A DNA stretch of 64,000 nt from Asticcacaulis endophyticus (GTDB lineage Bacteria > Pseudomonadota > Alphaproteobacteria > Caulobacterales > Caulobacteraceae), in assembly GCF_014652575.1 (NCBI RefSeq), contig NZ_BMZB01000003.1, positions 124,001-188,000 of the forward strand, in the 5' to 3' direction. Below the pieces are notes generated by a model. The model had not been told where the DNA came from. It saw only the letters and a program-made list of their open reading frames with translations, and ran no database searches. The translations under genes and the position numbers were made by a program. Shown one piece after another: positions 1-64,000 of the stretch. Position 1 is the first letter of the stretch; every line of letters starts with the position of its first letter.

Positions 1-1308
1 GAAGCGGTCAACGTGCGTATTACCGATGCGGCGCAGTTCGAGACGGCCCTGACGGAATTGCAGCGCCTGCCGCAGCCTTTGCCGAAAAATCCGTCTATTC
101 GCGATATCAATGTCGTCCGTGGGGATAATCAGACGATTTCCCTAAAGTTTACGACCGATGGTCGCCGCGCAGATGCGGCCTCAGCCGTGGATACCTCAAT
201 CGAAATCGTGCGCCGCCGGGTTGACAGTTTGGGCACTAAGGAACCGACAATCCTGCGTCAGGGTGCTAACCGTATCGTGGTTCAGGCGCCGGGCGAATCT
301 GATCCGGAGCAGCTTAAGCGCGTGATCGGTCAAACGGCTAAACTGACCTTCCAGATGGTCGATGAAACCATTTCGCCTGCGGATGCTCAGGCGGGGCGTG
401 TGCCGCCGGGCTCAGAGTTATTGGTGTCTGAAAATCCGGGTGAGCCTTATCTGGTCGTCAAAAAGCGCGTGCTGGTGTCCGGTGATAACCTGACCAGTGC
501 GTCGGTGGGCACGGATCAGTACAACCGTCCCGCCATTGACTTCCGCTTTGACGGGCAGGGCGCACGTAAGTTTGGTGATGCCACGGCTCAAAACATTGGT
601 AAGCGTTTTGCCATCATTCTGGACGGAAAGATTGTATCGGCTCCAACCATTCAGTCCGCCATCACCGGCGGTTCGGGGCAGATTACCGGCACCTTCTCCA
701 CCCAGGAAGCTTCCGAACTGGTCAATGTCCTGAAAGGTGGGGCGCTGCCCGCACCTCTTAAGGTCGAAGAACAAAAGACCGTCGGCGCTGAACTGGGGGC
801 CGATTCGGTTGCCAAGGGTCAGTTCTCAACTCTGATCGCGTTCATTTCGGTCGTGATCTTCATGATCCTGGCTTACGGCTTCCTGTTTGGCGGGATTTCG
901 GTGGCGGCCCTTTTGGTCAACCTGACCCTGCTGGTTGCGGGCATGTCGGTCACTCAGGCGACCCTGACCCTGCCGGGTATTGCGGGATTAATCCTGACAC
1001 TTGCCATGGCGGTGGACGCCAACGTGCTGATCTATGAGCGGATGCGTGATGAAGCGGCCGCCGGACGCAGCGTCATTGGTGCGCTCGACGCCGGGTTCTC
1101 GCGCGCGATTGAAACCATTCTGGACGCGAACATTACCACCCTTGGGGCGGCATTGATCATGTTTGCGTTCGGGGCCGGGCCGGTGCGCGGCTTTGCCTGG
1201 ACTTTGTCGCTGGGGGTAATCACCTCGGTGTTCTCGGCGGTGTTCGTAACGCAGATCCTGCTGGTGTGGTGGTATCGCACCGCCCGCCCCAAAAAACTTC
1301 CGATTTAA
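1..1308 (+). CDS. secD: Protein translocase subunit SecD (5' truncated by window)
   Basis: This is the C-terminal part of SecD, the inner-membrane partner of SecF that uses the proton gradient to help SecYEG export proteins. The reading frame is open from base 1, so the start lies upstream of the window. Visible are the periplasmic region with the LVNVLKGGALPAPL motif that precedes the membrane domain, and then the hydrophobic helices with the conserved AMAVDANVLIYERMRDE segment. It ends 18 bp before secF, which has its own ribosome site, so the two form the usual secDF operon. The identification is secure; only the N-terminus is missing. Confidence 0.97.
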   Translation, partial: EAVNVRITDAAQFETALTELQRLPQPLPKNPSIRDINVVRGDNQTISLKFTTDGRRADAASAVDTSIEIVRRRVDSLGTKEPTILRQGANRIVVQAPGESDPEQLKRVIGQTAKLTFQMVDETISPADAQAGRVPPGSELLVSENPGEPYLVVKKRVLVSGDNLTSASVGTDQYNRPAIDFRFDGQGARKFGDATAQNIGKRFAIILDGKIVSAPTIQSAITGGSGQITGTFSTQEASELVNVLKGGALPAPLKVEEQKTVGAELGADSVAKGQFSTLIAFISVVIFMILAYGFLFGGISVAALLVNLTLLVAGMSVTQATLTLPGIAGLILTLAMAVDANVLIYERMRDEAAAGRSVIGALDAGFSRAIETILDANITTLGAALIMFAFGAGPVRGFAWTLSLGVITSVFSAVFVTQILLVWWYRTARPKKLPI

Positions 1309-1326
1309 GCGCCAAGGAGTACATAC

Positions 1327-2307
1327 ATGGCTTGGCCACTTATTAAACTTTTGCCGGCAAAAACGAACTTCAGGTTCGTTGCCTTCTCGAAAATCGCGGC
1401 AATCATATCGGTTGTTGCGGTCATCGGGTCTATGGCCCTGACTCTGATCCCGTTTGAAGGCCCCTGCGGCGGCCTTAATTGCGGCGTCGATTTCAAGGGC
1501 GGGACCGTCCTTGAAATGAATCTGGGCGGCAAGTCTGTCGATCTCGGTAAACTGCGCGGTGCCCTAACCGGTGATGAGGGGCTGCATGATGTGCAGGTTC
1601 AGGGGGTCGGTGAAAACAACACCGCCGCCATGATCAGGTTTGAGACCCCCGAAGGTGGTAATCCGGCCCAGAAGGTTGAGGAAATCAAAACTCACCTGTC
1701 GGGTCAGTTTGAAGGGGCTCAATACACCCGTACCGAAGTCGTAGGCCCCAAAGTTTCCGGCGAATTGCTGACGGGGGGCGTTGTGGCCCTGTTTATGGCG
1801 ATCGGCCTGATGATGGTCTATATCTGGTTCCGGTTCGAATGGCAGTTTGGTCTTGGGGCGGCGATTGGCCTGCTGCACGACGTTATTCTGACATTCGGTC
1901 TGTTTGCCTTGTTCGATGATCTGGAATTTACCCTGACGGCGGTGGCGGCCATCCTGACTATCATTGGCTATTCGATGAACGATACCGTCGTCGTGTTTGA
2001 CCGTCTGCGGGAAAACCTGCGTAAATATAAAAAGCTGCCTTTGGGCGAGGTCATTGACCTGTCGATCAATGAAACCTTGTCACGCACGATCATCACCGGT
2101 GTGACGGCCATCATGGCCTTGCTGGGTCTGGCCATTCTGGGCGGTGAAGCCCTTTACAGCTTCTCGGTCGCCTTGATGTTCGGGATCATTATCGGCACCT
2201 ATTCGTCGATCTATGTGGCAGCACCCGTCATTCTGATTTGGGGCGTCAACCGCAATGATGCCGATGCTGAAATCGTCGATATGGGCGGTTTCAAAGGTAA
2301 GCGCTAA
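1327..2307 (+). CDS. secF: Protein translocase subunit SecF
   Basis: SecF is a 326-residue inner-membrane protein that works with SecD in the late stage of Sec export. The sequence shows the N-terminal transmembrane helix, the DFKGGTVLE motif of the SecD/F family, a periplasmic loop, and a C-terminal block of five helices with the signatures GLLHDVILTFGLF and GYSMNDTVVVFDRLRENL. The ATG at 1327 is preceded by AAGGAG at good distance. It follows secD by 18 bp and is followed by a strong hairpin terminator, so it closes the secDF transcription unit. Confidence 0.98.
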   Translation: MAWPLIKLLPAKTNFRFVAFSKIAAIISVVAVIGSMALTLIPFEGPCGGLNCGVDFKGGTVLEMNLGGKSVDLGKLRGALTGDEGLHDVQVQGVGENNTAAMIRFETPEGGNPAQKVEEIKTHLSGQFEGAQYTRTEVVGPKVSGELLTGGVVALFMAIGLMMVYIWFRFEWQFGLGAAIGLLHDVILTFGLFALFDDLEFTLTAVAAILTIIGYSMNDTVVVFDRLRENLRKYKKLPLGEVIDLSINETLSRTIITGVTAIMALLGLAILGGEALYSFSVALMFGIIIGTYSSIYVAAPVILIWGVNRNDADAEIVDMGGFKGKR

Positions 2308-2317
2308 TCCTTTTTAG

Positions 2318-2370
2318 AAACCTGTGGTCAGCTAGGGGCAAATTACCCTATGCTGACCACAGGTTTTTTA
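2318..2370 (+). terminator. Rho-independent terminator after secF
   Basis: A 15-bp perfect stem (2318-2332 with 2352-2366) carries a short inner TAGGG/CCCTA stem in its loop and is followed by a run of T. It sits 10 bp after the secF stop codon. The next gene starts only about 15 bp downstream, so the promoter of that gene must overlap the hairpin or some transcription must read through. Confidence 0.85.
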
Positions 2371-2383
2371 TTTGGATGGAACC

Positions 2384-2998
2384 ATGCTGAAAATTCTCAA
2401 TAATCTGACGGCGACCCTGATCTTCAGTATGGTGCTGGCGATCATTATGATCGTGGGCCTTGGCATGCATAGCGCGGGCGGTTTTGACCTGATCTTCCTT
2501 ATCGGGGTTTTACGCTGGCTGCATGTAATTTTCGGCATCATGTGGGTGGGGTTGCTCTACTATTTCAACTTTGTGCAGATGCGGGTCATGCCCGAAATTC
2601 CAGCCGAGATCAAACCGGCTGTGACGAAGTATATCGCTCCCGAAGCCCTGTTCTGGTTCCGCTATTCGGCGCTGTTTACCGTGATTGCCGGTTTGGGGCT
2701 GGCCTGGGCACGGGGCTATATTGCTGAGGCTTTGAGCTTTGGTTTTGCGGGTGGGTTTTACCCCGCCGATCTGCCGCTGGCCTTTATCGGGATTGGTATG
2801 TGGCTGGCCCTAATCATGTTCTTTAATGTCTGGCATGTGATCTGGCCAGCGCAGCGCATCGCGCTGGGCATCCGTGAGGCGACGCCGGAGGCAAAGGCCG
2901 CAGCGGCCTTAAAGGCCATGCGGTTTTCACGGATAAATGTGCTGCTGTCGTTGCCGATGCTGGCGGTCATGGCCATGTATCAGACCCTGTTTGGATAG
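2384..2998 (+). CDS. Urate-oxidase-N (PuuD-like) membrane protein
   Basis: This 204-residue integral membrane protein resembles the Urate_ox_N/PuuD membrane domain family. Support comes from the segments RWLHVIFGIMWVGLLYYFNF and FFNVWHVIWPAQR, where histidines lie in or next to predicted helices, as in heme-binding membrane domains. At least five hydrophobic segments are visible. The cytochrome c domain found at the C-terminus of full-length PuuD is absent, so a urate hydroxylase function should not be assumed. The ATG at 2384 follows GGATGGA; an in-frame TTG at 2372 is the alternative start. It is co-directional with the next gene, 11 bp away. Confidence 0.75.
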   Translation: MLKILNNLTATLIFSMVLAIIMIVGLGMHSAGGFDLIFLIGVLRWLHVIFGIMWVGLLYYFNFVQMRVMPEIPAEIKPAVTKYIAPEALFWFRYSALFTVIAGLGLAWARGYIAEALSFGFAGGFYPADLPLAFIGIGMWLALIMFFNVWHVIWPAQRIALGIREATPEAKAAAALKAMRFSRINVLLSLPMLAVMAMYQTLFG

Positions 2999-3009
2999 TT
3001 TTAGTCCTT

Positions 3010-3684
3010 ATGTCTGATGATGATCTGAGCTTAAAAAACGAAGACCTGCTGCTGTCTTCGGCCTTTATTGATGACGCCGTGAAACGCGCCGATATCCGTA
3101 CGATATATGCGTTTTTTGATGTGCTGCGTGAAGTGCCGGAGCGGGTGACGCAACCGCTTATGGGCGAAATTCGTCTGCGCTGGTGGTACGAGGCGGTTGA
3201 AGAAATCATGGCGGGTGCGCCCGTGCGCTATCACCCGTTAAGTGCGGCGCTGGAGGATATGTTCGGACGCTATGCCCTTGATGGGCAGATGCTGTTGGAT
3301 TTAATCGAAGGGCAGATGGTTCTGCTGGATAAACAGCCCCTAAGCCACAAAGACGCTCTGACGCTGGCGGATCGCAGCGAAGTTCTGCTGGCACGGATTG
3401 CCGCACAGGTGCTTGACCCAAATGTCGATGCGGCTGCCCTTGCTGAACCGGCCCACTATTATGCGCTGGCAAGGCTTCATGCCGGGCATATGATTGCACC
3501 GCCAGCCCCGCTGTTTAAGGCCCTGAGGGAAGAGGCTAAGGCTGCATTCCGGCAAGTTCCACCGTCTCTGGTGGCGTTAATGGCTCACGCGGCTTTGGCG
3601 AAAGCCTATGCCGCACAAAAGCACACCGGGCCGTTGATGCGCCGCTTTAAGGTTTTTTGGGCATTCCTGACGGCGCGGCTATAG
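3010..3684 (+). CDS. Squalene/phytoene synthase family protein
   Basis: This 224-residue protein belongs to the squalene/phytoene synthase-like (trans-IPPS) helical fold. It has the helix motif RTIYAFFDVLREVPERV, corresponding to the RxxYAFaRxxDdiaD region of true synthases, and the segment EIRLRWWYEAVEE. The aspartate-rich catalytic motifs are degenerate: the first D-rich motif reads DVLREVPE. It therefore more likely belongs to the short non-carotenogenic branch that includes the mitochondrial complex I assembly factor NDUFAF6 than to a pigment enzyme. Genes of this branch often lie near secDF in alphaproteobacteria. The 3' end overlaps the convergent lipoprotein gene by 38 bp. Confidence 0.75.
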   Translation: MSDDDLSLKNEDLLLSSAFIDDAVKRADIRTIYAFFDVLREVPERVTQPLMGEIRLRWWYEAVEEIMAGAPVRYHPLSAALEDMFGRYALDGQMLLDLIEGQMVLLDKQPLSHKDALTLADRSEVLLARIAAQVLDPNVDAAALAEPAHYYALARLHAGHMIAPPAPLFKALREEAKAAFRQVPPSLVALMAHAALAKAYAAQKHTGPLMRRFKVFWAFLTARL

Positions 3685-4363
3685 GCATTTGCGGCACAGC
3701 GTATGAGGCTCGCGCGACCGGATAGGCTTTCCAACCCCCGGCAATCAGGGTCTCAAAACCAATGCACTTGGGCATGATCTTGGTCGCACCGGTACGCGGC
3801 TTGCCAAAGGGCGCCGGTTGCTTGGCCATTGGGCGAGTCGGGTCGATAAACATCCAGTCGTCGGCCAGCCCATACCCCCGCTCACCGCCTGCGCGCACAG
3901 CATTATAGGCAATGCCAGCCTCGAAATCCGATACCCCGAACTTTTTCATAGCGCGGTAGAAAATATCGTCCGCTTCTTGGCGCTTACCCTTTTCGCCCAC
4001 CGTATAAAGCCAGTCGTGAATGATAGCCGCGCGTGCCGTCGGCCCCTGCGGATTGACCACGCCCTGGCCATACCAGGGAACCGAGGCGAAGTCGGTGACA
4101 TACCACTTGGGTACCACGATCACCTTGCCCGTCACCGTATCGCAGAATGGAAATTCGTCATTAAGAACAAACAGTTTGCGCCCCTGCTTGGTCATGTTGA
4201 ACAGCATGATCGGCTGGGGTGTCAGGGAACTGGGCGGCGGGGGCGGAGCGACGACTACGGGCACATATACCGTCGTCGTAATAGGCTCAGTGGTCGTCTT
4301 ACACCCTGCCAGCCACAAAGCTGCTAAACCTGCCACCCCAAGACAGATACGTGAAACCTTCAT
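3647..4363 (-). CDS. DUF1353 domain lipoprotein
   Basis: This protein of about 238 residues has an N-terminal lipoprotein signal with lipobox LAGC and a proline-rich linker. The DUF1353 domain follows, recognised from VPKWYVTDFASVPW, ARAAIIHDWLYTVG and ADDIFYRAMKKFGV. The HDWLY and TDFASVP motifs are hallmarks of this domain, which is also common in phage genomes; its biochemical role is unknown. The ATG at 4363 places the signal peptide correctly, and the upstream in-frame TTG at 4381 adds only six residues. It lies downstream of trmFO on the same strand with a 54-bp gap. The C-terminal 38 bp overlap the convergent synthase-like gene. Confidence 0.8.
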   Translation of the reverse strand: MKVSRICLGVAGLAALWLAGCKTTTEPITTTVYVPVVVAPPPPPSSLTPQPIMLFNMTKQGRKLFVLNDEFPFCDTVTGKVIVVPKWYVTDFASVPWYGQGVVNPQGPTARAAIIHDWLYTVGEKGKRQEADDIFYRAMKKFGVSDFEAGIAYNAVRAGGERGYGLADDWMFIDPTRPMAKQPAPFGKPRTGATKIMPKCIGFETLIAGGWKAYPVARASYAVPQMPIAAPSGMPKKP

Positions 4364-4417
4364 CCCCAATAACCCGCCCAATCACACGACTGAAACACAA
4401 ACACTATCGCGAAGCCT

Positions 4418-5860
4418 TTAGCCCGCAACCTTTTTAAACGATTCATCTAACCACGAATTAAGGTCATTTAATGCCCTTAAGCTCATCAGGCGTTTTTTCG
4501 CCCGTCCGCGCTCTTTCAACGGGATTTTCTGACCATTTTCATCAACTTTTGGCGCTTCCAGCGGCGGCAGCAGGCCGTAGTTAATGTTCATGGGTTGAAA
4601 CGTAGATTGGGATGCCCCCCCCTCTAAGTGCCCGCCAGTGATATGATTGATCAGGGCGCCCATGGCTGTGGTTTCTGGTGGGGCCATCATGTCCCGACCC
4701 AAACGATCGGCGGCGGCAAACCGTCCCGCGAGCAGGCCAATGGCTGAGGATTCGACATAGCCTTCGACGCCGGTAATCTGCCCGGCAAAACGAAGGGAAA
4801 TACCTTCATTGTTCAGAGATTTAAGCCGCAACTTCCTATCCAGAATCTTAGGTGACTGAATAAAGGTATTGCGATGCAAGCCTCCAAGCCGTGCAAACTG
4901 GGCATTCTGCAAACCGGGTATCAAACGAAACACATCGGCCTGAGCGCCGTGCTTCAGCTTGGTTTGAAATCCGACCATATTATAAAGCGTACCCAGGGCA
5001 TTATCCTGACGCAGTTGAACAATCGCATGAGCCTTTACCAGTGGGTCGCGCGGGTTGGTCAGGCCCACGGGTTTTAGCGGGCCATGACGCAGGGTTTCGC
5101 GGCCGCGCTCAGCCATGACTTCGATCGGCAGGCAGCCGTCAAAATAAGGGACGTGTTCCCAATCCTTGAAATCGGCCTTGGGACCGTCCAGCAACGCATC
5201 GATAAAGGCCTCATACTCAGCCTTGGTCATCGGGCAGTTGATATAGGCCGCCGCATCGCCGCCGGGGCCTTCTTTGTCATAGCGTGATTGGCGCCAGGCT
5301 ATGTCCATATTGATGCTTTCGGTGTGGACGATCGGGGCAATGGCGTCAAAAAAGCTTAGGTGGCCTTCGCCGCTTAACTCCAGAATCACGTCCGACAAGG
5401 ACTGCGACGTGAGTGGGCCGGTGGCGCAGATAATGCTGTCCCAGTCGGTGTTTTTAAGGCTGACGACCTCTTCGCGCACGACTGTGATGAGCGGGTGCGT
5501 GTGGATGGCTTGTGTCACGGCCTGAGCAAAGCCCTCGCGGTCGACGGCCAGCGCCCCGCCAGCAGGCACCTGATGCTTGTCGGCGCAGGCCATGATCAGG
5601 CTGTTCATACGCCGCATTTCTTCGTGCAGCAGGCCCACCGCATTGAATTGCCACTCATCCGAGCGAAATGAATTGGAACAGACCAACTCGGCCAGATCAT
5701 CGGTCTGGTGCGCGTCGGTCGTTATGGCGCGCCCGTCATTTGAAGGGGCTCCGCGCATCTCATGCAGAATGACCGGAACGCCTGAGTTTGCCAGTTGCCA
5801 CGAAGCTTCCGAACCGGCGAGGCCGCCGCCGATAACATGAACAGGTGAGATGTCGGTCAT
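4418..5860 (-). CDS. trmFO: tRNA (uracil-54-C5)-methyltransferase, folate/FAD dependent
   Basis: TrmFO makes ribothymidine at position 54 of tRNA using methylenetetrahydrofolate as the carbon donor and FADH2 as reductant. The 480-residue protein begins with the FAD-binding motif [16 protein letters not shown] and contains [12 protein letters not shown], which holds the conserved cysteine near residue 61. It also has [19 protein letters not shown] with the second conserved cysteine, and [10 protein letters not shown] near the end. GidA-family relatives are excluded by these TrmFO-specific blocks. The start at 5860 is the ATG immediately before the dinucleotide-binding strand. The upstream 214 bp is a divergent promoter region shared with a membrane protein gene. 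Confidence 0.96.
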
Positions 5861-6074
5861 AATATATGCACTGAATGAATGTTGATCCGCCCCTTGGTGT
5901 GGCTCTATAGCCCGTGTTTTCAGGAATTGCGACCGGCTTTGATAAATATGCTTTTCAAGCGAATATGTTTGTCACAAAAAGCCGCTTGGTTTGTAGATGC
6001 GTGCCGACACTTGCCAGACGCAGACGGTCAGGTATGAGTGGTGGCAAGGTTGTGATTGGGGCGGGCAGTAATCC

Positions 6075-6863
6075 ATGACAGTGAAACCGGCTTTTTCGGT
6101 TATAGCGGCTTTGAAGGCGGCGTTCGGTTTTGTACCGACGGGCATAGCCAGAGCGTGGTTGTCGCTCGGCTTGCTGCTGATCGTGTTTGGCCTTTATCAA
6201 TCCGGTGCCGTGCCACAGGCGGCGCATCCGGTGCTGTTGCTGGCCTCGGTCGGGCTACAGTTTGCCGCGATCGGGGCGCTTTACCGCGTGGCCATTTTTG
6301 GAACCTATGCCCGCGCCGAAGGTCTTGGGTTTGGCGGGTTACAATTTGCCAGGACTGAGTGGCGTCTGATCGGTGCCACGCTTCTGGTCGGTTTGTTCTG
6401 GCTGATGGTGTTCATCACCTTAAGTCTTGTTCTGGCGGTGATCATGAGTGCGTCGGGAATGGGTACTGAAACCTATAATAGTCCCGCAGGGTTGTTTCAG
6501 GAGTTGAAAGGCGGGCAGGTTGCCGGGTTGGTGATCATGGCCCTGATCGTTCTAATCCTGTGTGTGCTGGGGGTATTGTCCTTAAAACTCAGCCTGTACC
6601 AGCCCGCAACGGTCGCTGGACGGCAGATGATTTCACTCAATGCTCTGAACTTATCATCGGGACAGGTGATCAAGCTGTTACTCGGCTATGGAGTAATCTG
6701 CCTTCCTCTCATTATTTTAGCCTACGGGCTTCAAGGGCTTGGCGACCATTGGTCGGGCCGGTTGATAGATGCAGCCATCGGGGTGTTGTTTGTCCTGCCG
6801 GTCACAGTCGGATTTTTATCGTCAGCCTATAAACAGATTATGGATTTGCGGGCTTCGCATTAA
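6075..6863 (+). CDS. Multi-spanning membrane protein, tandem family member 1
   Basis: This 262-residue hydrophobic protein has about six predicted helices. I do not recognise a functional domain. It is the first of three neighbouring genes that appear paralogous. Each has an N-terminal segment leading into helix 1, a YRxxxxxxxxR motif followed by a charged [FG].[DT]E.R segment, and a later [KR]L[SR]LS block before a GYxV-type helix. Here these read LYRVAIFGTYARAEG, FARTEWRLIG and SLKLSLYQPATVAGRQ. It is the most diverged of the three, with a shorter N-terminus and no clear NFxGSF box. A 61-bp gap to the next gene suggests one operon. Confidence 0.7.
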   Translation: MTVKPAFSVIAALKAAFGFVPTGIARAWLSLGLLLIVFGLYQSGAVPQAAHPVLLLASVGLQFAAIGALYRVAIFGTYARAEGLGFGGLQFARTEWRLIGATLLVGLFWLMVFITLSLVLAVIMSASGMGTETYNSPAGLFQELKGGQVAGLVIMALIVLILCVLGVLSLKLSLYQPATVAGRQMISLNALNLSSGQVIKLLLGYGVICLPLIILAYGLQGLGDHWSGRLIDAAIGVLFVLPVTVGFLSSAYKQIMDLRASH

Positions 6864-6924
6864 GGTGCGACCCGGTGTATAGAGTGCGCGTGCCCCATGC
6901 CGGGGCAGATGTAGGTGGACTGAA

Positions 6925-7848
6925 GTGGCGCTAACGCTTGATTTTGCATTCGAAGGCTTTCGTATTATCCGTGAGCGGCCCAAGCTGATCCTTTTCTGGG
7001 CACCGGTGCTGTTATTATCTCAGGTCATTTCGGCAGGCATACTCATCCTGATGGCCGGACCTGAATTCATGGCCATTATGGACATGTATAATAAGTTCGG
7101 CTTTGGCGTGGTCACAGACCATGCCGCCGAATATGCCAATCTGGCGCAAAAGGTGACGCCAGCGTTTGGTGCCGGTTTTCTGGTCTCAATGTTTTTTTCC
7201 GCTATCGTCCTGTGTGCGGTCTATCGCGCGGTTCTGGGTGTCGGCGATGATCGTTATGGCTACTTGAAATTCGGTAAGGATGAACTGCGTCAGATCGCGA
7301 TTTCGTTCCTGCTGCTGGTGTTTGCCTTTGTGGTGTCGATCGTCTTTACCATCGGATTGATCATTGTCGGTGGCATATTGGTAGCATTAACGCAGGCGAC
7401 CATGGGGGCGCCCGCGATTACCTTCGGTTTTGTCAGTGCGCTGGTGTCTGTTGCATTTTATTTGTGGCTGGTCATTCGTTTGTCGCTCGTGCCGGTACAA
7501 AGCTTCGATGAAAAGCGGTTGAATTTCCGCGGCAGTTTCAGATTGACCAAAGGGCATTTCTGGCAGCTTTTGTTGGGTTATGTCGTCACCATCATCATGA
7601 TTATGCTGGTGCAGATTTTGTGTGAAATCATCTTTGTGGCCCTGGCCGTACCGTTTCTGGGGCTCGATATGGGCGGCGCAGATATGCGTCAAACCTTTGA
7701 TCTGTCGCGCCTTGAAAGCCTGGCTAATCCGGTTGTCGCGGGGTACATGATCATGAGTGCTTTGCGGGCTCCGTTATTGTCGGCATTGCTGATCGGTGCG
7801 CAGGCCGCAGCCTACAAATCACTTAAACCAGCGCGAACAACCACCTGA
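6925..7848 (+). CDS. Multi-spanning membrane protein, tandem family member 2
   Basis: This is a 307-residue predicted six-helix inner-membrane protein of unknown function and the middle member of the tandem family. Shared motifs are FAFEGFRIIRERP at the N-terminus, VYRAVLGVGDDRYGYLKFG with KDELRQI, and VIRLSLVPVQSFDEKRLNF followed by RGSFRLTKGHFWQLLLGY. The RLSL...F..KR.NF.GSF.LT.GHFW signature is nearly identical in spacing to the third paralogue. The start is GTG at 6925, preceded by AGGTGG. No transporter or enzyme motif is visible. The family may be a Caulobacterales-specific envelope protein, which is inference. Confidence 0.72.
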   Translation: MALTLDFAFEGFRIIRERPKLILFWAPVLLLSQVISAGILILMAGPEFMAIMDMYNKFGFGVVTDHAAEYANLAQKVTPAFGAGFLVSMFFSAIVLCAVYRAVLGVGDDRYGYLKFGKDELRQIAISFLLLVFAFVVSIVFTIGLIIVGGILVALTQATMGAPAITFGFVSALVSVAFYLWLVIRLSLVPVQSFDEKRLNFRGSFRLTKGHFWQLLLGYVVTIIMIMLVQILCEIIFVALAVPFLGLDMGGADMRQTFDLSRLESLANPVVAGYMIMSALRAPLLSALLIGAQAAAYKSLKPARTTT

Positions 7849-7964
7849 CAACATTCTAAAAAAAATGACACGGAATTGGGGTATAGACGCGACAGACTGA
7901 CCCCGCCTGAGCAACATGCACGCAGGGTGGCGTAAGGTTCACCAGCGTGTGTAATGGGGGGCAT

Positions 7965-8903
7965 GTGCGTACGGAATTATCCGAAGAAATCGCGTTTGAT
8001 GGCCTTAGACTATTGCGCGACCGCCCCCTGACCGCCATGAAATGGCTTCTGGTGATGTTTGCGGGCTATGGCGTGGCCTATGGCTTTACCATGCTCGCGT
8101 TTGCGGAGCATTGGCTGGCCTTTTGGCAGGCCTTACGTAATGAGCCCCAACTCCTGTCAGGTTTGATTTATACCACGCTGATGGCCGTGAGCGTGTGTGG
8201 TATTCTGGTAGGCCTGACACATCTGATCGTTAAATGCGCTATCTATAGGGCGCAGATTGCTATCGAAAATCCCCGCGCCGCTACATTGAGCCTTGGGCCG
8301 GATGAGGTTCGGCTGGTGGTGTTTTATGTCCTTAAATTCCTGCTGATCATGGTTTTATCCGTGTCGCTGTTTCTGGTGGTGGCTGGGGTGGCCTGGCTTG
8401 CCAACACAGCTTTGGAACTGCACATAGGGCGTAATTTTGCGACCTATGGCATCATTATGCTGGCTCTGTTGCTACAGGCTTTGGGAGTAGTCTGGTTGAA
8501 ACTTCGGCTGTCCTTGGCATCTATGGATACCTTCTGTCAGCGCCGAATTAATTTTATAGGTTCGTTCCTGCTGACACGTCGATATATCTGGTCGATACTG
8601 GTCGTCTACATATTCACCTATGTACTGGTGCTGATCTGCGTGACCTCAGTGCATGCGATTTCGGCGATTGGTTTGAATATGTCGCTGATTGAGCAGTTTA
8701 AGTTTTTGAAGCAAGGGCTTGAAGTAAAAACTTTATTTGACCTAAAGCCTTTTCTACCATTCTTCATTGTCGTGTTGACGGTGACAGCGATTTCAGCCTT
8801 TTTACGTGAACTTATGATCGCGGCCGCCCAAAGTCGGCTGTTTCTGACTCTACGGGAACGGGCCCGCGAGGCGCGGCCGAAGCCGGAGGTCAGCCTGCAC
8901 TGA
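7965..8903 (+). CDS. Multi-spanning membrane protein, tandem family member 3
   Basis: This protein of about 312 residues has some six predicted helices and is the third tandem paralogue. Motifs matching member 2 are IAFDGLRLLRDRP, IYRAQIAIENPRAATLSLG with PDEVRLV, and KLRLSLASMDTFCQRRINF followed by IGSFLLTRRYIWSIL. Aligning the N-terminal motif with member 2 favours the GTG at 7965; an in-frame GTG at 7947 would add six residues and cannot be excluded. The 3' end overlaps the convergent carbonic anhydrase gene by 14 bp. The function is unknown. Confidence 0.72.
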   Translation: MRTELSEEIAFDGLRLLRDRPLTAMKWLLVMFAGYGVAYGFTMLAFAEHWLAFWQALRNEPQLLSGLIYTTLMAVSVCGILVGLTHLIVKCAIYRAQIAIENPRAATLSLGPDEVRLVVFYVLKFLLIMVLSVSLFLVVAGVAWLANTALELHIGRNFATYGIIMLALLLQALGVVWLKLRLSLASMDTFCQRRINFIGSFLLTRRYIWSILVVYIFTYVLVLICVTSVHAISAIGLNMSLIEQFKFLKQGLEVKTLFDLKPFLPFFIVVLTVTAISAFLRELMIAAAQSRLFLTLRERAREARPKPEVSLH

Positions 8904-9726
8904 TCACGGTTAGCAGGTCACGGTCTTTGCGGGCTTGAATGGGACGGGCCGTCGACCCCAGCAGAGTTTCATAAGCACTGACCTGTTCAGGCGACACGCT
9001 TAAGGGGGCAGAGAACACCATCCAGGTTACGCCCTCTGAGCACGGCGGTACGGTCAGCGAGCCGGAATAGACAAAAAACTCCTCAGCCGCGGGCATGAGA
9101 TCACGGGCATTGATCAGCAGATCGGGGATCGCCGCGGGCGCCGTCTGGTCGCTGGGTAGATAAGTCCAAACCGGTGCCAGCATGGGGTCAGCCACGCCGA
9201 CCTGAGACAACACCGCGACATAAAGATAGTCTCCCTTGGCGCTTCGGTGCACGAAGTGAGTTTCTAATGCGGCCCGGCGGCCATTGATGGTGTGTTCGCT
9301 GGGGCTGTGAAAGTGAATGTCTTTCAAATCGTATCGGATACCATCCGTTGTCAGACCTCCGCCTTTTGCAGGCACGACCTTGATAGTGTGACCGTCATTT
9401 TGAATGGTGGCGTTCGAGGACAGATAATCCAGGGTAACCTTTGACAATTGGGGTTTGCCGCCGCTGACCAGATCAATCGGTGATTGACGGGCCCCGCTAC
9501 TGCACTTAGCTGCCGCACCGCCAAGTTGTGCCCAATGGGATGGGCCTTCGTCACCGCTGTAGCCCCATTGAGTCAATGTCTCACCTGCTGAGACGTGGCC
9601 GTCGCCATGCCCAGCCTCATGGTCAGGTGCCGCATGTTCGTCGCCATGTGCGGCCTTTTCCCCGCCGCTGCACGCCGCAAGGCTAAACAATAGCAGACCA
9701 CTTAAGGCGAAGGTGGCGATACGCAT
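8890..9726 (-). CDS. Alpha-type carbonic anhydrase lipoprotein
   Basis: This protein interconverts CO2 and bicarbonate outside the cytoplasm. The N-terminus is a lipoprotein signal with lipobox LAAC. A short His/Asp/Glu-rich linker with five histidines follows, and then the alpha-CA domain beginning WGYSGDEGPSHW. The catalytic zinc ligands are visible in DIHFHSPSEH (two His) and ETHFVHRS (third His). QSPIDL and YSGSLTVPPCSEGVTW are further family signatures. The ATG at 9726 is chosen because it has AGGGA upstream and begins the signal peptide; the longer frame adds charged residues before it. It probably sits on the periplasmic side of a membrane. Confidence 0.93.
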   Translation of the reverse strand: MRIATFALSGLLLFSLAACSGGEKAAHGDEHAAPDHEAGHGDGHVSAGETLTQWGYSGDEGPSHWAQLGGAAAKCSSGARQSPIDLVSGGKPQLSKVTLDYLSSNATIQNDGHTIKVVPAKGGGLTTDGIRYDLKDIHFHSPSEHTINGRRAALETHFVHRSAKGDYLYVAVLSQVGVADPMLAPVWTYLPSDQTAPAAIPDLLINARDLMPAAEEFFVYSGSLTVPPCSEGVTWMVFSAPLSVSPEQVSAYETLLGSTARPIQARKDRDLLTVISAG

Positions 9727-9798
9727 GGCAGAATCCCTAATCTCAATCCTGTCCACCATGCGTCAAAAATGGTTAATTTAGATTAAGTCGCGCGTACC

Positions 9799-12687
<2,889 letters not shown>

Positions 12688-12827
12688 GAGGTCCTATAGT
12701 CCGGTTTCTGGATAAGAAGTCTATATAGGATAACCTCACGCTGACCAAAAGTGTCAGCATGACGCCCATGTTTATATTATCTTATATAGCTGCGGACTTT
12801 TAAGCCTGATTTGGCAAAATGTCACAA

Positions 12828-12842
12828 GAACAATGAGGCAAC
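12828..12842 (-). promoter_or_regulatory. Possible SOS (LexA-type) half-site pair upstream of uvrA
   Basis: The sequence reads GAAC-N7-CAAC on the plus strand, that is GTTG-N7-GTTC on the uvrA strand. The alphaproteobacterial LexA box is GTTC-N7-GTTC, so this has one mismatch. It lies about 140 bp upstream of uvrA, further than usual, and could equally belong to the divergent hypothetical gene or be chance. Confidence 0.25.
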
Positions 12843-12903
12843 GTATTTTTGTCTCAATAAGGCCGGAATCTGCGAGGAACCTGCCATAGGCAAAGGGGGC
12901 CTT

Positions 12904-13599
12904 ATGCGCAGTTCACAACAGGTAGTTTTATGGCTGGCCGTGGCTGCCGTTTTGGTTTTGCATATGTTGGTGATGCTTGCGCTTAGCGCGTGGGTAAAAC
13001 CCAACGGAGTTATGAACCCTGCCCCAGTAATTGAAATCTGGTCACTTGATGAAGTGCCTGAAAGCCGGGTAGACCGACAGAACAAGCTAGCTAAATCTGT
13101 TGTGCATCAAACTGGGCCGAACACAGATATTGCTACTGATGAGATATTGGCCGGACACTCAGAAAGTATGGATACTCTGTCGTCGCCCATTCAAATTAAC
13201 GAGCAGGATATTCTACGGCAAAAACTTATGAACGCTCTTCAGAGCGCCCGCAATTGTATTGCTATGCGTCGTAAAGGGGAGGTTTTGCCGACATATTGTG
13301 AGGGCGTAAGTCGCACTGAAATGGCTAAACTTCCCATCCTGCCGGAAGGAAGTAATCGCGCACTGGCTCAGCAGGTGGCCGACCATGAGGCCCATAAGCA
13401 GTATGTGCGTGAACCGGGCGCAACAGCTCTTTGGCAAAGGGTCAATCGCGACCCATTTCGTGATGCCAAGCATAGTGACATTCCACGACCGGGCGCCTTC
13501 GCAGACAAGAAGGCACAGCGTAAATCGGATGCTTTCGGTGAGTCCGATGATTTCTACGCAAAAGATCGCACTTCAGGCATTCAGCCAAGTCTGGATTAA
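12904..13599 (+). CDS. Hypothetical protein with N-terminal membrane anchor
   Basis: I do not recognise this protein of about 231 residues. It has one clear transmembrane helix near residues 8-30, a short periplasmic-type region, and a long polar C-terminal part with two cysteines (in RNCIAMRRKGEVLPTYCEG) that could form a disulfide. The topology, a short cytoplasmic tail and one helix followed by a Pro/Asp-containing segment, resembles small TonB-like or envelope-anchored proteins, but no TonB_C domain is visible. The ATG at 12904 has AAAGGGGG upstream; the frame extends 31 codons further upstream without a better start. Codon use is more AT-rich than its neighbours. It is convergent with the flagellar block. 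Confidence 0.6.
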   Translation: MRSSQQVVLWLAVAAVLVLHMLVMLALSAWVKPNGVMNPAPVIEIWSLDEVPESRVDRQNKLAKSVVHQTGPNTDIATDEILAGHSESMDTLSSPIQINEQDILRQKLMNALQSARNCIAMRRKGEVLPTYCEGVSRTEMAKLPILPEGSNRALAQQVADHEAHKQYVREPGATALWQRVNRDPFRDAKHSDIPRPGAFADKKAQRKSDAFGESDDFYAKDRTSGIQPSLD

Positions 13600-13614
13600 A
13601 ACGATCTCGCGCTT

Positions 13615-14055
13615 TTAAGCCTTGTGAGATAGGTTAAGCGAGGTAGGCTCACGGTAAATTTGCCGGGCGCCGGGGCCGTAGCTTGCGCCCTGAGCTTTGC
13701 GTTCCGACACATCAGTAGCTATTGCTTGCAAAATACCTTCGGTTACAGCGCGGGCGGCTTCGACGGCAACGGCGTGGCGCTTGGCGATCTCCATAAAGTT
13801 TTCAGTTGCGGTTCGCAATTGAGATTTGAGGGTGTCTCCAAGTCCTGACAACAGGGTGGGGTCTGCCTTAAGGCGCGCGGTTTCCATCCGGTACAAGTTG
13901 GATAACTGGCGCGTTTCTTCAATGCCGGCGTGGATATCCTGCGGGCGATGAGCCTCCAGCGCTTTGGTTTCAAAGGCTAATCGTTCACCCAAACGCTCGG
14001 TCAGGCTAAGAATTTGGCGGGCACGATCAGAGGCATTGTTTGCGGAAAGGGTCAT
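13615..14055 (-). CDS. FlgN/FlbY-like flagellar protein
   Basis: This 146-residue, mostly alpha-helical protein lies last in the flgI-flgJ operon and overlaps flgJ by ATGA. The N-terminal helix carries LSLTERLGERLAFETKALEA and then ETRQLSNLYRMETARLKADP, the pattern of FlgN-type chaperones and of the Caulobacter protein annotated FlbY. It probably binds flagellar hook-associated or rod proteins in the cytoplasm before export. Context (flgI, flgJ, fliX) supports a flagellar role. The exact family name is from memory and is less certain than the flagellar assignment. Confidence 0.65.
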   Translation of the reverse strand: MTLSANNASDRARQILSLTERLGERLAFETKALEAHRPQDIHAGIEETRQLSNLYRMETARLKADPTLLSGLGDTLKSQLRTATENFMEIAKRHAVAVEAARAVTEGILQAIATDVSERKAQGASYGPGARQIYREPTSLNLSHKA

Positions 14056-14390
14056 GACGCGGCCTTGGCCTCCTGAAGTTGCAGCAGTTGTTTTTGAATG
14101 GCGTCGGAAATGCCGATGCCGCCATGAAGTGCGGTCTGCTTGGCGATGGCTTCGGTATAGAAGGACTTGAAGGCTTCTTCGCCTTCGCCGCCGCCGAACA
14201 TGCCATCCGTATCGCCGACGCCTTGGAACATCGATTGCAGCATGGCTGACAAGACCATGGTTTCAAATTCCTGCCCGGTCTTTAAGGCGCGTGCCTGATT
14301 GGCCGACTTTGCCTGATCGCTGACGGCCGCAATCTTTGCGTCTGTATTCTGGCCTTGCAGGCTTAGGAGGGCGTTGCTTGTCAGGTTCAT
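14052..14390 (-). CDS. flgJ: FlgJ-like rod-binding protein
   Basis: This 112-residue protein matches only the N-terminal rod-binding domain of FlgJ; the muramidase domain of enterobacterial FlgJ is absent, as is usual in alphaproteobacteria. The motif ALKTGQEFETMVLSAMLQSMF and the Gly-rich GDTDGMFGGGEGEEAFKSF are characteristic, with the final helix in IAKQTALHGGIGISDAI. It probably assists rod assembly through the peptidoglycan. Its stop overlaps the next gene by four bases (ATGA), so translation is likely coupled. It is separated from flgI by 100 bp that contain two adjacent hairpins. Confidence 0.88.
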   Translation of the reverse strand: MNLTSNALLSLQGQNTDAKIAAVSDQAKSANQARALKTGQEFETMVLSAMLQSMFQGVGDTDGMFGGGEGEEAFKSFYTEAIAKQTALHGGIGISDAIQKQLLQLQEAKAAS

Positions 14391-14440
14391 TAGTTTATCT
14401 CGCTCACGGCTATTTCGCTGCGCTCATGCCTCCGCGGGGG

Positions 14441-14472
14441 CGGCGAACGGTCGCCGACGCCCGGTCGGGCGT
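14441..14472. repeat. Two back-to-back hairpins between flgI and flgJ
   Basis: CGGCGA/TCGCCG (14441-14446 with 14451-14456, loop ACGG) is immediately followed by ACGCCC/GGGCGT (14457-14462 with 14467-14472, loop GGTC). The GC-rich pair has no T run, so it looks more like an RNA processing or stability element, or a small intergenic palindrome, than a terminator. Confidence 0.55.
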
Positions 14473-14490
14473 TGTTAATCAGGATAACCA

Positions 14491-15606
14491 TCACATCACC
14501 TCGATATCGGCTTGCAGAGCACCGGAGGTTTTGATGGCTTGCAGTATCGAGATCATGTCGCGCGGTGATACCCCCAGCGCATTCAAGCCTTCGATCAGAT
14601 CACTAAGCGAGGTCGTGGCCTTGAGGTCATAAAGCTTCTTGCCCTTTTCTTCATCAATGGAGACTTGGCTATCCGGCACCAGCGCGGTTTGCCCCTGACT
14701 AAAAGGGGCCGGTTGACTGGCGAAGGGCTGTTCCTGAACCGAGATGGTCAGATTGCCCTGAGCGATGGCGACACGGGAGACGCGCACATTCTCGCCCATG
14801 ACGATGACGCCGTTCACTTCATCGATCACGACCTTAGCGGGGGTGTCGACATTGACGTTCATCTGTTCAATATCGGTGACGAAGTTCATCATATTGGTGC
14901 CCTGCGGCGCTTTCAGCGATACAATCGTCGGGTTTTCCGCAAAGGCCGTCCCCGGATAGCTGGCATTGATGGCCAGAGCGATGCGTTTTGAGGTGGTGAA
15001 ATCCGGGTTCTTAAGCGTCAGGCGCACAACCGGCATGGCGTTAAGGTCAAAGGCGATTTCGCGCTCAACGATACCGCCCGAAGCGATGCGGCCGGACGTC
15101 GGCACGCCCTTGGTTATGGATGAGCCCGACGCGCCGCCCGCAGAGATTGAACCGGTCTGAACGGTGCCCTGCGCGACCGCATAAGCCTCGCCATCAGCGC
15201 CCAGTAGCGGTGTCACTAGTAACGTGCCGCCCAAAAGGCTTTTGGCGTCACCCATGGCTGATACCGACACATCCATGCGCGAACCAGATGCCGAAAAGGC
15301 AGGCAACTCCGCCGTGACCATAACCGCGGCGACGTTTTTGGTGTTGAGGTTGGCGTCGCGAACATTGACCCCCAGTCGCTCCAGCATGGCTTCAAGGCTT
15401 TGCTTGGTGAAGGGCGCGTTTCGCACGCTGTCACCGGTGCCGTTCAGGCCTACGACGATGCCGTAACCGATAAGCTGGTTTTTACGCACGCCTTCGACAT
15501 CGACAATGTCCTTGATGCGCGACGCCGCAAAACCCGGTGCCGCGAAGGTCAAAAGCGCCGTGGATAAAAGCAGCAATCGGGGCAGGAGGGACGTGAAAAA
15601 GCGCAT
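14491..15606 (-). CDS. flgI: Flagellar P-ring protein
   Basis: FlgI forms the periplasmic P-ring that surrounds the flagellar rod at the peptidoglycan. The 371-residue protein has a Sec signal peptide ending in FAAPGFA, then the family blocks ASRIKDIVDVEGVRKNQLIG, GYGIVVGLNGTGD, ALPAFSASG-like stretches and the Gln/Pro-rich region after SVQEQPFASQPAPFSQG. The C-terminus (LSDLIEGLNALGVSPRDMI) is typical. The ATG at 15606 is chosen because AGGTGAT precedes it; the frame also opens with a GTG two codons earlier. It is first in the flgI-flgJ-FlgN-like operon and has a sigma54-type promoter 36 bases upstream. Confidence 0.97.
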   Translation of the reverse strand: MRFFTSLLPRLLLLSTALLTFAAPGFAASRIKDIVDVEGVRKNQLIGYGIVVGLNGTGDSVRNAPFTKQSLEAMLERLGVNVRDANLNTKNVAAVMVTAELPAFSASGSRMDVSVSAMGDAKSLLGGTLLVTPLLGADGEAYAVAQGTVQTGSISAGGASGSSITKGVPTSGRIASGGIVEREIAFDLNAMPVVRLTLKNPDFTTSKRIALAINASYPGTAFAENPTIVSLKAPQGTNMMNFVTDIEQMNVNVDTPAKVVIDEVNGVIVMGENVRVSRVAIAQGNLTISVQEQPFASQPAPFSQGQTALVPDSQVSIDEEKGKKLYDLKATTSLSDLIEGLNALGVSPRDMISILQAIKTSGALQADIEVM

Positions 15607-15641
15607 GATCACCTAAACCTTACATTAGTCGGGAGGGGCTA

Positions 15642-15657
15642 TGCGAAGTTTGTGCCA
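15642..15657 (-). promoter_or_regulatory. Sigma54-type promoter for flgI
   Basis: On the flgI strand the sequence is TGGCAC-N5-TCGCA, which matches the sigma54 consensus TGGCAC-N5-TTGCA with exact spacing and one mismatch in the -12 element. It lies about 36-51 bases upstream of the flgI ATG, leaving a leader of roughly 25 nt. Late flagellar genes in Caulobacter use sigma54 with FlbD/FliX, and fliX is the adjacent divergent gene. Confidence 0.7.
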
Positions 15658-15884
15658 ACTTAGGTTGTGAAATTTCTCAATTAAATCAGTGTGAAAATTG
15701 GTTAATTGGCGTGCTGTGACCGGGTGGGGAAAAAATTGCCCGGATATTAACGTCAAAGTTACCATCAGGGGGAAATATTGACCCATGGTGCAGGGGTATG
15801 ATCCCGCGCCCAGAAAGCGGACGCTTTTTGAAAGCAGGCATAAGGCCTGAGCATATTTCATCCATAGTACAGGTGTTTTTGGCG

Positions 15885-16322
15885 ATGACGCTCAGGATCA
15901 ATCCTTCTCAAGGTTTAGGCGCTTCGGCTACGGCGGGCGGCGTTAAGCGTACCGGTGGTGATGGGTTTTCCTTATCGAAAGGAAGTTCAGCGCAAAGTGC
16001 GGGATCGGCTGCCGGTGCAGCACCCGCCGCCGGGGCCTTTGGTGTGGGCGGCATCGATGCGCTTTTGGCCTTGCAGGCCGAAGAAGACGTACTGACGGGA
16101 CGCAGACGGCGTCAGATCCGCCGGGCCAATGACATTCTGGATGTGCTGGAGGACGTTAAGGTCTCACTTCTGGACGGCACTCTGGCGGATTCCACGCTAC
16201 TTAATCTCAAAACCATGATCGCGGATCGGCGCGAGGGCGTCGAGGATGAAAAGCTTCAGGCGGTTCTGGATCATATTGAAACGCGGGCGCTGGTTGAACT
16301 TGCCAAACGCGGCCTAAGTTAA
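15885..16322 (+). CDS. fliX: Flagellar assembly regulator FliX
   Basis: FliX links completion of the early flagellar basal body to activation of FlbD and sigma54-dependent genes, and is confined to Caulobacter and relatives. The 145-residue protein starts MTLRINPSQG, passes through an Ala/Gly-rich low-complexity region, and has the conserved C-terminal domain with ALQAEEDVLTGRRRRQIRRA and HIETRALVELAKRGLS. The ATG at 15885 is preferred over the longer frame because family members begin with this MxLRI segment. Divergence from flgI matches C. crescentus. A TTAA-N7-GTTA sequence at 15747-15761 could be a weak CtrA site. Confidence 0.92.
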   Translation: MTLRINPSQGLGASATAGGVKRTGGDGFSLSKGSSAQSAGSAAGAAPAAGAFGVGGIDALLALQAEEDVLTGRRRRQIRRANDILDVLEDVKVSLLDGTLADSTLLNLKTMIADRREGVEDEKLQAVLDHIETRALVELAKRGLS

Positions 16323-16556
16323 ATCTGCATTGCAATGAAGGGGTTAGTTACATTAGGCGTCTTAACACGGCGGCCTATTGTCTCCCTTGTGAAAAAATCC
16401 TGCGCAAAGTCATTGAATCGTCTTATTCCGGTGTCTATAAGCCGCCTAAAAAAGGGCTGTCCGGTTTGTGGCGTGATGTTTGCAGCCGGAGCTAAATGGT
16501 TTGGGGAATGTTAGGGCCTTTGGGGACTTAACAGTTAGATTCGGAGTGCAGGTCTT

Positions 16557-16985
16557 ATGAGTACACTCGATATTCAGGTTAAGGGTGAAGGTTACAAACC
16601 GTCTGACGGCGAAGAATATATGAACGACCGTCAGTTGGCCTATTTCCGTAAAAAGCTGGTGGAATGGAAAGAAGATATCCTGCGCGGCTCGAAAGAGACC
16701 GTCAACACCATGCAAAAAGAAACCGAGAACCATCCTGATCTGGTTGACCGCGCGTCATCAGAATCGGATCGTGCGCTGGAACTGCGTACCCGTGACCGCC
16801 AGCGCAAGCTGATCTCCAAGATCGAAGAGGCCATCAGTCGCGTTGATGATCAATCTTACGGCTTTTGCGAAGAAACCGGTGAGCCTATCGGTCTGGCCCG
16901 TCTTGAAGCCCGCCCGACAGCGACCTTGAGCATCGAGGCTCAGGAGCGTCATGAGCGTCGTGAGCGCGTTCACCGCGACGACTAA
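16557..16985 (+). CDS. dksA: RNA polymerase-binding transcription factor DksA
   Basis: DksA binds the secondary channel of RNA polymerase and, with ppGpp, adjusts transcription at rRNA and amino-acid promoters. The 142-residue protein has an N-terminal coiled coil (from about residue 25 to 100) whose tip carries the acidic DLVDRASSESD segment. A C-terminal globular part follows with FCEETGEPIGLARLEARP. Only one of the four zinc-ligand cysteines of E. coli DksA remains, which is common in alphaproteobacterial DksA and implies a zinc-independent fold. The start is an ATG with AGG upstream. Confidence 0.95.
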   Translation: MSTLDIQVKGEGYKPSDGEEYMNDRQLAYFRKKLVEWKEDILRGSKETVNTMQKETENHPDLVDRASSESDRALELRTRDRQRKLISKIEEAISRVDDQSYGFCEETGEPIGLARLEARPTATLSIEAQERHERRERVHRDD

Positions 16986-17042
16986 GCTTGCCGGATGGCG
17001 CGGGCTCTGGTTTACTTACAGAAAAGTATAACTGGAGGCCGG

Positions 17043-17441
17043 ATGTTCAGGAAAATTTTGATCTTGGCGGCGATGGCTATGGTTGGCGGAGCCTTGCCTT
17101 TGTGGGCGGCGTCACCAACCGTTGATCCTGTACCGTCCGCTCGTCAGGCTTTGCCAGAATTGCCGGTGACGTGGGATCATGTGCCGTATGAGCGCATGAA
17201 GCGGAATTATCCAACCGTGGCCAAGCAACGCAATCAGCCCGGCTCAGTTTTGGTTTCATGTGATTGGGATGATAAGGGCCGCGTTACGGAATGCGAAATG
17301 ATTCGCGAAACGCCCGAAGGCTTAGGGTTTGGAACCGCTACGCTGGAACTCATGAAAGCCGCGACGGTCAAATCCAAGGTCGCGGGTGAACCTCTTGTCG
17401 CGGGTAAAGGACTAAAGCTGTTTGTTAAATGGGAACAATAA
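17043..17441 (+). CDS. Secreted TonB C-terminal-like domain protein
   Basis: This 132-residue exported protein has a signal peptide ending near PLWAAS and a domain resembling TonB C-terminal (energy transducer) folds. The pattern is YPTVAKQRNQPGSVLVSCDW, then DDKGRVTECEMIRETPEGLG, then a final strand LKLFVKWEQ. It lacks the N-terminal membrane anchor and proline spacer of true TonB, so it cannot couple to ExbBD directly. Such stand-alone domains are common and uncharacterised in Caulobacterales. The ATG at 17043 has GGAGG upstream and begins the signal peptide; the longer frame is rejected. Confidence 0.75.
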   Translation: MFRKILILAAMAMVGGALPLWAASPTVDPVPSARQALPELPVTWDHVPYERMKRNYPTVAKQRNQPGSVLVSCDWDDKGRVTECEMIRETPEGLGFGTATLELMKAATVKSKVAGEPLVAGKGLKLFVKWEQ

Positions 17442-17523
17442 AAACTTTTGACCCTTTTAACTCAATGTGTGACAGCGTATGGGAATGTCTCAATTTCGAC
17501 AGTAACCCAGAGACATTACGCCC

Positions 17524-18870
17524 ATGACCGTTAAGGTTCGTTTCGCTCCGTCACCGACTGGCCGCATCCATGCGGGCAATGTTCGCGCCGCCCTGATCAA
17601 CTGGCTGTTCGCGAAGAAGCAGCAGGGATTATTTGTCCTGCGGATCGATGATACCGACCTTGAGCGCTCGACCAAGGAAAATGAAGACCTGATCGAGACC
17701 GACCTTAAGTGGCTGGGGCTCAACTGGGATGAGCGTTATAACCAATCGAAACGCTTTGATATTTATCAAAAAGCCGCCGATGCGCTGAAAGCCGATGGCC
17801 GTCTTTATGCCTGCTATGAAACTGCCGATGAGTTGGATCGCCGCCGCAAGGTGCAGTTATCGCGCGGTCTGCCGCCGGTCTATGATCGGGCTGCTCTTAA
17901 CCTGACCGAAGCTGAAAAGGCCGCCTTTGAAGCTGAAGGCCGCAAGCCGCACTGGCGCTTTAAACTGGATGGCAAGCGCGTTGCCTGGGAAGATCTGGTG
18001 CGCGGGCACTGTGAAGTCGATACGACCTCCATGTCCGATCCGGTGCTGATCCGCGAAGACGGTGCGTTTCTCTACACCCTGCCGTCGGTGGTCGATGACA
18101 TCGATATGAAGATAACCCATGTCATCCGCGGTGAAGATCATGTCGCCAATACCGGCACGCAGATCGAGATTTTCGAGGCCTTATCGGCATTTTTTGGCGG
18201 GGCGCCCCTACCCACTTTTGCGCACATGACCTTGCTGGTCGGGGCGGACGGTGAGGGGTTATCCAAGCGTCTGGGGTCGATGTCGATTTCCCAGATGCGT
18301 GAAGATGGTTTGGAACCTTTGGCGATTACGTCGCATCTGGCCAAGATCGGTACATCCGATCCGCTGGAGGTCGCATCTTCGTTAGAGGTTCTGGCCGAGG
18401 CACAGGATTTCACCAAGATGGGGCGGGCTCCGGCGCGTTATGACTTTGACGACCTGATGCGACTAAATGCTGGCGTTTTGCAATCTATGTCTTACGCCGA
18501 GGCGAAGCTCCGTCTGGAGGCGCTAAGCGTCGATCTGGGCGAGTTGTTCTGGGATACCATAAAGCCTAACCTGCATAAGTTTGCTGAGGTCGTTGAATGG
18601 GCCGCAATTGTCCGGGATGATGTGGCGACGGTCATCGAAGACGCGGGCTTTGCCGCTAAGGCGCTGGAACTGCTGCCGGATGATTATGGCCGCGATAGCT
18701 GGAGCGCGTGGACGGCGGCCATCAAGGACGCCACCGGCGCCAAGGGCAAGGCCTTGTTCATGCCGCTACGTCTGGCCCTGACCGGCAAACCGCATGGCCC
18801 GGACATGGGCGCTTTATCGTTCCTGATTGGCCGTGAAAAGATCGCCAAGCGCTTGGGGGCGTCGGCATAG
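17524..18870 (+). CDS. gltX: Glutamyl-tRNA synthetase
   Basis: GltX charges tRNA with glutamate. The 448-residue class I synthetase has RFAPSPTGRIHAGNVRAALI, in which HAGN stands for the HIGH motif, and GEGLSKRLGSMS, which carries the KMSKR-type loop as LSKR. Many alphaproteobacteria have two GltX proteins, and this Rickettsia/alpha-type form with HAGN and GLSKRLGS is one of them. Which of Glu or Gln tRNA it serves cannot be read from the sequence. It is monocistronic, with a short gap to a secreted DUF6265 gene. Confidence 0.95.
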   Translation: MTVKVRFAPSPTGRIHAGNVRAALINWLFAKKQQGLFVLRIDDTDLERSTKENEDLIETDLKWLGLNWDERYNQSKRFDIYQKAADALKADGRLYACYETADELDRRRKVQLSRGLPPVYDRAALNLTEAEKAAFEAEGRKPHWRFKLDGKRVAWEDLVRGHCEVDTTSMSDPVLIREDGAFLYTLPSVVDDIDMKITHVIRGEDHVANTGTQIEIFEALSAFFGGAPLPTFAHMTLLVGADGEGLSKRLGSMSISQMREDGLEPLAITSHLAKIGTSDPLEVASSLEVLAEAQDFTKMGRAPARYDFDDLMRLNAGVLQSMSYAEAKLRLEALSVDLGELFWDTIKPNLHKFAEVVEWAAIVRDDVATVIEDAGFAAKALELLPDDYGRDSWSAWTAAIKDATGAKGKALFMPLRLALTGKPHGPDMGALSFLIGREKIAKRLGASA

Positions 18871-18933
18871 GGCGCTAAATATCTTGGCAGATGGTCATCA
18901 AGGGCGTTACTCTGACCGGAAACGGAGGGTGCG

Positions 18934-19389
18934 ATGAAGGGCTTGCTGATTGCAATGGGTTTTGCGGTTTTGAGTGGGGCTGCCAATGCCGAAGGTGTTG
19001 CGGACTTAAGCTGGCTAACCGGGTGCTGGGTTCAGGCGGATGGTGATCGTACAGTCGAAGAGTATTGGACTAAGCCGTCCGGCGGTGTCCTTATGGGGGC
19101 CGGCAAGACGCTGCGCGCCGGAAAATTACGCAATTATGAGCATATGCGCATTGAGCCAATTGCCGGTGTGCTGACGTTCACGGCAATCCCGTCAGGGCAG
19201 GCGGAGGCCAGCTTTCCGGCGAAATCTCAAGCCGAGGGTGAAGTGATTTTCGAGAATCTCGCCCATGATTTTCCTCAGCGCGTTATATATCGCAAGGCTC
19301 ACAATGGCTTGTCGGCGCGCATTGAAGGCGTTGTAAACGGCCAATCCCGCAGTGTGGATTTCACCTATAAGCGCTGCGGTGCCGATTAA
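18934..19389 (+). CDS. Secreted DUF6265 family protein
   Basis: This 151-residue protein has a cleavable signal peptide (ending GAANA) and a lipocalin-like beta domain. The DUF6265 hallmark is DLSWLTGCWVQADGDRTVEEYW near the N-terminus, with GGVLMGAGKTL and the strand FENLAHDFPQRVIYRK. The function is unknown; the fold suggests binding of a small hydrophobic ligand. It follows gltX by 63 bp with GGAGGG before the ATG, so it probably has its own efficient translation start. Confidence 0.85.
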   Translation: MKGLLIAMGFAVLSGAANAEGVADLSWLTGCWVQADGDRTVEEYWTKPSGGVLMGAGKTLRAGKLRNYEHMRIEPIAGVLTFTAIPSGQAEASFPAKSQAEGEVIFENLAHDFPQRVIYRKAHNGLSARIEGVVNGQSRSVDFTYKRCGAD

Positions 19390-19412
19390 TTGCGCTCCGC
19401 AAGTGAGTGGCT

Positions 19413-20003
19413 TCACATAACCTTGCGCGTATCGATGTCTTCGTCCTGCGTGGACATATGACTTACGGCTTTGAGGATGTCTGAGACCTTATCCACGCTC
19501 ATATAGGTGCGCTTAAAGGCTTCCGGGGTAAAGCCCTGACCGATCGTGTAGCTTATCATGTCGAAAAACGGGTTCCAGTAGCAGTTCTGATTGAAGAATA
19601 TGATCGGCTTTTTGTGCAGATCCAGCCGACGCCAGGACAATAATTCAATAACTTCTTCAAGCGTGCCTACGCCGCCTGGAAAAACCACAAACGCATCCGA
19701 ATCTTCAAACATCAGCATTTTGCGTTCGTGCATGGAATCGACGACGACGGTTTCGACCTCATCAAACAGGCGCTCACGGGTACGCAAAAAGCGCGGCATA
19801 ATGCCCTTCACCTTGCCGCCAGCATCATAGGCAGCTCGGGCGGCAGCCCCCATGAGGCCGACATCGCCGCCCCCATAGACCAGTTTAAGTCCGGTCTGCG
19901 CCAAAAGGGCACCAAATTCCTGTGCGGCCTGCACATAGGCCGGGTCTTTGCCATTTGACGATCCGCAATAAAGGCAGATCGTTTTGATATTCTGATGCGT
20001 CAT
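19413..20003 (-). CDS. LOG family nucleoside 5'-monophosphate phosphoribohydrolase
   Basis: Members of this family (TIGR00730, LOG, lysine-decarboxylase-like) hydrolyse nucleoside or cytokinin monophosphates to base and ribose 5-phosphate. The 196-residue Rossmann-fold protein has ICLYCGSSNGKDPAY, LVYGGGDVGLMGAAA, the substrate motif MHERKMLMFEDSDAF and the signature PGGVGTLEEVIELLSW. The PGGxGTxxE motif is complete, so activity is expected; the name lysine decarboxylase should be avoided. It is convergent with the DUF6265 gene and divergent from a lipoprotein gene. Confidence 0.93.
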   Translation of the reverse strand: MTHQNIKTICLYCGSSNGKDPAYVQAAQEFGALLAQTGLKLVYGGGDVGLMGAAARAAYDAGGKVKGIMPRFLRTRERLFDEVETVVVDSMHERKMLMFEDSDAFVVFPGGVGTLEEVIELLSWRRLDLHKKPIIFFNQNCYWNPFFDMISYTIGQGFTPEAFKRTYMSVDKVSDILKAVSHMSTQDEDIDTRKVM

Positions 20004-20125
20004 GTCATTCCAATCGTTTGAGCTATCTTAAAATGGCAAGGCTTAAAATTAAAAGAACTTAATTTAGTTCTGATGCGGGCGGCGGCTATTTTCATGAGTG
20101 ACCCGTTACTCTATCATCGATCGCT

Positions 20126-20926
20126 ATGACCCCGATTGTCGCCCGCCGTGCTGTTCTAAGAACCCTTACCCAGGCTATGCTATGCCTTGGCGTAGGCATG
20201 ATGGCGGGGTGCGAGAAGGCTGATCCGCAAGGGGGGGCTGATGGGCCGTTTCTGGCGACGAATATGGGCTATATCCGTGCCCCTGAAATTCTTAAGGTTA
20301 CGATCGGCGGAAACGGTGTTGTCAAAATCAGCGGTGTCGCCCGCCCGGATGGTCGCGTTCGTCTGACCAGCCGTCAAGGGCAGGCTTTTGGCGTTACTGC
20401 CAATGCGCGTGGAGAGTTTGTGGCCGATTTGCCTAATGACAGCAACGGCAATCTCTATGATGTGTCGATGGAGGAATCCGGTCGGCTGATGAAGGCCGAG
20501 GGGCGGCTGTTTGTACCGACCGGGCAGCCTGAGCGCGCGGTTTTTATGCGCTCCGGATCTCCGAGCCTGCCCTTATCGCCCCATGCGCCGCTTTTGGCCG
20601 TTGTCGATTATGACAGGCTGGGCGGGGTCGCGGTTGCCGGGCGTGCCAAGGCCGGGGCTGTGGTGGCTCTGGGGGTCAACGGGGCAGATGTTGCGCGCGT
20701 TAAGGCCGATGAGGCGGGGCTTTACAGCGCTATATTGCCATTACGGCAGAGCCTGGTGGGGCAGGCCGTTATGCTTACGGCGCAATCGGAAGGTGCCGTT
20801 GATGCCCGTACGGTAGAGTTGCTGGCGGAGCCTGGGGAAATGGATTCTATACAGCCTGCTGAGGCGGCGTGGAAGGTTCACTGGCTCTTGCCGGGGGGCG
20901 GGTCACAAACCACCATGGTTTATTAG
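20126..20926 (+). CDS. Hypothetical lipoprotein with beta-rich domains
   Basis: This is a 266-residue predicted lipoprotein (lipobox MAGC, preceded by a Tat-like RRAVLRT start). The mature part contains two Ig-like repeats: a segment around ILKVTIGGNGVVKISGVARP with DGRVRLTSRQG, and a later one around VVALGVNGADVARVKADEAG. Both have the V.G.....G.V.....G pattern with a following A-x-G-x-F/Y strand. No known domain is recognised. It may be an envelope carbohydrate- or protein-binding factor, which is inference. The tRNA-Asn gene follows 115 bp downstream. Confidence 0.65.
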   Translation: MTPIVARRAVLRTLTQAMLCLGVGMMAGCEKADPQGGADGPFLATNMGYIRAPEILKVTIGGNGVVKISGVARPDGRVRLTSRQGQAFGVTANARGEFVADLPNDSNGNLYDVSMEESGRLMKAEGRLFVPTGQPERAVFMRSGSPSLPLSPHAPLLAVVDYDRLGGVAVAGRAKAGAVVALGVNGADVARVKADEAGLYSAILPLRQSLVGQAVMLTAQSEGAVDARTVELLAEPGEMDSIQPAEAAWKVHWLLPGGGSQTTMVY

Positions 20927-21041
20927 GGCATAAATGTAGAGGCTCCGACGCAAAATTCAATTTCGTGGATAATTTGCAAGTTAGGCCTTGCGCCCTAGCC
21001 TGACAGCTTGCTATAGGGCGCTCCTTCGCTGCTACAAACAT

Positions 21042-21117
21042 TCCCCGGTAGCTCAGTTGGTAGAGCAGTCGACTGTTAATCGACTTGTCACAGGTTCGAG
21101 TCCTGTCCGGGGAGCCA
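21042..21117 (+). tRNA. tRNA-Asn (anticodon GTT)
   Basis: A complete 76-nt cloverleaf is present. The acceptor stem TCCCCGG pairs with CCGGGGA (21107-21113), followed by G and an encoded CCA. The D arm is AGCTCAGTTGGTAGAGC, the anticodon stem GTCGA/TCGAC, with GTT at 21075-21077, and the T arm has GGTTCGAGTCC. The gene ends 21 bp before any obvious hairpin. Confidence 0.97.
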
Positions 21118-21217
21118 GCGCATTCATCCTGAAAATTGTTAGCTGTTATGTTGTGAGTGAATTAAGCGCTCATGCGCGCTCCAGTTTTTATATTAAACTC
21201 AATACCCATAAACGCAT

Positions 21218-21250
21218 AAAAAAAGCCCGAAGAAAACCTTCGGGCCTTAT
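21218..21250 (-). terminator. Rho-independent terminator for the SGNH hydrolase gene
   Basis: An 8-bp GC-rich stem (GCCCGAAG at 21225-21232 with CTTCGGGC at 21238-21245) is flanked by seven A on the plus strand, which become a T run when read on the minus strand. It ends the transcript of the upstream minus-strand gene. Confidence 0.8.
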
Positions 21251-21376
21251 AAAGTTTGGTGATGGTGGGTGTCTTTAAGAAAGCAAAGACAATACTTGTC
21301 TGACTGATTTGAGTTAATGAAATATGAATATCGTATCGGCGTTATAATTTAAATCAACCATTGCCATGAGCGCAGA

Positions 21377-22108
21377 TCATGCCTTGCAGACGCTGGCCAT
21401 TTGCGTAGTCCAGATGCTGTAGGCACCGGGCTGTAAGTGCACACCGTCACGCGTTGGAATAGGCTGTCCCAGTTCAATAAGCTTCGCGCCGGTCTCATTC
21501 GCCAAAGTACGAATACCTGCGTTCAGGCTGTCGATATAGGCCTGATCAAAACGATCTGCGGCCGCGGCGCCGATATTAGGTATAGTTGCAATCGCAATAT
21601 CATAGCCCTTATAACGGGTGATGAGTGTGCGGTAGGCCGCCAGTGTTGGTTCAACCGGCTGTGCCTTAGTAAGGTAAGTCTTGGCGTTATTGGTGCCAAG
21701 GGCAAAAACCAGACGTTCAGGCCGCGAGGATGATGCAATCAAATCATCGGTCCAGCCGGCGGTGTCCTGGATCGTCGCGCCGCTGACGCCTGCGTTAAGC
21801 ACAGGCGTGCCGCAGAGGGTATCAAGTTTCGCAAACTCAGTCAGGCTGTCTCCAAAAATAATGGTTTTGGCTTCCATCTGACCGGCTTGCGATTTTATGG
21901 CGTTAAGCCTTTGTGGGAAATGGGCGATGGGCTGATTTTTCTGAGCGTTTTCCCAGCCATTATCTTTGCCAAGCTTCCATCCTGCAGCGCCGGCCAGCGC
22001 TGTGGCTGATATAAACGCGGGTAGCAGCAACCACGCCAGACGCAGGCGATAGGAAAACGTCTTAACCGAAGTTGTGGGAACTGGAAGGTGGAGTGAGGAC
22101 GTGGGCAT
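21377..22108 (-). CDS. SGNH/GDSL hydrolase family protein, membrane-anchored
   Basis: This protein of about 243 residues has an N-terminal membrane helix (around WLLLPAFISATALAGAA) and an extracytoplasmic SGNH hydrolase domain. Block I is IIFGDSLTEFA with the catalytic Ser. The Gly block is LNAGVSGATIQD, the Asn block ALGTNN, and the catalytic Asp/His pair is in DGVHLQPG. All four hallmark residues are present, so esterase or deacetylase activity is plausible; the substrate is unknown. The ATG at 22108 is chosen; the frame extends upstream only by a TTG. It lies between two tRNA genes. Confidence 0.85.
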   Translation of the reverse strand: MPTSSLHLPVPTTSVKTFSYRLRLAWLLLPAFISATALAGAAGWKLGKDNGWENAQKNQPIAHFPQRLNAIKSQAGQMEAKTIIFGDSLTEFAKLDTLCGTPVLNAGVSGATIQDTAGWTDDLIASSSRPERLVFALGTNNAKTYLTKAQPVEPTLAAYRTLITRYKGYDIAIATIPNIGAAAADRFDQAYIDSLNAGIRTLANETGAKLIELGQPIPTRDGVHLQPGAYSIWTTQMASVCKA

Positions 22109-22281
22109 GGTGACTCGATATAAATGTAAGTTCGGGTGTATCTTTACAAATTGCAATCTATAAGTGCAATTGTAATGTTATGGTATGGCCGCGCAGTGCT
22201 GCGCGTGTCTAAGCAAAACCCCGGCCATAGCAAAATGGCCCTCAGTTCATGAGGGTTGTGATCTATGTCGTTGAGGGAAGT

Positions 22282-22355
22282 TGGAGGCCTGACCCGGAGT
22301 CGAACCGGGCTACACGGATTTGCAATCCGCTGCGTAACCGCTCCGCCATCAGGCC
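22282..22355 (-). tRNA. tRNA-Cys (anticodon GCA)
   Basis: A 74-nt cloverleaf on the minus strand. The acceptor stem GGCCTGA pairs with TCAGGCC, followed by T and an encoded CCA. The anticodon GCA (TGC at 22321-22323 on the plus strand) sits in a loop with stem GGATT/AATCC. A T arm GGTTCGACTCC is present. Confidence 0.97.
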
Positions 22356-22546
22356 ATCCGAGAGCGTCGAGGTCAGTGCAGCTATCAGATCATATGCGTG
22401 GCTGCAATTGATTTTGCGGTGCCGCTATCAGAATTGTTTGGAAAACTCTTATTTTTATGGCTTATTTTGGCGGTTGGGAGAATTGCTGAAATGCTTTTGA
22501 GCGCCTATAAGCAAGGGAATCTCTCCTGCGTTTAAAGGGTCTGAAC

Positions 22547-23176
22547 ATGGATTACGTCGCCGCTCGCAATAATATGGTCGAATCTCAGGTGCGTGTGAAC
22601 GATGTCACCGACATGGCTTTGCAACGGGCTATGCGCCATGTTGAGCGCGAGCGTTTGTGCGCGCAATCTCAGGGCTTTGCCGCCTATGGTGAAGTTGAGG
22701 CTATGATCGCGCCGAACCGTTACCTCATGAAGGCCCGCGATATTTCCAAGCTTATGCACGTTCTGTCGCCCAAGGCCGGTGAAAGCGTTCTGGCGATCGC
22801 CGCACCTTATGCGGGGGCGGTTCTGGCGCATGCTGGCCTTGATGTGATTGTGCAGGAAGAAGATGCGCGCACCCTGGCGGTTGTTGAGCCTTATCTTAAA
22901 ACCCTCGGCGTTAAGACGCAGACTCAAGGCTTTGCAACCCCTGTGGCGGGTGAGTACGACCTGATTATTATCGAAGGCGCTGTTAGCGAAGTGCCTGATG
23001 CCTGGCTTAAGGCGCTTAAGATCGGCGGCCGTCTCGGTGTGGTGGTGCGCACCTCTGCTGTCGGCAAGGCGACTGTCTTTACGAAGCTTGATTCCGGGGT
23101 ATCCGCCGGTGAAGTTTTTGATTCGTCGCCATCTATCCTGTCGGGCTTCGAGAAGACCAAAAGTTTTGTGTTCTGA
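22547..23176 (+). CDS. Protein-L-isoaspartate O-methyltransferase-like protein
   Basis: This 209-residue protein resembles Pcm, with MDYVAARNNMVESQVRVNDV at the N-terminus, a GYVAPNRYL-like region, EDARTLAVVEPYLKTLGV and DLIIIEGAVSEVPDAWLKAL. The SAM-binding motif I reads VLAIAAPYAGAVLA in place of the glycine-rich GxGxG of functional Pcm, so methyltransferase activity is doubtful. In alphaproteobacteria this degenerate paralogue typically sits just upstream of a tolC homologue, as here. The shared context hints at an envelope-related role, which is inference. Confidence 0.8.
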   Translation: MDYVAARNNMVESQVRVNDVTDMALQRAMRHVERERLCAQSQGFAAYGEVEAMIAPNRYLMKARDISKLMHVLSPKAGESVLAIAAPYAGAVLAHAGLDVIVQEEDARTLAVVEPYLKTLGVKTQTQGFATPVAGEYDLIIIEGAVSEVPDAWLKALKIGGRLGVVVRTSAVGKATVFTKLDSGVSAGEVFDSSPSILSGFEKTKSFVF

Positions 23177-23336
23177 GTTTACCTGCGACATTTCCACGCA
23201 TATGGCAAATGTGAAAAAAGCTTAATTCGCCAAATACCGTAACTTGTGCCAGAGATGACCCCAAGGGTTCTTCGCGCCCAACGGCGCAGGGGCATGACGC
23301 ACAGGGGCGTCATTAATCTTTTTAGGGAAGTTATTT

Positions 23337-24755
23337 ATGTCGGGTGCGAAGTCTGTTCGGTTACGTGTCGGTTTAAGCGTTCTGGCGCTATTGGCTGGGG
23401 GCAGTTGGGCCGGACTGGCCTCCGCCGAGACGCTGACGGATGCCATAGCCATGGCCTATGCCAGCAACCCGACCATACAAAGACAACGTGCCCTTCAACG
23501 GGCGCAGGATGAAACCTATGTGCAGGCCCGCTCCAGCCTGGGGCCCTCGCTGAATGCAGGTGCGGATGTCGGTTACAATGATCTGCCGGATCTGTCTGGC
23601 AACCGCTCATCCACCTCTCTGACCCTATCCGCCAGCCAACCGATTTTTGCTTCGGGCGCATTGGTATCGACACTGGATGCCGCCAAGGCTGATGTTTTGG
23701 CCGGCCAAGAAGGCCTGCGGTCGGTCGAGCAATCGGTTCTGTTGAATGTGATTTCGGTCTATACCGCCGTGCGCCGCGATCAGGAAGCCCTGCGCATCCG
23801 TCAGGAAAATTATGAGGTTTTGAAGCGCCAACTGGACGAGGCCAATGCGCGCTTCTCGGTCGGCGACAACACCCGCACGGATGTGGCGCAATCCGAAGCG
23901 CGTCTTGCGGCCTCGCAGGCGTCTCTGGCGCAAGCCAAGGCGCAACTGGACACCAGCCGCGCGTCATATATCGCCATCGTTGGTCAGGCCCCGACCAATC
24001 TGGAGCCGGAGACAGCGCTGCCCAACGTACCTACCGATTTTGATTTGGCGCTGAATGCGGCTGAAAAATATAACCCTGATCTGAACTCGGCCTTGTTTGC
24101 CGAAGCTGCCGCGCGGGCTCGTGTCAAGGCGGCGCGGTCAAATCTGGGGCCAACGGTTGGATTATCTGCCAGTTACGGCGCGTTTGCACCGACCAATGAT
24201 TTCAATAATCTCGATAACCGCGATGCGGCTTCTGCGACCTTGCGCCTGTCGATCCCATTGTTTTCAGCCGGGTTTAACACCTCACGCATTCGCCAGGCCG
24301 CAGAAGGTCACATGGCCCAAAAAATGACGGTCGAAGAAAGCCGCCGCGGCGTCATTCAGGATACGTCATCATCGTGGGCGCAAATGGTGGCGGCCAAGTC
24401 GGCAACGGCAGCCAATCAGGAGCAGGTGCGCGCCACCCGCCTTGCGGCTGAAGGTGTCAAGATGGAGTTTCAGGTGGGGCTTCGCACCAATATCGAAGTG
24501 CTGAATGCCGAGCAGGAATATCGGTCGGCACAGTTGGCGCTGATCAATGCCCAGCGCGACGAATATGTGGCCTCATCCCAGCTTTTGGCGGTTATGGGCA
24601 GCCTGAATGCGCGTGAACTGGTGCCCCAGGTTGAGGTTTATGACCCCGCTAAGAACTTTGATCGCGTCAAGAATAAAGGCATGACAATTGAGCCGGTGAT
24701 TCGCGCAATTGACGGTCTTGGCGCGGGCGTTACGGATGGTATGACTGAAAAGTAG
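23337..24755 (+). CDS. tolC: TolC family outer membrane channel protein
   Basis: This 472-residue protein has a signal peptide (ending LASAE) and two repeats of the outer-membrane efflux protein domain. Each has long helices, such as IRQENYEVLKRQLDEANAR and QEQVRATRLAAEGVKMEF, and strands such as SLTLSASQPIFASGALVST and TLRLSIPLFSAGFNTSR. These form the trimeric barrel and periplasmic tunnel for type I secretion and efflux pumps. The TolC-like proteins of Caulobacter that serve S-layer export (RsaF) belong to this group, but the partner here is not visible. An AGGGAAG site precedes the ATG. Confidence 0.92.
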   Translation: MSGAKSVRLRVGLSVLALLAGGSWAGLASAETLTDAIAMAYASNPTIQRQRALQRAQDETYVQARSSLGPSLNAGADVGYNDLPDLSGNRSSTSLTLSASQPIFASGALVSTLDAAKADVLAGQEGLRSVEQSVLLNVISVYTAVRRDQEALRIRQENYEVLKRQLDEANARFSVGDNTRTDVAQSEARLAASQASLAQAKAQLDTSRASYIAIVGQAPTNLEPETALPNVPTDFDLALNAAEKYNPDLNSALFAEAAARARVKAARSNLGPTVGLSASYGAFAPTNDFNNLDNRDAASATLRLSIPLFSAGFNTSRIRQAAEGHMAQKMTVEESRRGVIQDTSSSWAQMVAAKSATAANQEQVRATRLAAEGVKMEFQVGLRTNIEVLNAEQEYRSAQLALINAQRDEYVASSQLLAVMGSLNARELVPQVEVYDPAKNFDRVKNKGMTIEPVIRAIDGLGAGVTDGMTEK

Positions 24756-24913
24756 TCATTTTCGCCATTGCAAAACAGGCTGATTTTTCAATGAGTAACA
24801 GGAAAATTAGCCCGTTTCGCGAATTAATGGGCGGCTTATAAGCTTAAGAGTTGCCAAAATCCCTTAAGCCGTGTCTTTATAGCACAGTTTTCCGATTCAA
24901 CGGCGATATTACC

Positions 24914-25480
24914 ATGTCAGACCAATCCGCACACGAGCCGACTATGGAGGAAATTCTTGCCTCCATTCGCCGCATCATCTCCGAAGATGATGCGCCTGAA
25001 GAGGCGGCTGAGGCACCGGCCGAAGTGGCGGTTGCTGAACCGGAACCTGCGCCTGAACCGGAGCCGGAACCGATGGCAGCGTTTGAAGAAGACGAGCCTG
25101 AAGATGACGTTCTGGAACTGACCGAGCCTTATGTGGCCGCACCGGTGGCGTCGATTGGTGATCTGGATGCCTATGAACCGGTGGCGGCCGTGGCGCCCCC
25201 TGCGCCTAAGCCTGAACCCAAGCCGGTTTATTCGGCACCGGAACCTGATTTTGGCGCGTCGCGTCTGGTCAGCGACCGGACGGAGAGCACGGCGGCGAAT
25301 GCCTTTGGTGCCCTGACCAATGCCTTGCTGGTGCCGAAAGACGGTCGCACCTTAGAGGACGTCCTTAAAGAACTGATGCGGCCTATGCTTCAGGACTGGC
25401 TGGATAAAAATCTGGCCACTATTGTTGAAGAACAAGTCCGCCTTGAAGTCGAGCGTATCGCACGCCAAGCTAGGCGTTAG
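24914..25480 (+). CDS. popZ: Polar organizing protein PopZ
   Basis: PopZ self-assembles into a polar network that anchors ParB-bound centromeres and recruits pole-specific regulators in Caulobacter-like cells. The 188-residue protein has the N-terminal helix EPTMEEILASIRRIISEDD, which binds client proteins. A long acidic proline-rich linker follows (many PE and EP pairs, from about residue 28 to 120). The conserved C-terminal helices are LVSDRTESTAANAFGALTNA and LEDVLKELMRPMLQDWLDKN, needed for oligomerisation. The ATG at 24914 is preferred over an upstream in-frame start. The order popZ-valS matches C. crescentus. Confidence 0.92.
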   Translation: MSDQSAHEPTMEEILASIRRIISEDDAPEEAAEAPAEVAVAEPEPAPEPEPEPMAAFEEDEPEDDVLELTEPYVAAPVASIGDLDAYEPVAAVAPPAPKPEPKPVYSAPEPDFGASRLVSDRTESTAANAFGALTNALLVPKDGRTLEDVLKELMRPMLQDWLDKNLATIVEEQVRLEVERIARQARR

Positions 25481-25574
25481 ATTTTTTTTAACGCGCATTT
25501 TATCCGAAAACCGCTTCACACTTTTCGGCATGCGCTCTAAGCCCTTCCGCTTCACCACAAATGGTTATAGAGAG

Positions 25575-25608
25575 AACGGCGTCCATTGCGGGCGCCGTTT
25601 TTGTTTTC
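25575..25608 (+). terminator. Rho-independent terminator between popZ and valS
   Basis: A 10-bp stem (AACGGCGTCC at 25575-25584 with GGGCGCCGTT at 25590-25599, one G-T wobble) is followed by a T-rich stretch. Only 31 bases separate its T run from the valS ATG, so it could also act as an attenuator in the valS leader. Confidence 0.8.
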
Positions 25609-25638
25609 CCTTCCTGTTTTTATTGTCAAAGCCTGAGC

Positions 25639-28461
25639 ATGTTAGAAAAGACTTTCGATCCGAAATCCGTTGAACCGCGCCTTTATGAGATGTGGGAAAC
25701 GTCCGGTGCCTTTAAGCCGACTGACAAAGAAGGGGCTGAGAGCTTTTCGATTGTGATACCGCCGCCCAATGTGACGGGATCGCTGCACATCGGCCATGCG
25801 CTGAATAATACGCTTCAGGACGTGCTGATCCGCTTTGAGCGGATGCGCGGGAAGGCAGCTTTGTGGCTGCCGGGGACGGATCACGCCGGTATTGCCACTC
25901 AGATGGTGGTTGAGCGTCAACTGGCGGCTGCGGGGCAGCAATCGCGCCGGGATATGGGCCGTGAGGCCTTTGTGCAAAAGGTATGGGACTGGAAAGCCGA
26001 ATCGGGCGGGACGATTGTCGGTCAGTTGCGTCGTCTGGGCGCATCCTGCGATTGGTCGCGGGAGCGCTTTACGCTCGATGAGGGCCTCTCCGCCGCGGTG
26101 CGCAAGGTGTTTGTGCAATTGCATAAAGAGGGCCTGATTTACCGCGATAAACGCCTGGTCAACTGGGACCCGTATTTTCAGACGGCGATTTCAGACCTTG
26201 AGGTCGAACAAAAGGAAGTCGATGGGGCCTATTATCACTTCGCCTATCCGCTGGCCGATGGCTTGACGTATCAGCATCCGGTCAAGGATGAAGAGGGCAA
26301 TGAGACCTTTGAGACGCGCGACTATATCGTTGTGGCGACCACCCGCCCTGAAACCATGCTGGGTGATACGGCGGTGGCCGTGCATCCGGATGATGAGCGC
26401 TATAAGGGCTTAGTCGGCAAAGAGGTCGTTCTACCGATCGTTGGTCGGCGTATCCCGATTGTGGCCGACGAATACGCTGATCCGGCCAAGGGTTCCGGTG
26501 CTGTTAAGATCACGCCCGCCCATGATTTTAACGACTTTCAGGTCGGCAAGCGCCACAACCTTCAGTCTTTAAGCATTTTAGATGGTGAAGCTCGGATTGT
26601 TCCAAGCTACTTTAATGCGCCTGAGTATAAAGATATCCCTGATAATCTGCGAGGTTTAGATCGTTTCGCGGCGCGTAAAGCTATCATCGCTGAGATGGAA
26701 AATCTGGGGCTACTGAAAGAGATCGAAAAGACCCGTCATATGGTGCCGCATGGTGACCGTTCCGGAGTAGTGATTGAGCCTTATCTGACCGATCAGTGGT
26801 ACGTCAATGCCGGTGAATTGGCTAAAGACGCGCTTGCGGCTGTCGAAGATGGTCGCACGGTTTTTGAGCCTAAGAACTGGGAGAAGACCTATTTTGAGTG
26901 GCTGAAAAACATTGAGCCGTGGTGTGTCTCGCGTCAGCTTTGGTGGGGGCACCGTATTCCTGCGTGGTTCGGCCCGCCTCTTGAAGCTGATAATCCGGAC
27001 AGATTTGCAGGCAAAATATTTGTAGGCGAGGATCAAGACGAGATTTTAAAACAAGCAAAAGACTACTATGGAAATATTCCAATTTCTTTTGGCAATACAT
27101 TTACTGCATTCAGGCAAAATGGAGTGATTACGGCTGTTGAGCTTCGTCAGGACGAAGATGTTCTCGACACTTGGTTCTCGTCAGCACTGTGGCCATTTTC
27201 GACGATGGGGTGGCCTGAGCAGACCAAAGACCTGGAGCGCTTTTATCCGACCCATACCCTGATTACCGGCTTTGATATCATCTTCTTCTGGGTCGCCCGG
27301 ATGATGATGATGGGCTTGCATTTTACCGGGAAGGCCCCGTTTGAGCGGGTCTTTATCAATGCGCTGGTCCGCGATGACAAGGGTCAGAAAATGTCCAAGT
27401 CCAAGGGCAATGTTATGGACCCGCTGGTGCTGATTGATGAATTCGGCGCCGATGCCTTGCGTTTCACCATGACCGCCATGTCAGGGCAGGGGCGTGATAT
27501 TAAGCTGGCCAAACAGCGCATCGAAGGCTACCGTAACTTTGGCACCAAGCTATGGAATGCCGCGCGCTTCGCTCAGATGAACGAATGCGCCCATGTCGAA
27601 GATTTTGATCCGGCGAACGTAAAATTGACTCTTAGCCGCTGGATACGCGGTGAGGTTCAAAAGACGGTGCAGGCGGTGACCACAGCATTAGAGGCCTGCG
27701 CGTTTGATGATGCAGCATCGGCGCTCTATAAATTTGTCTGGAACGTGGTCTGCGATTGGTATCTGGAACTGGCGAAACCGATCCTGAACGGCGATGATGA
27801 GGCCGCTAAGGCCGAAATCCGCGCCACGACGGCATGGGTTCTGGATCAGTGCCTGATCCTGCTGCATCCGGTCATGCCGTTCATCACCGAAGAACTGTGG
27901 GATAAGACCGCTAACGGCGCACGTCCGAACCACCTGATTGTTCAGACATGGCCTGAGTTTAAGGGCGACTGGATTGATGCGTCGGCTGATGACGAAATTA
28001 ACTGGCTGATCGACCTGATTTCCGAGGTTCGCTCCATCCGTTCGGAAATGAATGTGCCCGGATCGGCCCGCGCGCCATTAAGCTTAACCGGCGCATCCAG
28101 CGTAACCAAGGCTCGCCTTGAAACCCACCGTGATTTGATACTGTTCTTAGGGCGGTTGTCGGAGGTTTCGGTGTCGGAAACGGCTCAGGCGGGGTCTGTA
28201 CCGTTCGTCAGCGCCGAAGCCACCGCCCATCTGGCGATTGCCGAGTTCATCGATCTCAAGGCCGAGGAAGCGCGCCTGTTGAAAGACATTGCCGCCTTTG
28301 ACAAGTCGATCGACGGCACGCGCCGTAAACTTGATAATCCCGAATTTGTCAAAAAAGCCCCGGAAGAGGTGATCGAAGAAAACCGCGAACGCTTAGCCGA
28401 GGCCGAAGGTGGTAAAGCCAAGCTGGCGGCCGCCCTAGAGCGGCTCAAGGCCGCCCTGTAA
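25639..28461 (+). CDS. valS: Valyl-tRNA synthetase
   Basis: ValS charges tRNA-Val and edits mischarged threonine. The 941-residue class I enzyme has PPPNVTGSLHIGHALN (HIGH motif), the CP1 editing domain with TTRPETMLGDTAVAVHPDD and GSGAVKITPAHDFND, KMSKSKGNVMDP (KMSKS loop) and a C-terminal coiled coil (ALKAAEEARLLKD-like, ending LAEAEGGKAKLAAALERLKAAL). The ATG at 25639 is chosen because MLEKTFDP is the usual start; the frame continues 26 codons upstream through the terminator hairpin. The 3' end overlaps the convergent GT87-like gene by 27 bp. Confidence 0.97.
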   Translation: MLEKTFDPKSVEPRLYEMWETSGAFKPTDKEGAESFSIVIPPPNVTGSLHIGHALNNTLQDVLIRFERMRGKAALWLPGTDHAGIATQMVVERQLAAAGQQSRRDMGREAFVQKVWDWKAESGGTIVGQLRRLGASCDWSRERFTLDEGLSAAVRKVFVQLHKEGLIYRDKRLVNWDPYFQTAISDLEVEQKEVDGAYYHFAYPLADGLTYQHPVKDEEGNETFETRDYIVVATTRPETMLGDTAVAVHPDDERYKGLVGKEVVLPIVGRRIPIVADEYADPAKGSGAVKITPAHDFNDFQVGKRHNLQSLSILDGEARIVPSYFNAPEYKDIPDNLRGLDRFAARKAIIAEMENLGLLKEIEKTRHMVPHGDRSGVVIEPYLTDQWYVNAGELAKDALAAVEDGRTVFEPKNWEKTYFEWLKNIEPWCVSRQLWWGHRIPAWFGPPLEADNPDRFAGKIFVGEDQDEILKQAKDYYGNIPISFGNTFTAFRQNGVITAVELRQDEDVLDTWFSSALWPFSTMGWPEQTKDLERFYPTHTLITGFDIIFFWVARMMMMGLHFTGKAPFERVFINALVRDDKGQKMSKSKGNVMDPLVLIDEFGADALRFTMTAMSGQGRDIKLAKQRIEGYRNFGTKLWNAARFAQMNECAHVEDFDPANVKLTLSRWIRGEVQKTVQAVTTALEACAFDDAASALYKFVWNVVCDWYLELAKPILNGDDEAAKAEIRATTAWVLDQCLILLHPVMPFITEELWDKTANGARPNHLIVQTWPEFKGDWIDASADDEINWLIDLISEVRSIRSEMNVPGSARAPLSLTGASSVTKARLETHRDLILFLGRLSEVSVSETAQAGSVPFVSAEATAHLAIAEFIDLKAEEARLLKDIAAFDKSIDGTRRKLDNPEFVKKAPEEVIEENRERLAEAEGGKAKLAAALERLKAAL

Positions 28462-29685
28462 GCGGGGCTTTTTAAGCCCCGTAAACGGCGCGATCAGCTT
28501 TTCCCGATTAAGCCAGACGATCTGGCTGCCGACCCACAGCATCAACAGCGTGATGCCTAAGCCTGACATCGGAATGATGGGCAGGGCATTGGCGTCCCAA
28601 TTGTTGATCAGGAGGATCGAGGCGCACATGATCAACAGCCCCCAGGTCACCGCTTGGTATTGTCGCAACCCCAGATGCCGGCTCATCGTCGCCATCAACA
28701 CCACGGCGGGGGCGATGTAGAGGATGTCGTAATCCATCAGCCGCGGGTTCAGAAGCTGAGCCACACCCAGCCCCAGCATAATGCGCTCAAAGGCCGTGAT
28801 CTTGCCCCAATGGGCCATGGCAAAGCCCAAAGCCGCGACTGTCACCATGAAAAGCGCGGCTAAAATCAGAGACGGTGTGGAACTGGGTTCCAATCCGATC
28901 CACGGCATCCATGAAAAGAAGCCTATGCCGGGTTGTTCGGTCATGACGATCTGATCAAGGCTGGCGCGCCATTCGTCGCTGAGGGGGCCTGCCGATTTAA
29001 TCAGAGCCAGATAGGCGAGGATTCCGGCGCTGCCCGCCGTGAAGCCGGTCACGAGACGCGATTTTAGCGGACGATCCTGATAGAGCAGCACAATGAAATA
29101 GGTCATCAGGGTCGGTTTGAAGAAGGCGCCGAAAATAACGGCCAGTATGAATGGCCAGCGCTGTTTATCTAGCTGCAACGCGCACAACAGAATGATGGCG
29201 TGCAGCAATATGCCAATATTGCCAGAGGCGATGCTGCCACCGGTCAGTATGGCGTAGACCGGAATGCGCAGGGCATTGGGCGCATGGGGCATCGCCTTGA
29301 CCATGCCGACCCAGCCAATAAAGCCCAGAGCTATGGCCAATGCCAGAACATAACTAAGTCTCAGCAGATCATAGCTCAGGGCTTCGATCATGTGGCCAAA
29401 AACGCCCGCGATCTGAGGGGCATAAACATAGGGGGTGGCCTTCATGCCCTGACAGAACGGGGTGATATCATAGGGCGAAAGGCCGCGCGTCATATGATCG
29501 CCCGCACAGGCCAGCGCATCGAAATCAACCAGCCATGGACGTTCTTTGATAATACGTCCGATGAGCCCACCGATCAAAGGCGACGTAAAGGCAAATATAT
29601 ACCACCCCAGCGCTGTGGGCGAGGTCAGGCGGGACGACAGCCATGCAGGGGCGTCGGTTCTGAAAACCGGTAGTCGGTTAAGCAT
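28435..29685 (-). CDS. GT87-like membrane glycosyltransferase (tandem copy 3)
   Basis: This 416-residue protein has about ten transmembrane helices and resembles GT-C fold, polyprenyl-phosphate-dependent mannosyltransferases of the GT87/DUF2029 group. Evidence is the FDALACAGDHMTRGLSPYD stretch with an acidic residue after the first helix, LTGGSIASGNIGILLHAIIL, FGAFFKPTLMTYFIVLLYQD and LLNPRLMDYDILYIAP. It is about 40-50 percent similar by eye to the next two genes. It is separated from the middle copy by 153 bp, so it may be a distinct transcript. The donor and acceptor sugars are unknown. Confidence 0.78.
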   Translation of the reverse strand: MLNRLPVFRTDAPAWLSSRLTSPTALGWYIFAFTSPLIGGLIGRIIKERPWLVDFDALACAGDHMTRGLSPYDITPFCQGMKATPYVYAPQIAGVFGHMIEALSYDLLRLSYVLALAIALGFIGWVGMVKAMPHAPNALRIPVYAILTGGSIASGNIGILLHAIILLCALQLDKQRWPFILAVIFGAFFKPTLMTYFIVLLYQDRPLKSRLVTGFTAGSAGILAYLALIKSAGPLSDEWRASLDQIVMTEQPGIGFFSWMPWIGLEPSSTPSLILAALFMVTVAALGFAMAHWGKITAFERIMLGLGVAQLLNPRLMDYDILYIAPAVVLMATMSRHLGLRQYQAVTWGLLIMCASILLINNWDANALPIIPMSGLGITLLMLWVGSQIVWLNREKLIAPFTGLKKPRLQGGLEPL

Positions 29686-29838
29686 TGAAATTCACTAAGG
29701 CTTGGATGGATTGTTATCTTAGGTTTTCATCCAACTGAGCGTGAATTGAGGCGGAATAAGACCCGAATGTGGTTGCAATTGTGTCGAGCGCGATAAAAAG
29801 CGTTTATGCCGTTAGGTTTGAGTAAACTGTGGCGGTAA

Positions 29839-31044
29839 TTACACACTGGGTCTTCTGAGCGACTTTAAAAAGACCTGCATTGTGTCGGGGCCGTGACGTT
29901 TGATCAGCTTTAGCCCTGAAAAAATAATCAGCCCGCAGTAGGCAAGCACCGCAAACGCATCGGGTGACCAGCCTTCGATGTCTGCCATTCGTAGCATAAG
30001 GGTCGCAAAGGATACGATTACAAAGCTTAAACTGACCCAATGTAACGTCTTGTCTCCTAAAGTCCGGCTGAGGGAAACGACCAGAGCCATGACGGCAGGC
30101 AATATCAGAAGGTCATAATCCATCAGACGGGGATTGAGCAGCAGCGCCATGCCCAGTCCCAGCAATATGCGTTCATCCCGTGTGGCGCCCGCGTGTTCAG
30201 CTATAAACCATCCGCAAACAGCCATTACAACGGCGAATAACACATATCCCGCCAACGTAAATGGCGAAGAGGCTCCAAGTCCGGCGGCGGCGGCCCAGGC
30301 GAAGAAGCTCATGCCGGCCTGTTCGGACACCACAATCTCAGCGATCCGGGCCTGCCAGACATCATATAACGGCCCGGCCGTAGCGAAAATGGACGCGACG
30401 ACGGCAAGGCCTGTAATCGCTCCAAGGCTGCTGAACCCTAATCGGCTGATTATGGGTTTATCCTGATAGATCAAGACGATCAGATAGGTCAGTAGGGTAG
30501 GCTTAATGGCTGAGGCGCAGACGACTGCCAGCAAAAAGGGCCAGCGGGATTTATGAAGTCCAAGGGCTGCCAGAAGAATGACACCGTGCAGAAAAAGGCC
30601 GATATTCCCGCTGGCGATCGATGAGCCGGTCAGCAAGCCGCATCCCAGAACTCTCAGTCGCAATGGGACATGATCGAAGCGTTTGCCAAGGCTGTACCAT
30701 GCCATCAGTAAAATAAGCGGGATGAGAAGGGCGGCATAAGCCAATCGTGCGCCATCAAGCCCGATAGCCTCAATAACAGGGATCAGGGCCTTTCCCACCT
30801 GTGGCGCATAGACATAGGCGGCAGGTTTAAGGCCTTCACACATGGGGGCAAGGTCATAGGGCGACAATCCGCGCCGGATGTGATCCGCGCCGCAGAGCAG
30901 GGCATCGAAATCATTTAGCCACCACTTGCCCTTTGTCAGGCGCCCAATAAGGCTTGAGGTTACCGGCAAGGTAAAAAAGAACACCATAAGCCCCAAAGAC
31001 CACCGGCTTCTGGTTTTTTGAGTTAACCAGTCCAGCGCGTTCAT
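29839..31044 (-). CDS. GT87-like membrane glycosyltransferase (tandem copy 2)
   Basis: This 401-residue polytopic protein is the closest paralogue of the preceding gene. It shares FDALLCGADHIRRGLSPYD, LLTGSSIASGNIGLFLHGVI, SAIKPTLLTYLIVLIYQDKP and LLNPRLMDYDLLILPAVMAL. Its ATG overlaps the TGA of the upstream gene by ATGA, so the two are translationally coupled. The conserved Asp in the first periplasmic loop is the usual catalytic base of GT-C enzymes. The biological acceptor cannot be read from the sequence. Confidence 0.8.
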   Translation of the reverse strand: MNALDWLTQKTRSRWSLGLMVFFFTLPVTSSLIGRLTKGKWWLNDFDALLCGADHIRRGLSPYDLAPMCEGLKPAAYVYAPQVGKALIPVIEAIGLDGARLAYAALLIPLILLMAWYSLGKRFDHVPLRLRVLGCGLLTGSSIASGNIGLFLHGVILLAALGLHKSRWPFLLAVVCASAIKPTLLTYLIVLIYQDKPIISRLGFSSLGAITGLAVVASIFATAGPLYDVWQARIAEIVVSEQAGMSFFAWAAAAGLGASSPFTLAGYVLFAVVMAVCGWFIAEHAGATRDERILLGLGMALLLNPRLMDYDLLILPAVMALVVSLSRTLGDKTLHWVSLSFVIVSFATLMLRMADIEGWSPDAFAVLAYCGLIIFSGLKLIKRHGPDTMQVFLKSLRRPSV

Positions 31045-32273
31045 GGGTTTGAACGCTCTGGTGGCCGATGTGATAGGGCAGACATTATGGCTTCGGGCAC
31101 ATTTTTGAAAGCCATAAAGCCTACGATCAGGACGTAGAGACTCAAAGCCAGTGTCGCGATGCGCGTGGTATAATCACCGAGTTCAACCGCATTGCCGATA
31201 AGCACAAAGACGCAGATCGACGCCAGAACCGTCAATCCTTTGTTCTTGATCCAGTTCATGAGTTTGCTGGATGCAGCTAAGGACTGGCTGTTAAGGGCAA
31301 TTACCACCAGACCTATACCGATTAAAAATACATCCTGCGACATCAGGCGAGGGATCATCAACACCCCCAAGCTAAGGCCAAGCCATACGCGCTCAGTGGC
31401 GGACAATTTCAGGCCTTCGGCAATGGCAAAACCGGCAAGGGTGAGAAGGCCCGCGAACCCAAGAAAACCTAAGCCCGCCAAAGCTCCATCAGCCTTAAGA
31501 CCGAACAGGGACAGCCAACCGTAATAACTTTCGCCGGGGGTGAGTTGGTAGACGAAGTAAGACAGCGTATCACGCCATTCCTGAGACAAGGCCGAACCGT
31601 CGAGAGCGAACAAAACGGTCGGCAGCAGGCCCAAAACCGCCCCGCTGCCAAATAGGATCAGGCGTTTGTAAATGGAGCCCTGCATGAACAGCACCACCGC
31701 CAGATAGGTCAGAAAGACGGGCTTTACGCTACCGCAGGCGGCGACAATAGCCACAAATACCCACGGTCCCCACCAAAAGCTGCTGGCGACCAGCAAAGCG
31801 CTAAAACCGACCGCCGCATGGCACAGAACGGCAATATTGCCCCACACGACCGCACTGCCGGTCAGGAAGGCTGCGAACGGGATTTTCTGGATCAACGTGG
31901 CCGGAGTTGCCTTACGCAGATAGATCAGCCAGGCCAGCGCCAAAAGGCTGAATACATAGATGACGGCATAGAGCGTTTGCAGGTCGGTTTGTCCAAAAAT
32001 ACGCGCCAGAAAGGCCGCCGTATCCGCGATGAACGGCAAATAGACGAAAACCGCTGGACGCATGCCTTCGCAGGCCAACTGAAAATCATAGATAGGCTGT
32101 GATTCGATTACCTTTTGGCCCGCACAGGCAATGGCTTGATAGTCACCGAGCCAAGCCTTTGATTTACCTATCTTGCCAATAAGCCCTGAGAGGATAGGCA
32201 GGCAAAACAAGAATATTATCGCGTAGTGTTTCACTTTTAGCGTTAAAAGTGTTTTTCCAGAATCAAAAGACAC
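31041..32273 (-). CDS. GT87-like membrane glycosyltransferase (tandem copy 1)
   Basis: This 410-residue polytopic protein is the most diverged of the three copies. It retains WLGDYQAIACAGQKVIESQP, FLTGSAVVWGNIAVLCHAAV, ACGSVKPVFLTYLAVVLFMQ and GVLMIPRLMSQDVFLIGI. The loop aspartate (GDYQA) aligns with the FDAL aspartate of the other copies. The GTG at 32273, with AGGG upstream, is the probable start. It heads the minus-strand operon, divergent from the GT2-GtrA fusion across an 88-bp intergenic region, so the module is likely co-regulated. Confidence 0.75.
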   Translation of the reverse strand: MSFDSGKTLLTLKVKHYAIIFLFCLPILSGLIGKIGKSKAWLGDYQAIACAGQKVIESQPIYDFQLACEGMRPAVFVYLPFIADTAAFLARIFGQTDLQTLYAVIYVFSLLALAWLIYLRKATPATLIQKIPFAAFLTGSAVVWGNIAVLCHAAVGFSALLVASSFWWGPWVFVAIVAACGSVKPVFLTYLAVVLFMQGSIYKRLILFGSGAVLGLLPTVLFALDGSALSQEWRDTLSYFVYQLTPGESYYGWLSLFGLKADGALAGLGFLGFAGLLTLAGFAIAEGLKLSATERVWLGLSLGVLMIPRLMSQDVFLIGIGLVVIALNSQSLAASSKLMNWIKNKGLTVLASICVFVLIGNAVELGDYTTRIATLALSLYVLIVGFMAFKNVPEAIMSALSHRPPERSNP

Positions 32274-32361
32274 CTACACACCCTATTGGCTGGACATTAT
32301 CTTGCCGCTATAGCAGGCCATAGGCATTTTTACGAAGAATTAGCTAAATCAGGAGTTTTTT

Positions 32362-33525
32362 TTGTCGGACGTTGATACCAAGGCAGGGCCCGGCGCACCT
32401 GATCTCAGCATGATTATCTGCACCCTCAACGAAGGTGCCGCTATCCGAAGTGTGGTCACAGAGATTTGTGACGCTCTGACGGGTATCGATTACGAGATTA
32501 TCGTTCTGGACGATGACTCAAAAGATCAGACCCAATCCGAAGTTCTCGATCTGGCCCAGACGAACCCGCGTGTGCATCTGCATGTCCGCTACAATGAGCG
32601 TGGCCTGTCGTCGGCGGCGATCATGGGCTGGGACCACGCCCGCGGACGCTATCTGGGGGTGATGGATGGTGACGGTCAGCATGACCCAAAGGCGATTCGC
32701 GAAATGGCCGATAAGATCATGGCTGAGAAAAAAGACCTGATGTGCGTCTCGCGTTATTTGGGCGATGCTGATACCGGGCTTAGCTGGTTCCGTGATCTGG
32801 GCTCCAGGGCCGCAACCGCAGTATCCGGCTTAGTGCTGAAGGCACCTTTGACCGATCCGTTAAGCGGCTGTTTCATCATGACGCGTGAGTGGTATCTTAA
32901 GGCGCGCCCTAAGCTGACCGGAGTTGGATTCAAGATTCTGGTGGATCTGGTGGCATCGGCGTCGGTTCGGCCCAAATTCGGTGAGGTCAAGGCCGCCCTG
33001 CGTCAACGCCAGGGGGGTGAATCCAAGCTTGATGTGCGGGTTGTGCTGGATCTGGCGGCGTTATTGGTTGAAAAAGCGACCAATGGCTTCCTGTCGGCAC
33101 GATTTGTCCTGTTCGGCGTGGTCGGTGTTTCGGGCGTATTTGTTTATGCTCTTGTGCTGGCCTTAAGCCATGCCGTAACGCGCGTGGACGGCGAAATGTC
33201 CCTTTATCGTTATCAGGTCAGGTTCGACGACATCATCAATTATGGTCTGGCCATATGGCTATCTATGACCTGGAATTTTTATATCAATAATATCATTACC
33301 TTCCGCGATAAACGACTGAGCGGATGGCCCATGGTCACCGGACTGATCGGGTTCTATTTTGCGTGCAGTATCGGGGCTTTGTTGAGCCTTGGGGTCGCTA
33401 TTTTGCTAAAGGACTACCTGGGGGTTCACTGGTTTGCCGCAGGTGTTAGCGCGGCACTTTTGAGCGGGGTTTGGAATTACTGGGGTGCCAAAGCCTTTGC
33501 CTGGAACCGTAAGAAGGGCGTCTAA
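32362..33525 (+). CDS. GT2 glycosyltransferase fused to GtrA-like domain
   Basis: This 387-residue protein joins an N-terminal GT2 domain (about residues 12-235) to a C-terminal GtrA-like four-helix membrane domain (about 245-385). The GT2 part has LSMIICTLNEGAAIRSVV, YEIIVLDDDSKDQTQ and the metal-binding MDGDGQHDP, and resembles dolichyl/polyprenyl-phosphate mannose synthase (DPM1 type). The GtrA part has RFVLFGVVGVSGVFVYALVL and SMTWNFYINNIITFRDK. Together they would make and flip a polyprenyl-phosphate hexose. The divergent GT-C paralogues are natural users of such a donor. The start may be TTG at 32362, since the in-frame codon is TTG with AGGAG upstream. Confidence 0.9.
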   Translation: MSDVDTKAGPGAPDLSMIICTLNEGAAIRSVVTEICDALTGIDYEIIVLDDDSKDQTQSEVLDLAQTNPRVHLHVRYNERGLSSAAIMGWDHARGRYLGVMDGDGQHDPKAIREMADKIMAEKKDLMCVSRYLGDADTGLSWFRDLGSRAATAVSGLVLKAPLTDPLSGCFIMTREWYLKARPKLTGVGFKILVDLVASASVRPKFGEVKAALRQRQGGESKLDVRVVLDLAALLVEKATNGFLSARFVLFGVVGVSGVFVYALVLALSHAVTRVDGEMSLYRYQVRFDDIINYGLAIWLSMTWNFYINNIITFRDKRLSGWPMVTGLIGFYFACSIGALLSLGVAILLKDYLGVHWFAAGVSAALLSGVWNYWGAKAFAWNRKKGV

Positions 33526-33530
33526 AAAAT

Positions 33531-33572
33531 CACCCTCCGCGCCCCATAGTGTAAAGGGGGGCGCAGAGGGTG
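33531..33572 (-). terminator. Hairpin terminator for the glycine-zipper gene
   Basis: A 15-bp stem with one mismatch (33531-33545 with 33558-33572) is followed, in the minus direction, by ATTTTTTAG. It lies 69 bp beyond the stop of the minus-strand gene and 5 bp after the GT2-GtrA stop, so it may serve both directions. Confidence 0.75.
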
Positions 33573-33576
33573 GGGG

Positions 33577-33636
33577 TAAGGTCCGGAAACCAGCGGGGGA
33601 TAAGGGGAGGAGCGGGAAGCCGATCCCCGGACCTTA
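33577..33636. repeat. 10-bp inverted repeat (TAAGGTCCGG) with 40-bp spacer
   Basis: TAAGGTCCGG at 33577-33586 is the exact reverse complement of CCGGACCTTA at 33627-33636. The spacer is purine-rich (GGGGGATAAGGGGAGGAGCG). It sits between the terminator and the stop of the glycine-zipper gene. Its role is unknown; it may be part of an extended 3' structure. Confidence 0.5.
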
Positions 33637-33640
33637 TCTA

Positions 33641-34084
33641 TTACCAGCGGTCGCTACGGCGGTCGTAGCGGTCGTCATGACGATCACGGCGATCATCGTA
33701 ACGGTCGTAGCGGTCATTACCGTAGCTGGTTTGGCGATACTCATAACGCGGGCGGCCATAGCCGTTGTTTTGATAACCGCTATTGTAGCGTGGTTCACAA
33801 TCGGCGTTGCTCTTACCGACCTGCGAACCTACAGCGGCCCCAAGAACGGCGCCCAGAATAGTGCCTTCGGTCTTGGCGTTACGGGCAGATACCCCGTTAC
33901 CCAAGGCCGCACCGGCGACGGCACCGATAATCGCGCCATTGGCCTTACCGTTTGAGCGATCAACCGAACAGGTGTTATAACGGTCGCGGGCCGAAGCGGT
34001 TACGGGGGCGGCGACGGTGGTGATCATGGTGGCGGCCGCCAGGGCCGACAAAGCGATCTTACGTGTCTTGGTAATCTTCAACAT
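33641..34084 (-). CDS. Exported glycine-zipper protein with Arg/Asp/Tyr-rich tail
   Basis: This 147-residue protein has a signal peptide (through APVTASA), a glycine-zipper segment (NGAIIGAVAGAALGNGVSAR and GTILGAVLGAAVGSQVGK) and a C-terminal tail of repeated RYD/DRRDR units. Glycine zippers of this type (17 kDa antigen/YMGG-like) form paired helices in outer-membrane or envelope proteins. The tail is unusual: it has alternating Arg and Asp with Tyr and may be disordered or phase-separating. The ATG at 34084 has GGAG upstream. The function is unknown. Confidence 0.75.
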   Translation of the reverse strand: MLKITKTRKIALSALAAATMITTVAAPVTASARDRYNTCSVDRSNGKANGAIIGAVAGAALGNGVSARNAKTEGTILGAVLGAAVGSQVGKSNADCEPRYNSGYQNNGYGRPRYEYRQTSYGNDRYDRYDDRRDRHDDRYDRRSDRW

Positions 34085-34358
34085 GGTTTGCTCCTTTAAC
34101 TTGAAAGGCGGTGGTGAAGAACCTTTCATCACCGTTGTTGAGGACCTTTATAAGCTCTCCAATATGAACGGGATTTGAGACGTTCGTTCATTTTCGTTCA
34201 TGTTCAAAGATGCTATATTTTAAATTATTGTATTAAATCATAATCTTATTAGTTGTTGCGGGCTGCGTATTTGGTGGTTGGTGAAAATAATTCAGATTTT
34301 TCGGGACTAAAACCGGCCTAAATTTCGCCAGCCCTTCTCAAATCCTTGCTAAGGCCCT

Positions 34359-35651
34359 ATGAGAAGCCTCCTTCACGTCAGTTTGAGTTCAAAGCCTATG
34401 GCGCAACAAACCTTATCGATTGCCCATATAGGGTTTCAGGGCGACGGCATCACCGCCGATGGCGTATTTGTGCCGCTCACTCTTCCGAACGAAACGGTGC
34501 GCGCTGAAATCCACAAAGACCGCGCCGATCTGATCGAAGTGCTTGCCCCAAGTGCGGAGCGCGTAGCGCCCCTTTGCCGCCATTTCAGCCGCTGCGGCGG
34601 CTGTGCGCTTCAGCATTGGGAGATGAACGCCTATAGCGCGTGGAAGCACGATCTGGTGGCATCTATGCTGACCAAGGCTGGCCTTGAAACGTCGGTTGAG
34701 CCGATACTGACCACGCCGCCTCATACACGCCGGCGCGTCGGGCTTCATGCCAAACGCATCAACGGCCCAAAAGGCACGTTCCGGGTCGAACTGGGCTTTA
34801 AGATGCGCAAGTCCTGGGATCAGGTGCGTATCGAAGAATGCCCGGTGGCCGACCCGCGTATTGTGGCAGCGCTTCCACACCTGACCGAACTGGCGCAGGC
34901 GCTGTTTGAACACCCTAAGTCAGCCCCCATTTTGAATGTAACAGTCTCCGAAACGGGGCTCGATATCGACATTCGCGGTGTAGAGCGCTCCAAAAGCGGA
35001 GGCTTGAGCGCGGACGGGCGGATGCAGATTGCCATGACCGCATCGGCGGCTGATTTTGCGCGCGTCACGATGTCTGATGAAATTCAATATATGGCCAGAG
35101 CGCCGCAGGTGCGCTTTGGGCGGGCGATGGTCGATCTGCCGTTTGCCCCTTTTTTGCAGGCCAGTCCAAAATCGGAAGCCGACATGGTGCGTCTGGTCAC
35201 GCAGGCTGTGGCGGGCGCCAAGAAGGTGGCCGATCTGTTTTGCGGATCGGGCACCTTTACTTTCCCGCTGGCGGAGCAGGCGGTGGTCTATGCGGCTGAC
35301 GGGGCGGCGGGTGCTATTGGGGCCTTGAAATCGGCAATGGGCCGGGTCTCTGGACTTAAGACCATAACGGCTGAGGTGCGCGATCTTTACCGGCGTCCTA
35401 TGCTGGCGGCGGAAATGAACGGATTTGACGCGATTGTCTTTGATCCGCCGCGCGCAGGCGCCGAAGATCAGGCCCGTGAGATTGCCCTGTCATCCGTCAA
35501 ACGTGTGGTGGCTGTTAGTTGTAATCCGCAGACCTTTATCCGCGATGTGCGCATCCTTCGTGATGCCGGATTTGCTCTCGATAGCGTAGCACCGATTGAT
35601 CAGTTTCTGTGGTCGGGCCATGTCGAGGTGATCGGGGTGTTGTCACGATGA
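34359..35651 (+). CDS. 23S rRNA/tRNA (uracil-C5)-methyltransferase, TrmA/RumA family
   Basis: This protein of up to 430 residues is a SAM-dependent m5U methyltransferase. It has a TRAM-like N-terminus, a four-cysteine iron-sulfur motif seen as CRHFSRCGGCALQHW (with a later C in IEECPVAD), motif I VADLFCGSGTFTFPLA, FDAIVFDPPRAGA and the nucleophilic cysteine in VVAVSCNPQTFIRD. The family includes RlmC, RlmD and RlmCD; the exact target U cannot be assigned. The start is either 34359 or the ATG at 34398, and neither has a strong ribosome site. Its stop overlaps the next gene by ATGA. Confidence 0.93.
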   Translation: MRSLLHVSLSSKPMAQQTLSIAHIGFQGDGITADGVFVPLTLPNETVRAEIHKDRADLIEVLAPSAERVAPLCRHFSRCGGCALQHWEMNAYSAWKHDLVASMLTKAGLETSVEPILTTPPHTRRRVGLHAKRINGPKGTFRVELGFKMRKSWDQVRIEECPVADPRIVAALPHLTELAQALFEHPKSAPILNVTVSETGLDIDIRGVERSKSGGLSADGRMQIAMTASAADFARVTMSDEIQYMARAPQVRFGRAMVDLPFAPFLQASPKSEADMVRLVTQAVAGAKKVADLFCGSGTFTFPLAEQAVVYAADGAAGAIGALKSAMGRVSGLKTITAEVRDLYRRPMLAAEMNGFDAIVFDPPRAGAEDQAREIALSSVKRVVAVSCNPQTFIRDVRILRDAGFALDSVAPIDQFLWSGHVEVIGVLSR

Positions 35652-36316
35652 TATCGGTCATCATCCCCACGATCGATGCCGAAGATTCGCTGGTGCGCAC
35701 ATTAAGCGCGCTGGTTCCGGGGGTAGTTGAGGGGCTGATCAAAGAAGTTATTGTGGTCGATGGCGGCTCAACCGATGCGACCTTAGAGATTGCCGACTCA
35801 ACCGGCTGCCGCATCGTTCATGCCGATGCCAGTAGAGGCCTGCAACTGTGGCAGGGTTGTCGTGAGGCGCGGGGGGATTGGTTGTTGATCCTGCACTCGG
35901 ACTCACAGTTGGGTGAGGGCTGGATGGATCAGATTCACCTGCATATGCGCCAATACCCGCAGCGTGCAGGTTATTTTCGGCTTACCTTTGATGATCCGTC
36001 ATGGCTGGCGGCATTTTGGGCTGAGGCGTTGGCGTTTCGGGCGCGCTGGTTTGGCGCGCCATCCGGGGATCACGGCCTGTTTATGTCGCGCGCACTCTAT
36101 GATGCAGTGGGCGGTTATAAGGATCAGGCGGCCTATGAAGCCCTGAGCATGGATCTGGCTCTGGGACGGGCGCGATTGAGGCCGATACCGACGCCGCTGA
36201 TTACCAGTGGTGAGCGTTTCAAACGCAAAGGCTGGGCCTTTTCTCAGATTGGTAAAGGCTGGAGTTTTATCGCTTATTTGATGGGCTTTCCGCCTAAGCC
36301 ACCGAAGCGAGCCTAG
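35648..36316 (+). CDS. GT2 family glycosyltransferase (TIGR04283-like)
   Basis: This 222-residue GT-A enzyme has ISVIIPTIDAEDSLVRTL, EVIVVDGGSTDATLEIA and LLILHSDSQLGEGW, the last being the metal-binding acidic motif. It is short and lacks transmembrane segments, like the TIGR04283 group (often labelled arsenosugar biosynthesis transferase, a label not supported by anything here). It is translationally coupled to the methyltransferase by ATGA. The acceptor is unknown. Confidence 0.85.
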   Translation: MISVIIPTIDAEDSLVRTLSALVPGVVEGLIKEVIVVDGGSTDATLEIADSTGCRIVHADASRGLQLWQGCREARGDWLLILHSDSQLGEGWMDQIHLHMRQYPQRAGYFRLTFDDPSWLAAFWAEALAFRARWFGAPSGDHGLFMSRALYDAVGGYKDQAAYEALSMDLALGRARLRPIPTPLITSGERFKRKGWAFSQIGKGWSFIAYLMGFPPKPPKRA

Positions 36317-38298
36317 TTCAAGCTAATCGCACGAACGTCCTGAGCCGCATGTTTCAGGCTTTTGGGTGTTTCTCCCATCAAATGGCTATAGATCCAGTAG
36401 GCGGCGATAACCTCTTCGACATATTGCCGGGTTTGAGCCACTGGGATTGATTCCATGATCAGGAGCGCATCGGCGTCTGGACCCAGCGCGTTGACGGCGT
36501 CCTGAACCGGTCGGGGGCCCGCATTATAAGCCGCAACCGCGCGCAGTATGTCGCCACCAATGGGTTTGGCGGCCAGAAGGCGCTGAATATATTCCTGGCC
36601 TATGGTCAGATTAGTTTCCGGATCAAGCAGGGCGGCGGGTTTGGTGAGCAGCTTTTTGTCCCCGGTAACCAAAGCGGCCGTAGCGGGCATAAGTTGCATA
36701 AGCCCGTAAGCACCGGCATAGCTTTGGGCCTTGGGGTTAAACTTGCTTTCCTTACGCGCAATGGCAAAAACCAGAGCCTTATCGATAGCGAATCCACCTT
36801 TGGGTTCGTAGTCAGGTTGCAGGTAGGACGACGAATCAAACAGGCGATCAGAGCTTTTCAACTTGGATACCGACAGCTTGTGATAGGTCGCCAGAGCCAG
36901 CCAGTGATTACGCGTCGTATCATCGGAAGCACGCTGCATGGCATCCTGCAACTCTGCGCGTGCATCATTGGTGCGGCCGATCTGCATCAGGGTGGTGACA
37001 CGCTTGGCCTGATCGTTGGTTTTCGTCCACTCGAAGTCATCGGATAAGGTGCGTGCCAGATTGCGCGGATCGTTGCTAAGCGCGGGCGGGAGGCCTTTTT
37101 GAGCCAGCGCCACCGCCGGTTCAATCCCTAAGCGTTGCTCTGCGACCAGACCGTAGAATGTGAACGGGAACGAAGCGGCGATACGCAAATAACGATCAGC
37201 TTCATCCTTTTGGTTCTGCATCAAGGCTGCGCGCGCGGCCCAATAGGCAGCACCAGACTGGCTCCACGCGTTCTGGCTTGGGTCATTGATGACGAAGTCG
37301 AAATGCTTTTCGGCCTCGGTGTAGCGTTTAAGGCGATAGGATGCGAGGCCGGCAACCCAGCGATCGCCGACTTGCACACCAAGTTTAACCGCCTGCTCTA
37401 ACTGATTGTTATTATAAGCGGAGCGTGCCGATTTGGGCGTCAGGGACGAATCTGGATTAAGGCTGCCGCTGGTCGATTCGGTCCGACTTGGTTCGGGACG
37501 ATCAAACATCGCCGCCACCGCGTTGATACCGGCTACGGGGTTCAGGCTGGCCAGTCTTAGCGAATCCGAATCCCCTCTGGGAGAGGCTTTGGCGAGCGCG
37601 GGTAACGGCGGATCACTTTCACCGTCAGGTTTTTTGCGTTTGGCCAAAGACCAGACGCGCATGGACATCGGCAGATCCGAGTAACGCTCAAGCCACGCCG
37701 TTAACTCGCCGTAAGACGAGGAATAATTACCGTTGAAGAGTTTGTAAAACTCCAGATAACCTTTGAGCGTTTCATCAGCAATCTGAGAGCTTTTTTCCTG
37801 AGCGCCTTCAAAATCACCCTTGGCGATCAGGTTGAAGGCCTGATCATAGCGCTCGGCATCCCACGGCGTAATGTTGCCGGTTGCCGGCTGTCCCTTGGCA
37901 ATCAGAGTTGGCAATACCGGCGCGGCTACGGCAATGGCCTGATAGGGCACCGGCTGATTTGGCGTAGCGATAAGCGGCTCAGGTCGGGGGGGCGTAGGCT
38001 TAACGGGATCAACTTTTGCAGGCGTTGTTTTTTTAGTCTCAGAAGATTTCTCTTTAGTAGATTTTTTGGAAGCTTTTTCGATTTTAGCCTTCGAATCTGC
38101 TTTGGATTTTGCAACGGTCTTGGACTTTGATGTGGCTTTAGCCGGTGTGGCCGTCTCTTTTGATGGCTTGGATTCGGCGGCCATAGCGCTATGGCAAAAA
38201 CCCGCGACCATGAATAGGCCTGTCGCAGAAATCAATAAGGATTTTCGCAGGTTGCGGCTTAAAGTAAGCGCATAAGCAAGGCTGTGATCAAGTCTCAA
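36313..38298 (-). CDS. Soluble lytic murein transglycosylase
   Basis: This 661-residue exported protein is an Slt70-like enzyme that cleaves the glycan strand of peptidoglycan to 1,6-anhydro products. It starts with a signal peptide, then has a Lys/Ser/Thr-rich low-complexity linker (about residues 42-110), a long alpha-helical superhelix (U-domain, about 150-480) and the C-terminal catalytic domain with FAIARKESKFNPKAQSYAGA, in which Glu is the catalytic acid, and GLMQLMPATA. The start is TTG at 38298, supported by GGAGGG five bases upstream; no ATG fits better. It is convergent with the GT2 gene by 4 bp. Confidence 0.93.
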   Translation of the reverse strand: MRLDHSLAYALTLSRNLRKSLLISATGLFMVAGFCHSAMAAESKPSKETATPAKATSKSKTVAKSKADSKAKIEKASKKSTKEKSSETKKTTPAKVDPVKPTPPRPEPLIATPNQPVPYQAIAVAAPVLPTLIAKGQPATGNITPWDAERYDQAFNLIAKGDFEGAQEKSSQIADETLKGYLEFYKLFNGNYSSSYGELTAWLERYSDLPMSMRVWSLAKRKKPDGESDPPLPALAKASPRGDSDSLRLASLNPVAGINAVAAMFDRPEPSRTESTSGSLNPDSSLTPKSARSAYNNNQLEQAVKLGVQVGDRWVAGLASYRLKRYTEAEKHFDFVINDPSQNAWSQSGAAYWAARAALMQNQKDEADRYLRIAASFPFTFYGLVAEQRLGIEPAVALAQKGLPPALSNDPRNLARTLSDDFEWTKTNDQAKRVTTLMQIGRTNDARAELQDAMQRASDDTTRNHWLALATYHKLSVSKLKSSDRLFDSSSYLQPDYEPKGGFAIDKALVFAIARKESKFNPKAQSYAGAYGLMQLMPATAALVTGDKKLLTKPAALLDPETNLTIGQEYIQRLLAAKPIGGDILRAVAAYNAGPRPVQDAVNALGPDADALLIMESIPVAQTRQYVEEVIAAYWIYSHLMGETPKSLKHAAQDVRAISLN

Positions 38299-38384
38299 GA
38301 TGTCCCTCCGTCAGGGTGTATCCGAAATTGGCGCCACAGCGCTACATAAAGAACTAAGTGGTGAAGGTACCGAATTAATAAGCG

Positions 38385-39239
38385 TTAAGCAAGCCTTTGG
38401 GACATTTCCAGCAGATCGCGCCACACAAATGCCTTTGCCATAGGCTGTTTCACCAACAGGGACGGATGGAAGCTCGCGCGTAAAACCGGGCTATGATCAC
38501 CGATAAGCGGCTTGAAACTAAGGTCTTTTCCGCGCAGTTTCTGAATGCCGTCCGTCACATCCAGAACCACCTTAACGGCGGCGGGGCCCATGAGCCAAAC
38601 AGCATCGGGCTTAATTATTGAGATGAAACTATGTAAGAATGGCGACATCAGGGCTGCGTCCGAATCCGTAAGAGGTCGGTTGCCGGCAGGGCGCCAAAAG
38701 ACAGCCGGCAGGGCGTAAAAGTGATCGCTCACTCCCGCTTGCGACAGCATCTGATCAAGCATCTTGCCCGATTTTCCACCAAAGGCCAGACCGGATTCAT
38801 CTTCCTCGGCATCTGGTGCATCGCCGATGATCAGCAAGCGAGCATTGGGATTACCCCGGCCCTTGACCAGATTTTTGCCGCCCTCATACCGCAGAGGCAG
38901 CGCTTCGAACTTTGACAGGTTGGCATAAAGCTCGTCCAGATTGGTGGCTGTGCTGGCCAGATGGCGCGCCTGATTAAGGGCAATCTCCGGATCGAAATGA
39001 CGCAGATTCTCCGGCACCAAAGCATTCAGGTTGACGTTAACCGGGGTCTGCGCTACTTGATTGTTGACGTTCGCGGAAACTTTTCCGGCGGGCGTTTTAG
39101 CGGTTAAGCGGGGTTTATTCTCAAGAAGGGTTCGGTTAATAGGTTGGAATTCATAGGCTTCCGCAACGTCATGATCCATCCAAAAGCCGAGATAGCTTTC
39201 AAGCGCCTTGACGGCGTCATGGGGAGCAGACAGAGACAA
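38385..39239 (-). CDS. Uracil-DNA glycosylase superfamily protein, degenerate
   Basis: This 284-residue protein aligns with family 4-type uracil-DNA glycosylases: NPNARLLIIGDAPDAEEDES for motif A, FGGKSGKMLDQMLSQAGV, WRPAGNRPLTDSDAA and the His-containing SFHPSLLVKQ. The protein contains no cysteine at all, so the 4Fe-4S cluster of family 4 enzymes is absent, and motif A has GDAPD where active enzymes have GEAPG. Activity is therefore uncertain. The N-terminal 90 residues are an unusual Gln/Asn/Val-rich extension. The start is TTG at 39239 with AGGG upstream. It is divergent from ETF-QO, as is common in this order. Confidence 0.8.
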   Translation of the reverse strand: MSLSAPHDAVKALESYLGFWMDHDVAEAYEFQPINRTLLENKPRLTAKTPAGKVSANVNNQVAQTPVNVNLNALVPENLRHFDPEIALNQARHLASTATNLDELYANLSKFEALPLRYEGGKNLVKGRGNPNARLLIIGDAPDAEEDESGLAFGGKSGKMLDQMLSQAGVSDHFYALPAVFWRPAGNRPLTDSDAALMSPFLHSFISIIKPDAVWLMGPAAVKVVLDVTDGIQKLRGKDLSFKPLIGDHSPVLRASFHPSLLVKQPMAKAFVWRDLLEMSQRLA

Positions 39240-39344
39240 GACGGAACCCTATTGAATACAATGTGTTTTGGCAGTCATAGCTTTACGGGCAATCGGCGTC
39301 GAAATCAAACCAAAGTGCGTATGATATAAAAGGCGAAAAAGCTT

Positions 39345-41024
39345 ATGTCTGAGGCGATGGAACGCGAAAGCATGGAATACGATGTCGTGATCGTCGGTGG
39401 CGGTCCGGCGGGCCTTTCGGCGGCGATACGATTGAAGCAGCGGGCTGAAAAAGCCGGTGCCGATATTAGCGTGGCTTTGCTTGAAAAAGGTTCGGAAATC
39501 GGGGCGCATATTCTGTCAGGGGCGGTGATGGACCCGGCGGGTCTTGAAAAGCTTTTTCCTGACTGGAAGACGATGGGCGCGCCGCTTGAAACCGCGGTGA
39601 CTGAGGATAAGTTCATTTATCTGGGACCGCATGGCGCGCTCGATATTTCGTGGCTACCCATGCCCGATTATATGAAAAACCACGGCTGTTACATTGGGTC
39701 GCTCGGTAATTTGACACGCTGGATGGCGGAACAGGCCGAAGGGCTTGGGGTTGAGATATATCCGGGCATGGCCTGTTCGGAAGTGCTTTATGACGATAAT
39801 GGCGCGGTTACCGGTGTGGTCGCGGGTGTGTTCGGCCTTGATCGCAAGGGTGCGCCCAAGCCGGATTTCCAGCCCGGCCTTGAGCTTAGGGCCAAGTATA
39901 CTTTTTTTGCCGAAGGTGTGCGCGGATCACTGTCGCAACAGGTGATCAAAAAATACGAGCTCGATAAGGGGGCTGATTACCAGAAATATGGTATTGGTCT
40001 GAAAGAGTTATGGAAAATACCTAAGCATAAACATAAGCCCGGATACGTTCAGCATACGCTAGGCTGGCCGCTTGATGACAAGACCGGCGGCGGATCGTTC
40101 ATGTACCATTTCGGTGAGGAATACGTCTCGATCGGCTTTGTGGTTCACCTGAACTACCAGAACCCGTACCTGTCGCCGTTCGATGAGTTCCAGCGTTTCA
40201 AGCAGCATCCGGTTATTCGTGAACACTTGGAAGGCGGGACGCGTATTTCTTATGGCGCGCGCGCCATCTCCGAAGGTGGTTTTCAGTCGGTTCCGAAGCT
40301 GAATTTCCCGGGCGGATTACTGATCGGGGACGGGGCGGGTTTTGTGAACGTACCGCGTATCAAAGGCAGCCATAATGCTATCAAAACCGGGATTCTGGCG
40401 GCTGACGCGGCTTTTGAAGCCTTAACCGATACGGCTAAAGCCCCCGCCAACCGCAGCCTTGAGACGTATCAGTCGGCCTATGACAAATCCGATGTCGCCA
40501 AAGAACTCAAGCTGGTGCGCAATGTAAAGCCGATTTTAACGCGCTTTGGCACCGGGTTAGGCACAGTTCTGGGCGGGATTGAGATGCACGTCACTAAGCT
40601 TTTGGGCGGCGTATCGGTGCTGGGCACCCTGAAACACGGCAAATCCGATGCTCAGTCGCTCAAACCTGCGGCCGGTTTCACGCCGATAGATTATCCTAAG
40701 CCCGACGGCGTTTTAAGCTTTGATAAACTGTCGTCTGTTTTCATTTCCAATACGAACCACGAAGAAGATCAGCCGGTTCATCTGACCCTTAAAGATGAAC
40801 GTGTGCCGATCGACATCAACCTGGCTAAATATGCTGAGCCCGCGCAACGCTATTGCCCAGCAGGGGTTTATGAAATTGTTGGATTGGAAGAAAACAAGCC
40901 GCGCTTACAGATCAACGCCCAGAATTGCGTTCATTGTAAGACGTGCGATATCAAAGATCCGACACAAAATATTGTTTGGGTGACGCCTGAAGGCGGGGGT
41001 GGCCCGAACTATCCAAATATGTAA
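39345..41024 (+). CDS. Electron transfer flavoprotein-ubiquinone oxidoreductase
   Basis: ETF-QO passes electrons from ETF (fatty-acid and amino-acid oxidation) to ubiquinone at the inner membrane. The 559-residue protein begins with the FAD motif YDVVIVGGGPAGLSAAIRL. It has GAHILSGAVMDP and AEGVRGSLSQQVIKKYEL, and near the end the 4Fe-4S binding region YCPAGVYE... with NCVHCKTCDIKDPTQNI, which supplies the cysteine ligands. It is complete and of family length. Confidence 0.97.
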   Translation: MSEAMERESMEYDVVIVGGGPAGLSAAIRLKQRAEKAGADISVALLEKGSEIGAHILSGAVMDPAGLEKLFPDWKTMGAPLETAVTEDKFIYLGPHGALDISWLPMPDYMKNHGCYIGSLGNLTRWMAEQAEGLGVEIYPGMACSEVLYDDNGAVTGVVAGVFGLDRKGAPKPDFQPGLELRAKYTFFAEGVRGSLSQQVIKKYELDKGADYQKYGIGLKELWKIPKHKHKPGYVQHTLGWPLDDKTGGGSFMYHFGEEYVSIGFVVHLNYQNPYLSPFDEFQRFKQHPVIREHLEGGTRISYGARAISEGGFQSVPKLNFPGGLLIGDGAGFVNVPRIKGSHNAIKTGILAADAAFEALTDTAKAPANRSLETYQSAYDKSDVAKELKLVRNVKPILTRFGTGLGTVLGGIEMHVTKLLGGVSVLGTLKHGKSDAQSLKPAAGFTPIDYPKPDGVLSFDKLSSVFISNTNHEEDQPVHLTLKDERVPIDINLAKYAEPAQRYCPAGVYEIVGLEENKPRLQINAQNCVHCKTCDIKDPTQNIVWVTPEGGGGPNYPNM

Positions 41025-41066
41025 TGGTGAGCTTAGTTGCACACCCGTCGTTGAAAGTTTTACCTG

Positions 41067-42845
41067 ATGGATCAGATACTGCCGCGCTTTTCACGTAATT
41101 CGTTGGTGGCGGGCCTGTTATTAACGGCGGGTATCTTTAGTGCAAATCCGGCATTGGCGGCACCTGCGGGTGAGGGACGGGTGAAGTTCGCAAAAGCTTC
41201 ACCCAACAGCGCTTACGGTGAATATCTGGTCGGTAAATATGCCGTGTCGCGCGGTGATACCATGGTCGCTGCCGAGTCGCTGATTTCGGCCGCCAAAGCC
41301 GATCCCTTGAATGAAAGCCTTAGAGAAAAAGCCTTTATTGCTGCCCTTTTGAGCGGTGATATTGACTATGCTGTTTCTTCTCGGCCAACAAATTCAGAGA
41401 GCCCGCGCTACATTCAGGCCCTGGGTGATTTGGCAGTGGCCGTTGATTACATCAAGGCCAACAAACCGGCAAAAGCGGGTGAGGCGCTGGATGAAATGCT
41501 GGCCCTGCAATCACAGAACCGTACCGGTGCCTTGCTGAGGCCGTGGGTATATGCCCTTGATAGCAAATGGGATCAGGCCTTGTCTGGGGCCCCGCAATCG
41601 AGAGACCGGCTGTTGTCACTGTTCGGGGCACTAGATCAGGCGGTCTTATCTGAAATTCGTGGCAAGACCGATGAAGCCGAAGCGCTCTATAAGGAGCTTT
41701 ATCAGCCGGGGGCTGTCGGCGTATTTTTTGGGCCAAGCTATGGCGCGTTTCTGGAGCGCCGTGGACGTAAGGATGAAGCGCTGAAAATCTATCAGGATAT
41801 TGCCGCCATTTCGCCGGATGTCCTGACGGAACAATCGATCATACGCATTCAGTCCGGCAGTTCGGATAAGCCGCCGCTACCCAGCCTCAAGCAAGGCATT
41901 GCCGATACGTTATTCATGTCAGCCACACTTTACCTGACTGAGCAGCAGGTCGAGATGGCCCTGACGTCGCTTAGGTTATCGCTTTATCTTAATCCGGATC
42001 AGGATCGGGCTAAGATATTGCTGGGGCAAATCCACGGTAAGATGCGCGATTTTAATTACGCGCAAAAGGTATGGGCTGAAATCGAGCCTAATTCGCCGTT
42101 CTATCGTGAGGCCCGGATGCGGTTGGCGTGGAGTCTCAATGACCACGATCAAAAAGATCAGGCCTTTGAGATTTTAGCGAACCTTTCCAAGGTTGATCCG
42201 CAAAATCTTGATCTGACGGTTCAGATGGCGGATATCCTGCGCGCCCAAAGCAAATATCAATCCGGGCTCGATTTGATCCGTGATCGCGTCAAGACCTATG
42301 GGGATGGCGACTTTACGTGGCAGGCCTGGTTCATGCAGGCCGTCCTTTATGACCAGTTAGGGCAGTGGGACATGGCCGAAAGTGCCGTCAAAAAGGCTAA
42401 AGCTCTGGCACCTGACCGGCCTGAAGTGCTGAATTTTCTGGGCTACGGCTGGATCGAACGCAATATGCACGTCAAGGACGGCATGGAATTGGTGCGTAAG
42501 GCATTGGAGGCTGATCCGAAATCAGGGGCTATGATGGATTCGCTGGGGTGGGGCTATTATCGTCTCGGCGAATATGATCAGGCGCTGGACTGGATCGAGC
42601 AGGCTATTTTGCTGGAACCGTCTGACCCGGAAGTGAATGAGCATCTGGGCGATGTTTACCGTGCGTTAGGGCGTGGCGATGAGGCGCGATATCAGTGGCA
42701 GCGCGTGTTAACGCTTGAGGGGGCCAGCGAAAAGCAACTGGCCTCGGTCAAGCAAAAACTCGGTGATACCGAAGTTAAGGCCAAGAGCACCGTGGCTTCG
42801 GTCGATGCGCCGGCATCCGCCAAGGTCGTCACCCCTAAGCCCTGA
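41067..42845 (+). CDS. Exported TPR-repeat protein
   Basis: This 592-residue protein has a signal peptide (to NPALAAP) and an all-helical TPR solenoid. Clear repeats are seen at PEVLNFLGYGWIERNMHVKD, GAMMDSLGWGYYRLGEYDQA and PEVNEHLGDVYRALGRGDEA. The C-terminal tail is Ala/Lys/Val-rich. Such proteins scaffold envelope assemblies, but the partner is unknown. It ends 5 bp before ispE, so the two are probably cotranscribed even though no functional link is known; the pairing is common in alphaproteobacteria. Confidence 0.85.
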   Translation: MDQILPRFSRNSLVAGLLLTAGIFSANPALAAPAGEGRVKFAKASPNSAYGEYLVGKYAVSRGDTMVAAESLISAAKADPLNESLREKAFIAALLSGDIDYAVSSRPTNSESPRYIQALGDLAVAVDYIKANKPAKAGEALDEMLALQSQNRTGALLRPWVYALDSKWDQALSGAPQSRDRLLSLFGALDQAVLSEIRGKTDEAEALYKELYQPGAVGVFFGPSYGAFLERRGRKDEALKIYQDIAAISPDVLTEQSIIRIQSGSSDKPPLPSLKQGIADTLFMSATLYLTEQQVEMALTSLRLSLYLNPDQDRAKILLGQIHGKMRDFNYAQKVWAEIEPNSPFYREARMRLAWSLNDHDQKDQAFEILANLSKVDPQNLDLTVQMADILRAQSKYQSGLDLIRDRVKTYGDGDFTWQAWFMQAVLYDQLGQWDMAESAVKKAKALAPDRPEVLNFLGYGWIERNMHVKDGMELVRKALEADPKSGAMMDSLGWGYYRLGEYDQALDWIEQAILLEPSDPEVNEHLGDVYRALGRGDEARYQWQRVLTLEGASEKQLASVKQKLGDTEVKAKSTVASVDAPASAKVVTPKP

Positions 42846-42850
42846 TATCT

Positions 42851-43741
42851 ATGACTGACATATCGCCTCCTCTGACGATTCTGGCGCGTGCCAAGGTCAA
42901 TCTGTACCTGCATGTCGCGGCTCCGGATGCTAAAAACTATCATCCGCTACAAAGCCTTGTCATGTTTGCCGATGTTGGGGATGAGGTCGCCTTGCGCCCT
43001 AAAAGCGTGCCGCAAGCGCCAGGACTGACCTGTGATGGTCCCTTTGCAGACGGGGTGCCGACCGATGGCACCAATCTTATTGTTAAAGCGGTGCGTCGCT
43101 TTGAAATGGTGACGGGTGTCAATATTGATCGGCATGATATTCATCTGACCAAGAACTTGCCGGTGGCATCAGGGCTTGGCGGGGGCTCGGCGGATGCGGG
43201 TGCGGTTCTGCAACTCTTGCGCGCCCATTATGCACCTGACATGACGGATGAAGCACTCGAAGCCATAGCGACCACCACGGGGGCGGATGGCGCCATGTGT
43301 CTTTGGTCTCAATCTACTTTGGCCGAAGGGTACGGAGAACGCTTGACGAAGCTTGCCTTGCCCGCGGTTCCGGCCGTATTGATTAATCCGGGTATCGCCT
43401 GTTCAACCCCGGAAGTTTACGGTCAGTATGACAGGCTTGGCCAATTTGCCCAGATTGAAGCGAGCACGCCGTTTCGATCCATCATCAATATTGATCATTT
43501 GCTCCACGCGCTATCCGAAACCCGCAATGATCTGGAAGCGCCCGCCGTTCATCTGCATCCGCAGATAGGCGATCTTCTGTCACGCTTGTCGGATGAACCT
43601 GAAACCCGTATGGCCAGATTGTCTGGTTCAGGTGCTACCTGTTTTGCTCTGTGCGATACACTTAAGGATGCGCATAGTCTGGCTGCACGTCTGTCAGCAC
43701 AATATCCGCAAACTTGGGTCAGGGCCTGCACCCTTAGCTAA
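42851..43741 (+). CDS. ispE: 4-diphosphocytidyl-2-C-methyl-D-erythritol kinase
   Basis: IspE phosphorylates CDP-ME in the non-mevalonate pathway to isoprenoids. The 296-residue GHMP kinase has ILARAKVNLYLHV at the N-terminus, YHPLQSLVMFADVGD, the ATP loop LPVASGLGGGSADAGAVL and MARLSGSGATCFALC at motif 3. Length and all motifs fit an active enzyme. It sits directly after the TPR gene and before a NYN-domain gene. Confidence 0.96.
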   Translation: MTDISPPLTILARAKVNLYLHVAAPDAKNYHPLQSLVMFADVGDEVALRPKSVPQAPGLTCDGPFADGVPTDGTNLIVKAVRRFEMVTGVNIDRHDIHLTKNLPVASGLGGGSADAGAVLQLLRAHYAPDMTDEALEAIATTTGADGAMCLWSQSTLAEGYGERLTKLALPAVPAVLINPGIACSTPEVYGQYDRLGQFAQIEASTPFRSIINIDHLLHALSETRNDLEAPAVHLHPQIGDLLSRLSDEPETRMARLSGSGATCFALCDTLKDAHSLAARLSAQYPQTWVRACTLS

Positions 43742-43810
43742 ATATGCACGGTGTTACACGAAAGCTGCTGACAAGGGCGTAAACATCGGGCAATACTTAA
43801 TCACGGGTTA

Positions 43811-44584
43811 ATGGGGTGGTTAAGTCCGAGTATGTCCAATCACAATAAAAACAGACGGCTGGACAAAAGCCTAGAGACTGAAAAAGGTTGGTCACTACCG
43901 TTTTTCCGTAAGCGGGCGGCTATCTATTACGATGGGTTCAACCTCTATCACGCGGTTGATGCCTATAAACGACCCTACCTGAAATGGTTAGACCTTAAGG
44001 CGTTGGGGCGAGCGTTGGCCCCGGCTGATGAAGTCGTTAAGCGCGTGGTGTGGTGTTCAGCCTTTCGTCCGCAGTCGAAAACCAAGATGAAGCGGCACGA
44101 TGACTATATGCAGGCCCTTAAAGCCCGCGGAGTCGTGGCGCGCATGGGGCATTTTGTGTCGGCGCTGGATGGCTGTAATTCTTGCGGGCACACCTGGCAC
44201 CTGTCGATTGAGAAGCAGGGCGATGTCAATCTGGCGCTGTCGATAGCTGCGGATGCCGAGGATAATCTGTTTGATGTCTGCTATCTAGTCACCGCCGATG
44301 GTGACCATGCGGCTACGGCGCGCTACCTCAAAGAGCGCTTTCCTAAAAAGAAGCTGGTACTGGTCTCACCGCCTGGGCGTTTTCCCAATAAACACATATT
44401 ATTATACGCTGACGCTCATATCGAAATTGAGCGGGAGCATCTGGAAGCCTCATTACTGCCGCAGGCTGTGCGTCATAAAAAGAAGCTTTTGGTGCCGCCC
44501 AAGGTGATTGAAAGACCCGAAGCCTATGACCCGCCAGAATTGCGCGAAAAAGGTCACCTTAAAATGATCGTCAACAACGGCTAA
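43811..44584 (+). CDS. NYN (PIN-like) domain protein
   Basis: This protein of up to 257 residues has the NYN ribonuclease-like fold. It shows RAAIYYDGFNLYHAVDAY with the first acidic residue, KQGDVNLALSIAADA and VCYLVTADGDHAATARYL with the remaining acidic residues that would hold the metal. An insertion, DGCNSCGHTWHLS, has a CxxC-x-H arrangement that could bind zinc. A C-terminal basic and charged tail follows. RNase activity is likely by family, and the target is unknown. An alternative ATG is at 43832. It ends 49 bp before the glycine riboswitch. Confidence 0.82.
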   Translation: MGWLSPSMSNHNKNRRLDKSLETEKGWSLPFFRKRAAIYYDGFNLYHAVDAYKRPYLKWLDLKALGRALAPADEVVKRVVWCSAFRPQSKTKMKRHDDYMQALKARGVVARMGHFVSALDGCNSCGHTWHLSIEKQGDVNLALSIAADAEDNLFDVCYLVTADGDHAATARYLKERFPKKKLVLVSPPGRFPNKHILLYADAHIEIEREHLEASLLPQAVRHKKKLLVPPKVIERPEAYDPPELREKGHLKMIVNNG

Positions 44585-44632
44585 GTTTGCTTGACTCTTT
44601 ACGGTGCATATCGCACAAGCGAGATATATCAT

Positions 44633-44866
44633 GCGGGAGAGATTGCGGGGTGACTCGCAACGCCGAAGGCGCAACCGCCCCGGAAACGCTCAGGCACAAT
44701 GGACCGCACGATATGCTAAACGCTGGAAAGTGATCGTCTGAGCATTTTGCGAAAAAGTGGATACCGGTTTTTCGCTTAAAAATGCGCCACTACTTTTGAC
44801 GATCCGCCGAAGGAGCAAGGTCTTTAAATCTTAAAGGCTGAAATCTCTCAGGTTCAATGGACAGCG
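44633..44866 (+). ncRNA. Tandem glycine riboswitch (aptamers I and II)
   Basis: The leader of gcvT contains two glycine aptamers. Aptamer I runs 44633-44707, with GGGAGAG, ACGCCGAAGGCGCAA and CTCAGGCACAATGGACCGC. Aptamer II runs 44721-44866, with CGCTGGAAAG at its 5' side, CGCCGAAGGAGCAAGG, and CTCTCAGGTTCAATGGACAGCG closing P1 (CGCTG 44721-44725 with CAGCG 44862-44866). Glycine binding normally switches on the gcv operon. In aptamer II the 7-bp stem GATCGTC/GACGATC (44732-44738 with 44798-44804) is opened by a 59-nt palindromic insert, which is highly unusual for this RNA. The hairpin CAGAAC/GTTCTG at 44871-44890 may be part of the expression platform. Confidence 0.9.
44739..44797. repeat. 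59-nt palindromic insert in aptamer II of the glycine riboswitch
   Basis: The insert folds as GCATTTT-GCGAAAAA (44742-44756), loop GTGGATACCGG, TTTTTCGC (44768-44775), TTA bulge, AAAATGC (44779-44785), a 15-bp stem. The core with GCGAAAAAGTGG and ACCGGTTTTTCGC resembles the short palindromic intergenic repeats spread through alphaproteobacterial genomes. No second copy is seen in this window. Confidence 0.7.
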
Positions 44867-44927
44867 GGGGCAGAACTATGCATCGTTCTGTGATCCCGCA
44901 TTCGCGCCTGTTGACCGAGGTTTGCTC

Positions 44928-46055
44928 ATGACTGACGCCCCAAACACTGAGACCCTGAAATATACCCGTCTTTATCAGCGCCATGTCGATCTTGGCGCGC
45001 GTATGGTGCCGTTTGCCGGTTATGCCATGCCGGTGCAGTATGACGGCGTGCTGGGTGAACACAAATGGACACGCGCCGAATGCGGCTTGTTCGATGTGTC
45101 GCACATGGGGCAGGCCCGTTTGAAGGGTAAGGACGCGATTGCCACGCTTGAGGCGCTCACGCCCACCGATTTCAAGGTATTAAAAGCTGGCCGCCAAAAA
45201 TATTCCCTGCTGCTCAATGATAATTCAGGCATTCTTGACGACCTGATGGTGTCGCGCCCGGAAACTGACGGCCTATTTTTGGTCGTCAATGCGGGCTGTA
45301 AGGATCAGGATTTTGCCTATATCGGCCGAAACCTTAAGGGCGATACGTCACTGGAGATCTTGAGCGACCGTGCCCTGCTGGCCTTGCAAGGCCCCAAAGC
45401 CAAAGAGGTTATGGCTAAGGTCATTCCGGCGGCGTGCGAAATGTACTTCATGGATTGTGGCACCTTCACCTGGCAGGGACATACGGTTTACGTTTCCCGC
45501 TCCGGCTATACCGGCGAAGATGGTTTTGAAATTTCAGTTCATGAAAATCAGGTGGCGGAACTGTGGGATGCTTTGCTGTCTGATCCGGTTGTAAAGCCGA
45601 TCGGTCTTGGTGCGCGCGACAGTTTACGCCTGGAGGCCGGTATGCCGCTCTATGGCCACGAAATGGATACGGGCTATAGTCTGGCTGAGGCTAATCTCGG
45701 TTTTGCCATGTCAAAATCACGCTTGGAGGCCGGTGATATTCTTGGCTTTGACCGCCTGAAACCTGAGCTTGACGGTGGTTTGACGCGCGTGCGCGTGGCC
45801 TTGAAAGGTGAGGCGGGCCCGCCCGCACGCGAAGGGGCCAAGATCCTCACTGAGGCTGGCGAAGAGATTGGCTATATTACCTCTGGCGGGCCGTCTCCGT
45901 CAGCAGGCGGTCTGATCGCCCTGGGTTACGTGCCGCCAGCTTTTTCTGAGGTCGGGACTAACCTGACGTGGGATGTGCGCGGTAAGGCCTATCCATGTAC
46001 CGTAGTTGCCTTGCCGTTTGTCAAAAATGGCTATCACCGTAAAAAATCAGCTTAA
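44928..46055 (+). CDS. gcvT: Glycine cleavage system T protein (aminomethyltransferase)
   Basis: GcvT releases ammonia from the aminomethyl-lipoyl intermediate and forms methylene-THF. The 375-residue protein has [50 protein letters not shown] and the conserved [19 protein letters not shown], which carries the catalytic-site residues. The ATG at 44928, with GAGG upstream, is preferred over the TTG two codons before. It is the first gene of the riboswitch-controlled gcv operon. Confidence 0.97.
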
Positions 46056-46081
46056 TTTCAAATTCTTATAGGGGTTTTCTT

Positions 46082-46447
46082 ATGCGCTTTACCAAAGATC
46101 ACGAATGGGTACTGGTCGAAGGCGATACGGCTCTGGTGGGTATATCGGCCTATGCCGCCGATGCCTTGGGCGATGTTGTCTTCGTTGAGTTGCCGGAAGT
46201 CGGCAAAACCGTAAATCAGGGCGACAGCTTCGCCGTCGTCGAAAGCGTCAAGGCGGCCTCTGACGTCTATGCGCCTATATCGGGCGAAGTCATCGCCGCT
46301 AACGATGAACTGTCCAGCAGCCCTGAAGTCATCAATGCGGCCCCTGAAGGCACGGGCTGGCTGGCGAAAATCAAGCTGTCGGATGCGACTCAGGTCGAGG
46401 CTCTGATGGATCGTGACGCCTACGAAGCCTTCCTCTCTACGCTGTAA
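46082..46447 (+). CDS. gcvH: Glycine cleavage system H protein
   Basis: GcvH is the lipoyl carrier of the complex. The 121-residue protein has KDHEWV at the N-terminus, [20 protein letters not shown]-type strands and the lipoylated lysine in [14 protein letters not shown]. The remaining beta-barrel half ends [13 protein letters not shown]. An AGGGG site precedes the ATG. It lies 26 bp after gcvT. Confidence 0.97.
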
Positions 46448-46454
46448 GGGTATT

Positions 46455-47795
46455 ATGAGATATTTACCGTTGAATGAGGCCGATCGGGCCCAAATGCTGG
46501 CGACCATTGGCGCCAAATCCGTTGATGATCTGTTTGTCGATGTGCCGGCGTCGGCGCATCTGACTGCGCCGGTCGATCTGCCGCGCTATGCCGGTGAAAT
46601 GGAGGTCGAGGCGCAAATCAAAGCGATGGCGGCGAAAAACCTCAGCCCGTCGCGCGTACCGTTTTTTGTCGGGGCCGGGGCTTACCGGCATCATGTCCCA
46701 TCAACGGTTGATCATATCATTCAACGCTCAGAGTTCCTGACCAGCTACACGCCGTATCAGCCGGAAATCGCGCAAGGCACCTTACAGGTTTTGTTTGAGT
46801 TTCAGACGCAGGTAGCGCGCCTAACTGGTATGCCTGTGGCCAATGCCTCGCTCTATGATGGCTCAACCGCAGCCGCCGAAGGCGTGTTGATGGCACAGCG
46901 CATCACCAAGCGCAATAAGGCCGTCATGTCCGGCGGTCTGCACCCGCATTATACCCATACGGTTGAAACCTTGGCCCATGCGGTGGGCATGGAGACTGAG
47001 GCCCTGACGCCTGCGGTTGACGCCGAAGCCGAAGTTCTGAAGCACATCGACAAAGACACGGCCTGCGTGGTGGTGCAGACGCCGAACGTATTTGGCACCG
47101 CGACTGACCTGACCCAGATTGCCGAAGCGGCTCAGGCGGCGGGGGCACTGTTGATTGTGGTGGTCACCGAGGTCATGTCACTGGGGCTGTTGAAATCGCC
47201 CGGTGAGATGGGCGCCGATATCGTCGCCGTTGAAGGTCAGTCCATCGGCGTCCCGCTGTCGTTTGGCGGGCCCTATGTCGGTCTGTTTGCCGCGAAGGAA
47301 AAGTATCTGCGCCAGATGCCGGGACGCCTGTGTGGCGAGACTGTCGATGCGGATGGTGAGCGCGGCTTTGTGTTGACGCTGTCGACGCGCGAGCAGCACA
47401 TCCGCCGCGATAAGGCGACCTCCAATATCTGTACCAATTCAGGTCTTTGTGCGCTGGCCTTCAGCATCCACATGAGTCTGTTGGGTCAGGAAGGGCTTAA
47501 GCGGGTTGCCAAGATCAATTATGCCAAAGCCCATGCTCTGAAAGACCAACTGGCGTCGATAGCCGGTGTTGACGTTCTGACGCCGCGGTTCTTCAATGAG
47601 TTTACGGTGAAGCTGCCGAAGGTGGCAGCAGAGGTCGTCGAAGCCCTGGCTGCCAAGGGCATTCTGGGCGGGGTGCCATTTACGCGCCTTCATAATGATG
47701 CGGCATTTGATAATCACCTGATTATTGCCGTCACTGAAACCGTTTCCGATACTGACATGAGCGCCTTTGTCGCCGCTCTGAAAGAGGTGCTCTAA
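46455..47795 (+). CDS. gcvPA: Glycine dehydrogenase (decarboxylating) subunit 1
   Basis: This is the first of the two chains of the split P protein, which decarboxylates glycine through PLP and passes the aminomethyl group to GcvH. The 446-residue protein begins [16 protein letters not shown] and has [34 protein letters not shown] and [17 protein letters not shown]. The PLP lysine lies on the second chain. The ATG at 46455 is taken because the encoded N-terminus matches the family; the frame also runs further upstream over the gcvH end. Confidence 0.96.
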
Positions 47796-47796
47796 G

Positions 47797-49356
47797 ATGT
47801 CCATGAATGCTGTTGGCCGTCCGACCCGCCCGGAAGATACCGCTGAAACCTCGGCTGAGTTTAAGTCGCTGACCGGCGGTAAAGGGCTGCTGCAATATGA
47901 GCGCCTGATCTTCGAGAAGAAGGATTACACCCGCACGGGCGTTGATTTCGCAGACATAGACATATCCCCATCGGATCTCGGTGATCTGGTGCGCGGCGAT
48001 GACCTGGGATTGCCAGGCCTGACTGAGCCGGAGGCCATGCGCCATTATGTGCGCCTGAGCCAAAAGAACCACGCCATCGATCTGGCGCTTTATCCGCTGG
48101 GGTCGTGTACCATGAAGCACAATCCGCGCCTGAATGAAAAGATGGCACGGCTGGAAGGTATTGGGGATATCCATCCGCTGCAGCCAACCTCGACCGTTCA
48201 GGGCGCGCTGGAGCTTATGGATACGCTGGCGCACTGGCTTAAGACCCTAACGGGTATGCCTGCGGTGGCCTTGTCGCCCAAGGCGGGGGCGCACGGCGAA
48301 CTATGCGGGCTATTGTCCATCAAGGCTGCCCACGAAGCCAAGGGGCAGGGCCATCGCCGTACGGTACTGGTGCCATCCTCAGCGCACGGTACTAATCCGG
48401 CCACAGCCGCGTTTGTGGGTTACAGCGTGCGGGAAATCGCCCAAACCTCTGATGGGCGGGTTGATCTGGCTGACCTGAAATCCAAGATCACCGATGATGT
48501 CGCGGCCATCATGCTGACCAATCCCAATACCTGCGGGCTGTTTGAGCGGGATATCGTCGATATTGCCAAACTGATCCATGACGCCGGTGCCTATTTCTAC
48601 TGTGACGGCGCCAATTTCAACGCGATTGTTGGCCGCGTACGTCCCGGTGATCTGGGCGTAGATGCCATGCACATCAACCTGCATAAGACCTTCTCGACGC
48701 CGCATGGCGGGGGCGGGCCGGGGGCGGGCCCTGTGGTGCTGTCTGAGGCTCTGGCGGCCTATGCGCCGACGCCGTGGGTGGTCAACTCTGGCAACGGCTA
48801 TGTGCTGGAAGAGTTTGGCGAAGATGCGTCTGCGGCTAATTTTGGCCGCATGTGTGCGTTTCACGGCCAGATGGGCATGTATGTCCGCGCCCTGACCTAT
48901 ATGCTGAGCCACGGCTCTGACGGTCTGCGTCAGGTGGCGGAAGATGCCGTACTCAACGCCAACTACATTAAGGCGTCGTTACAGGACATCATGAGCGTGC
49001 CGTTCCCGGATGGGCCGTGTATGCACGAAGCCCTGTTCGATGATAAATGGCTGGAGGGCACTCAAGTCACTACGCTCGACTTTGCTAAGGCGATGATCGA
49101 TGAGGGTTTCCATCCGATGACCATGTATTTCCCGCTGGTTGTGCATGGCGCCATGCTGATTGAGCCGACCGAAACCGAATCAAAAGCTGAACTGGATCGT
49201 TTCATAGACACGCTTCGGGCATTGGCCGCGTCCGCTTTGGCTACCAAGAACAATACGGATGATGTAGCCCGCTTTAAAAACGCCCCGCATCTGGCACCAA
49301 CACGGCGTCTTGATGAAACCAAGGCGGCGCGTCAACCCAAGCTGACCTATGGTTAA
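47797..49356 (+). CDS. gcvPB: Glycine dehydrogenase (decarboxylating) subunit 2
   Basis: This is the second chain of the split P protein. The 519-residue protein carries the PLP-binding lysine in HINLHKTFSTPHGGGGPG, with LSPKAGAHGELCGLL, PSSAHGTNPATAAFVGY and YCDGANFNAIVG, all typical. The stop of gcvPA is one base before its ATG, so the two are tightly coupled. A second ATG six bases further is an alternative start. A terminator hairpin follows at 49411. Confidence 0.97.
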   Translation: MSMNAVGRPTRPEDTAETSAEFKSLTGGKGLLQYERLIFEKKDYTRTGVDFADIDISPSDLGDLVRGDDLGLPGLTEPEAMRHYVRLSQKNHAIDLALYPLGSCTMKHNPRLNEKMARLEGIGDIHPLQPTSTVQGALELMDTLAHWLKTLTGMPAVALSPKAGAHGELCGLLSIKAAHEAKGQGHRRTVLVPSSAHGTNPATAAFVGYSVREIAQTSDGRVDLADLKSKITDDVAAIMLTNPNTCGLFERDIVDIAKLIHDAGAYFYCDGANFNAIVGRVRPGDLGVDAMHINLHKTFSTPHGGGGPGAGPVVLSEALAAYAPTPWVVNSGNGYVLEEFGEDASAANFGRMCAFHGQMGMYVRALTYMLSHGSDGLRQVAEDAVLNANYIKASLQDIMSVPFPDGPCMHEALFDDKWLEGTQVTTLDFAKAMIDEGFHPMTMYFPLVVHGAMLIEPTETESKAELDRFIDTLRALAASALATKNNTDDVARFKNAPHLAPTRRLDETKAARQPKLTYG

Positions 49357-49410
49357 GGCGTCTTAACTGTTTGTAACAATTAATTTTTAGAGCGTTATGA
49401 TATAGATTTA

Positions 49411-49442
49411 GACCTCGGTACGATGTGCCGGGGTCTTTTTTA
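49411..49442 (+). terminator. Rho-independent terminator of the gcv operon
   Basis: GACCTCGG (49411-49418) pairs with CCGGGGTC (49428-49435, one wobble) and is followed by a run of T. It lies 54 bp after the gcvPB stop. Confidence 0.85.
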
Positions 49443-49571
49443 TCACAGTATCAATTTCTTACCTAAGTTGATCACGAAAGACATGAAAACGCCGCGCCAC
49501 TGCCTTTACTCTAAGGGCCTATGCGCCCATATGGGGCGTATGACCCCATAACCTGATTTGCCGGATATGTG

Positions 49572-50129
49572 ATGACCGCGCCGAACGACAGCTCCTCCAC
49601 GGGTATCCTGCCCGTCGCCGTTCCGAAAGGACGGACGAGGGAGCGTGCGCGTCAGCAGCCCAAAGCCAAACGGTCGTTTTTTCGGGATATCTTAAAAACG
49701 CGTAAGCCTAAACTGTCCAAGCGGGTTTTACGCGAGATTGAAAAGGCCGCCAAAGCCCGGCTCAATATTAAACCTCGCAGCCTTTTAAGCCGGGTATTGA
49801 AGCCTGTTCTGATTGCTGCGGGCGGTTCATTGGTGTTGCTGGGGATCTTGATTGCGCCCTTGCCGGGACCTATGGGTATGCCGCTATCGATTGCGGGCCT
49901 GATCATCATGATGCGCAACTCCTATTGGACAAAGCGCAAGTTCATGGAGCTCAAGCGCTCACACCCCAACTGGATAATGCCGCTGCGGAAATTACTACGG
50001 AAAAATCCGCCCATATTTTCGATCTTCTGGCAGCAAATCCTGCGTACAGAGCGCCTGCTTCTTAAAAAAGAAGGCAAGATGTTATCGGCCTTCCGGCGCA
50101 GATTTCTTAGAAAACACAGACATCATTAA
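49572..50129 (+). CDS. Hypothetical membrane protein, PGPGW-like
   Basis: This is a 185-residue basic protein with a cytoplasmic N-terminal part rich in Lys and Arg. It has two closely spaced hydrophobic segments (about residues 75-112) joined by LPGPMGMPLSIAGLIIMMRN. The short LPGPxGxPL turn and following helix resemble the PGPGW family of small membrane proteins of unknown function. A highly basic C-terminus follows (RRRFLRKHRHH). The in-frame GTG at 49569 precedes the ATG directly. It is monocistronic, between two terminators. Confidence 0.65.
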   Translation: MTAPNDSSSTGILPVAVPKGRTRERARQQPKAKRSFFRDILKTRKPKLSKRVLREIEKAAKARLNIKPRSLLSRVLKPVLIAAGGSLVLLGILIAPLPGPMGMPLSIAGLIIMMRNSYWTKRKFMELKRSHPNWIMPLRKLLRKNPPIFSIFWQQILRTERLLLKKEGKMLSAFRRRFLRKHRHH

Positions 50130-50163
50130 AAAAACCCGCCGGATGAACCAGCGGGTTTTTTTA
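50130..50163. terminator. Bidirectional terminator between the PGPGW-like gene and the atp operon
   Basis: AAAAACCCGC (50130-50139) pairs with GCGGGTTTTT (50151-50160), giving T runs in both directions. It separates the plus-strand gene from the end of the minus-strand atp operon. Confidence 0.9.
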
Positions 50164-50182
50164 TAACTTAAGCTTCAATTGA

Positions 50183-50671
50183 TCAGGACAAACGCTGACC
50201 GATTTGGCCAATGGCCTTATCGACTAACGGATCGCTTTTTAGACCGGCATTACGTTCAATCAGGATGGTTTCTGTCAACTTGGTCGCCAGATCAGCCGCC
50301 GCGGCTTTGACATCAGCTTCCGCCTTGGCTTCGGCCTGAGCGATTTTACGTTCGGCTAAGGCCTGACGGCGGGCAATGTTCTCCGCCAGTTTTTCCTTGG
50401 CTTCTTCGGCCAGACGCACGGCTTCGGATTCGGCAAATGCCACCAGCTCTTTAGCCTTTTGCTCAGCCTCAAGACGCTCGGCCTTGATTTGGTTGAGCAG
50501 GCTTTGGGCTTCCTGACGGATGCGCACAGCTTCGTCCAACTCGGCGCGAACCGCATCACCTGTGTCACCAAGCGACTTCCACAGATTAGCGGGCACTTTC
50601 ATGACCACCAGCAGGCCAAAGAATAACAGGAGGCCGATCTGTACCCAAACTTCGGGATTAGAAAAATCCAT
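50183..50671 (-). CDS. atpF: ATP synthase F0 subunit b
   Basis: Subunit b is the peripheral stalk of F0, connecting the membrane part to F1. The 162-residue protein has one N-terminal helix (VWVQIGLLLFFGLLVVM) followed by a long charged coiled coil (AVRIRQEAQSLLNQIKAERL, VRLAEEAKEKLAENI). The last gene of the atpI-B-E-F'-F operon, it lies 10 bp after b'. The F1 genes are not in the window, as in other alphaproteobacteria where F0 and F1 are separate. Confidence 0.94.
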   Translation of the reverse strand: MDFSNPEVWVQIGLLLFFGLLVVMKVPANLWKSLGDTGDAVRAELDEAVRIRQEAQSLLNQIKAERLEAEQKAKELVAFAESEAVRLAEEAKEKLAENIARRQALAERKIAQAEAKAEADVKAAAADLATKLTETILIERNAGLKSDPLVDKAIGQIGQRLS

Positions 50672-50681
50672 ATCTGCGCTC

Positions 50682-51332
50682 CTATGCCTTACTCAAAGCG
50701 GCTTTAAGGGCCGTTTTGGTGGCGGCTTTGCCGGTTAGTTTTTCAACCAGAACACTGGCCGTTTCCGTGGCAATATCTTCGACATAGGCCATAGCCTTGT
50801 CGCGTGAAGCACGGATGCTGGTTTCAGCGTCTTCGATCAGAGCGTTCAGCTTGGCGTCTTCTTCAGCCTGAACCTTGGCGCTTTCAGCGGCAGCCTTGGC
50901 CTTGGCGTCAGAGGCCAGCTTACGGGCAGCCGCGTGAGCAGCAGCCGTTTCTTCGGCCGACATTTTAGCCTGAGCCTCGGCTTCGTCACGAATAGCGCGG
51001 GCGTTAGCCAGATCTTCGGAAATGGTCGAACCGCGCGTCGAGATAACGCCGCGTAACTTGGGCGCGAACATCTTGGCGATAGCGATGTAGAGGATGGTGA
51101 AAATAATCACCAGCCACACGATTTGTCCCGCCCAGTGTTCGGTTTGAAACTGAGGCAGGCCCTTGGCATGGGCTTCACCACCGGCGTGTTCAGTACTCTC
51201 ATGCGTGTCCGCATGAGCGTCTGCCGGGGCAGTGGCTACGGGGTCGAGAGTGGCCACCGTCGTGACGGGCGCCGTATCGGAAGGCTCCGCAGCCGGCGAC
51301 ATAGCCAGGGTGTCGTTTGCGGCGCTCATCAT
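50682..51332 (-). CDS. ATP synthase F0 subunit b' with long N-terminal extension
   Basis: This is the second peripheral-stalk subunit (b'). The 216-residue protein has an unusual Ala/Thr/Asp/His-rich N-terminal extension of about 65 residues (HADTHESTEHAGGEAHAKG) before the usual LPQFQTEHWAGQIVWLVIIF membrane entry. The coiled coil follows. Phototrophs and many alphaproteobacteria have b and b' side by side. The extension lacks any signal-like cleavage site and would be on the periplasmic side. The ATG at 51332 and one codon later are equivalent. Confidence 0.93.
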   Translation of the reverse strand: MMSAANDTLAMSPAAEPSDTAPVTTVATLDPVATAPADAHADTHESTEHAGGEAHAKGLPQFQTEHWAGQIVWLVIIFTILYIAIAKMFAPKLRGVISTRGSTISEDLANARAIRDEAEAQAKMSAEETAAAHAAARKLASDAKAKAAAESAKVQAEEDAKLNALIEDAETSIRASRDKAMAYVEDIATETASVLVEKLTGKAATKTALKAALSKA

Positions 51333-51446
51333 GAATTCCTTAAATGGCCTGAACTCAGGCCGTAAACGGGACTATCTGTAAACAAACCCGCGGATCAGCA
51401 ACGGTTAAGTTCCTGATCCGCGATAATCGGTGTTTGTTTAAGCGAA

Positions 51447-51671
51447 TTAGCCGTTCAGGATCATGATGGCGATAACGAAAGCCAGAATGCCCAGAGCTTC
51501 GGTCAGCGCCATGCCGATGAAGAGGTTGGTCTGTTGCGACTTGGCAGCCGAAGGGTTGCGCAGGGCGGCCTGGAAGAAGTTGCCGAACAGTACGCCGAGG
51601 CCGATACCGGCACCGATCATACCAAGCATAGCCAGACCAGCGCCGAGGTATTTGTAAGCTGAAGCGTCCAT
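51447..51671 (-). CDS. atpE: ATP synthase F0 subunit c
   Basis: Subunit c forms the proton-driven rotor ring. The 74-residue hairpin protein has the glycine-rich first helix MIGAGIGLGVLFGNFFQ, the polar loop RNPSAAKSQQ, and the second helix with the proton-binding glutamate near residue 58 in MALTEALGILAF. The Glu with no Na-type ligands indicates a proton ring. It lies between atpB and b'. Confidence 0.97.
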   Translation of the reverse strand: MDASAYKYLGAGLAMLGMIGAGIGLGVLFGNFFQAALRNPSAAKSQQTNLFIGMALTEALGILAFVIAIMILNG

Positions 51672-51717
51672 AGACTTAAAACTCCTGATAGAGATTATTT
51701 AGAGGAAGAAAAACCGA

Positions 51718-52479
51718 TTAGTGGTGGCCTAAATTCACCACGTCGTTCAGATAAACACAGGTGAGAACCGCAAACACAAAGGCTTGCAGATAGGCCACCA
51801 GAAACTCCAGTGCAGTCAAAGCCACAACAGAGAGAAGCGGAAGAACAGCGCCGACAACGCCGCCGATACCAAGGCCTGCCAGAGCGACGACAAAGCCCGC
51901 GAACACCTTCATAACGATGTGACCGCCAACCATGTTACCGAACAAACGCAATGACAGGGTGATGGGACGCATCAGGAAGGATACGATTTCGATGACGACG
52001 ATCAGCGGCAGGATCCACCACGGCACGCCCGATGGCACGAACAGTTTGAAAAAGCCCAAACCATTGCGCGCAAAACCGACCACGATAACAGCACCGATAG
52101 TCAGTACGGCTAGGGCTGCGGTCACAGCCAACTGCGATGTGGCGGTGAAGTAGGTCGTCATCCCGACCAGATTAAGGCTCAGGATGAACAGGAACAGCGT
52201 AAAAATGAACGGAAAGAAGTGACGGCCTTCATCGCCAATGATGGATTCGGCCAGATCATCGATCAGGCCAAACAGACCTTCTGCCATGACCTGCATACGG
52301 CCGGGAATGATCGCGGTGCGAGCGGTTGCAAAAAGGAAAAACAGGATAACCGCACCGGTGCCAATAATCATGGCCATAACCGAATTGGTGATCGACAGGT
52401 CGATGGGGATACCAGCCACTTCCACGGTCGGAAGCTCAACGATCTTTTGGATCTGGAACTGGTGTAACGGATCGGCCAT
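51718..52479 (-). CDS. atpB: ATP synthase F0 subunit a
   Basis: Subunit a provides the proton half-channels. The 253-residue polytopic protein contains the conserved SFLMRPITLSLRLFGNMVGGH, in which Arg is the essential residue next to the c-ring glutamate, and the C-terminal YLQAFVFAVLTCVYLND. Five to six helices are visible. It begins MADPLHQFQIQKIVEL. It is second in the operon. Confidence 0.97.
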   Translation of the reverse strand: MADPLHQFQIQKIVELPTVEVAGIPIDLSITNSVMAMIIGTGAVILFFLFATARTAIIPGRMQVMAEGLFGLIDDLAESIIGDEGRHFFPFIFTLFLFILSLNLVGMTTYFTATSQLAVTAALAVLTIGAVIVVGFARNGLGFFKLFVPSGVPWWILPLIVVIEIVSFLMRPITLSLRLFGNMVGGHIVMKVFAGFVVALAGLGIGGVVGAVLPLLSVVALTALEFLVAYLQAFVFAVLTCVYLNDVVNLGHH

Positions 52480-52536
52480 AAGCCCTACCTCTTTAAATCA
52501 ACAATATCAAAGACGGATGGCTCCGTCTCAATCATC

Positions 52537-52866
52537 CTAATCTTTTTTCGACTCATCACTGTCTGAGGTGGATTTATTGGCTGATTTGGCGATCAGATAA
52601 ACACTGCCCGCCAGACCAATCAGAACACCCACAATCATACCCCATGGCTTCGTACCAAGATATGTATCAGACAGCCACCCCAGCCCCAAACCAACAAAAA
52701 TGCCCCCGATCAGTTCGCCCAGGGCCTGATAGCCCGCGCTGGCGCCCGCTTCGGCGTGATCTTTTTCTGATGACTTACGCTTTTTCGCTTCAATAGCGTT
52801 AAGGCGCTGTTCAAGTTCATCGAGCTTCCGATCAGGCGAAGTCTCTTTTTGGGGTTCATCTGTCAT
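52537..52866 (-). CDS. atpI: ATP synthase accessory protein AtpI
   Basis: AtpI assists c-ring assembly and is the usual first gene of atp operons. The 109-residue protein has a charged N-terminal coiled segment (RKLDELEQRLNAIEAKKRK) and two helices with LGELIGGIFVGLGLGWLSD and GMIVGVLIGLAGSVYLI. It lies 57 bp before atpB. The 219-bp region upstream, up to the smc stop, holds the operon promoter. Confidence 0.9.
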   Translation of the reverse strand: MTDEPQKETSPDRKLDELEQRLNAIEAKKRKSSEKDHAEAGASAGYQALGELIGGIFVGLGLGWLSDTYLGTKPWGMIVGVLIGLAGSVYLIAKSANKSTSDSDESKKD

Positions 52867-53085
52867 GTTTAAAACTTAGGCAGGCGGATTATCCCCTAAG
52901 AGATAACCCTGCTTCGAACGGCGCGGAACCTAATCGCAAGGCGATCAAAGGTCAAGCAAGGGGCGGGGCTAAAGTGTAGTTTAATGTATATTTATATCTA
53001 AGCCATGGAGGTTTTTGACTATATTAGGCATGGGTGGGGAATGACAGCGCTGTTTTTAGCTTATTTGCCGACCCGATACCGGCAA

Positions 53086-56000
53086 TTAATCCGCCACCAG
53101 AGCTTCGGCCTGATTAAGATCGACACTGACCAGTTGCGAGACGCCGCGCTCGGCCATCGTGACGCCAAACAGGCGGTCCATACGCGCCATCGTCACAGGA
53201 TTGTGGGTAATAGCGATAAAGCGCGTATTTGTTCGTGTGCGCATTTCGTCCAGAAGCTTGCAATACCGGTCCACATTCGCGTCATCGAGCGGCGCATCAA
53301 CTTCGTCCAGAACGCACACCGGTGCCGGGTTGGCCAGAAACACGCCAAAAATCAGGGCAGTCGCCGTCAGGGCCTGTTCACCGCCTGACATCAGGCTCAT
53401 GGTCGACAGGCGTTTACCGGGCGGACAGGCGAAAATCTCAAGTCCGGCCTCAAGCGGATCATCTGATTCGACCAGCCGCAGTTCTGCTGAGCCGCCGCCA
53501 AACAGGGCGACGAACAGCGCCTTGAAATGTTCATTGATGATTTCAAAAGCGGCCAGAAGCCGTTCACGGCCTTCGGCATTCAGTTCATCAATGCCGTCAC
53601 GAAGTTTGGCAATCGCCGTTGTCAGATCGAGGCGTTCCCGGCTGAGGGTCTCAAGTCGATCCTGATATTCACCGGCTTCTTCTTCAGCGCGCAGGTTAAC
53701 GGCCCCTAGTTGGTCACGTTCACGCTCAAGCCCCGACAAAAGTGATTCGGCACCGGCGGCATCGGCAGGGGTCGCAATAGCTTCTTCCTTTAGCCGCCGC
53801 CCTAGGGCTTCAGGGTCGGAACCTGTTTCATTGAGGATTTGCGCTTCGATTTCATCCTTGCGTAATTGGGCCGCCTCAAGACGCGCGCCTGCACCTGCGC
53901 GTTGCTCGCGGGCTGCGGCGGCGTCCTGTTCCAGAGCGCGCTCTTTTATGTCGGCTTCACGCCGGGTATTTTCGGCGGTTTGTAACTTGTCACGGGCCTC
54001 AGTCAGGCGTTTTTCAGCGGTTTCCAGCGAGTCCAGCAGGCTTATGCGTTTGTCTTCGAACGCGGCAGGCGCATCTGTGGCCTTACTCAACGCTTCGGCG
54101 GTGGCGTGTTGGTCCTTTTGCAGGCGCTCGATACGGGCTTTCGATTCGGAATGGCGACGTGCCCACTCACTCAGGTCGCGGCTGATATTACGTTCGCGGC
54201 CTTCTCTTGCGGCCCGGTTACGTTTTTCTTCATCAAGGGCCGATCGTGCTGCGGTGACTAATTGACGTTTAACTTCAGCATCTTGACGGGCTGTGTTGAG
54301 AGCATTGTTAAGCTCAGTCTGATCCTGTGGTGCGGATTGCTCCGCCCGCACGGTTTCAAGAGCCTCTGATGCCTCGATCGTGGCTTCTTCAAGACGGGTC
54401 AGGGTCTCGCTCAGTGCCAGATTGCGGGCGTCAAAGCGGGCCTGCGCTTTTTGCAACTCATCCAGTTTGATTTGTTGCCCGCGTAATGCGCGTTCGAGCT
54501 CCGGTATTTTTAGCCGCGCGTTGCGCACATTGTCTTCGTGAGTTTTCTGGACTGTTGCGGCTGTCGTCAGAACCGCTTGTAGGGCTGTCAGTTCCGGCTT
54601 GAGTGCGTCGATCTCGGTTTCAAGATCCTCAAGTCGCGTCCGCTGTGACAGCCTGACGGCGGCAGGCTTTGGGGCCTTGGCGCGCACGATGACGCCGTCC
54701 CAGCGCCACAAATCGCCCTCAACGGAGACAAGCCGTGCCCCGGTCGGCAACAGAGCCTGCAAACTGTCGCCGTCAGATTGCGCCACAACCCCAACCGCAT
54801 TTAAACGGGCGGTCAGGGCGGTTGGTGCCTTGATGAATTGGCTAAGGGGCGAAACGCCAATGGGCCAGTTTATAGTGTTTTGTGCGGTGAAGTCCTCAAC
54901 CCAAAAGGCGAGCGCATCGGTACTGTGGCGTGAAGACAGACGCAGGTTAAGGTCTTCGCCTAACGCGGCGGCCAGCGCCAGTTCATAACCCTTATCGGCC
55001 CGCACGGAATCAAGCACAGGGGCTTTGTCCTTTGAATTGGAACCCAGCAGGATTTGCGATAACCCGCGAGCTTCTGCGGTCAGACGACCCAGCTTGTCTT
55101 CGGCTTCGCGCACCGTTTTGCGTGCCGATGCTTCGGCTTCGACGAGCGGCGCTCGACCGGCTTCCAGGGTTTCGCTGGTGTTGCGGGCTTCATCAAGAGT
55201 GCGTTGCGATGCGGTGACTGCCTGTTCAAGGGTGGTTATCGCTTCATAATCGAATGTGCCCAGATTCGACTTTTCAGACCGCGCGGTTTTAACCTGTGAC
55301 TGGGCGCGCTCAAATCGGCTTTCGGCTTCACGCAGGCGTGCCGCCTCAAGTCTTTGTCTCTCGGTAAGCGCCGCCAGCTCAGCGGCAAGGCGTTCAATCG
55401 TTTGATCGGCGGCCTGGCGCGCGGTTTCGGCAGTTGCAACCGCCGCCTCCAATTCGGGCTCGCGCGCAGGGGCCTCAGATATTTCCTGTTTTACCTTATC
55501 AAGCGCCGCGGTAAGGCGCTCAATCTGGTTTTGACCATCACCGGACAGGTCAAGTTCGCGAGCGTGGTCGGATTGCTGTCTGTGCAGATCGGCTTTAAGG
55601 CGCTCAATCTCATTTTTGACCTGTTTCTCTTCCAGATCAAGCCGTTCTTTCTCGATGTTAAGGCGATGCATGACGGTTGCCGCCACCGCCTCTTCTTCAC
55701 GCAAGGGGGGGATAATTTCAGCGGCCTTCAACGCCTCAGTCTGGGCCACTGCCGCCGCACGAGTCGTGTCTTCTACGTTGCGGCTTAAGGTTTGCATCTC
55801 GCCGGTCGCGGTCTGAAAAGCCGACAGGGCCTCAAGCCATTTGGCGTGCAGGATAGCTTTTTGCAGGGCGCGGATTTCAGCCGAAATTTTCTTATATTTA
55901 TCAGCCTGACGGGCTTCACGTTTCAGACGTGACAAAGCCTGATCCAGTTCGCGCGAAATATCATCCAGCCGTGACAGATTGGTTTCGGCGGCGCGTAAAC

Positions 56001-56547
56001 GAAGCTCGGCTTCATGCCTTCGCGTATGCAGGCCCGATACACCACCGGCTTCTTCGAGAACGCGTCTGCGGTTTTGCGGCTTGGCGGCGATAAGCTCGGA
56101 GATCTGCCCCTGCCGGACAAGGGCAGGGGAGTTGGCACCTGTTGAGGCATCGGCAAACAAAAGCTGCACGTCACGGGCGCGGACTTCCTTGCCGTTGACC
56201 TTGTAAGTCGAGCCAGCACCACGGTCGATACGGCGGGCCACTTCGAGGACGGGTTGGTCGGTAAAGGGCTGCGGCGCCAGACGATCAGCATTGTCGATGG
56301 TCAGCGTGACTTCGGCCCAGTTACGCGACGGGCGTTTATCGGAACCCGCAAAAATAACGTCATCCATGCCCATGCCACGCATAGCCTTGGCAGAGGTAGC
56401 CCCCATCACCCAGCGCAGGGCCTCAAGCAGGTTGGATTTGCCGCAGCCGTTCGGGCCGACAATGCCCGTCAGACCGGGATCGATGCGAAATTCAGAAGCA
56501 TCGACGAATGATTTGAAGCCTGAGAGTTTAAGCCGCTGGAATTGCAC
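53086..56547 (-). CDS. smc: Chromosome segregation protein SMC
   Basis: SMC is the bacterial condensin ATPase that loops and compacts the chromosome. The 1153-residue protein has the N-terminal head with Walker A [19 protein letters not shown], long coiled coils around a hinge (about residues 500-640), and the C-terminal head with [16 protein letters not shown] and Walker B [20 protein letters not shown]. It starts at a GTG three bases after the stop of the upstream DsbA-like gene, so expression is coupled. The ScpA/B genes are not present here. Confidence 0.97.
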   Translation of the reverse strand: [1153 protein letters not shown]

Positions 56548-56550
56548 GTC

Positions 56551-57264
56551 TTAAGATGATTTCTTTTTCGGTTTTTGCGCGGCGGTAATGGCTGCGTCAA
56601 AATCTTTTAGCTCGGTTTCACCATCCAGGCGCACACCGTTTACGAAGAAGGTTGGTGTGCTTTCGACCTTATTGGCCTGCATGGTTTTTTCCATGCGGCC
56701 GCGAACCTTTTGAAACAGGGCTTCGTCCTTAAGGCAGGCATCCAGCGCCGCATCATCCATACCGACAAGCGCGGCCAGGGCTTTAATCTCAGTCAAGGCA
56801 TCGCCGCTTTGGGCGACCTTGGCCTGATCTTTCAGAAAACCGTCGACGACCGTGAAATAGGCTGTAGAGGCTGTCATTTTGGCAGGCGGCTTGGCGGCCG
56901 CACACCGCCCGACCATGTAAACCCCAAAGGCTACATTGGCCGGTTGCGTCGCGACTTCGCGGAAGGTGAATTTGACCTTGCCGGTTTTGACGTACTTTAT
57001 TTCAAACTCCGGCCAGACTGTATTGTGCCAATGCGCGCAATGGGAACAGGTGGCGGAAGCATATTGCACGACCTCAACCGGAGCTTTGGGATTGCCTTTA
57101 TACATCTCAGGCAGTTCGGCCTGAGCGGCAATATTTTGAGCATATATGCTTATGGGCACCATCAGAATAAAACCTGCCATCAGGCCAAGCCCGCACCTTA
57201 ACGCCAATCCCTTAGCGTTTTTGGTTTTGAATGCGTTGCTCAGTATGGCGGGTAGTTTGATCAT
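56551..57264 (-). CDS. DsbA-like thioredoxin-fold protein, membrane-anchored
   Basis: This 237-residue protein has an N-terminal membrane helix (LMAGFILMVPISIYA) and a periplasmic thioredoxin-like domain with active site CSHC in YASATCSHCAHWHNTVWPEF. The cis-Pro loop is ESTPTFFVNGVRLDG. The overall arrangement is that of the DsbA/DsbG group (Thioredoxin_4), which oxidises or isomerises disulfides. It lies two bases after the stop of a close paralogue and directly before smc. In Caulobacterales this pair commonly precedes smc. Confidence 0.92.
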   Translation of the reverse strand: MIKLPAILSNAFKTKNAKGLALRCGLGLMAGFILMVPISIYAQNIAAQAELPEMYKGNPKAPVEVVQYASATCSHCAHWHNTVWPEFEIKYVKTGKVKFTFREVATQPANVAFGVYMVGRCAAAKPPAKMTASTAYFTVVDGFLKDQAKVAQSGDALTEIKALAALVGMDDAALDACLKDEALFQKVRGRMEKTMQANKVESTPTFFVNGVRLDGETELKDFDAAITAAQKPKKKSS

Positions 57265-57266
57265 GT

Positions 57267-57893
57267 TTACTTGGTCTCAGCGGTGGCCGCAGCAAAAGCG
57301 GTGTCGAATTCTTTGATGTCGCCGCCCTTATAGTCGTACTTCTTGCCATTGATCAGGAAGGTTGGCGTGCCGGTAATGTTATGTTCTTTGATGGCGCTTT
57401 CCATATTGGCATTGATGCGCTTAAGTCCGGCTTCATCAGTGACGCAGGTGTTGAATTTCTCATCAGAAATCCCGGCCGTTTTGGCGATTCGCAACAATAC
57501 GCCTTTGGCATCTCCGGTTTCAAAGATTTCCCGCTGAGAGCGCATCACCGAGTCTATCACCTGAAAATATTTGTCATCACCGGCGCAGCGCGCCAGCAGG
57601 ACACCCGCCGCTGAAACATCATTAGGTGGCGTCAGAAACTCACGAAATACATATTTGACTTTGCCGGTATCGATGTAATTTTTCTTGATGTCCGGAAATA
57701 CGGTCTCATTAAATTGCGCGCAGTGGCTGCAGGTAACCGATGCATATTCGATCATGGTAATCGGTGCCGTATCCGACCCCATCACCATGTCGTCCGATTT
57801 CACCGCATCTCCGCCCCCTTTTGAGCAGGCAGACACCATCAAGCCTAAGCCAAGAGCGGCAACGGTCAGGAATTTTCCAAAGTTCATAGACAT
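57267..57893 (-). CDS. DsbA-like thioredoxin-fold lipoprotein
   Basis: This protein of about 208 residues is a lipoprotein (lipobox VSAC) with a DsbA-like domain: active site CSHC in YASVTCSHCAQFNETVFPDI and the cis-Pro loop ITGTPTFLINGKKYD. It is a paralogue of the next gene, with the same active-site dipeptide. It would be tethered by lipid, whereas its neighbour is anchored by a helix. An ATG at 57887 is an alternative start. The gap of 132 bp upstream separates it from the DciA-like gene. Confidence 0.92.
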   Translation of the reverse strand: MSMNFGKFLTVAALGLGLMVSACSKGGGDAVKSDDMVMGSDTAPITMIEYASVTCSHCAQFNETVFPDIKKNYIDTGKVKYVFREFLTPPNDVSAAGVLLARCAGDDKYFQVIDSVMRSQREIFETGDAKGVLLRIAKTAGISDEKFNTCVTDEAGLKRINANMESAIKEHNITGTPTFLINGKKYDYKGGDIKEFDTAFAAATAETK

Positions 57894-58025
57894 AGAGGTC
57901 ACCAGATCAAAGTGTGATAATGGGCGTTAAACCGCAAAGCTACGAAATCATATCTGATTCCGCGCGGCGGCGTTAAATTCTTCAATCGTGTGTAAGGCGA
58001 GATTATGACCGGAGCAAGAGGTGGT

Positions 58026-58667
58026 TTACGTTTTCGGAGATCGCTCCGAAGCCTTTGCGCGGGCATTATCCCTGGCGATCACAGAACGCCCCAGCTTGAG
58101 CAATGTCTGCCGTAACCGGTCATCACTGACATCCTTAAGGCTGTTTTGCAGGGCCAGTTCCTGCTCGGCATTCAAGGGCCGTGACTGAACCGCTGCGGTG
58201 GCTTGTCGGGTGGTCTGGCTTACCTGCCCCTGCACGATGCGCAGGCGGCCCACAGAGCCTGCCCCAAGAAACAGATTGACGCGGGACATAATCAAATCCT
58301 GCTGATGCTGAAGTATGGGCGCGTAAGCACCTTCGCAGCGTATCTCCAGTATACCAACGCTTTTAGTATTTGCGGGCACAGGGGCATTTTTTGACAGGCT
58401 TCCCCGCGCGGTTGGTTTGGTCGCTGGTCGATTTGTTATGATTTTTGCGGGCTCGGACAATTTGGCCAGTGACTCACCGACAATCTCAGGCCAACGGCTT
58501 TTCAGCCGACCGGCGCCTGTGTCATAGGCCTCGAAGCGTGCGCTCAGGCTCTTGAGCAGGGGCGTGATCTGGCGGTTGACAGGTGGCGGCGGTTTAGGCA
58601 TGCGCTTGGTGCGTGTGGCGCGCAAAATGGCGACCGCGTCTTCAAGGGATGGCAAGGTACGCTTCAT
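58026..58667 (-). CDS. DUF721/DciA-like protein
   Basis: This 213-residue protein has the DUF721 domain (related to DciA, the helicase-loading factor of bacteria without DnaC). It shows ITPLLKSLSARFEAYDTGAG, RWPEIVGESLAKLSEPAKI, GILEIRCEGAYAPILQHQQD and LRIVQGQV. The C-terminal third is polar and of low complexity. Its ATG shares two bases with the divergent mutY ATG (CATG overlap at 58665-58668). DciA function is inferred from the family; an interaction with DnaB is likely. Confidence 0.85.
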   Translation of the reverse strand: MKRTLPSLEDAVAILRATRTKRMPKPPPPVNRQITPLLKSLSARFEAYDTGAGRLKSRWPEIVGESLAKLSEPAKIITNRPATKPTARGSLSKNAPVPANTKSVGILEIRCEGAYAPILQHQQDLIMSRVNLFLGAGSVGRLRIVQGQVSQTTRQATAAVQSRPLNAEQELALQNSLKDVSDDRLRQTLLKLGRSVIARDNARAKASERSPKT

Positions 58668-59757
58668 GAAAACTGTTATAAACCTGTCTGCGGATGATGT
58701 CTTGCGTTTACGGACAGATTTACTGACCTGGTATGATCGTCACGCTCGCCATTTACCATGGCGACGGTTGCCGGGTGACGAATCAATTGTTGATCCATAT
58801 CGGGTGTGGTTGTCTGAAGTCATGCTCCAGCAAACCACCGTCCCTCATGCCGCGCCATATTATGAGGCCTTCCTGAAACGCTGGCCAACGGTGCACAATC
58901 TGGCCACTGCAGAGGATGGTGAGGTCATGGCGGCGTGGGCGGGGCTTGGCTATTACTCACGCGCTCGTAACCTGCTGAAAGGGGCGCGCGTCATCGTCGA
59001 TCAATACGCGGGGGCTTTTCCCGATGATGAAGCCGATCTTTTAAAAATCCCCAGTTTTGGCCCCTACACAGCGGCAGCCGTTGCAGCCTTTGCGTTCGAT
59101 AAACCCACCAATGTTGTTGATGGTAATATTGAGCGGATCATGAGCCGTATCTATGCGGTCGATGAGCCAGTGCCGGGGTCAAAGCCCGTCTTAAAAGCTT
59201 ATGCTGCTCAATGGGTTCGGGCCGATAGGGCCTCTGACTGGCCACAAGCCCTGATGGATTTAGCGTCAAGTGTATGTCGCCCTAAGTCGCCAAAATGTCC
59301 AGAATGTCCCTTGAGTGAAGGTTGCCGGGCTCATCATCTGAACCATCCCGAAAACTATCCGGTCAGGTTGTCAAAAACGCCAAAGCCTCATCGATATGGC
59401 GTGGTGTTTTTGATCGTTTCTGACGAGGGTTTTATTGTTGAACGCCGACCCGATAAAGGCCTATTGGGGGGTATGTTAGGGCTGCCTCATCTGGATTGGC
59501 GCGATGAGGCGTGGACGGATGCTGAGAGTGGAAATCAATTATTGATTTTTAGTGAGGCTGAATTTATTGGTCGCTATGACCATGTCTTTACGCATTTCAG
59601 GTTAACCCAGGATGTATGGCTACAACATCTCACGGCAACGCAAATGGGCGATTTTCTGCGCCGCCACAATCAGTATCAATGCCTCAGTTTTAGTGACAAA
59701 AAAACCTTGCCGACGGTATTCAGCAAGGCTTTGAAGTTTATACCATCACTGGTTTAA
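58666..59757 (+). CDS. mutY: A/G-specific adenine glycosylase
   Basis: MutY removes adenine mispaired with 8-oxoguanine. The 363-residue protein has PWRRLPGDESIVDPYRVWLS, VMLQQTTV, the helix-hairpin-helix LLKIPSFGPYTAAAV with the catalytic aspartate in TNVVDGNIERIMSR, and the iron-sulfur cluster ligands CRPKSPKCPECPLSEGC. A C-terminal NUDIX-like domain with RPDKGLLGGMLGLPHL recognises 8-oxoG. The ATG at 58666 is the first start after the family's usual point; its ribosome site AAGG lies inside the opposite gene. Confidence 0.96.
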   Translation: MKTVINLSADDVLRLRTDLLTWYDRHARHLPWRRLPGDESIVDPYRVWLSEVMLQQTTVPHAAPYYEAFLKRWPTVHNLATAEDGEVMAAWAGLGYYSRARNLLKGARVIVDQYAGAFPDDEADLLKIPSFGPYTAAAVAAFAFDKPTNVVDGNIERIMSRIYAVDEPVPGSKPVLKAYAAQWVRADRASDWPQALMDLASSVCRPKSPKCPECPLSEGCRAHHLNHPENYPVRLSKTPKPHRYGVVFLIVSDEGFIVERRPDKGLLGGMLGLPHLDWRDEAWTDAESGNQLLIFSEAEFIGRYDHVFTHFRLTQDVWLQHLTATQMGDFLRRHNQYQCLSFSDKKTLPTVFSKALKFIPSLV

Positions 59758-59758
59758 A

Positions 59759-60898
<1,140 letters not shown>

Positions 60899-60926
60899 TC
60901 AAATGAGGGCGCTTATGTAACGCCCT

Positions 60927-61040
60927 GAATCCAAAGGAATAGAGTCTCTTGCGGTTAACAAAAAGTAAAAACTTGACTCATGGAGAATCGGGCGAATCAT
61001 TTTTATGTGAGTGAGTCCTAAAAGACTCACTTTTGGATTC
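60927..61040. promoter_or_regulatory. Cluster of eight GANTC sites in the ccrM-rnhB intergenic region
   Basis: GANTC occurs at 60927, 60942, 60975, 60985, 60994, 61013, 61024 and 61036 (eight sites in 114 bp, far above chance). The sites at 61013 and 61024 lie in the arms of the hairpin GTGAGTC/GACTCAC (61011-61030). In C. crescentus, methylation of the GANTC sites in the ccrM leader represses ccrM, so a feedback role is probable. Confidence 0.8.
60955..60969 (-). promoter_or_regulatory. CtrA-box-like site upstream of ccrM
   Basis: Read on the ccrM strand the sequence is TTTA-N7-TTAAC, one mismatch from the CtrA consensus TTAA-N7-TTAAC. It lies about 75 bp upstream of the ccrM ATG and amid the GANTC cluster. 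In C. crescentus, CtrA activates ccrM late in the cell cycle. Confidence 0.65.
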
Positions 61041-61051
61041 GTTTTGTTCTT

Positions 61052-61687
61052 TTAGAGGGCGCTTGTCGCCAGATTACGGACGGTGGCCCATGACCGGCGA
61101 TGGATGGGCGAGGGGCCATGCAAACGGATGGCCTCTAAATGTGCCTCGGCCTGATAGCCTTTATGTTTCTTAAAGCCATAAACCGGATAGATAGAGTCCA
61201 TCTCAATCATAATGCGATCGCGGGCGGTCTTGGCCAGAATGGATGCGGCGGCAATCGACAGTGAGCGATCATCGCCTTTGACGATAGGATGTGACGGAAT
61301 GCTGAGTTTCGGCGCTTTGTTGCCGTCAATAAGGGCATGGTGGGCTGTAACCGATAATCTGATGACGGCTTCGGCCATACCCCACATCGTTGCCTGAAGA
61401 ATGTTCATGGCATCAATCTGTTCACATGAGACTTCAACTACGCTCCAGGCGATGGCGCTCTGTTTGATCAAAGGCTCAAGTTTAAAGCGATGAGATTCAG
61501 ATAATTTTTTGGAATCCCTAATCATATCTGGAATTTTGTTACGGTCAAGAATAACAGCGGCCACGCATAGCGGACCTGCGCACGGGCCGCGTCCGGCTTC
61601 ATCAACGCCGCACACATATCCATTGAGTTGGGATTCAAAACTTAAATCAGGCATGGCCTCGGTTATAGCCGATTCGCCCGAAATCAT
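61052..61687 (-). CDS. rnhB: Ribonuclease HII
   Basis: RnhB cleaves RNA in RNA/DNA hybrids and removes single ribonucleotides. The 211-residue protein has GVDEAGRGPCAGPLCVAAVI (acidic pair D, E), LIDGNKAP and GDDRSLSIAAASILAKTARD, which contain the remaining metal ligands. Its ATG overlaps the tldD stop by ATGA (61684-61687), so the two are coupled. The following region to ccrM contains the GANTC cluster. Confidence 0.96.
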   Translation of the reverse strand: MISGESAITEAMPDLSFESQLNGYVCGVDEAGRGPCAGPLCVAAVILDRNKIPDMIRDSKKLSESHRFKLEPLIKQSAIAWSVVEVSCEQIDAMNILQATMWGMAEAVIRLSVTAHHALIDGNKAPKLSIPSHPIVKGDDRSLSIAAASILAKTARDRIMIEMDSIYPVYGFKKHKGYQAEAHLEAIRLHGPSPIHRRSWATVRNLATSAL

Positions 61688-63144
61688 CCCGTGCCGCCAA
61701 CCGTCAGGCCTCTGATCTTGAGCGAGGGCTGGCCAATGCCCACCGGCACGCTCTGCCCCGCCTTACCGCAGGTGCCGACGCCCGGGTCGAAGGCAAAGTC
61801 ATTGCCGATCATCTCAATCTGGCGCATGGCGGCGGGGCCGTCGCCGATCAGACTGGCGCCCTTAACGGGCCGTGTTACCTTGCCATCCTCGATGAGGTAG
61901 GCTTCGGTGCATTGGAACACGAACTTACCATTGGTGATATCAACCTGTCCGCCGCTGAAGTTAACGGCATAGAGGCCGTTTTGGGTCGAAGCGATCATAT
62001 CAGCGCGGCTATCTTTGCCCGCCGTCATGAAGGTGTTAGTCATACGGGGCAAGGGCTGGTGGGCATAGGATTGACGCCTGCCGTTTCCGGTGGCGTCCAC
62101 GCTCATTTGTCGTGCCGACAGGCGGTCATGCATGTAGCCAACCAGTATACCGTCTTCGATCAGAGTGGTGCGCGATGTCGGTGTGCCTTCATCGTCAATA
62201 TTGAGCGACCCGCGGGCATCAGCAATTGTACCATCATCGACCACCGTGACTCCTTTGGCGGCGACCTGCTGGCCCATCTTGCCTGAAAACGCGGAGGTGC
62301 CTTTGCGGTTGAAATCGCCTTCAAGGCCATGTCCGACCGCTTCATGCAGCAGCACGCCCGGCCAGCCATTACCAAGTACAATATCCATTTCCCCGGTCGG
62401 GGCCGGTGTGGCGTCAAGATTGACCAAGGCCTGCCGCAAGGCTTCGTCGATCTGAGCCTGCCAATGTTCAGGCGAAGTGATCTCAAACAGGCTATACCTT
62501 CCGCCACCACCGGATGAGGCGCTTTCGCGCTTACCATTGGCTTCGACCGATACCCCGACGCTTATGCGGATGAGCGGGCGATAATCATGATAGATCTCAC
62601 CTTGCGCTCGTAAAATGGTTATGCCACGTTTTTCAGCCGCCAGACTGGCGGACACCTGAACGACATTTGGGTTTTTATCGCGCGCATAGGCGTCAATCGC
62701 TTTCAAAAGCTCAATTTTATCGGCAAATGACATTTCCGATAAAGGGTCAACCGCCTTATATCGGGACTGATTGGTGCGGTGTGGATTTTCAGATACCAGA
62801 GCGATATTCACGGCCTTGCCGGATTTGGCCAGTGAAGCGGCCTCGGCAGCGCGTTTGAGGGCCTCAAGGCTGAGTTCGGCGCTATTGGCAAATCCGACGG
62901 TTTGGCCAGAAACTACGCGCAAACCGAATCCCTGATCGGCATTATAGGACGACGATTTCAACCGGCCGTCGTCAAACACGAGCGATTCGCTTTCACGCGT
63001 TTCAAAGAAAATTTCACCATCATCGGCGCCGGTAAGGGCTTGATCCAGTAACCCCTTCGCGGCGTGAATATCCAGATTACTGAGATCGGCACCTTTGCCG
63101 GCGGATGTTGAGGCACTTAAAGCGGGTTCGGCGGATACGGTCAC
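61684..63144 (-). CDS. tldD: Metalloprotease TldD
   Basis: TldD, with TldE/PmbA, is a zinc protease that processes peptide antibiotics and other unfolded peptides. The 486-residue protein has the N-terminal domain with ESLVFDDGRLKSSSYNADQG, the metal site GVLLHEAVGHGLEGD (HExxxH) and a C-terminal domain with TNTFMTAGKDS and LRIEDGKVTRPVKG-like strands. The partner pmbA is not in the window. It is the first gene of the tldD-rnhB unit. Confidence 0.96.
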   Translation of the reverse strand: MTVSAEPALSASTSAGKGADLSNLDIHAAKGLLDQALTGADDGEIFFETRESESLVFDDGRLKSSSYNADQGFGLRVVSGQTVGFANSAELSLEALKRAAEAASLAKSGKAVNIALVSENPHRTNQSRYKAVDPLSEMSFADKIELLKAIDAYARDKNPNVVQVSASLAAEKRGITILRAQGEIYHDYRPLIRISVGVSVEANGKRESASSGGGGRYSLFEITSPEHWQAQIDEALRQALVNLDATPAPTGEMDIVLGNGWPGVLLHEAVGHGLEGDFNRKGTSAFSGKMGQQVAAKGVTVVDDGTIADARGSLNIDDEGTPTSRTTLIEDGILVGYMHDRLSARQMSVDATGNGRRQSYAHQPLPRMTNTFMTAGKDSRADMIASTQNGLYAVNFSGGQVDITNGKFVFQCTEAYLIEDGKVTRPVKGASLIGDGPAAMRQIEMIGNDFAFDPGVGTCGKAGQSVPVGIGQPSLKIRGLTVGGTG

Positions 63145-63571
63145 GAGATAATCCTGAAAAAACGCATGTCACTAACTTAAGCATGAATATTGGCTAAGGC
63201 TACGGGCCGATTCAGTTTTATCACAGGTTGGAAATTAATCGGGACTATGGTGTGACAAAACCGCGCAGGCAGTGCGGGGCTTTATGGCCCTATATGGAGC
63301 CTCTTGGGCCTGTTTTCCAGAAATATCCTTAGTTGGAATAAGGAATTGGCTTTTTGGTCTTTGCAACCTCCATTTAATTCATTATGGGAACCGATGGCGG
63401 ATGGTGGGACAATTTGTCCGGATGGACGTATAGGCTCTGCACCGGATGCTCTGGAAGCGCTGAATTCACAGGGTTGGGCGCTTCTCAAAGAACTGATAAG
63501 GTTTATTGAAGATTCGGCAGGGAAAAGACGTTCAGGCGCCTTTTCGGTCACAATTGATGAGGAATTCGCGA
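63145..63571. other. 427-bp intergenic region between tldD and coxB
   Basis: This divergent region should hold the promoters of tldD and coxB. No terminator, tRNA or strong regulatory site was recognised. It includes a possible short open frame (see the separate low-confidence entry). I cannot support any other feature. Confidence 0.5.
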
Positions 63572-63594
63572 ATGGGCTTCCGAAGGCTGATTAA
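63304..63594 (+). CDS. Possible small hypothetical protein upstream of coxB
   Basis: An open frame of up to 96 codons begins at a TTG (ATG alternative at 63394) and overlaps the coxB start by 23 bases in another frame. The translated C-terminal half (DALEALNSQGWALLKELIRF and then IDEEFANGLPKAD) looks like a plausible amphipathic protein. I recognise no family, no ribosome site is clear, and an opposite-strand frame covers part of the same DNA. It may be only a leader. Confidence 0.25.
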   Translation: MGLFSRNILSWNKELAFWSLQPPFNSLWEPMADGGTICPDGRIGSAPDALEALNSQGWALLKELIRFIEDSAGKRRSGAFSVTIDEEFANGLPKAD

Positions 63595-64000
63595 GACTTC
63601 GTCCATCCTGGCTGGAATGGCCATGCTGTCGGGGATGACGGCTATGTCGGCGTTTGCCGCTGATACGCTGGGGCAACCGACTGACGGTGCTATTGATTTG
63701 CAGCCCGCGGCGGCGCCGCTCAAGCACGATGCTATTTTTTTCCATGACGTGATTCTGATGCCCATAATCACAGCCATCACGCTGCTGGTTCTGGCGCTGC
63801 TGATCTGGATTGCTGTGCGCTACAATCGCAAATCAAATCCGGTTCCTGCAAAGTTTTCACACAACACTGTTGTCGAGATCATCTGGACGGTTGTGCCGGT
63901 TCTGATCCTTGTGTTTATCGCGTTTTTCTCATTCTCGCTGCTCCGTAAATATCATGACATGCCAAAACCGGATGTGGTGGTTAAGGCGACCGGGTTCCAG
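63572..64000 (+). CDS. coxB: Cytochrome c oxidase subunit II (3' truncated by window)
   Basis: CoxB carries the CuA centre that accepts electrons from cytochrome c in the aa3-type oxidase. The first 143 codons are present. They encode a signal peptide (ending MSAFAA), a short linker, two transmembrane helices (IITAITLLVLALLIWIAVRY and TVVPVLILVFIAFFSFSLL) and the characteristic HNTVVEIIWTVVP between them. The CuA ligands lie beyond the window end. The ATG at 63572 has GAGGA upstream. Confidence 0.93.
   Translation, partial: MGFRRLIKTSSILAGMAMLSGMTAMSAFAADTLGQPTDGAIDLQPAAAPLKHDAIFFHDVILMPIITAITLLVLALLIWIAVRYNRKSNPVPAKFSHNTVVEIIWTVVPVLILVFIAFFSFSLLRKYHDMPKPDVVVKATGFQ

Follow-up and report, generated by a model that had tools for sequence, protein, structure and literature searches.

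The tandem glycine riboswitch that precedes gcvT in one clade of Asticcacaulis carries, in the P2 arm of its second aptamer, a captured mobile hairpin, and is in this respect a new form of a known riboswitch. We consider it highly probable that a mobile repeat was captured in this peripheral arm and is tolerated there, with the ligand core kept. Here a repeat is lodged within a ligand-binding RNA; the genomes with and without it are placed on a tree, and sister species offer the form that lacks it. Nature thus provides a paired comparison for the question of how much longer a riboswitch arm may become before binding, cooperativity or switching changes, and the case bears on whether mobile hairpins provide raw material for RNA regulators. 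Positions below refer to the window, the 64,000-nt stretch of DNA that was analysed. The genome it comes from (3.95 Mb) is labelled G000; the other genomes of the genus are G-numbered and their loci L-numbered.

Position and predicted fold of the insert

The leader comprises 343 nt between the end of an ORF at 44584 and the gcvT ATG at 44928, and its tandem riboswitch sits before the glycine cleavage genes, gcvT being the first of them (Table 1). The gene is named after its presumed family, and the ORFs that follow are presumably gcvH, gcvPA and gcvPB. Aptamer I scores above the Rfam RF00504 threshold (65.5 versus 32 bits). Aptamer II (44721-44866) has the P1, P2 and P3 pairs and the invariant core columns common to insert-free relatives. 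A sequence-only reading of this DNA had proposed that aptamer II has an intact P1 and that its next stem is split by 59 nt, and the sequence bears out both statements. The opened stem, however, is not P3, as that reading had it, but P2, the first hairpin after P1; P3 is intact. The 59 nt do form the 15-bp hairpin of their own that had been described, built from 7 bp and 8 bp with a 3-nt bulge on the 3' side. This hairpin has 3 additional apical bp, and the insert folds alone.

Table 1. Features of the gcvT leader in window coordinates.
Feature	Position	Strand	Basis
Glycine aptamer I, ordinary	44624-44716	+	Rfam RF00504, 65.5 bits, E 8.9e-13
Aptamer II P1, 5' strand CGCTG	44721-44725	+	Sequence; no variation in 19 aligned rows
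Aptamer II P2, 5' strand GATCGTC	44732-44738	+	Sequence; equivalent pairs covary in 17 insert-free relatives
59-nt insert in P2 loop: CIR-like repeat arm and short 3' tail	44739-44797	+	Missing in 19/25 genus genomes
Aptamer II P2, 3' strand GACGATC	44798-44804	+	Sequence; GATGATC in G007 gives a G-U pair
Aptamer II P3, 5' strand (GCCGA..GAG)	44806-44815	+	Pairs in 17/17 insert-free relatives; identical in the five insert genomes
Aptamer II P3b hairpin, variable	44819-44842	+	G007 differs at 12/24 positions
Aptamer II P3, 3' strand CTCTCAGGT	44845-44853	+	Alignment and structure test of relatives
Aptamer II P1, 3' strand CAGCG	44862-44866	+	Sequence; alignment of relatives
Probable expression platform, hairpin GCGGG..CAGAAC / GTTCTG..CCCGC	44864-44899	+	Pair probabilities 0.75-1.0
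gcvT (assumed name), gene 1 of the glycine cleavage operon	44928-46055	+	ATG within listed TTG ORF 44922-46055; GcvT relatives matched

The region 44715-44872 folds with a z-score of -3.14, with 2 of 200 shuffles equally stable, and the 27-nt core pattern occurs once in the window and in none of 100 shuffles. The final TTTT of the insert may be the old P2 loop. A search for a clean direct repeat at the ends of the insert found none, and because no clear direct repeat flanks this copy, its exact ends are uncertain.

Swapping the insert for a 4-nt loop in silico leaves the minimum-energy fold unaltered except in the P2 arm. The hairpin at 44864-44899, which overlaps the 3' strand of P1 and which on the basis of the predicted fold is probably the expression platform, forms with and without the insert. 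The P1 helix of aptamer II is mostly open in ligand-free folds (probability 0.02-0.03), again with or without the insert. When the leader is folded from 44621, the insert lowers the pair probabilities of P2 from 0.89-1.0 to 0.55-0.62, while a fold started at 44600 with the insert present gives 0.77-0.90.

Folding with the Rfam glycine covariance model, a check proposed in the sequence-only reading, reported aptamer I and missed aptamer II. This miss is no sign of the insert, because in six loci of insert-free relatives where aptamer I was found, Rfam saw aptamer II once (E up to 0.5) and missed it in the other five; as a test of aptamer II, Rfam was accordingly set aside as uninformative. Our own aptamer II model, R1, scores the aptamer II of the window at 53.4 bits, but with a P1 register that lies inside the insert: even unfiltered, it puts the 5' strand of P1 at CGCTTAAAAATG, position 44773, and not at 44721. 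We take this shift to be the model's cost for a long insertion; an alternative register is also possible. Since R1 fails to bridge the 59-nt insert, its spans say nothing about long inserts, and we rejected them as a measure of insertion in an order-level search that matched 383 of 398 genomes (spans taken from among the matches listed). The repeat's CGCTTAAAAATG (44773-44784) is similar enough to the aptamer's own P1/J1-2 start, CGCTGGAAAGTG, to draw the aptamer model.

A dispersed and mobile repeat family

The insert belongs to a family of palindromic repeats that is dispersed and mobile. Over 50 nt it matches two other places in the window genome, at 96% (E 1.9e-16) and 88% (E 5.0e-11). R2, a covariance model of the repeat arm made from 13 other genus copies with the riboswitch copy excluded, matches the insert at 44738-44791 with 67.7 bits, and 10 of the 18 pairs of the arm change on both sides among the model copies, a number that none of 500 shuffles reached. 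With E up to 0.01 and 150 candidates scored per genome, R2 gives 61 matches in the window genome; across the 25 Asticcacaulis genomes, insert-free ones included, the count per genome is 15-139. The whole-genome search proposed in the sequence-only reading thus does return other copies.

That reading had also thought the palindrome likely to be mobile, and two sister copies, each with an occupied and an empty site among close relatives, bear this out. Copy C7:76745, a two-arm element of 108 bp, is present in G000, G013, G020 and G007 and absent from G017, where the empty site reads AAAATCGATGGC; in the filled site the 6-nt ATCGAT stands on both sides of TCTAGAGC...GCTCTAGC, versus a single ATCGAT in the empty one. 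Copy C3:105723, a single arm of about 62 bp, occurs in G000, G013 and G020 but in neither G017 nor G007, and inspection of its flanks found no clean direct repeat. It is this one-arm form that the riboswitch insert resembles.

The family (L171-L190, L036) includes copies with one arm and copies with two; some have AGAGC/GCTCT ends, and the arms covary. In a non-random sample of 40 copies (43 rows minus three duplicates of one place, some copies being mutually orthologous), a fold-based count found 15 with a downstream hairpin of at least 12 bp, unrelated hairpins included; this count replaced the 5/40 two-arm copies given by a stricter rule. By eye, 6 of these 15 have AGAGC..GCTC ends and 4 more have degenerate ones. 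GANTC occurs in the second hairpin of 4/40 sampled copies and, by eye, at the loop in three of them (L004, L172 and L189), where the second-arm site reads GATTC. A second family copy in the window, on the reverse strand at 25487-25539 (42.1 bits), belongs to the AAGTGTGAAGCGGTTTT subtype and lies between the ORFs 24851-25480 and 25561-28461.

The likeness to alphaproteobacterial palindromes that had been noted from the sequence holds for a named kind: the repeat resembles CIR, although the riboswitch copy has just one of CIR's two arms. The available portions of two sources describe CIR, in Caulobacter and relatives, as intergenic elements of about 110 bp in which a linker joins two arms and one loop carries GANTC (PMC2229807), and as Caulobacter CcrM-associated intergenic repeats, again intergenic (PMC10969869). 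The family shares with CIR its dispersed, abundant and palindromic character, the two arms and linker of its fuller genus copies (C7, 108 bp) and, in some genus copies, GATTC in the second-arm loop. The riboswitch copy is likewise intergenic, between the upstream ORF and gcvT, as is the copy at 25487-25539. Unlike CIR, the riboswitch copy is one-armed, without the two-arm layout of about 110 bp, has no GANTC between 44732 and 44804, and sits inside a structured regulatory RNA. Since the two arms and GANTC are lacking, and since the comparison with CIR1-4 was by description only, we call the repeat CIR-like rather than CIR. The original CIR paper is reportedly that of Chen and Shapiro (2003). 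Palindromic intergenic repeats of alphaproteobacteria also include RIME, of the Brucella/rhizobia group together with Bru-RS. The Bru-RS elements, given as 103-105 bp in the available part of PMC2267715, are alike in being intergenic palindromic repeats of this class, a likeness drawn from description only. A full-text literature search with the letters of the repeat returned, judged by title, nothing on bacterial repeats.

Distribution among relatives

A search with the leader and the start of gcvT matched all 25 genus genomes, whose loci were then read. The insert is found in five (G000, G013, G020, G017 and G007), and 19 have a short P2. In the remaining genome, G024, neither Rfam nor our own aptamer model recognised an aptamer. 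By eye, its locus (L067) has a platform-like hairpin, GCGGGAGCAGG..CTGTGAGTCCCGC, directly before the ATG at about 1437-1477, which gives the impression of a leader that lost both aptamers by deletion but retained its platform.

Covariation was tested on 17 insert-free rows; of the 19 available, L052 and L056 were dropped as near-duplicates of L051 and L053. All five P2 pairs change on both sides among these relatives, and P2 is therefore a real, sequence-variable stem; 98.8% of its cells pair. For the structure as a whole, none of 500 shuffles reached the observed covariation score, percentage paired or number of cells changed on both sides, while 36/500 and 75/500 reached the counts of pairs and of pair types. 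The insert genomes retain P2, with a single G-C to G-U change in G007.

A gcvT tree of the 25 genus rows plus one outgroup requires a single change for the insert, and the five carriers are split off by a branch with 100/100 support; in this tree the base make-up of the carriers is flagged as unlike the rest, and G024 and the outgroup have long branches. The sequence-only reading had allowed that the long arm might instead be ancestral and conserved across the genus. What the genus has is a short P2 in 19/25 genomes and the insert in one clade.

Beyond the genus, a search for long spacing between aptamers I and II (spacings of 85-115 and exact core motifs only) matched 17 of 390 Caulobacteraceae genomes, five of them the insert genomes. 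The other 12 were dismissed since they start at a different CTCAGG, as read from the first 80 bases printed. The repeat beside a glycine aptamer core was matched in 3 of 385 genomes of the class, one being the window genome; the other two, G582 and G540, look like chance, judged from the matched string. With the leader as query, 51 plasmid records matched and none covered 80%; among the matches listed, it was aptamer I that matched.

Probable capture of the repeat and competing explanations

In the sequence of events that we favour, one CIR-like repeat arm, about 54 of the 59 inserted nt, would have inserted a single time into the P2 loop of aptamer II, in the ancestor shared by the Asticcacaulis machinosus group, and been retained ever since. 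P2 would thereby have lengthened from a hairpin of about 5 bp to an arm of about 70 nt, consisting of a 7-bp P2, an internal loop and the 15-bp repeat hairpin. In the parts of the published record available to us, P1 and P3 of the glycine riboswitch are the conserved helices and P2 is one that varies and is highly dynamic (cryo-EM preprint, PMC12060979); the glycine pocket is located in helix P3 (PMC13104608). Because P2 is thus a variable side arm outside the pocket, the insert should do no more than lengthen it, and the tandem switch before gcvT would keep its ligand core, P1 and expression platform. From the conservation of the sequence we infer that the insertion is tolerated, with glycine presumably still bound and regulation presumably unchanged.

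The repeat arm might instead have been adopted as a working part, stiffening P2 or offering a protein or RNase site and so coming under selection, which we think rather unlikely. The insert does change slowly: the four other carriers differ from the window by 0, 1, 2 and 2 substitutions in 52-59 positions (0-4%), versus 19-25% of gcvT third positions in the same comparisons (Fisher p 7e-6 to 2e-4, all sharing the window genome and ignoring phylogeny), and the P3b hairpin of the same aptamer has changed at 12/24 positions between the window and G007 (L047). However, copy C7, which lies outside any riboswitch, is equally conserved, with 0-1 differences in 108 nt versus 7-10% in its flanks (Fisher p 0.0002-0.004), so the slow change is not riboswitch-specific, proves no role in the riboswitch and may be a property of the repeat. 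For copy C3, two comparisons each give 0/64 differences, without reaching significance (p 0.85 and 0.07). The changes in the insert, moreover, include two uncompensated pair breaks (G017 and G007), and G007 lacks 7 nt of it. By eye, P3b is still hairpin-like in both the window and L047. Between the window and G013 (L044), 338/338 leader positions are identical, while divergence is 8% in gcvT and 7% in the upstream ORF; this identity reflects either strong constraint or recent exchange.

That the insertion damaged aptamer II, leaving a leader that works as a single-aptamer switch or is decaying, strikes us as quite unlikely. The lower P2 pairing in one of the predicted ensembles and the alternative P1 register within the insert would fit such damage, but the 49-position core of aptamer II has no difference in any of the four carrier comparisons, the P1 and P3 pairs are intact, and G007 keeps its P2 pairing through a G-U pair. 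Aptamer I, for its part, has 0, 0, 3 and 3 changes at 93 positions, the threes being in G017 and G007. Hardly credible, finally, is an old P2 that grew in place, its likeness to the repeat being due to chance or to its having been the source of the repeats. Two relatives (L059 and L063) do have somewhat longer P2 arms; yet the repeat is present in all 25 genus genomes, 19 of them with a short P2, and within the limits of the spacing search only the five insert genomes among 390 Caulobacteraceae have this register.

Capture with tolerance remains our preferred reading, to which a further effect might conceivably be added: the insertion could have brought a control piece, the repeat-P2 junction masking the gcvT start codon as long as aptamer II is unfolded and freeing it once glycine locks P2. 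We rate this as very improbable. The junction at 44729-44743 (the 5' strand of P2 with the TGAGC end of the repeat) is complementary to the gcvT start at 44922-44938, TGCTCATGACTGACGCC, and each of the five insert genomes retains this complementarity, at a predicted -14.9 to -15.5 kcal/mol. When the start region was shuffled in a simple way, however, 22 of 1000 shuffles matched it, and a leader stretch at 44647 ties with it. The predicted pairing probability is about 0.09 in the window genome and 0.00 in the four relatives, where other stretches were folded. Pairing of AAACGCTCAG in aptamer I with the insert end CTGAGCATTT was also considered (duplex -18.6 kcal/mol) and was dropped at an ensemble probability of 0.00.

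Set against RF00504, the leader has the expected two aptamers, a conserved P1/P3 core and a place before the glycine cleavage operon, and departs from it in that the P2 of aptamer II bears a 59-nt mobile-repeat hairpin. The open-licence literature searched yielded no previous description of a repeat lying within an aptamer arm of a riboswitch. In Neisseria gonorrhoeae, aptamer 2 of the gcvT riboswitch has a 73-nt P3 loop, so that there too a peripheral arm of a second glycine aptamer holds large additional hairpins, but in P3 rather than P2, and the available part of the source mentions no dispersed repeat (PMC13104608). The nearest published situation that we found, described in the accessible portion of PMC3049150, is that of the trp operon in pneumococcus, where a BOX repeat separates two T-box riboswitches. 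There too a small mobile repeat lies within a tandem riboswitch leader, but BOX stands between two complete switches, whereas here the repeat is within the arm of one aptamer.
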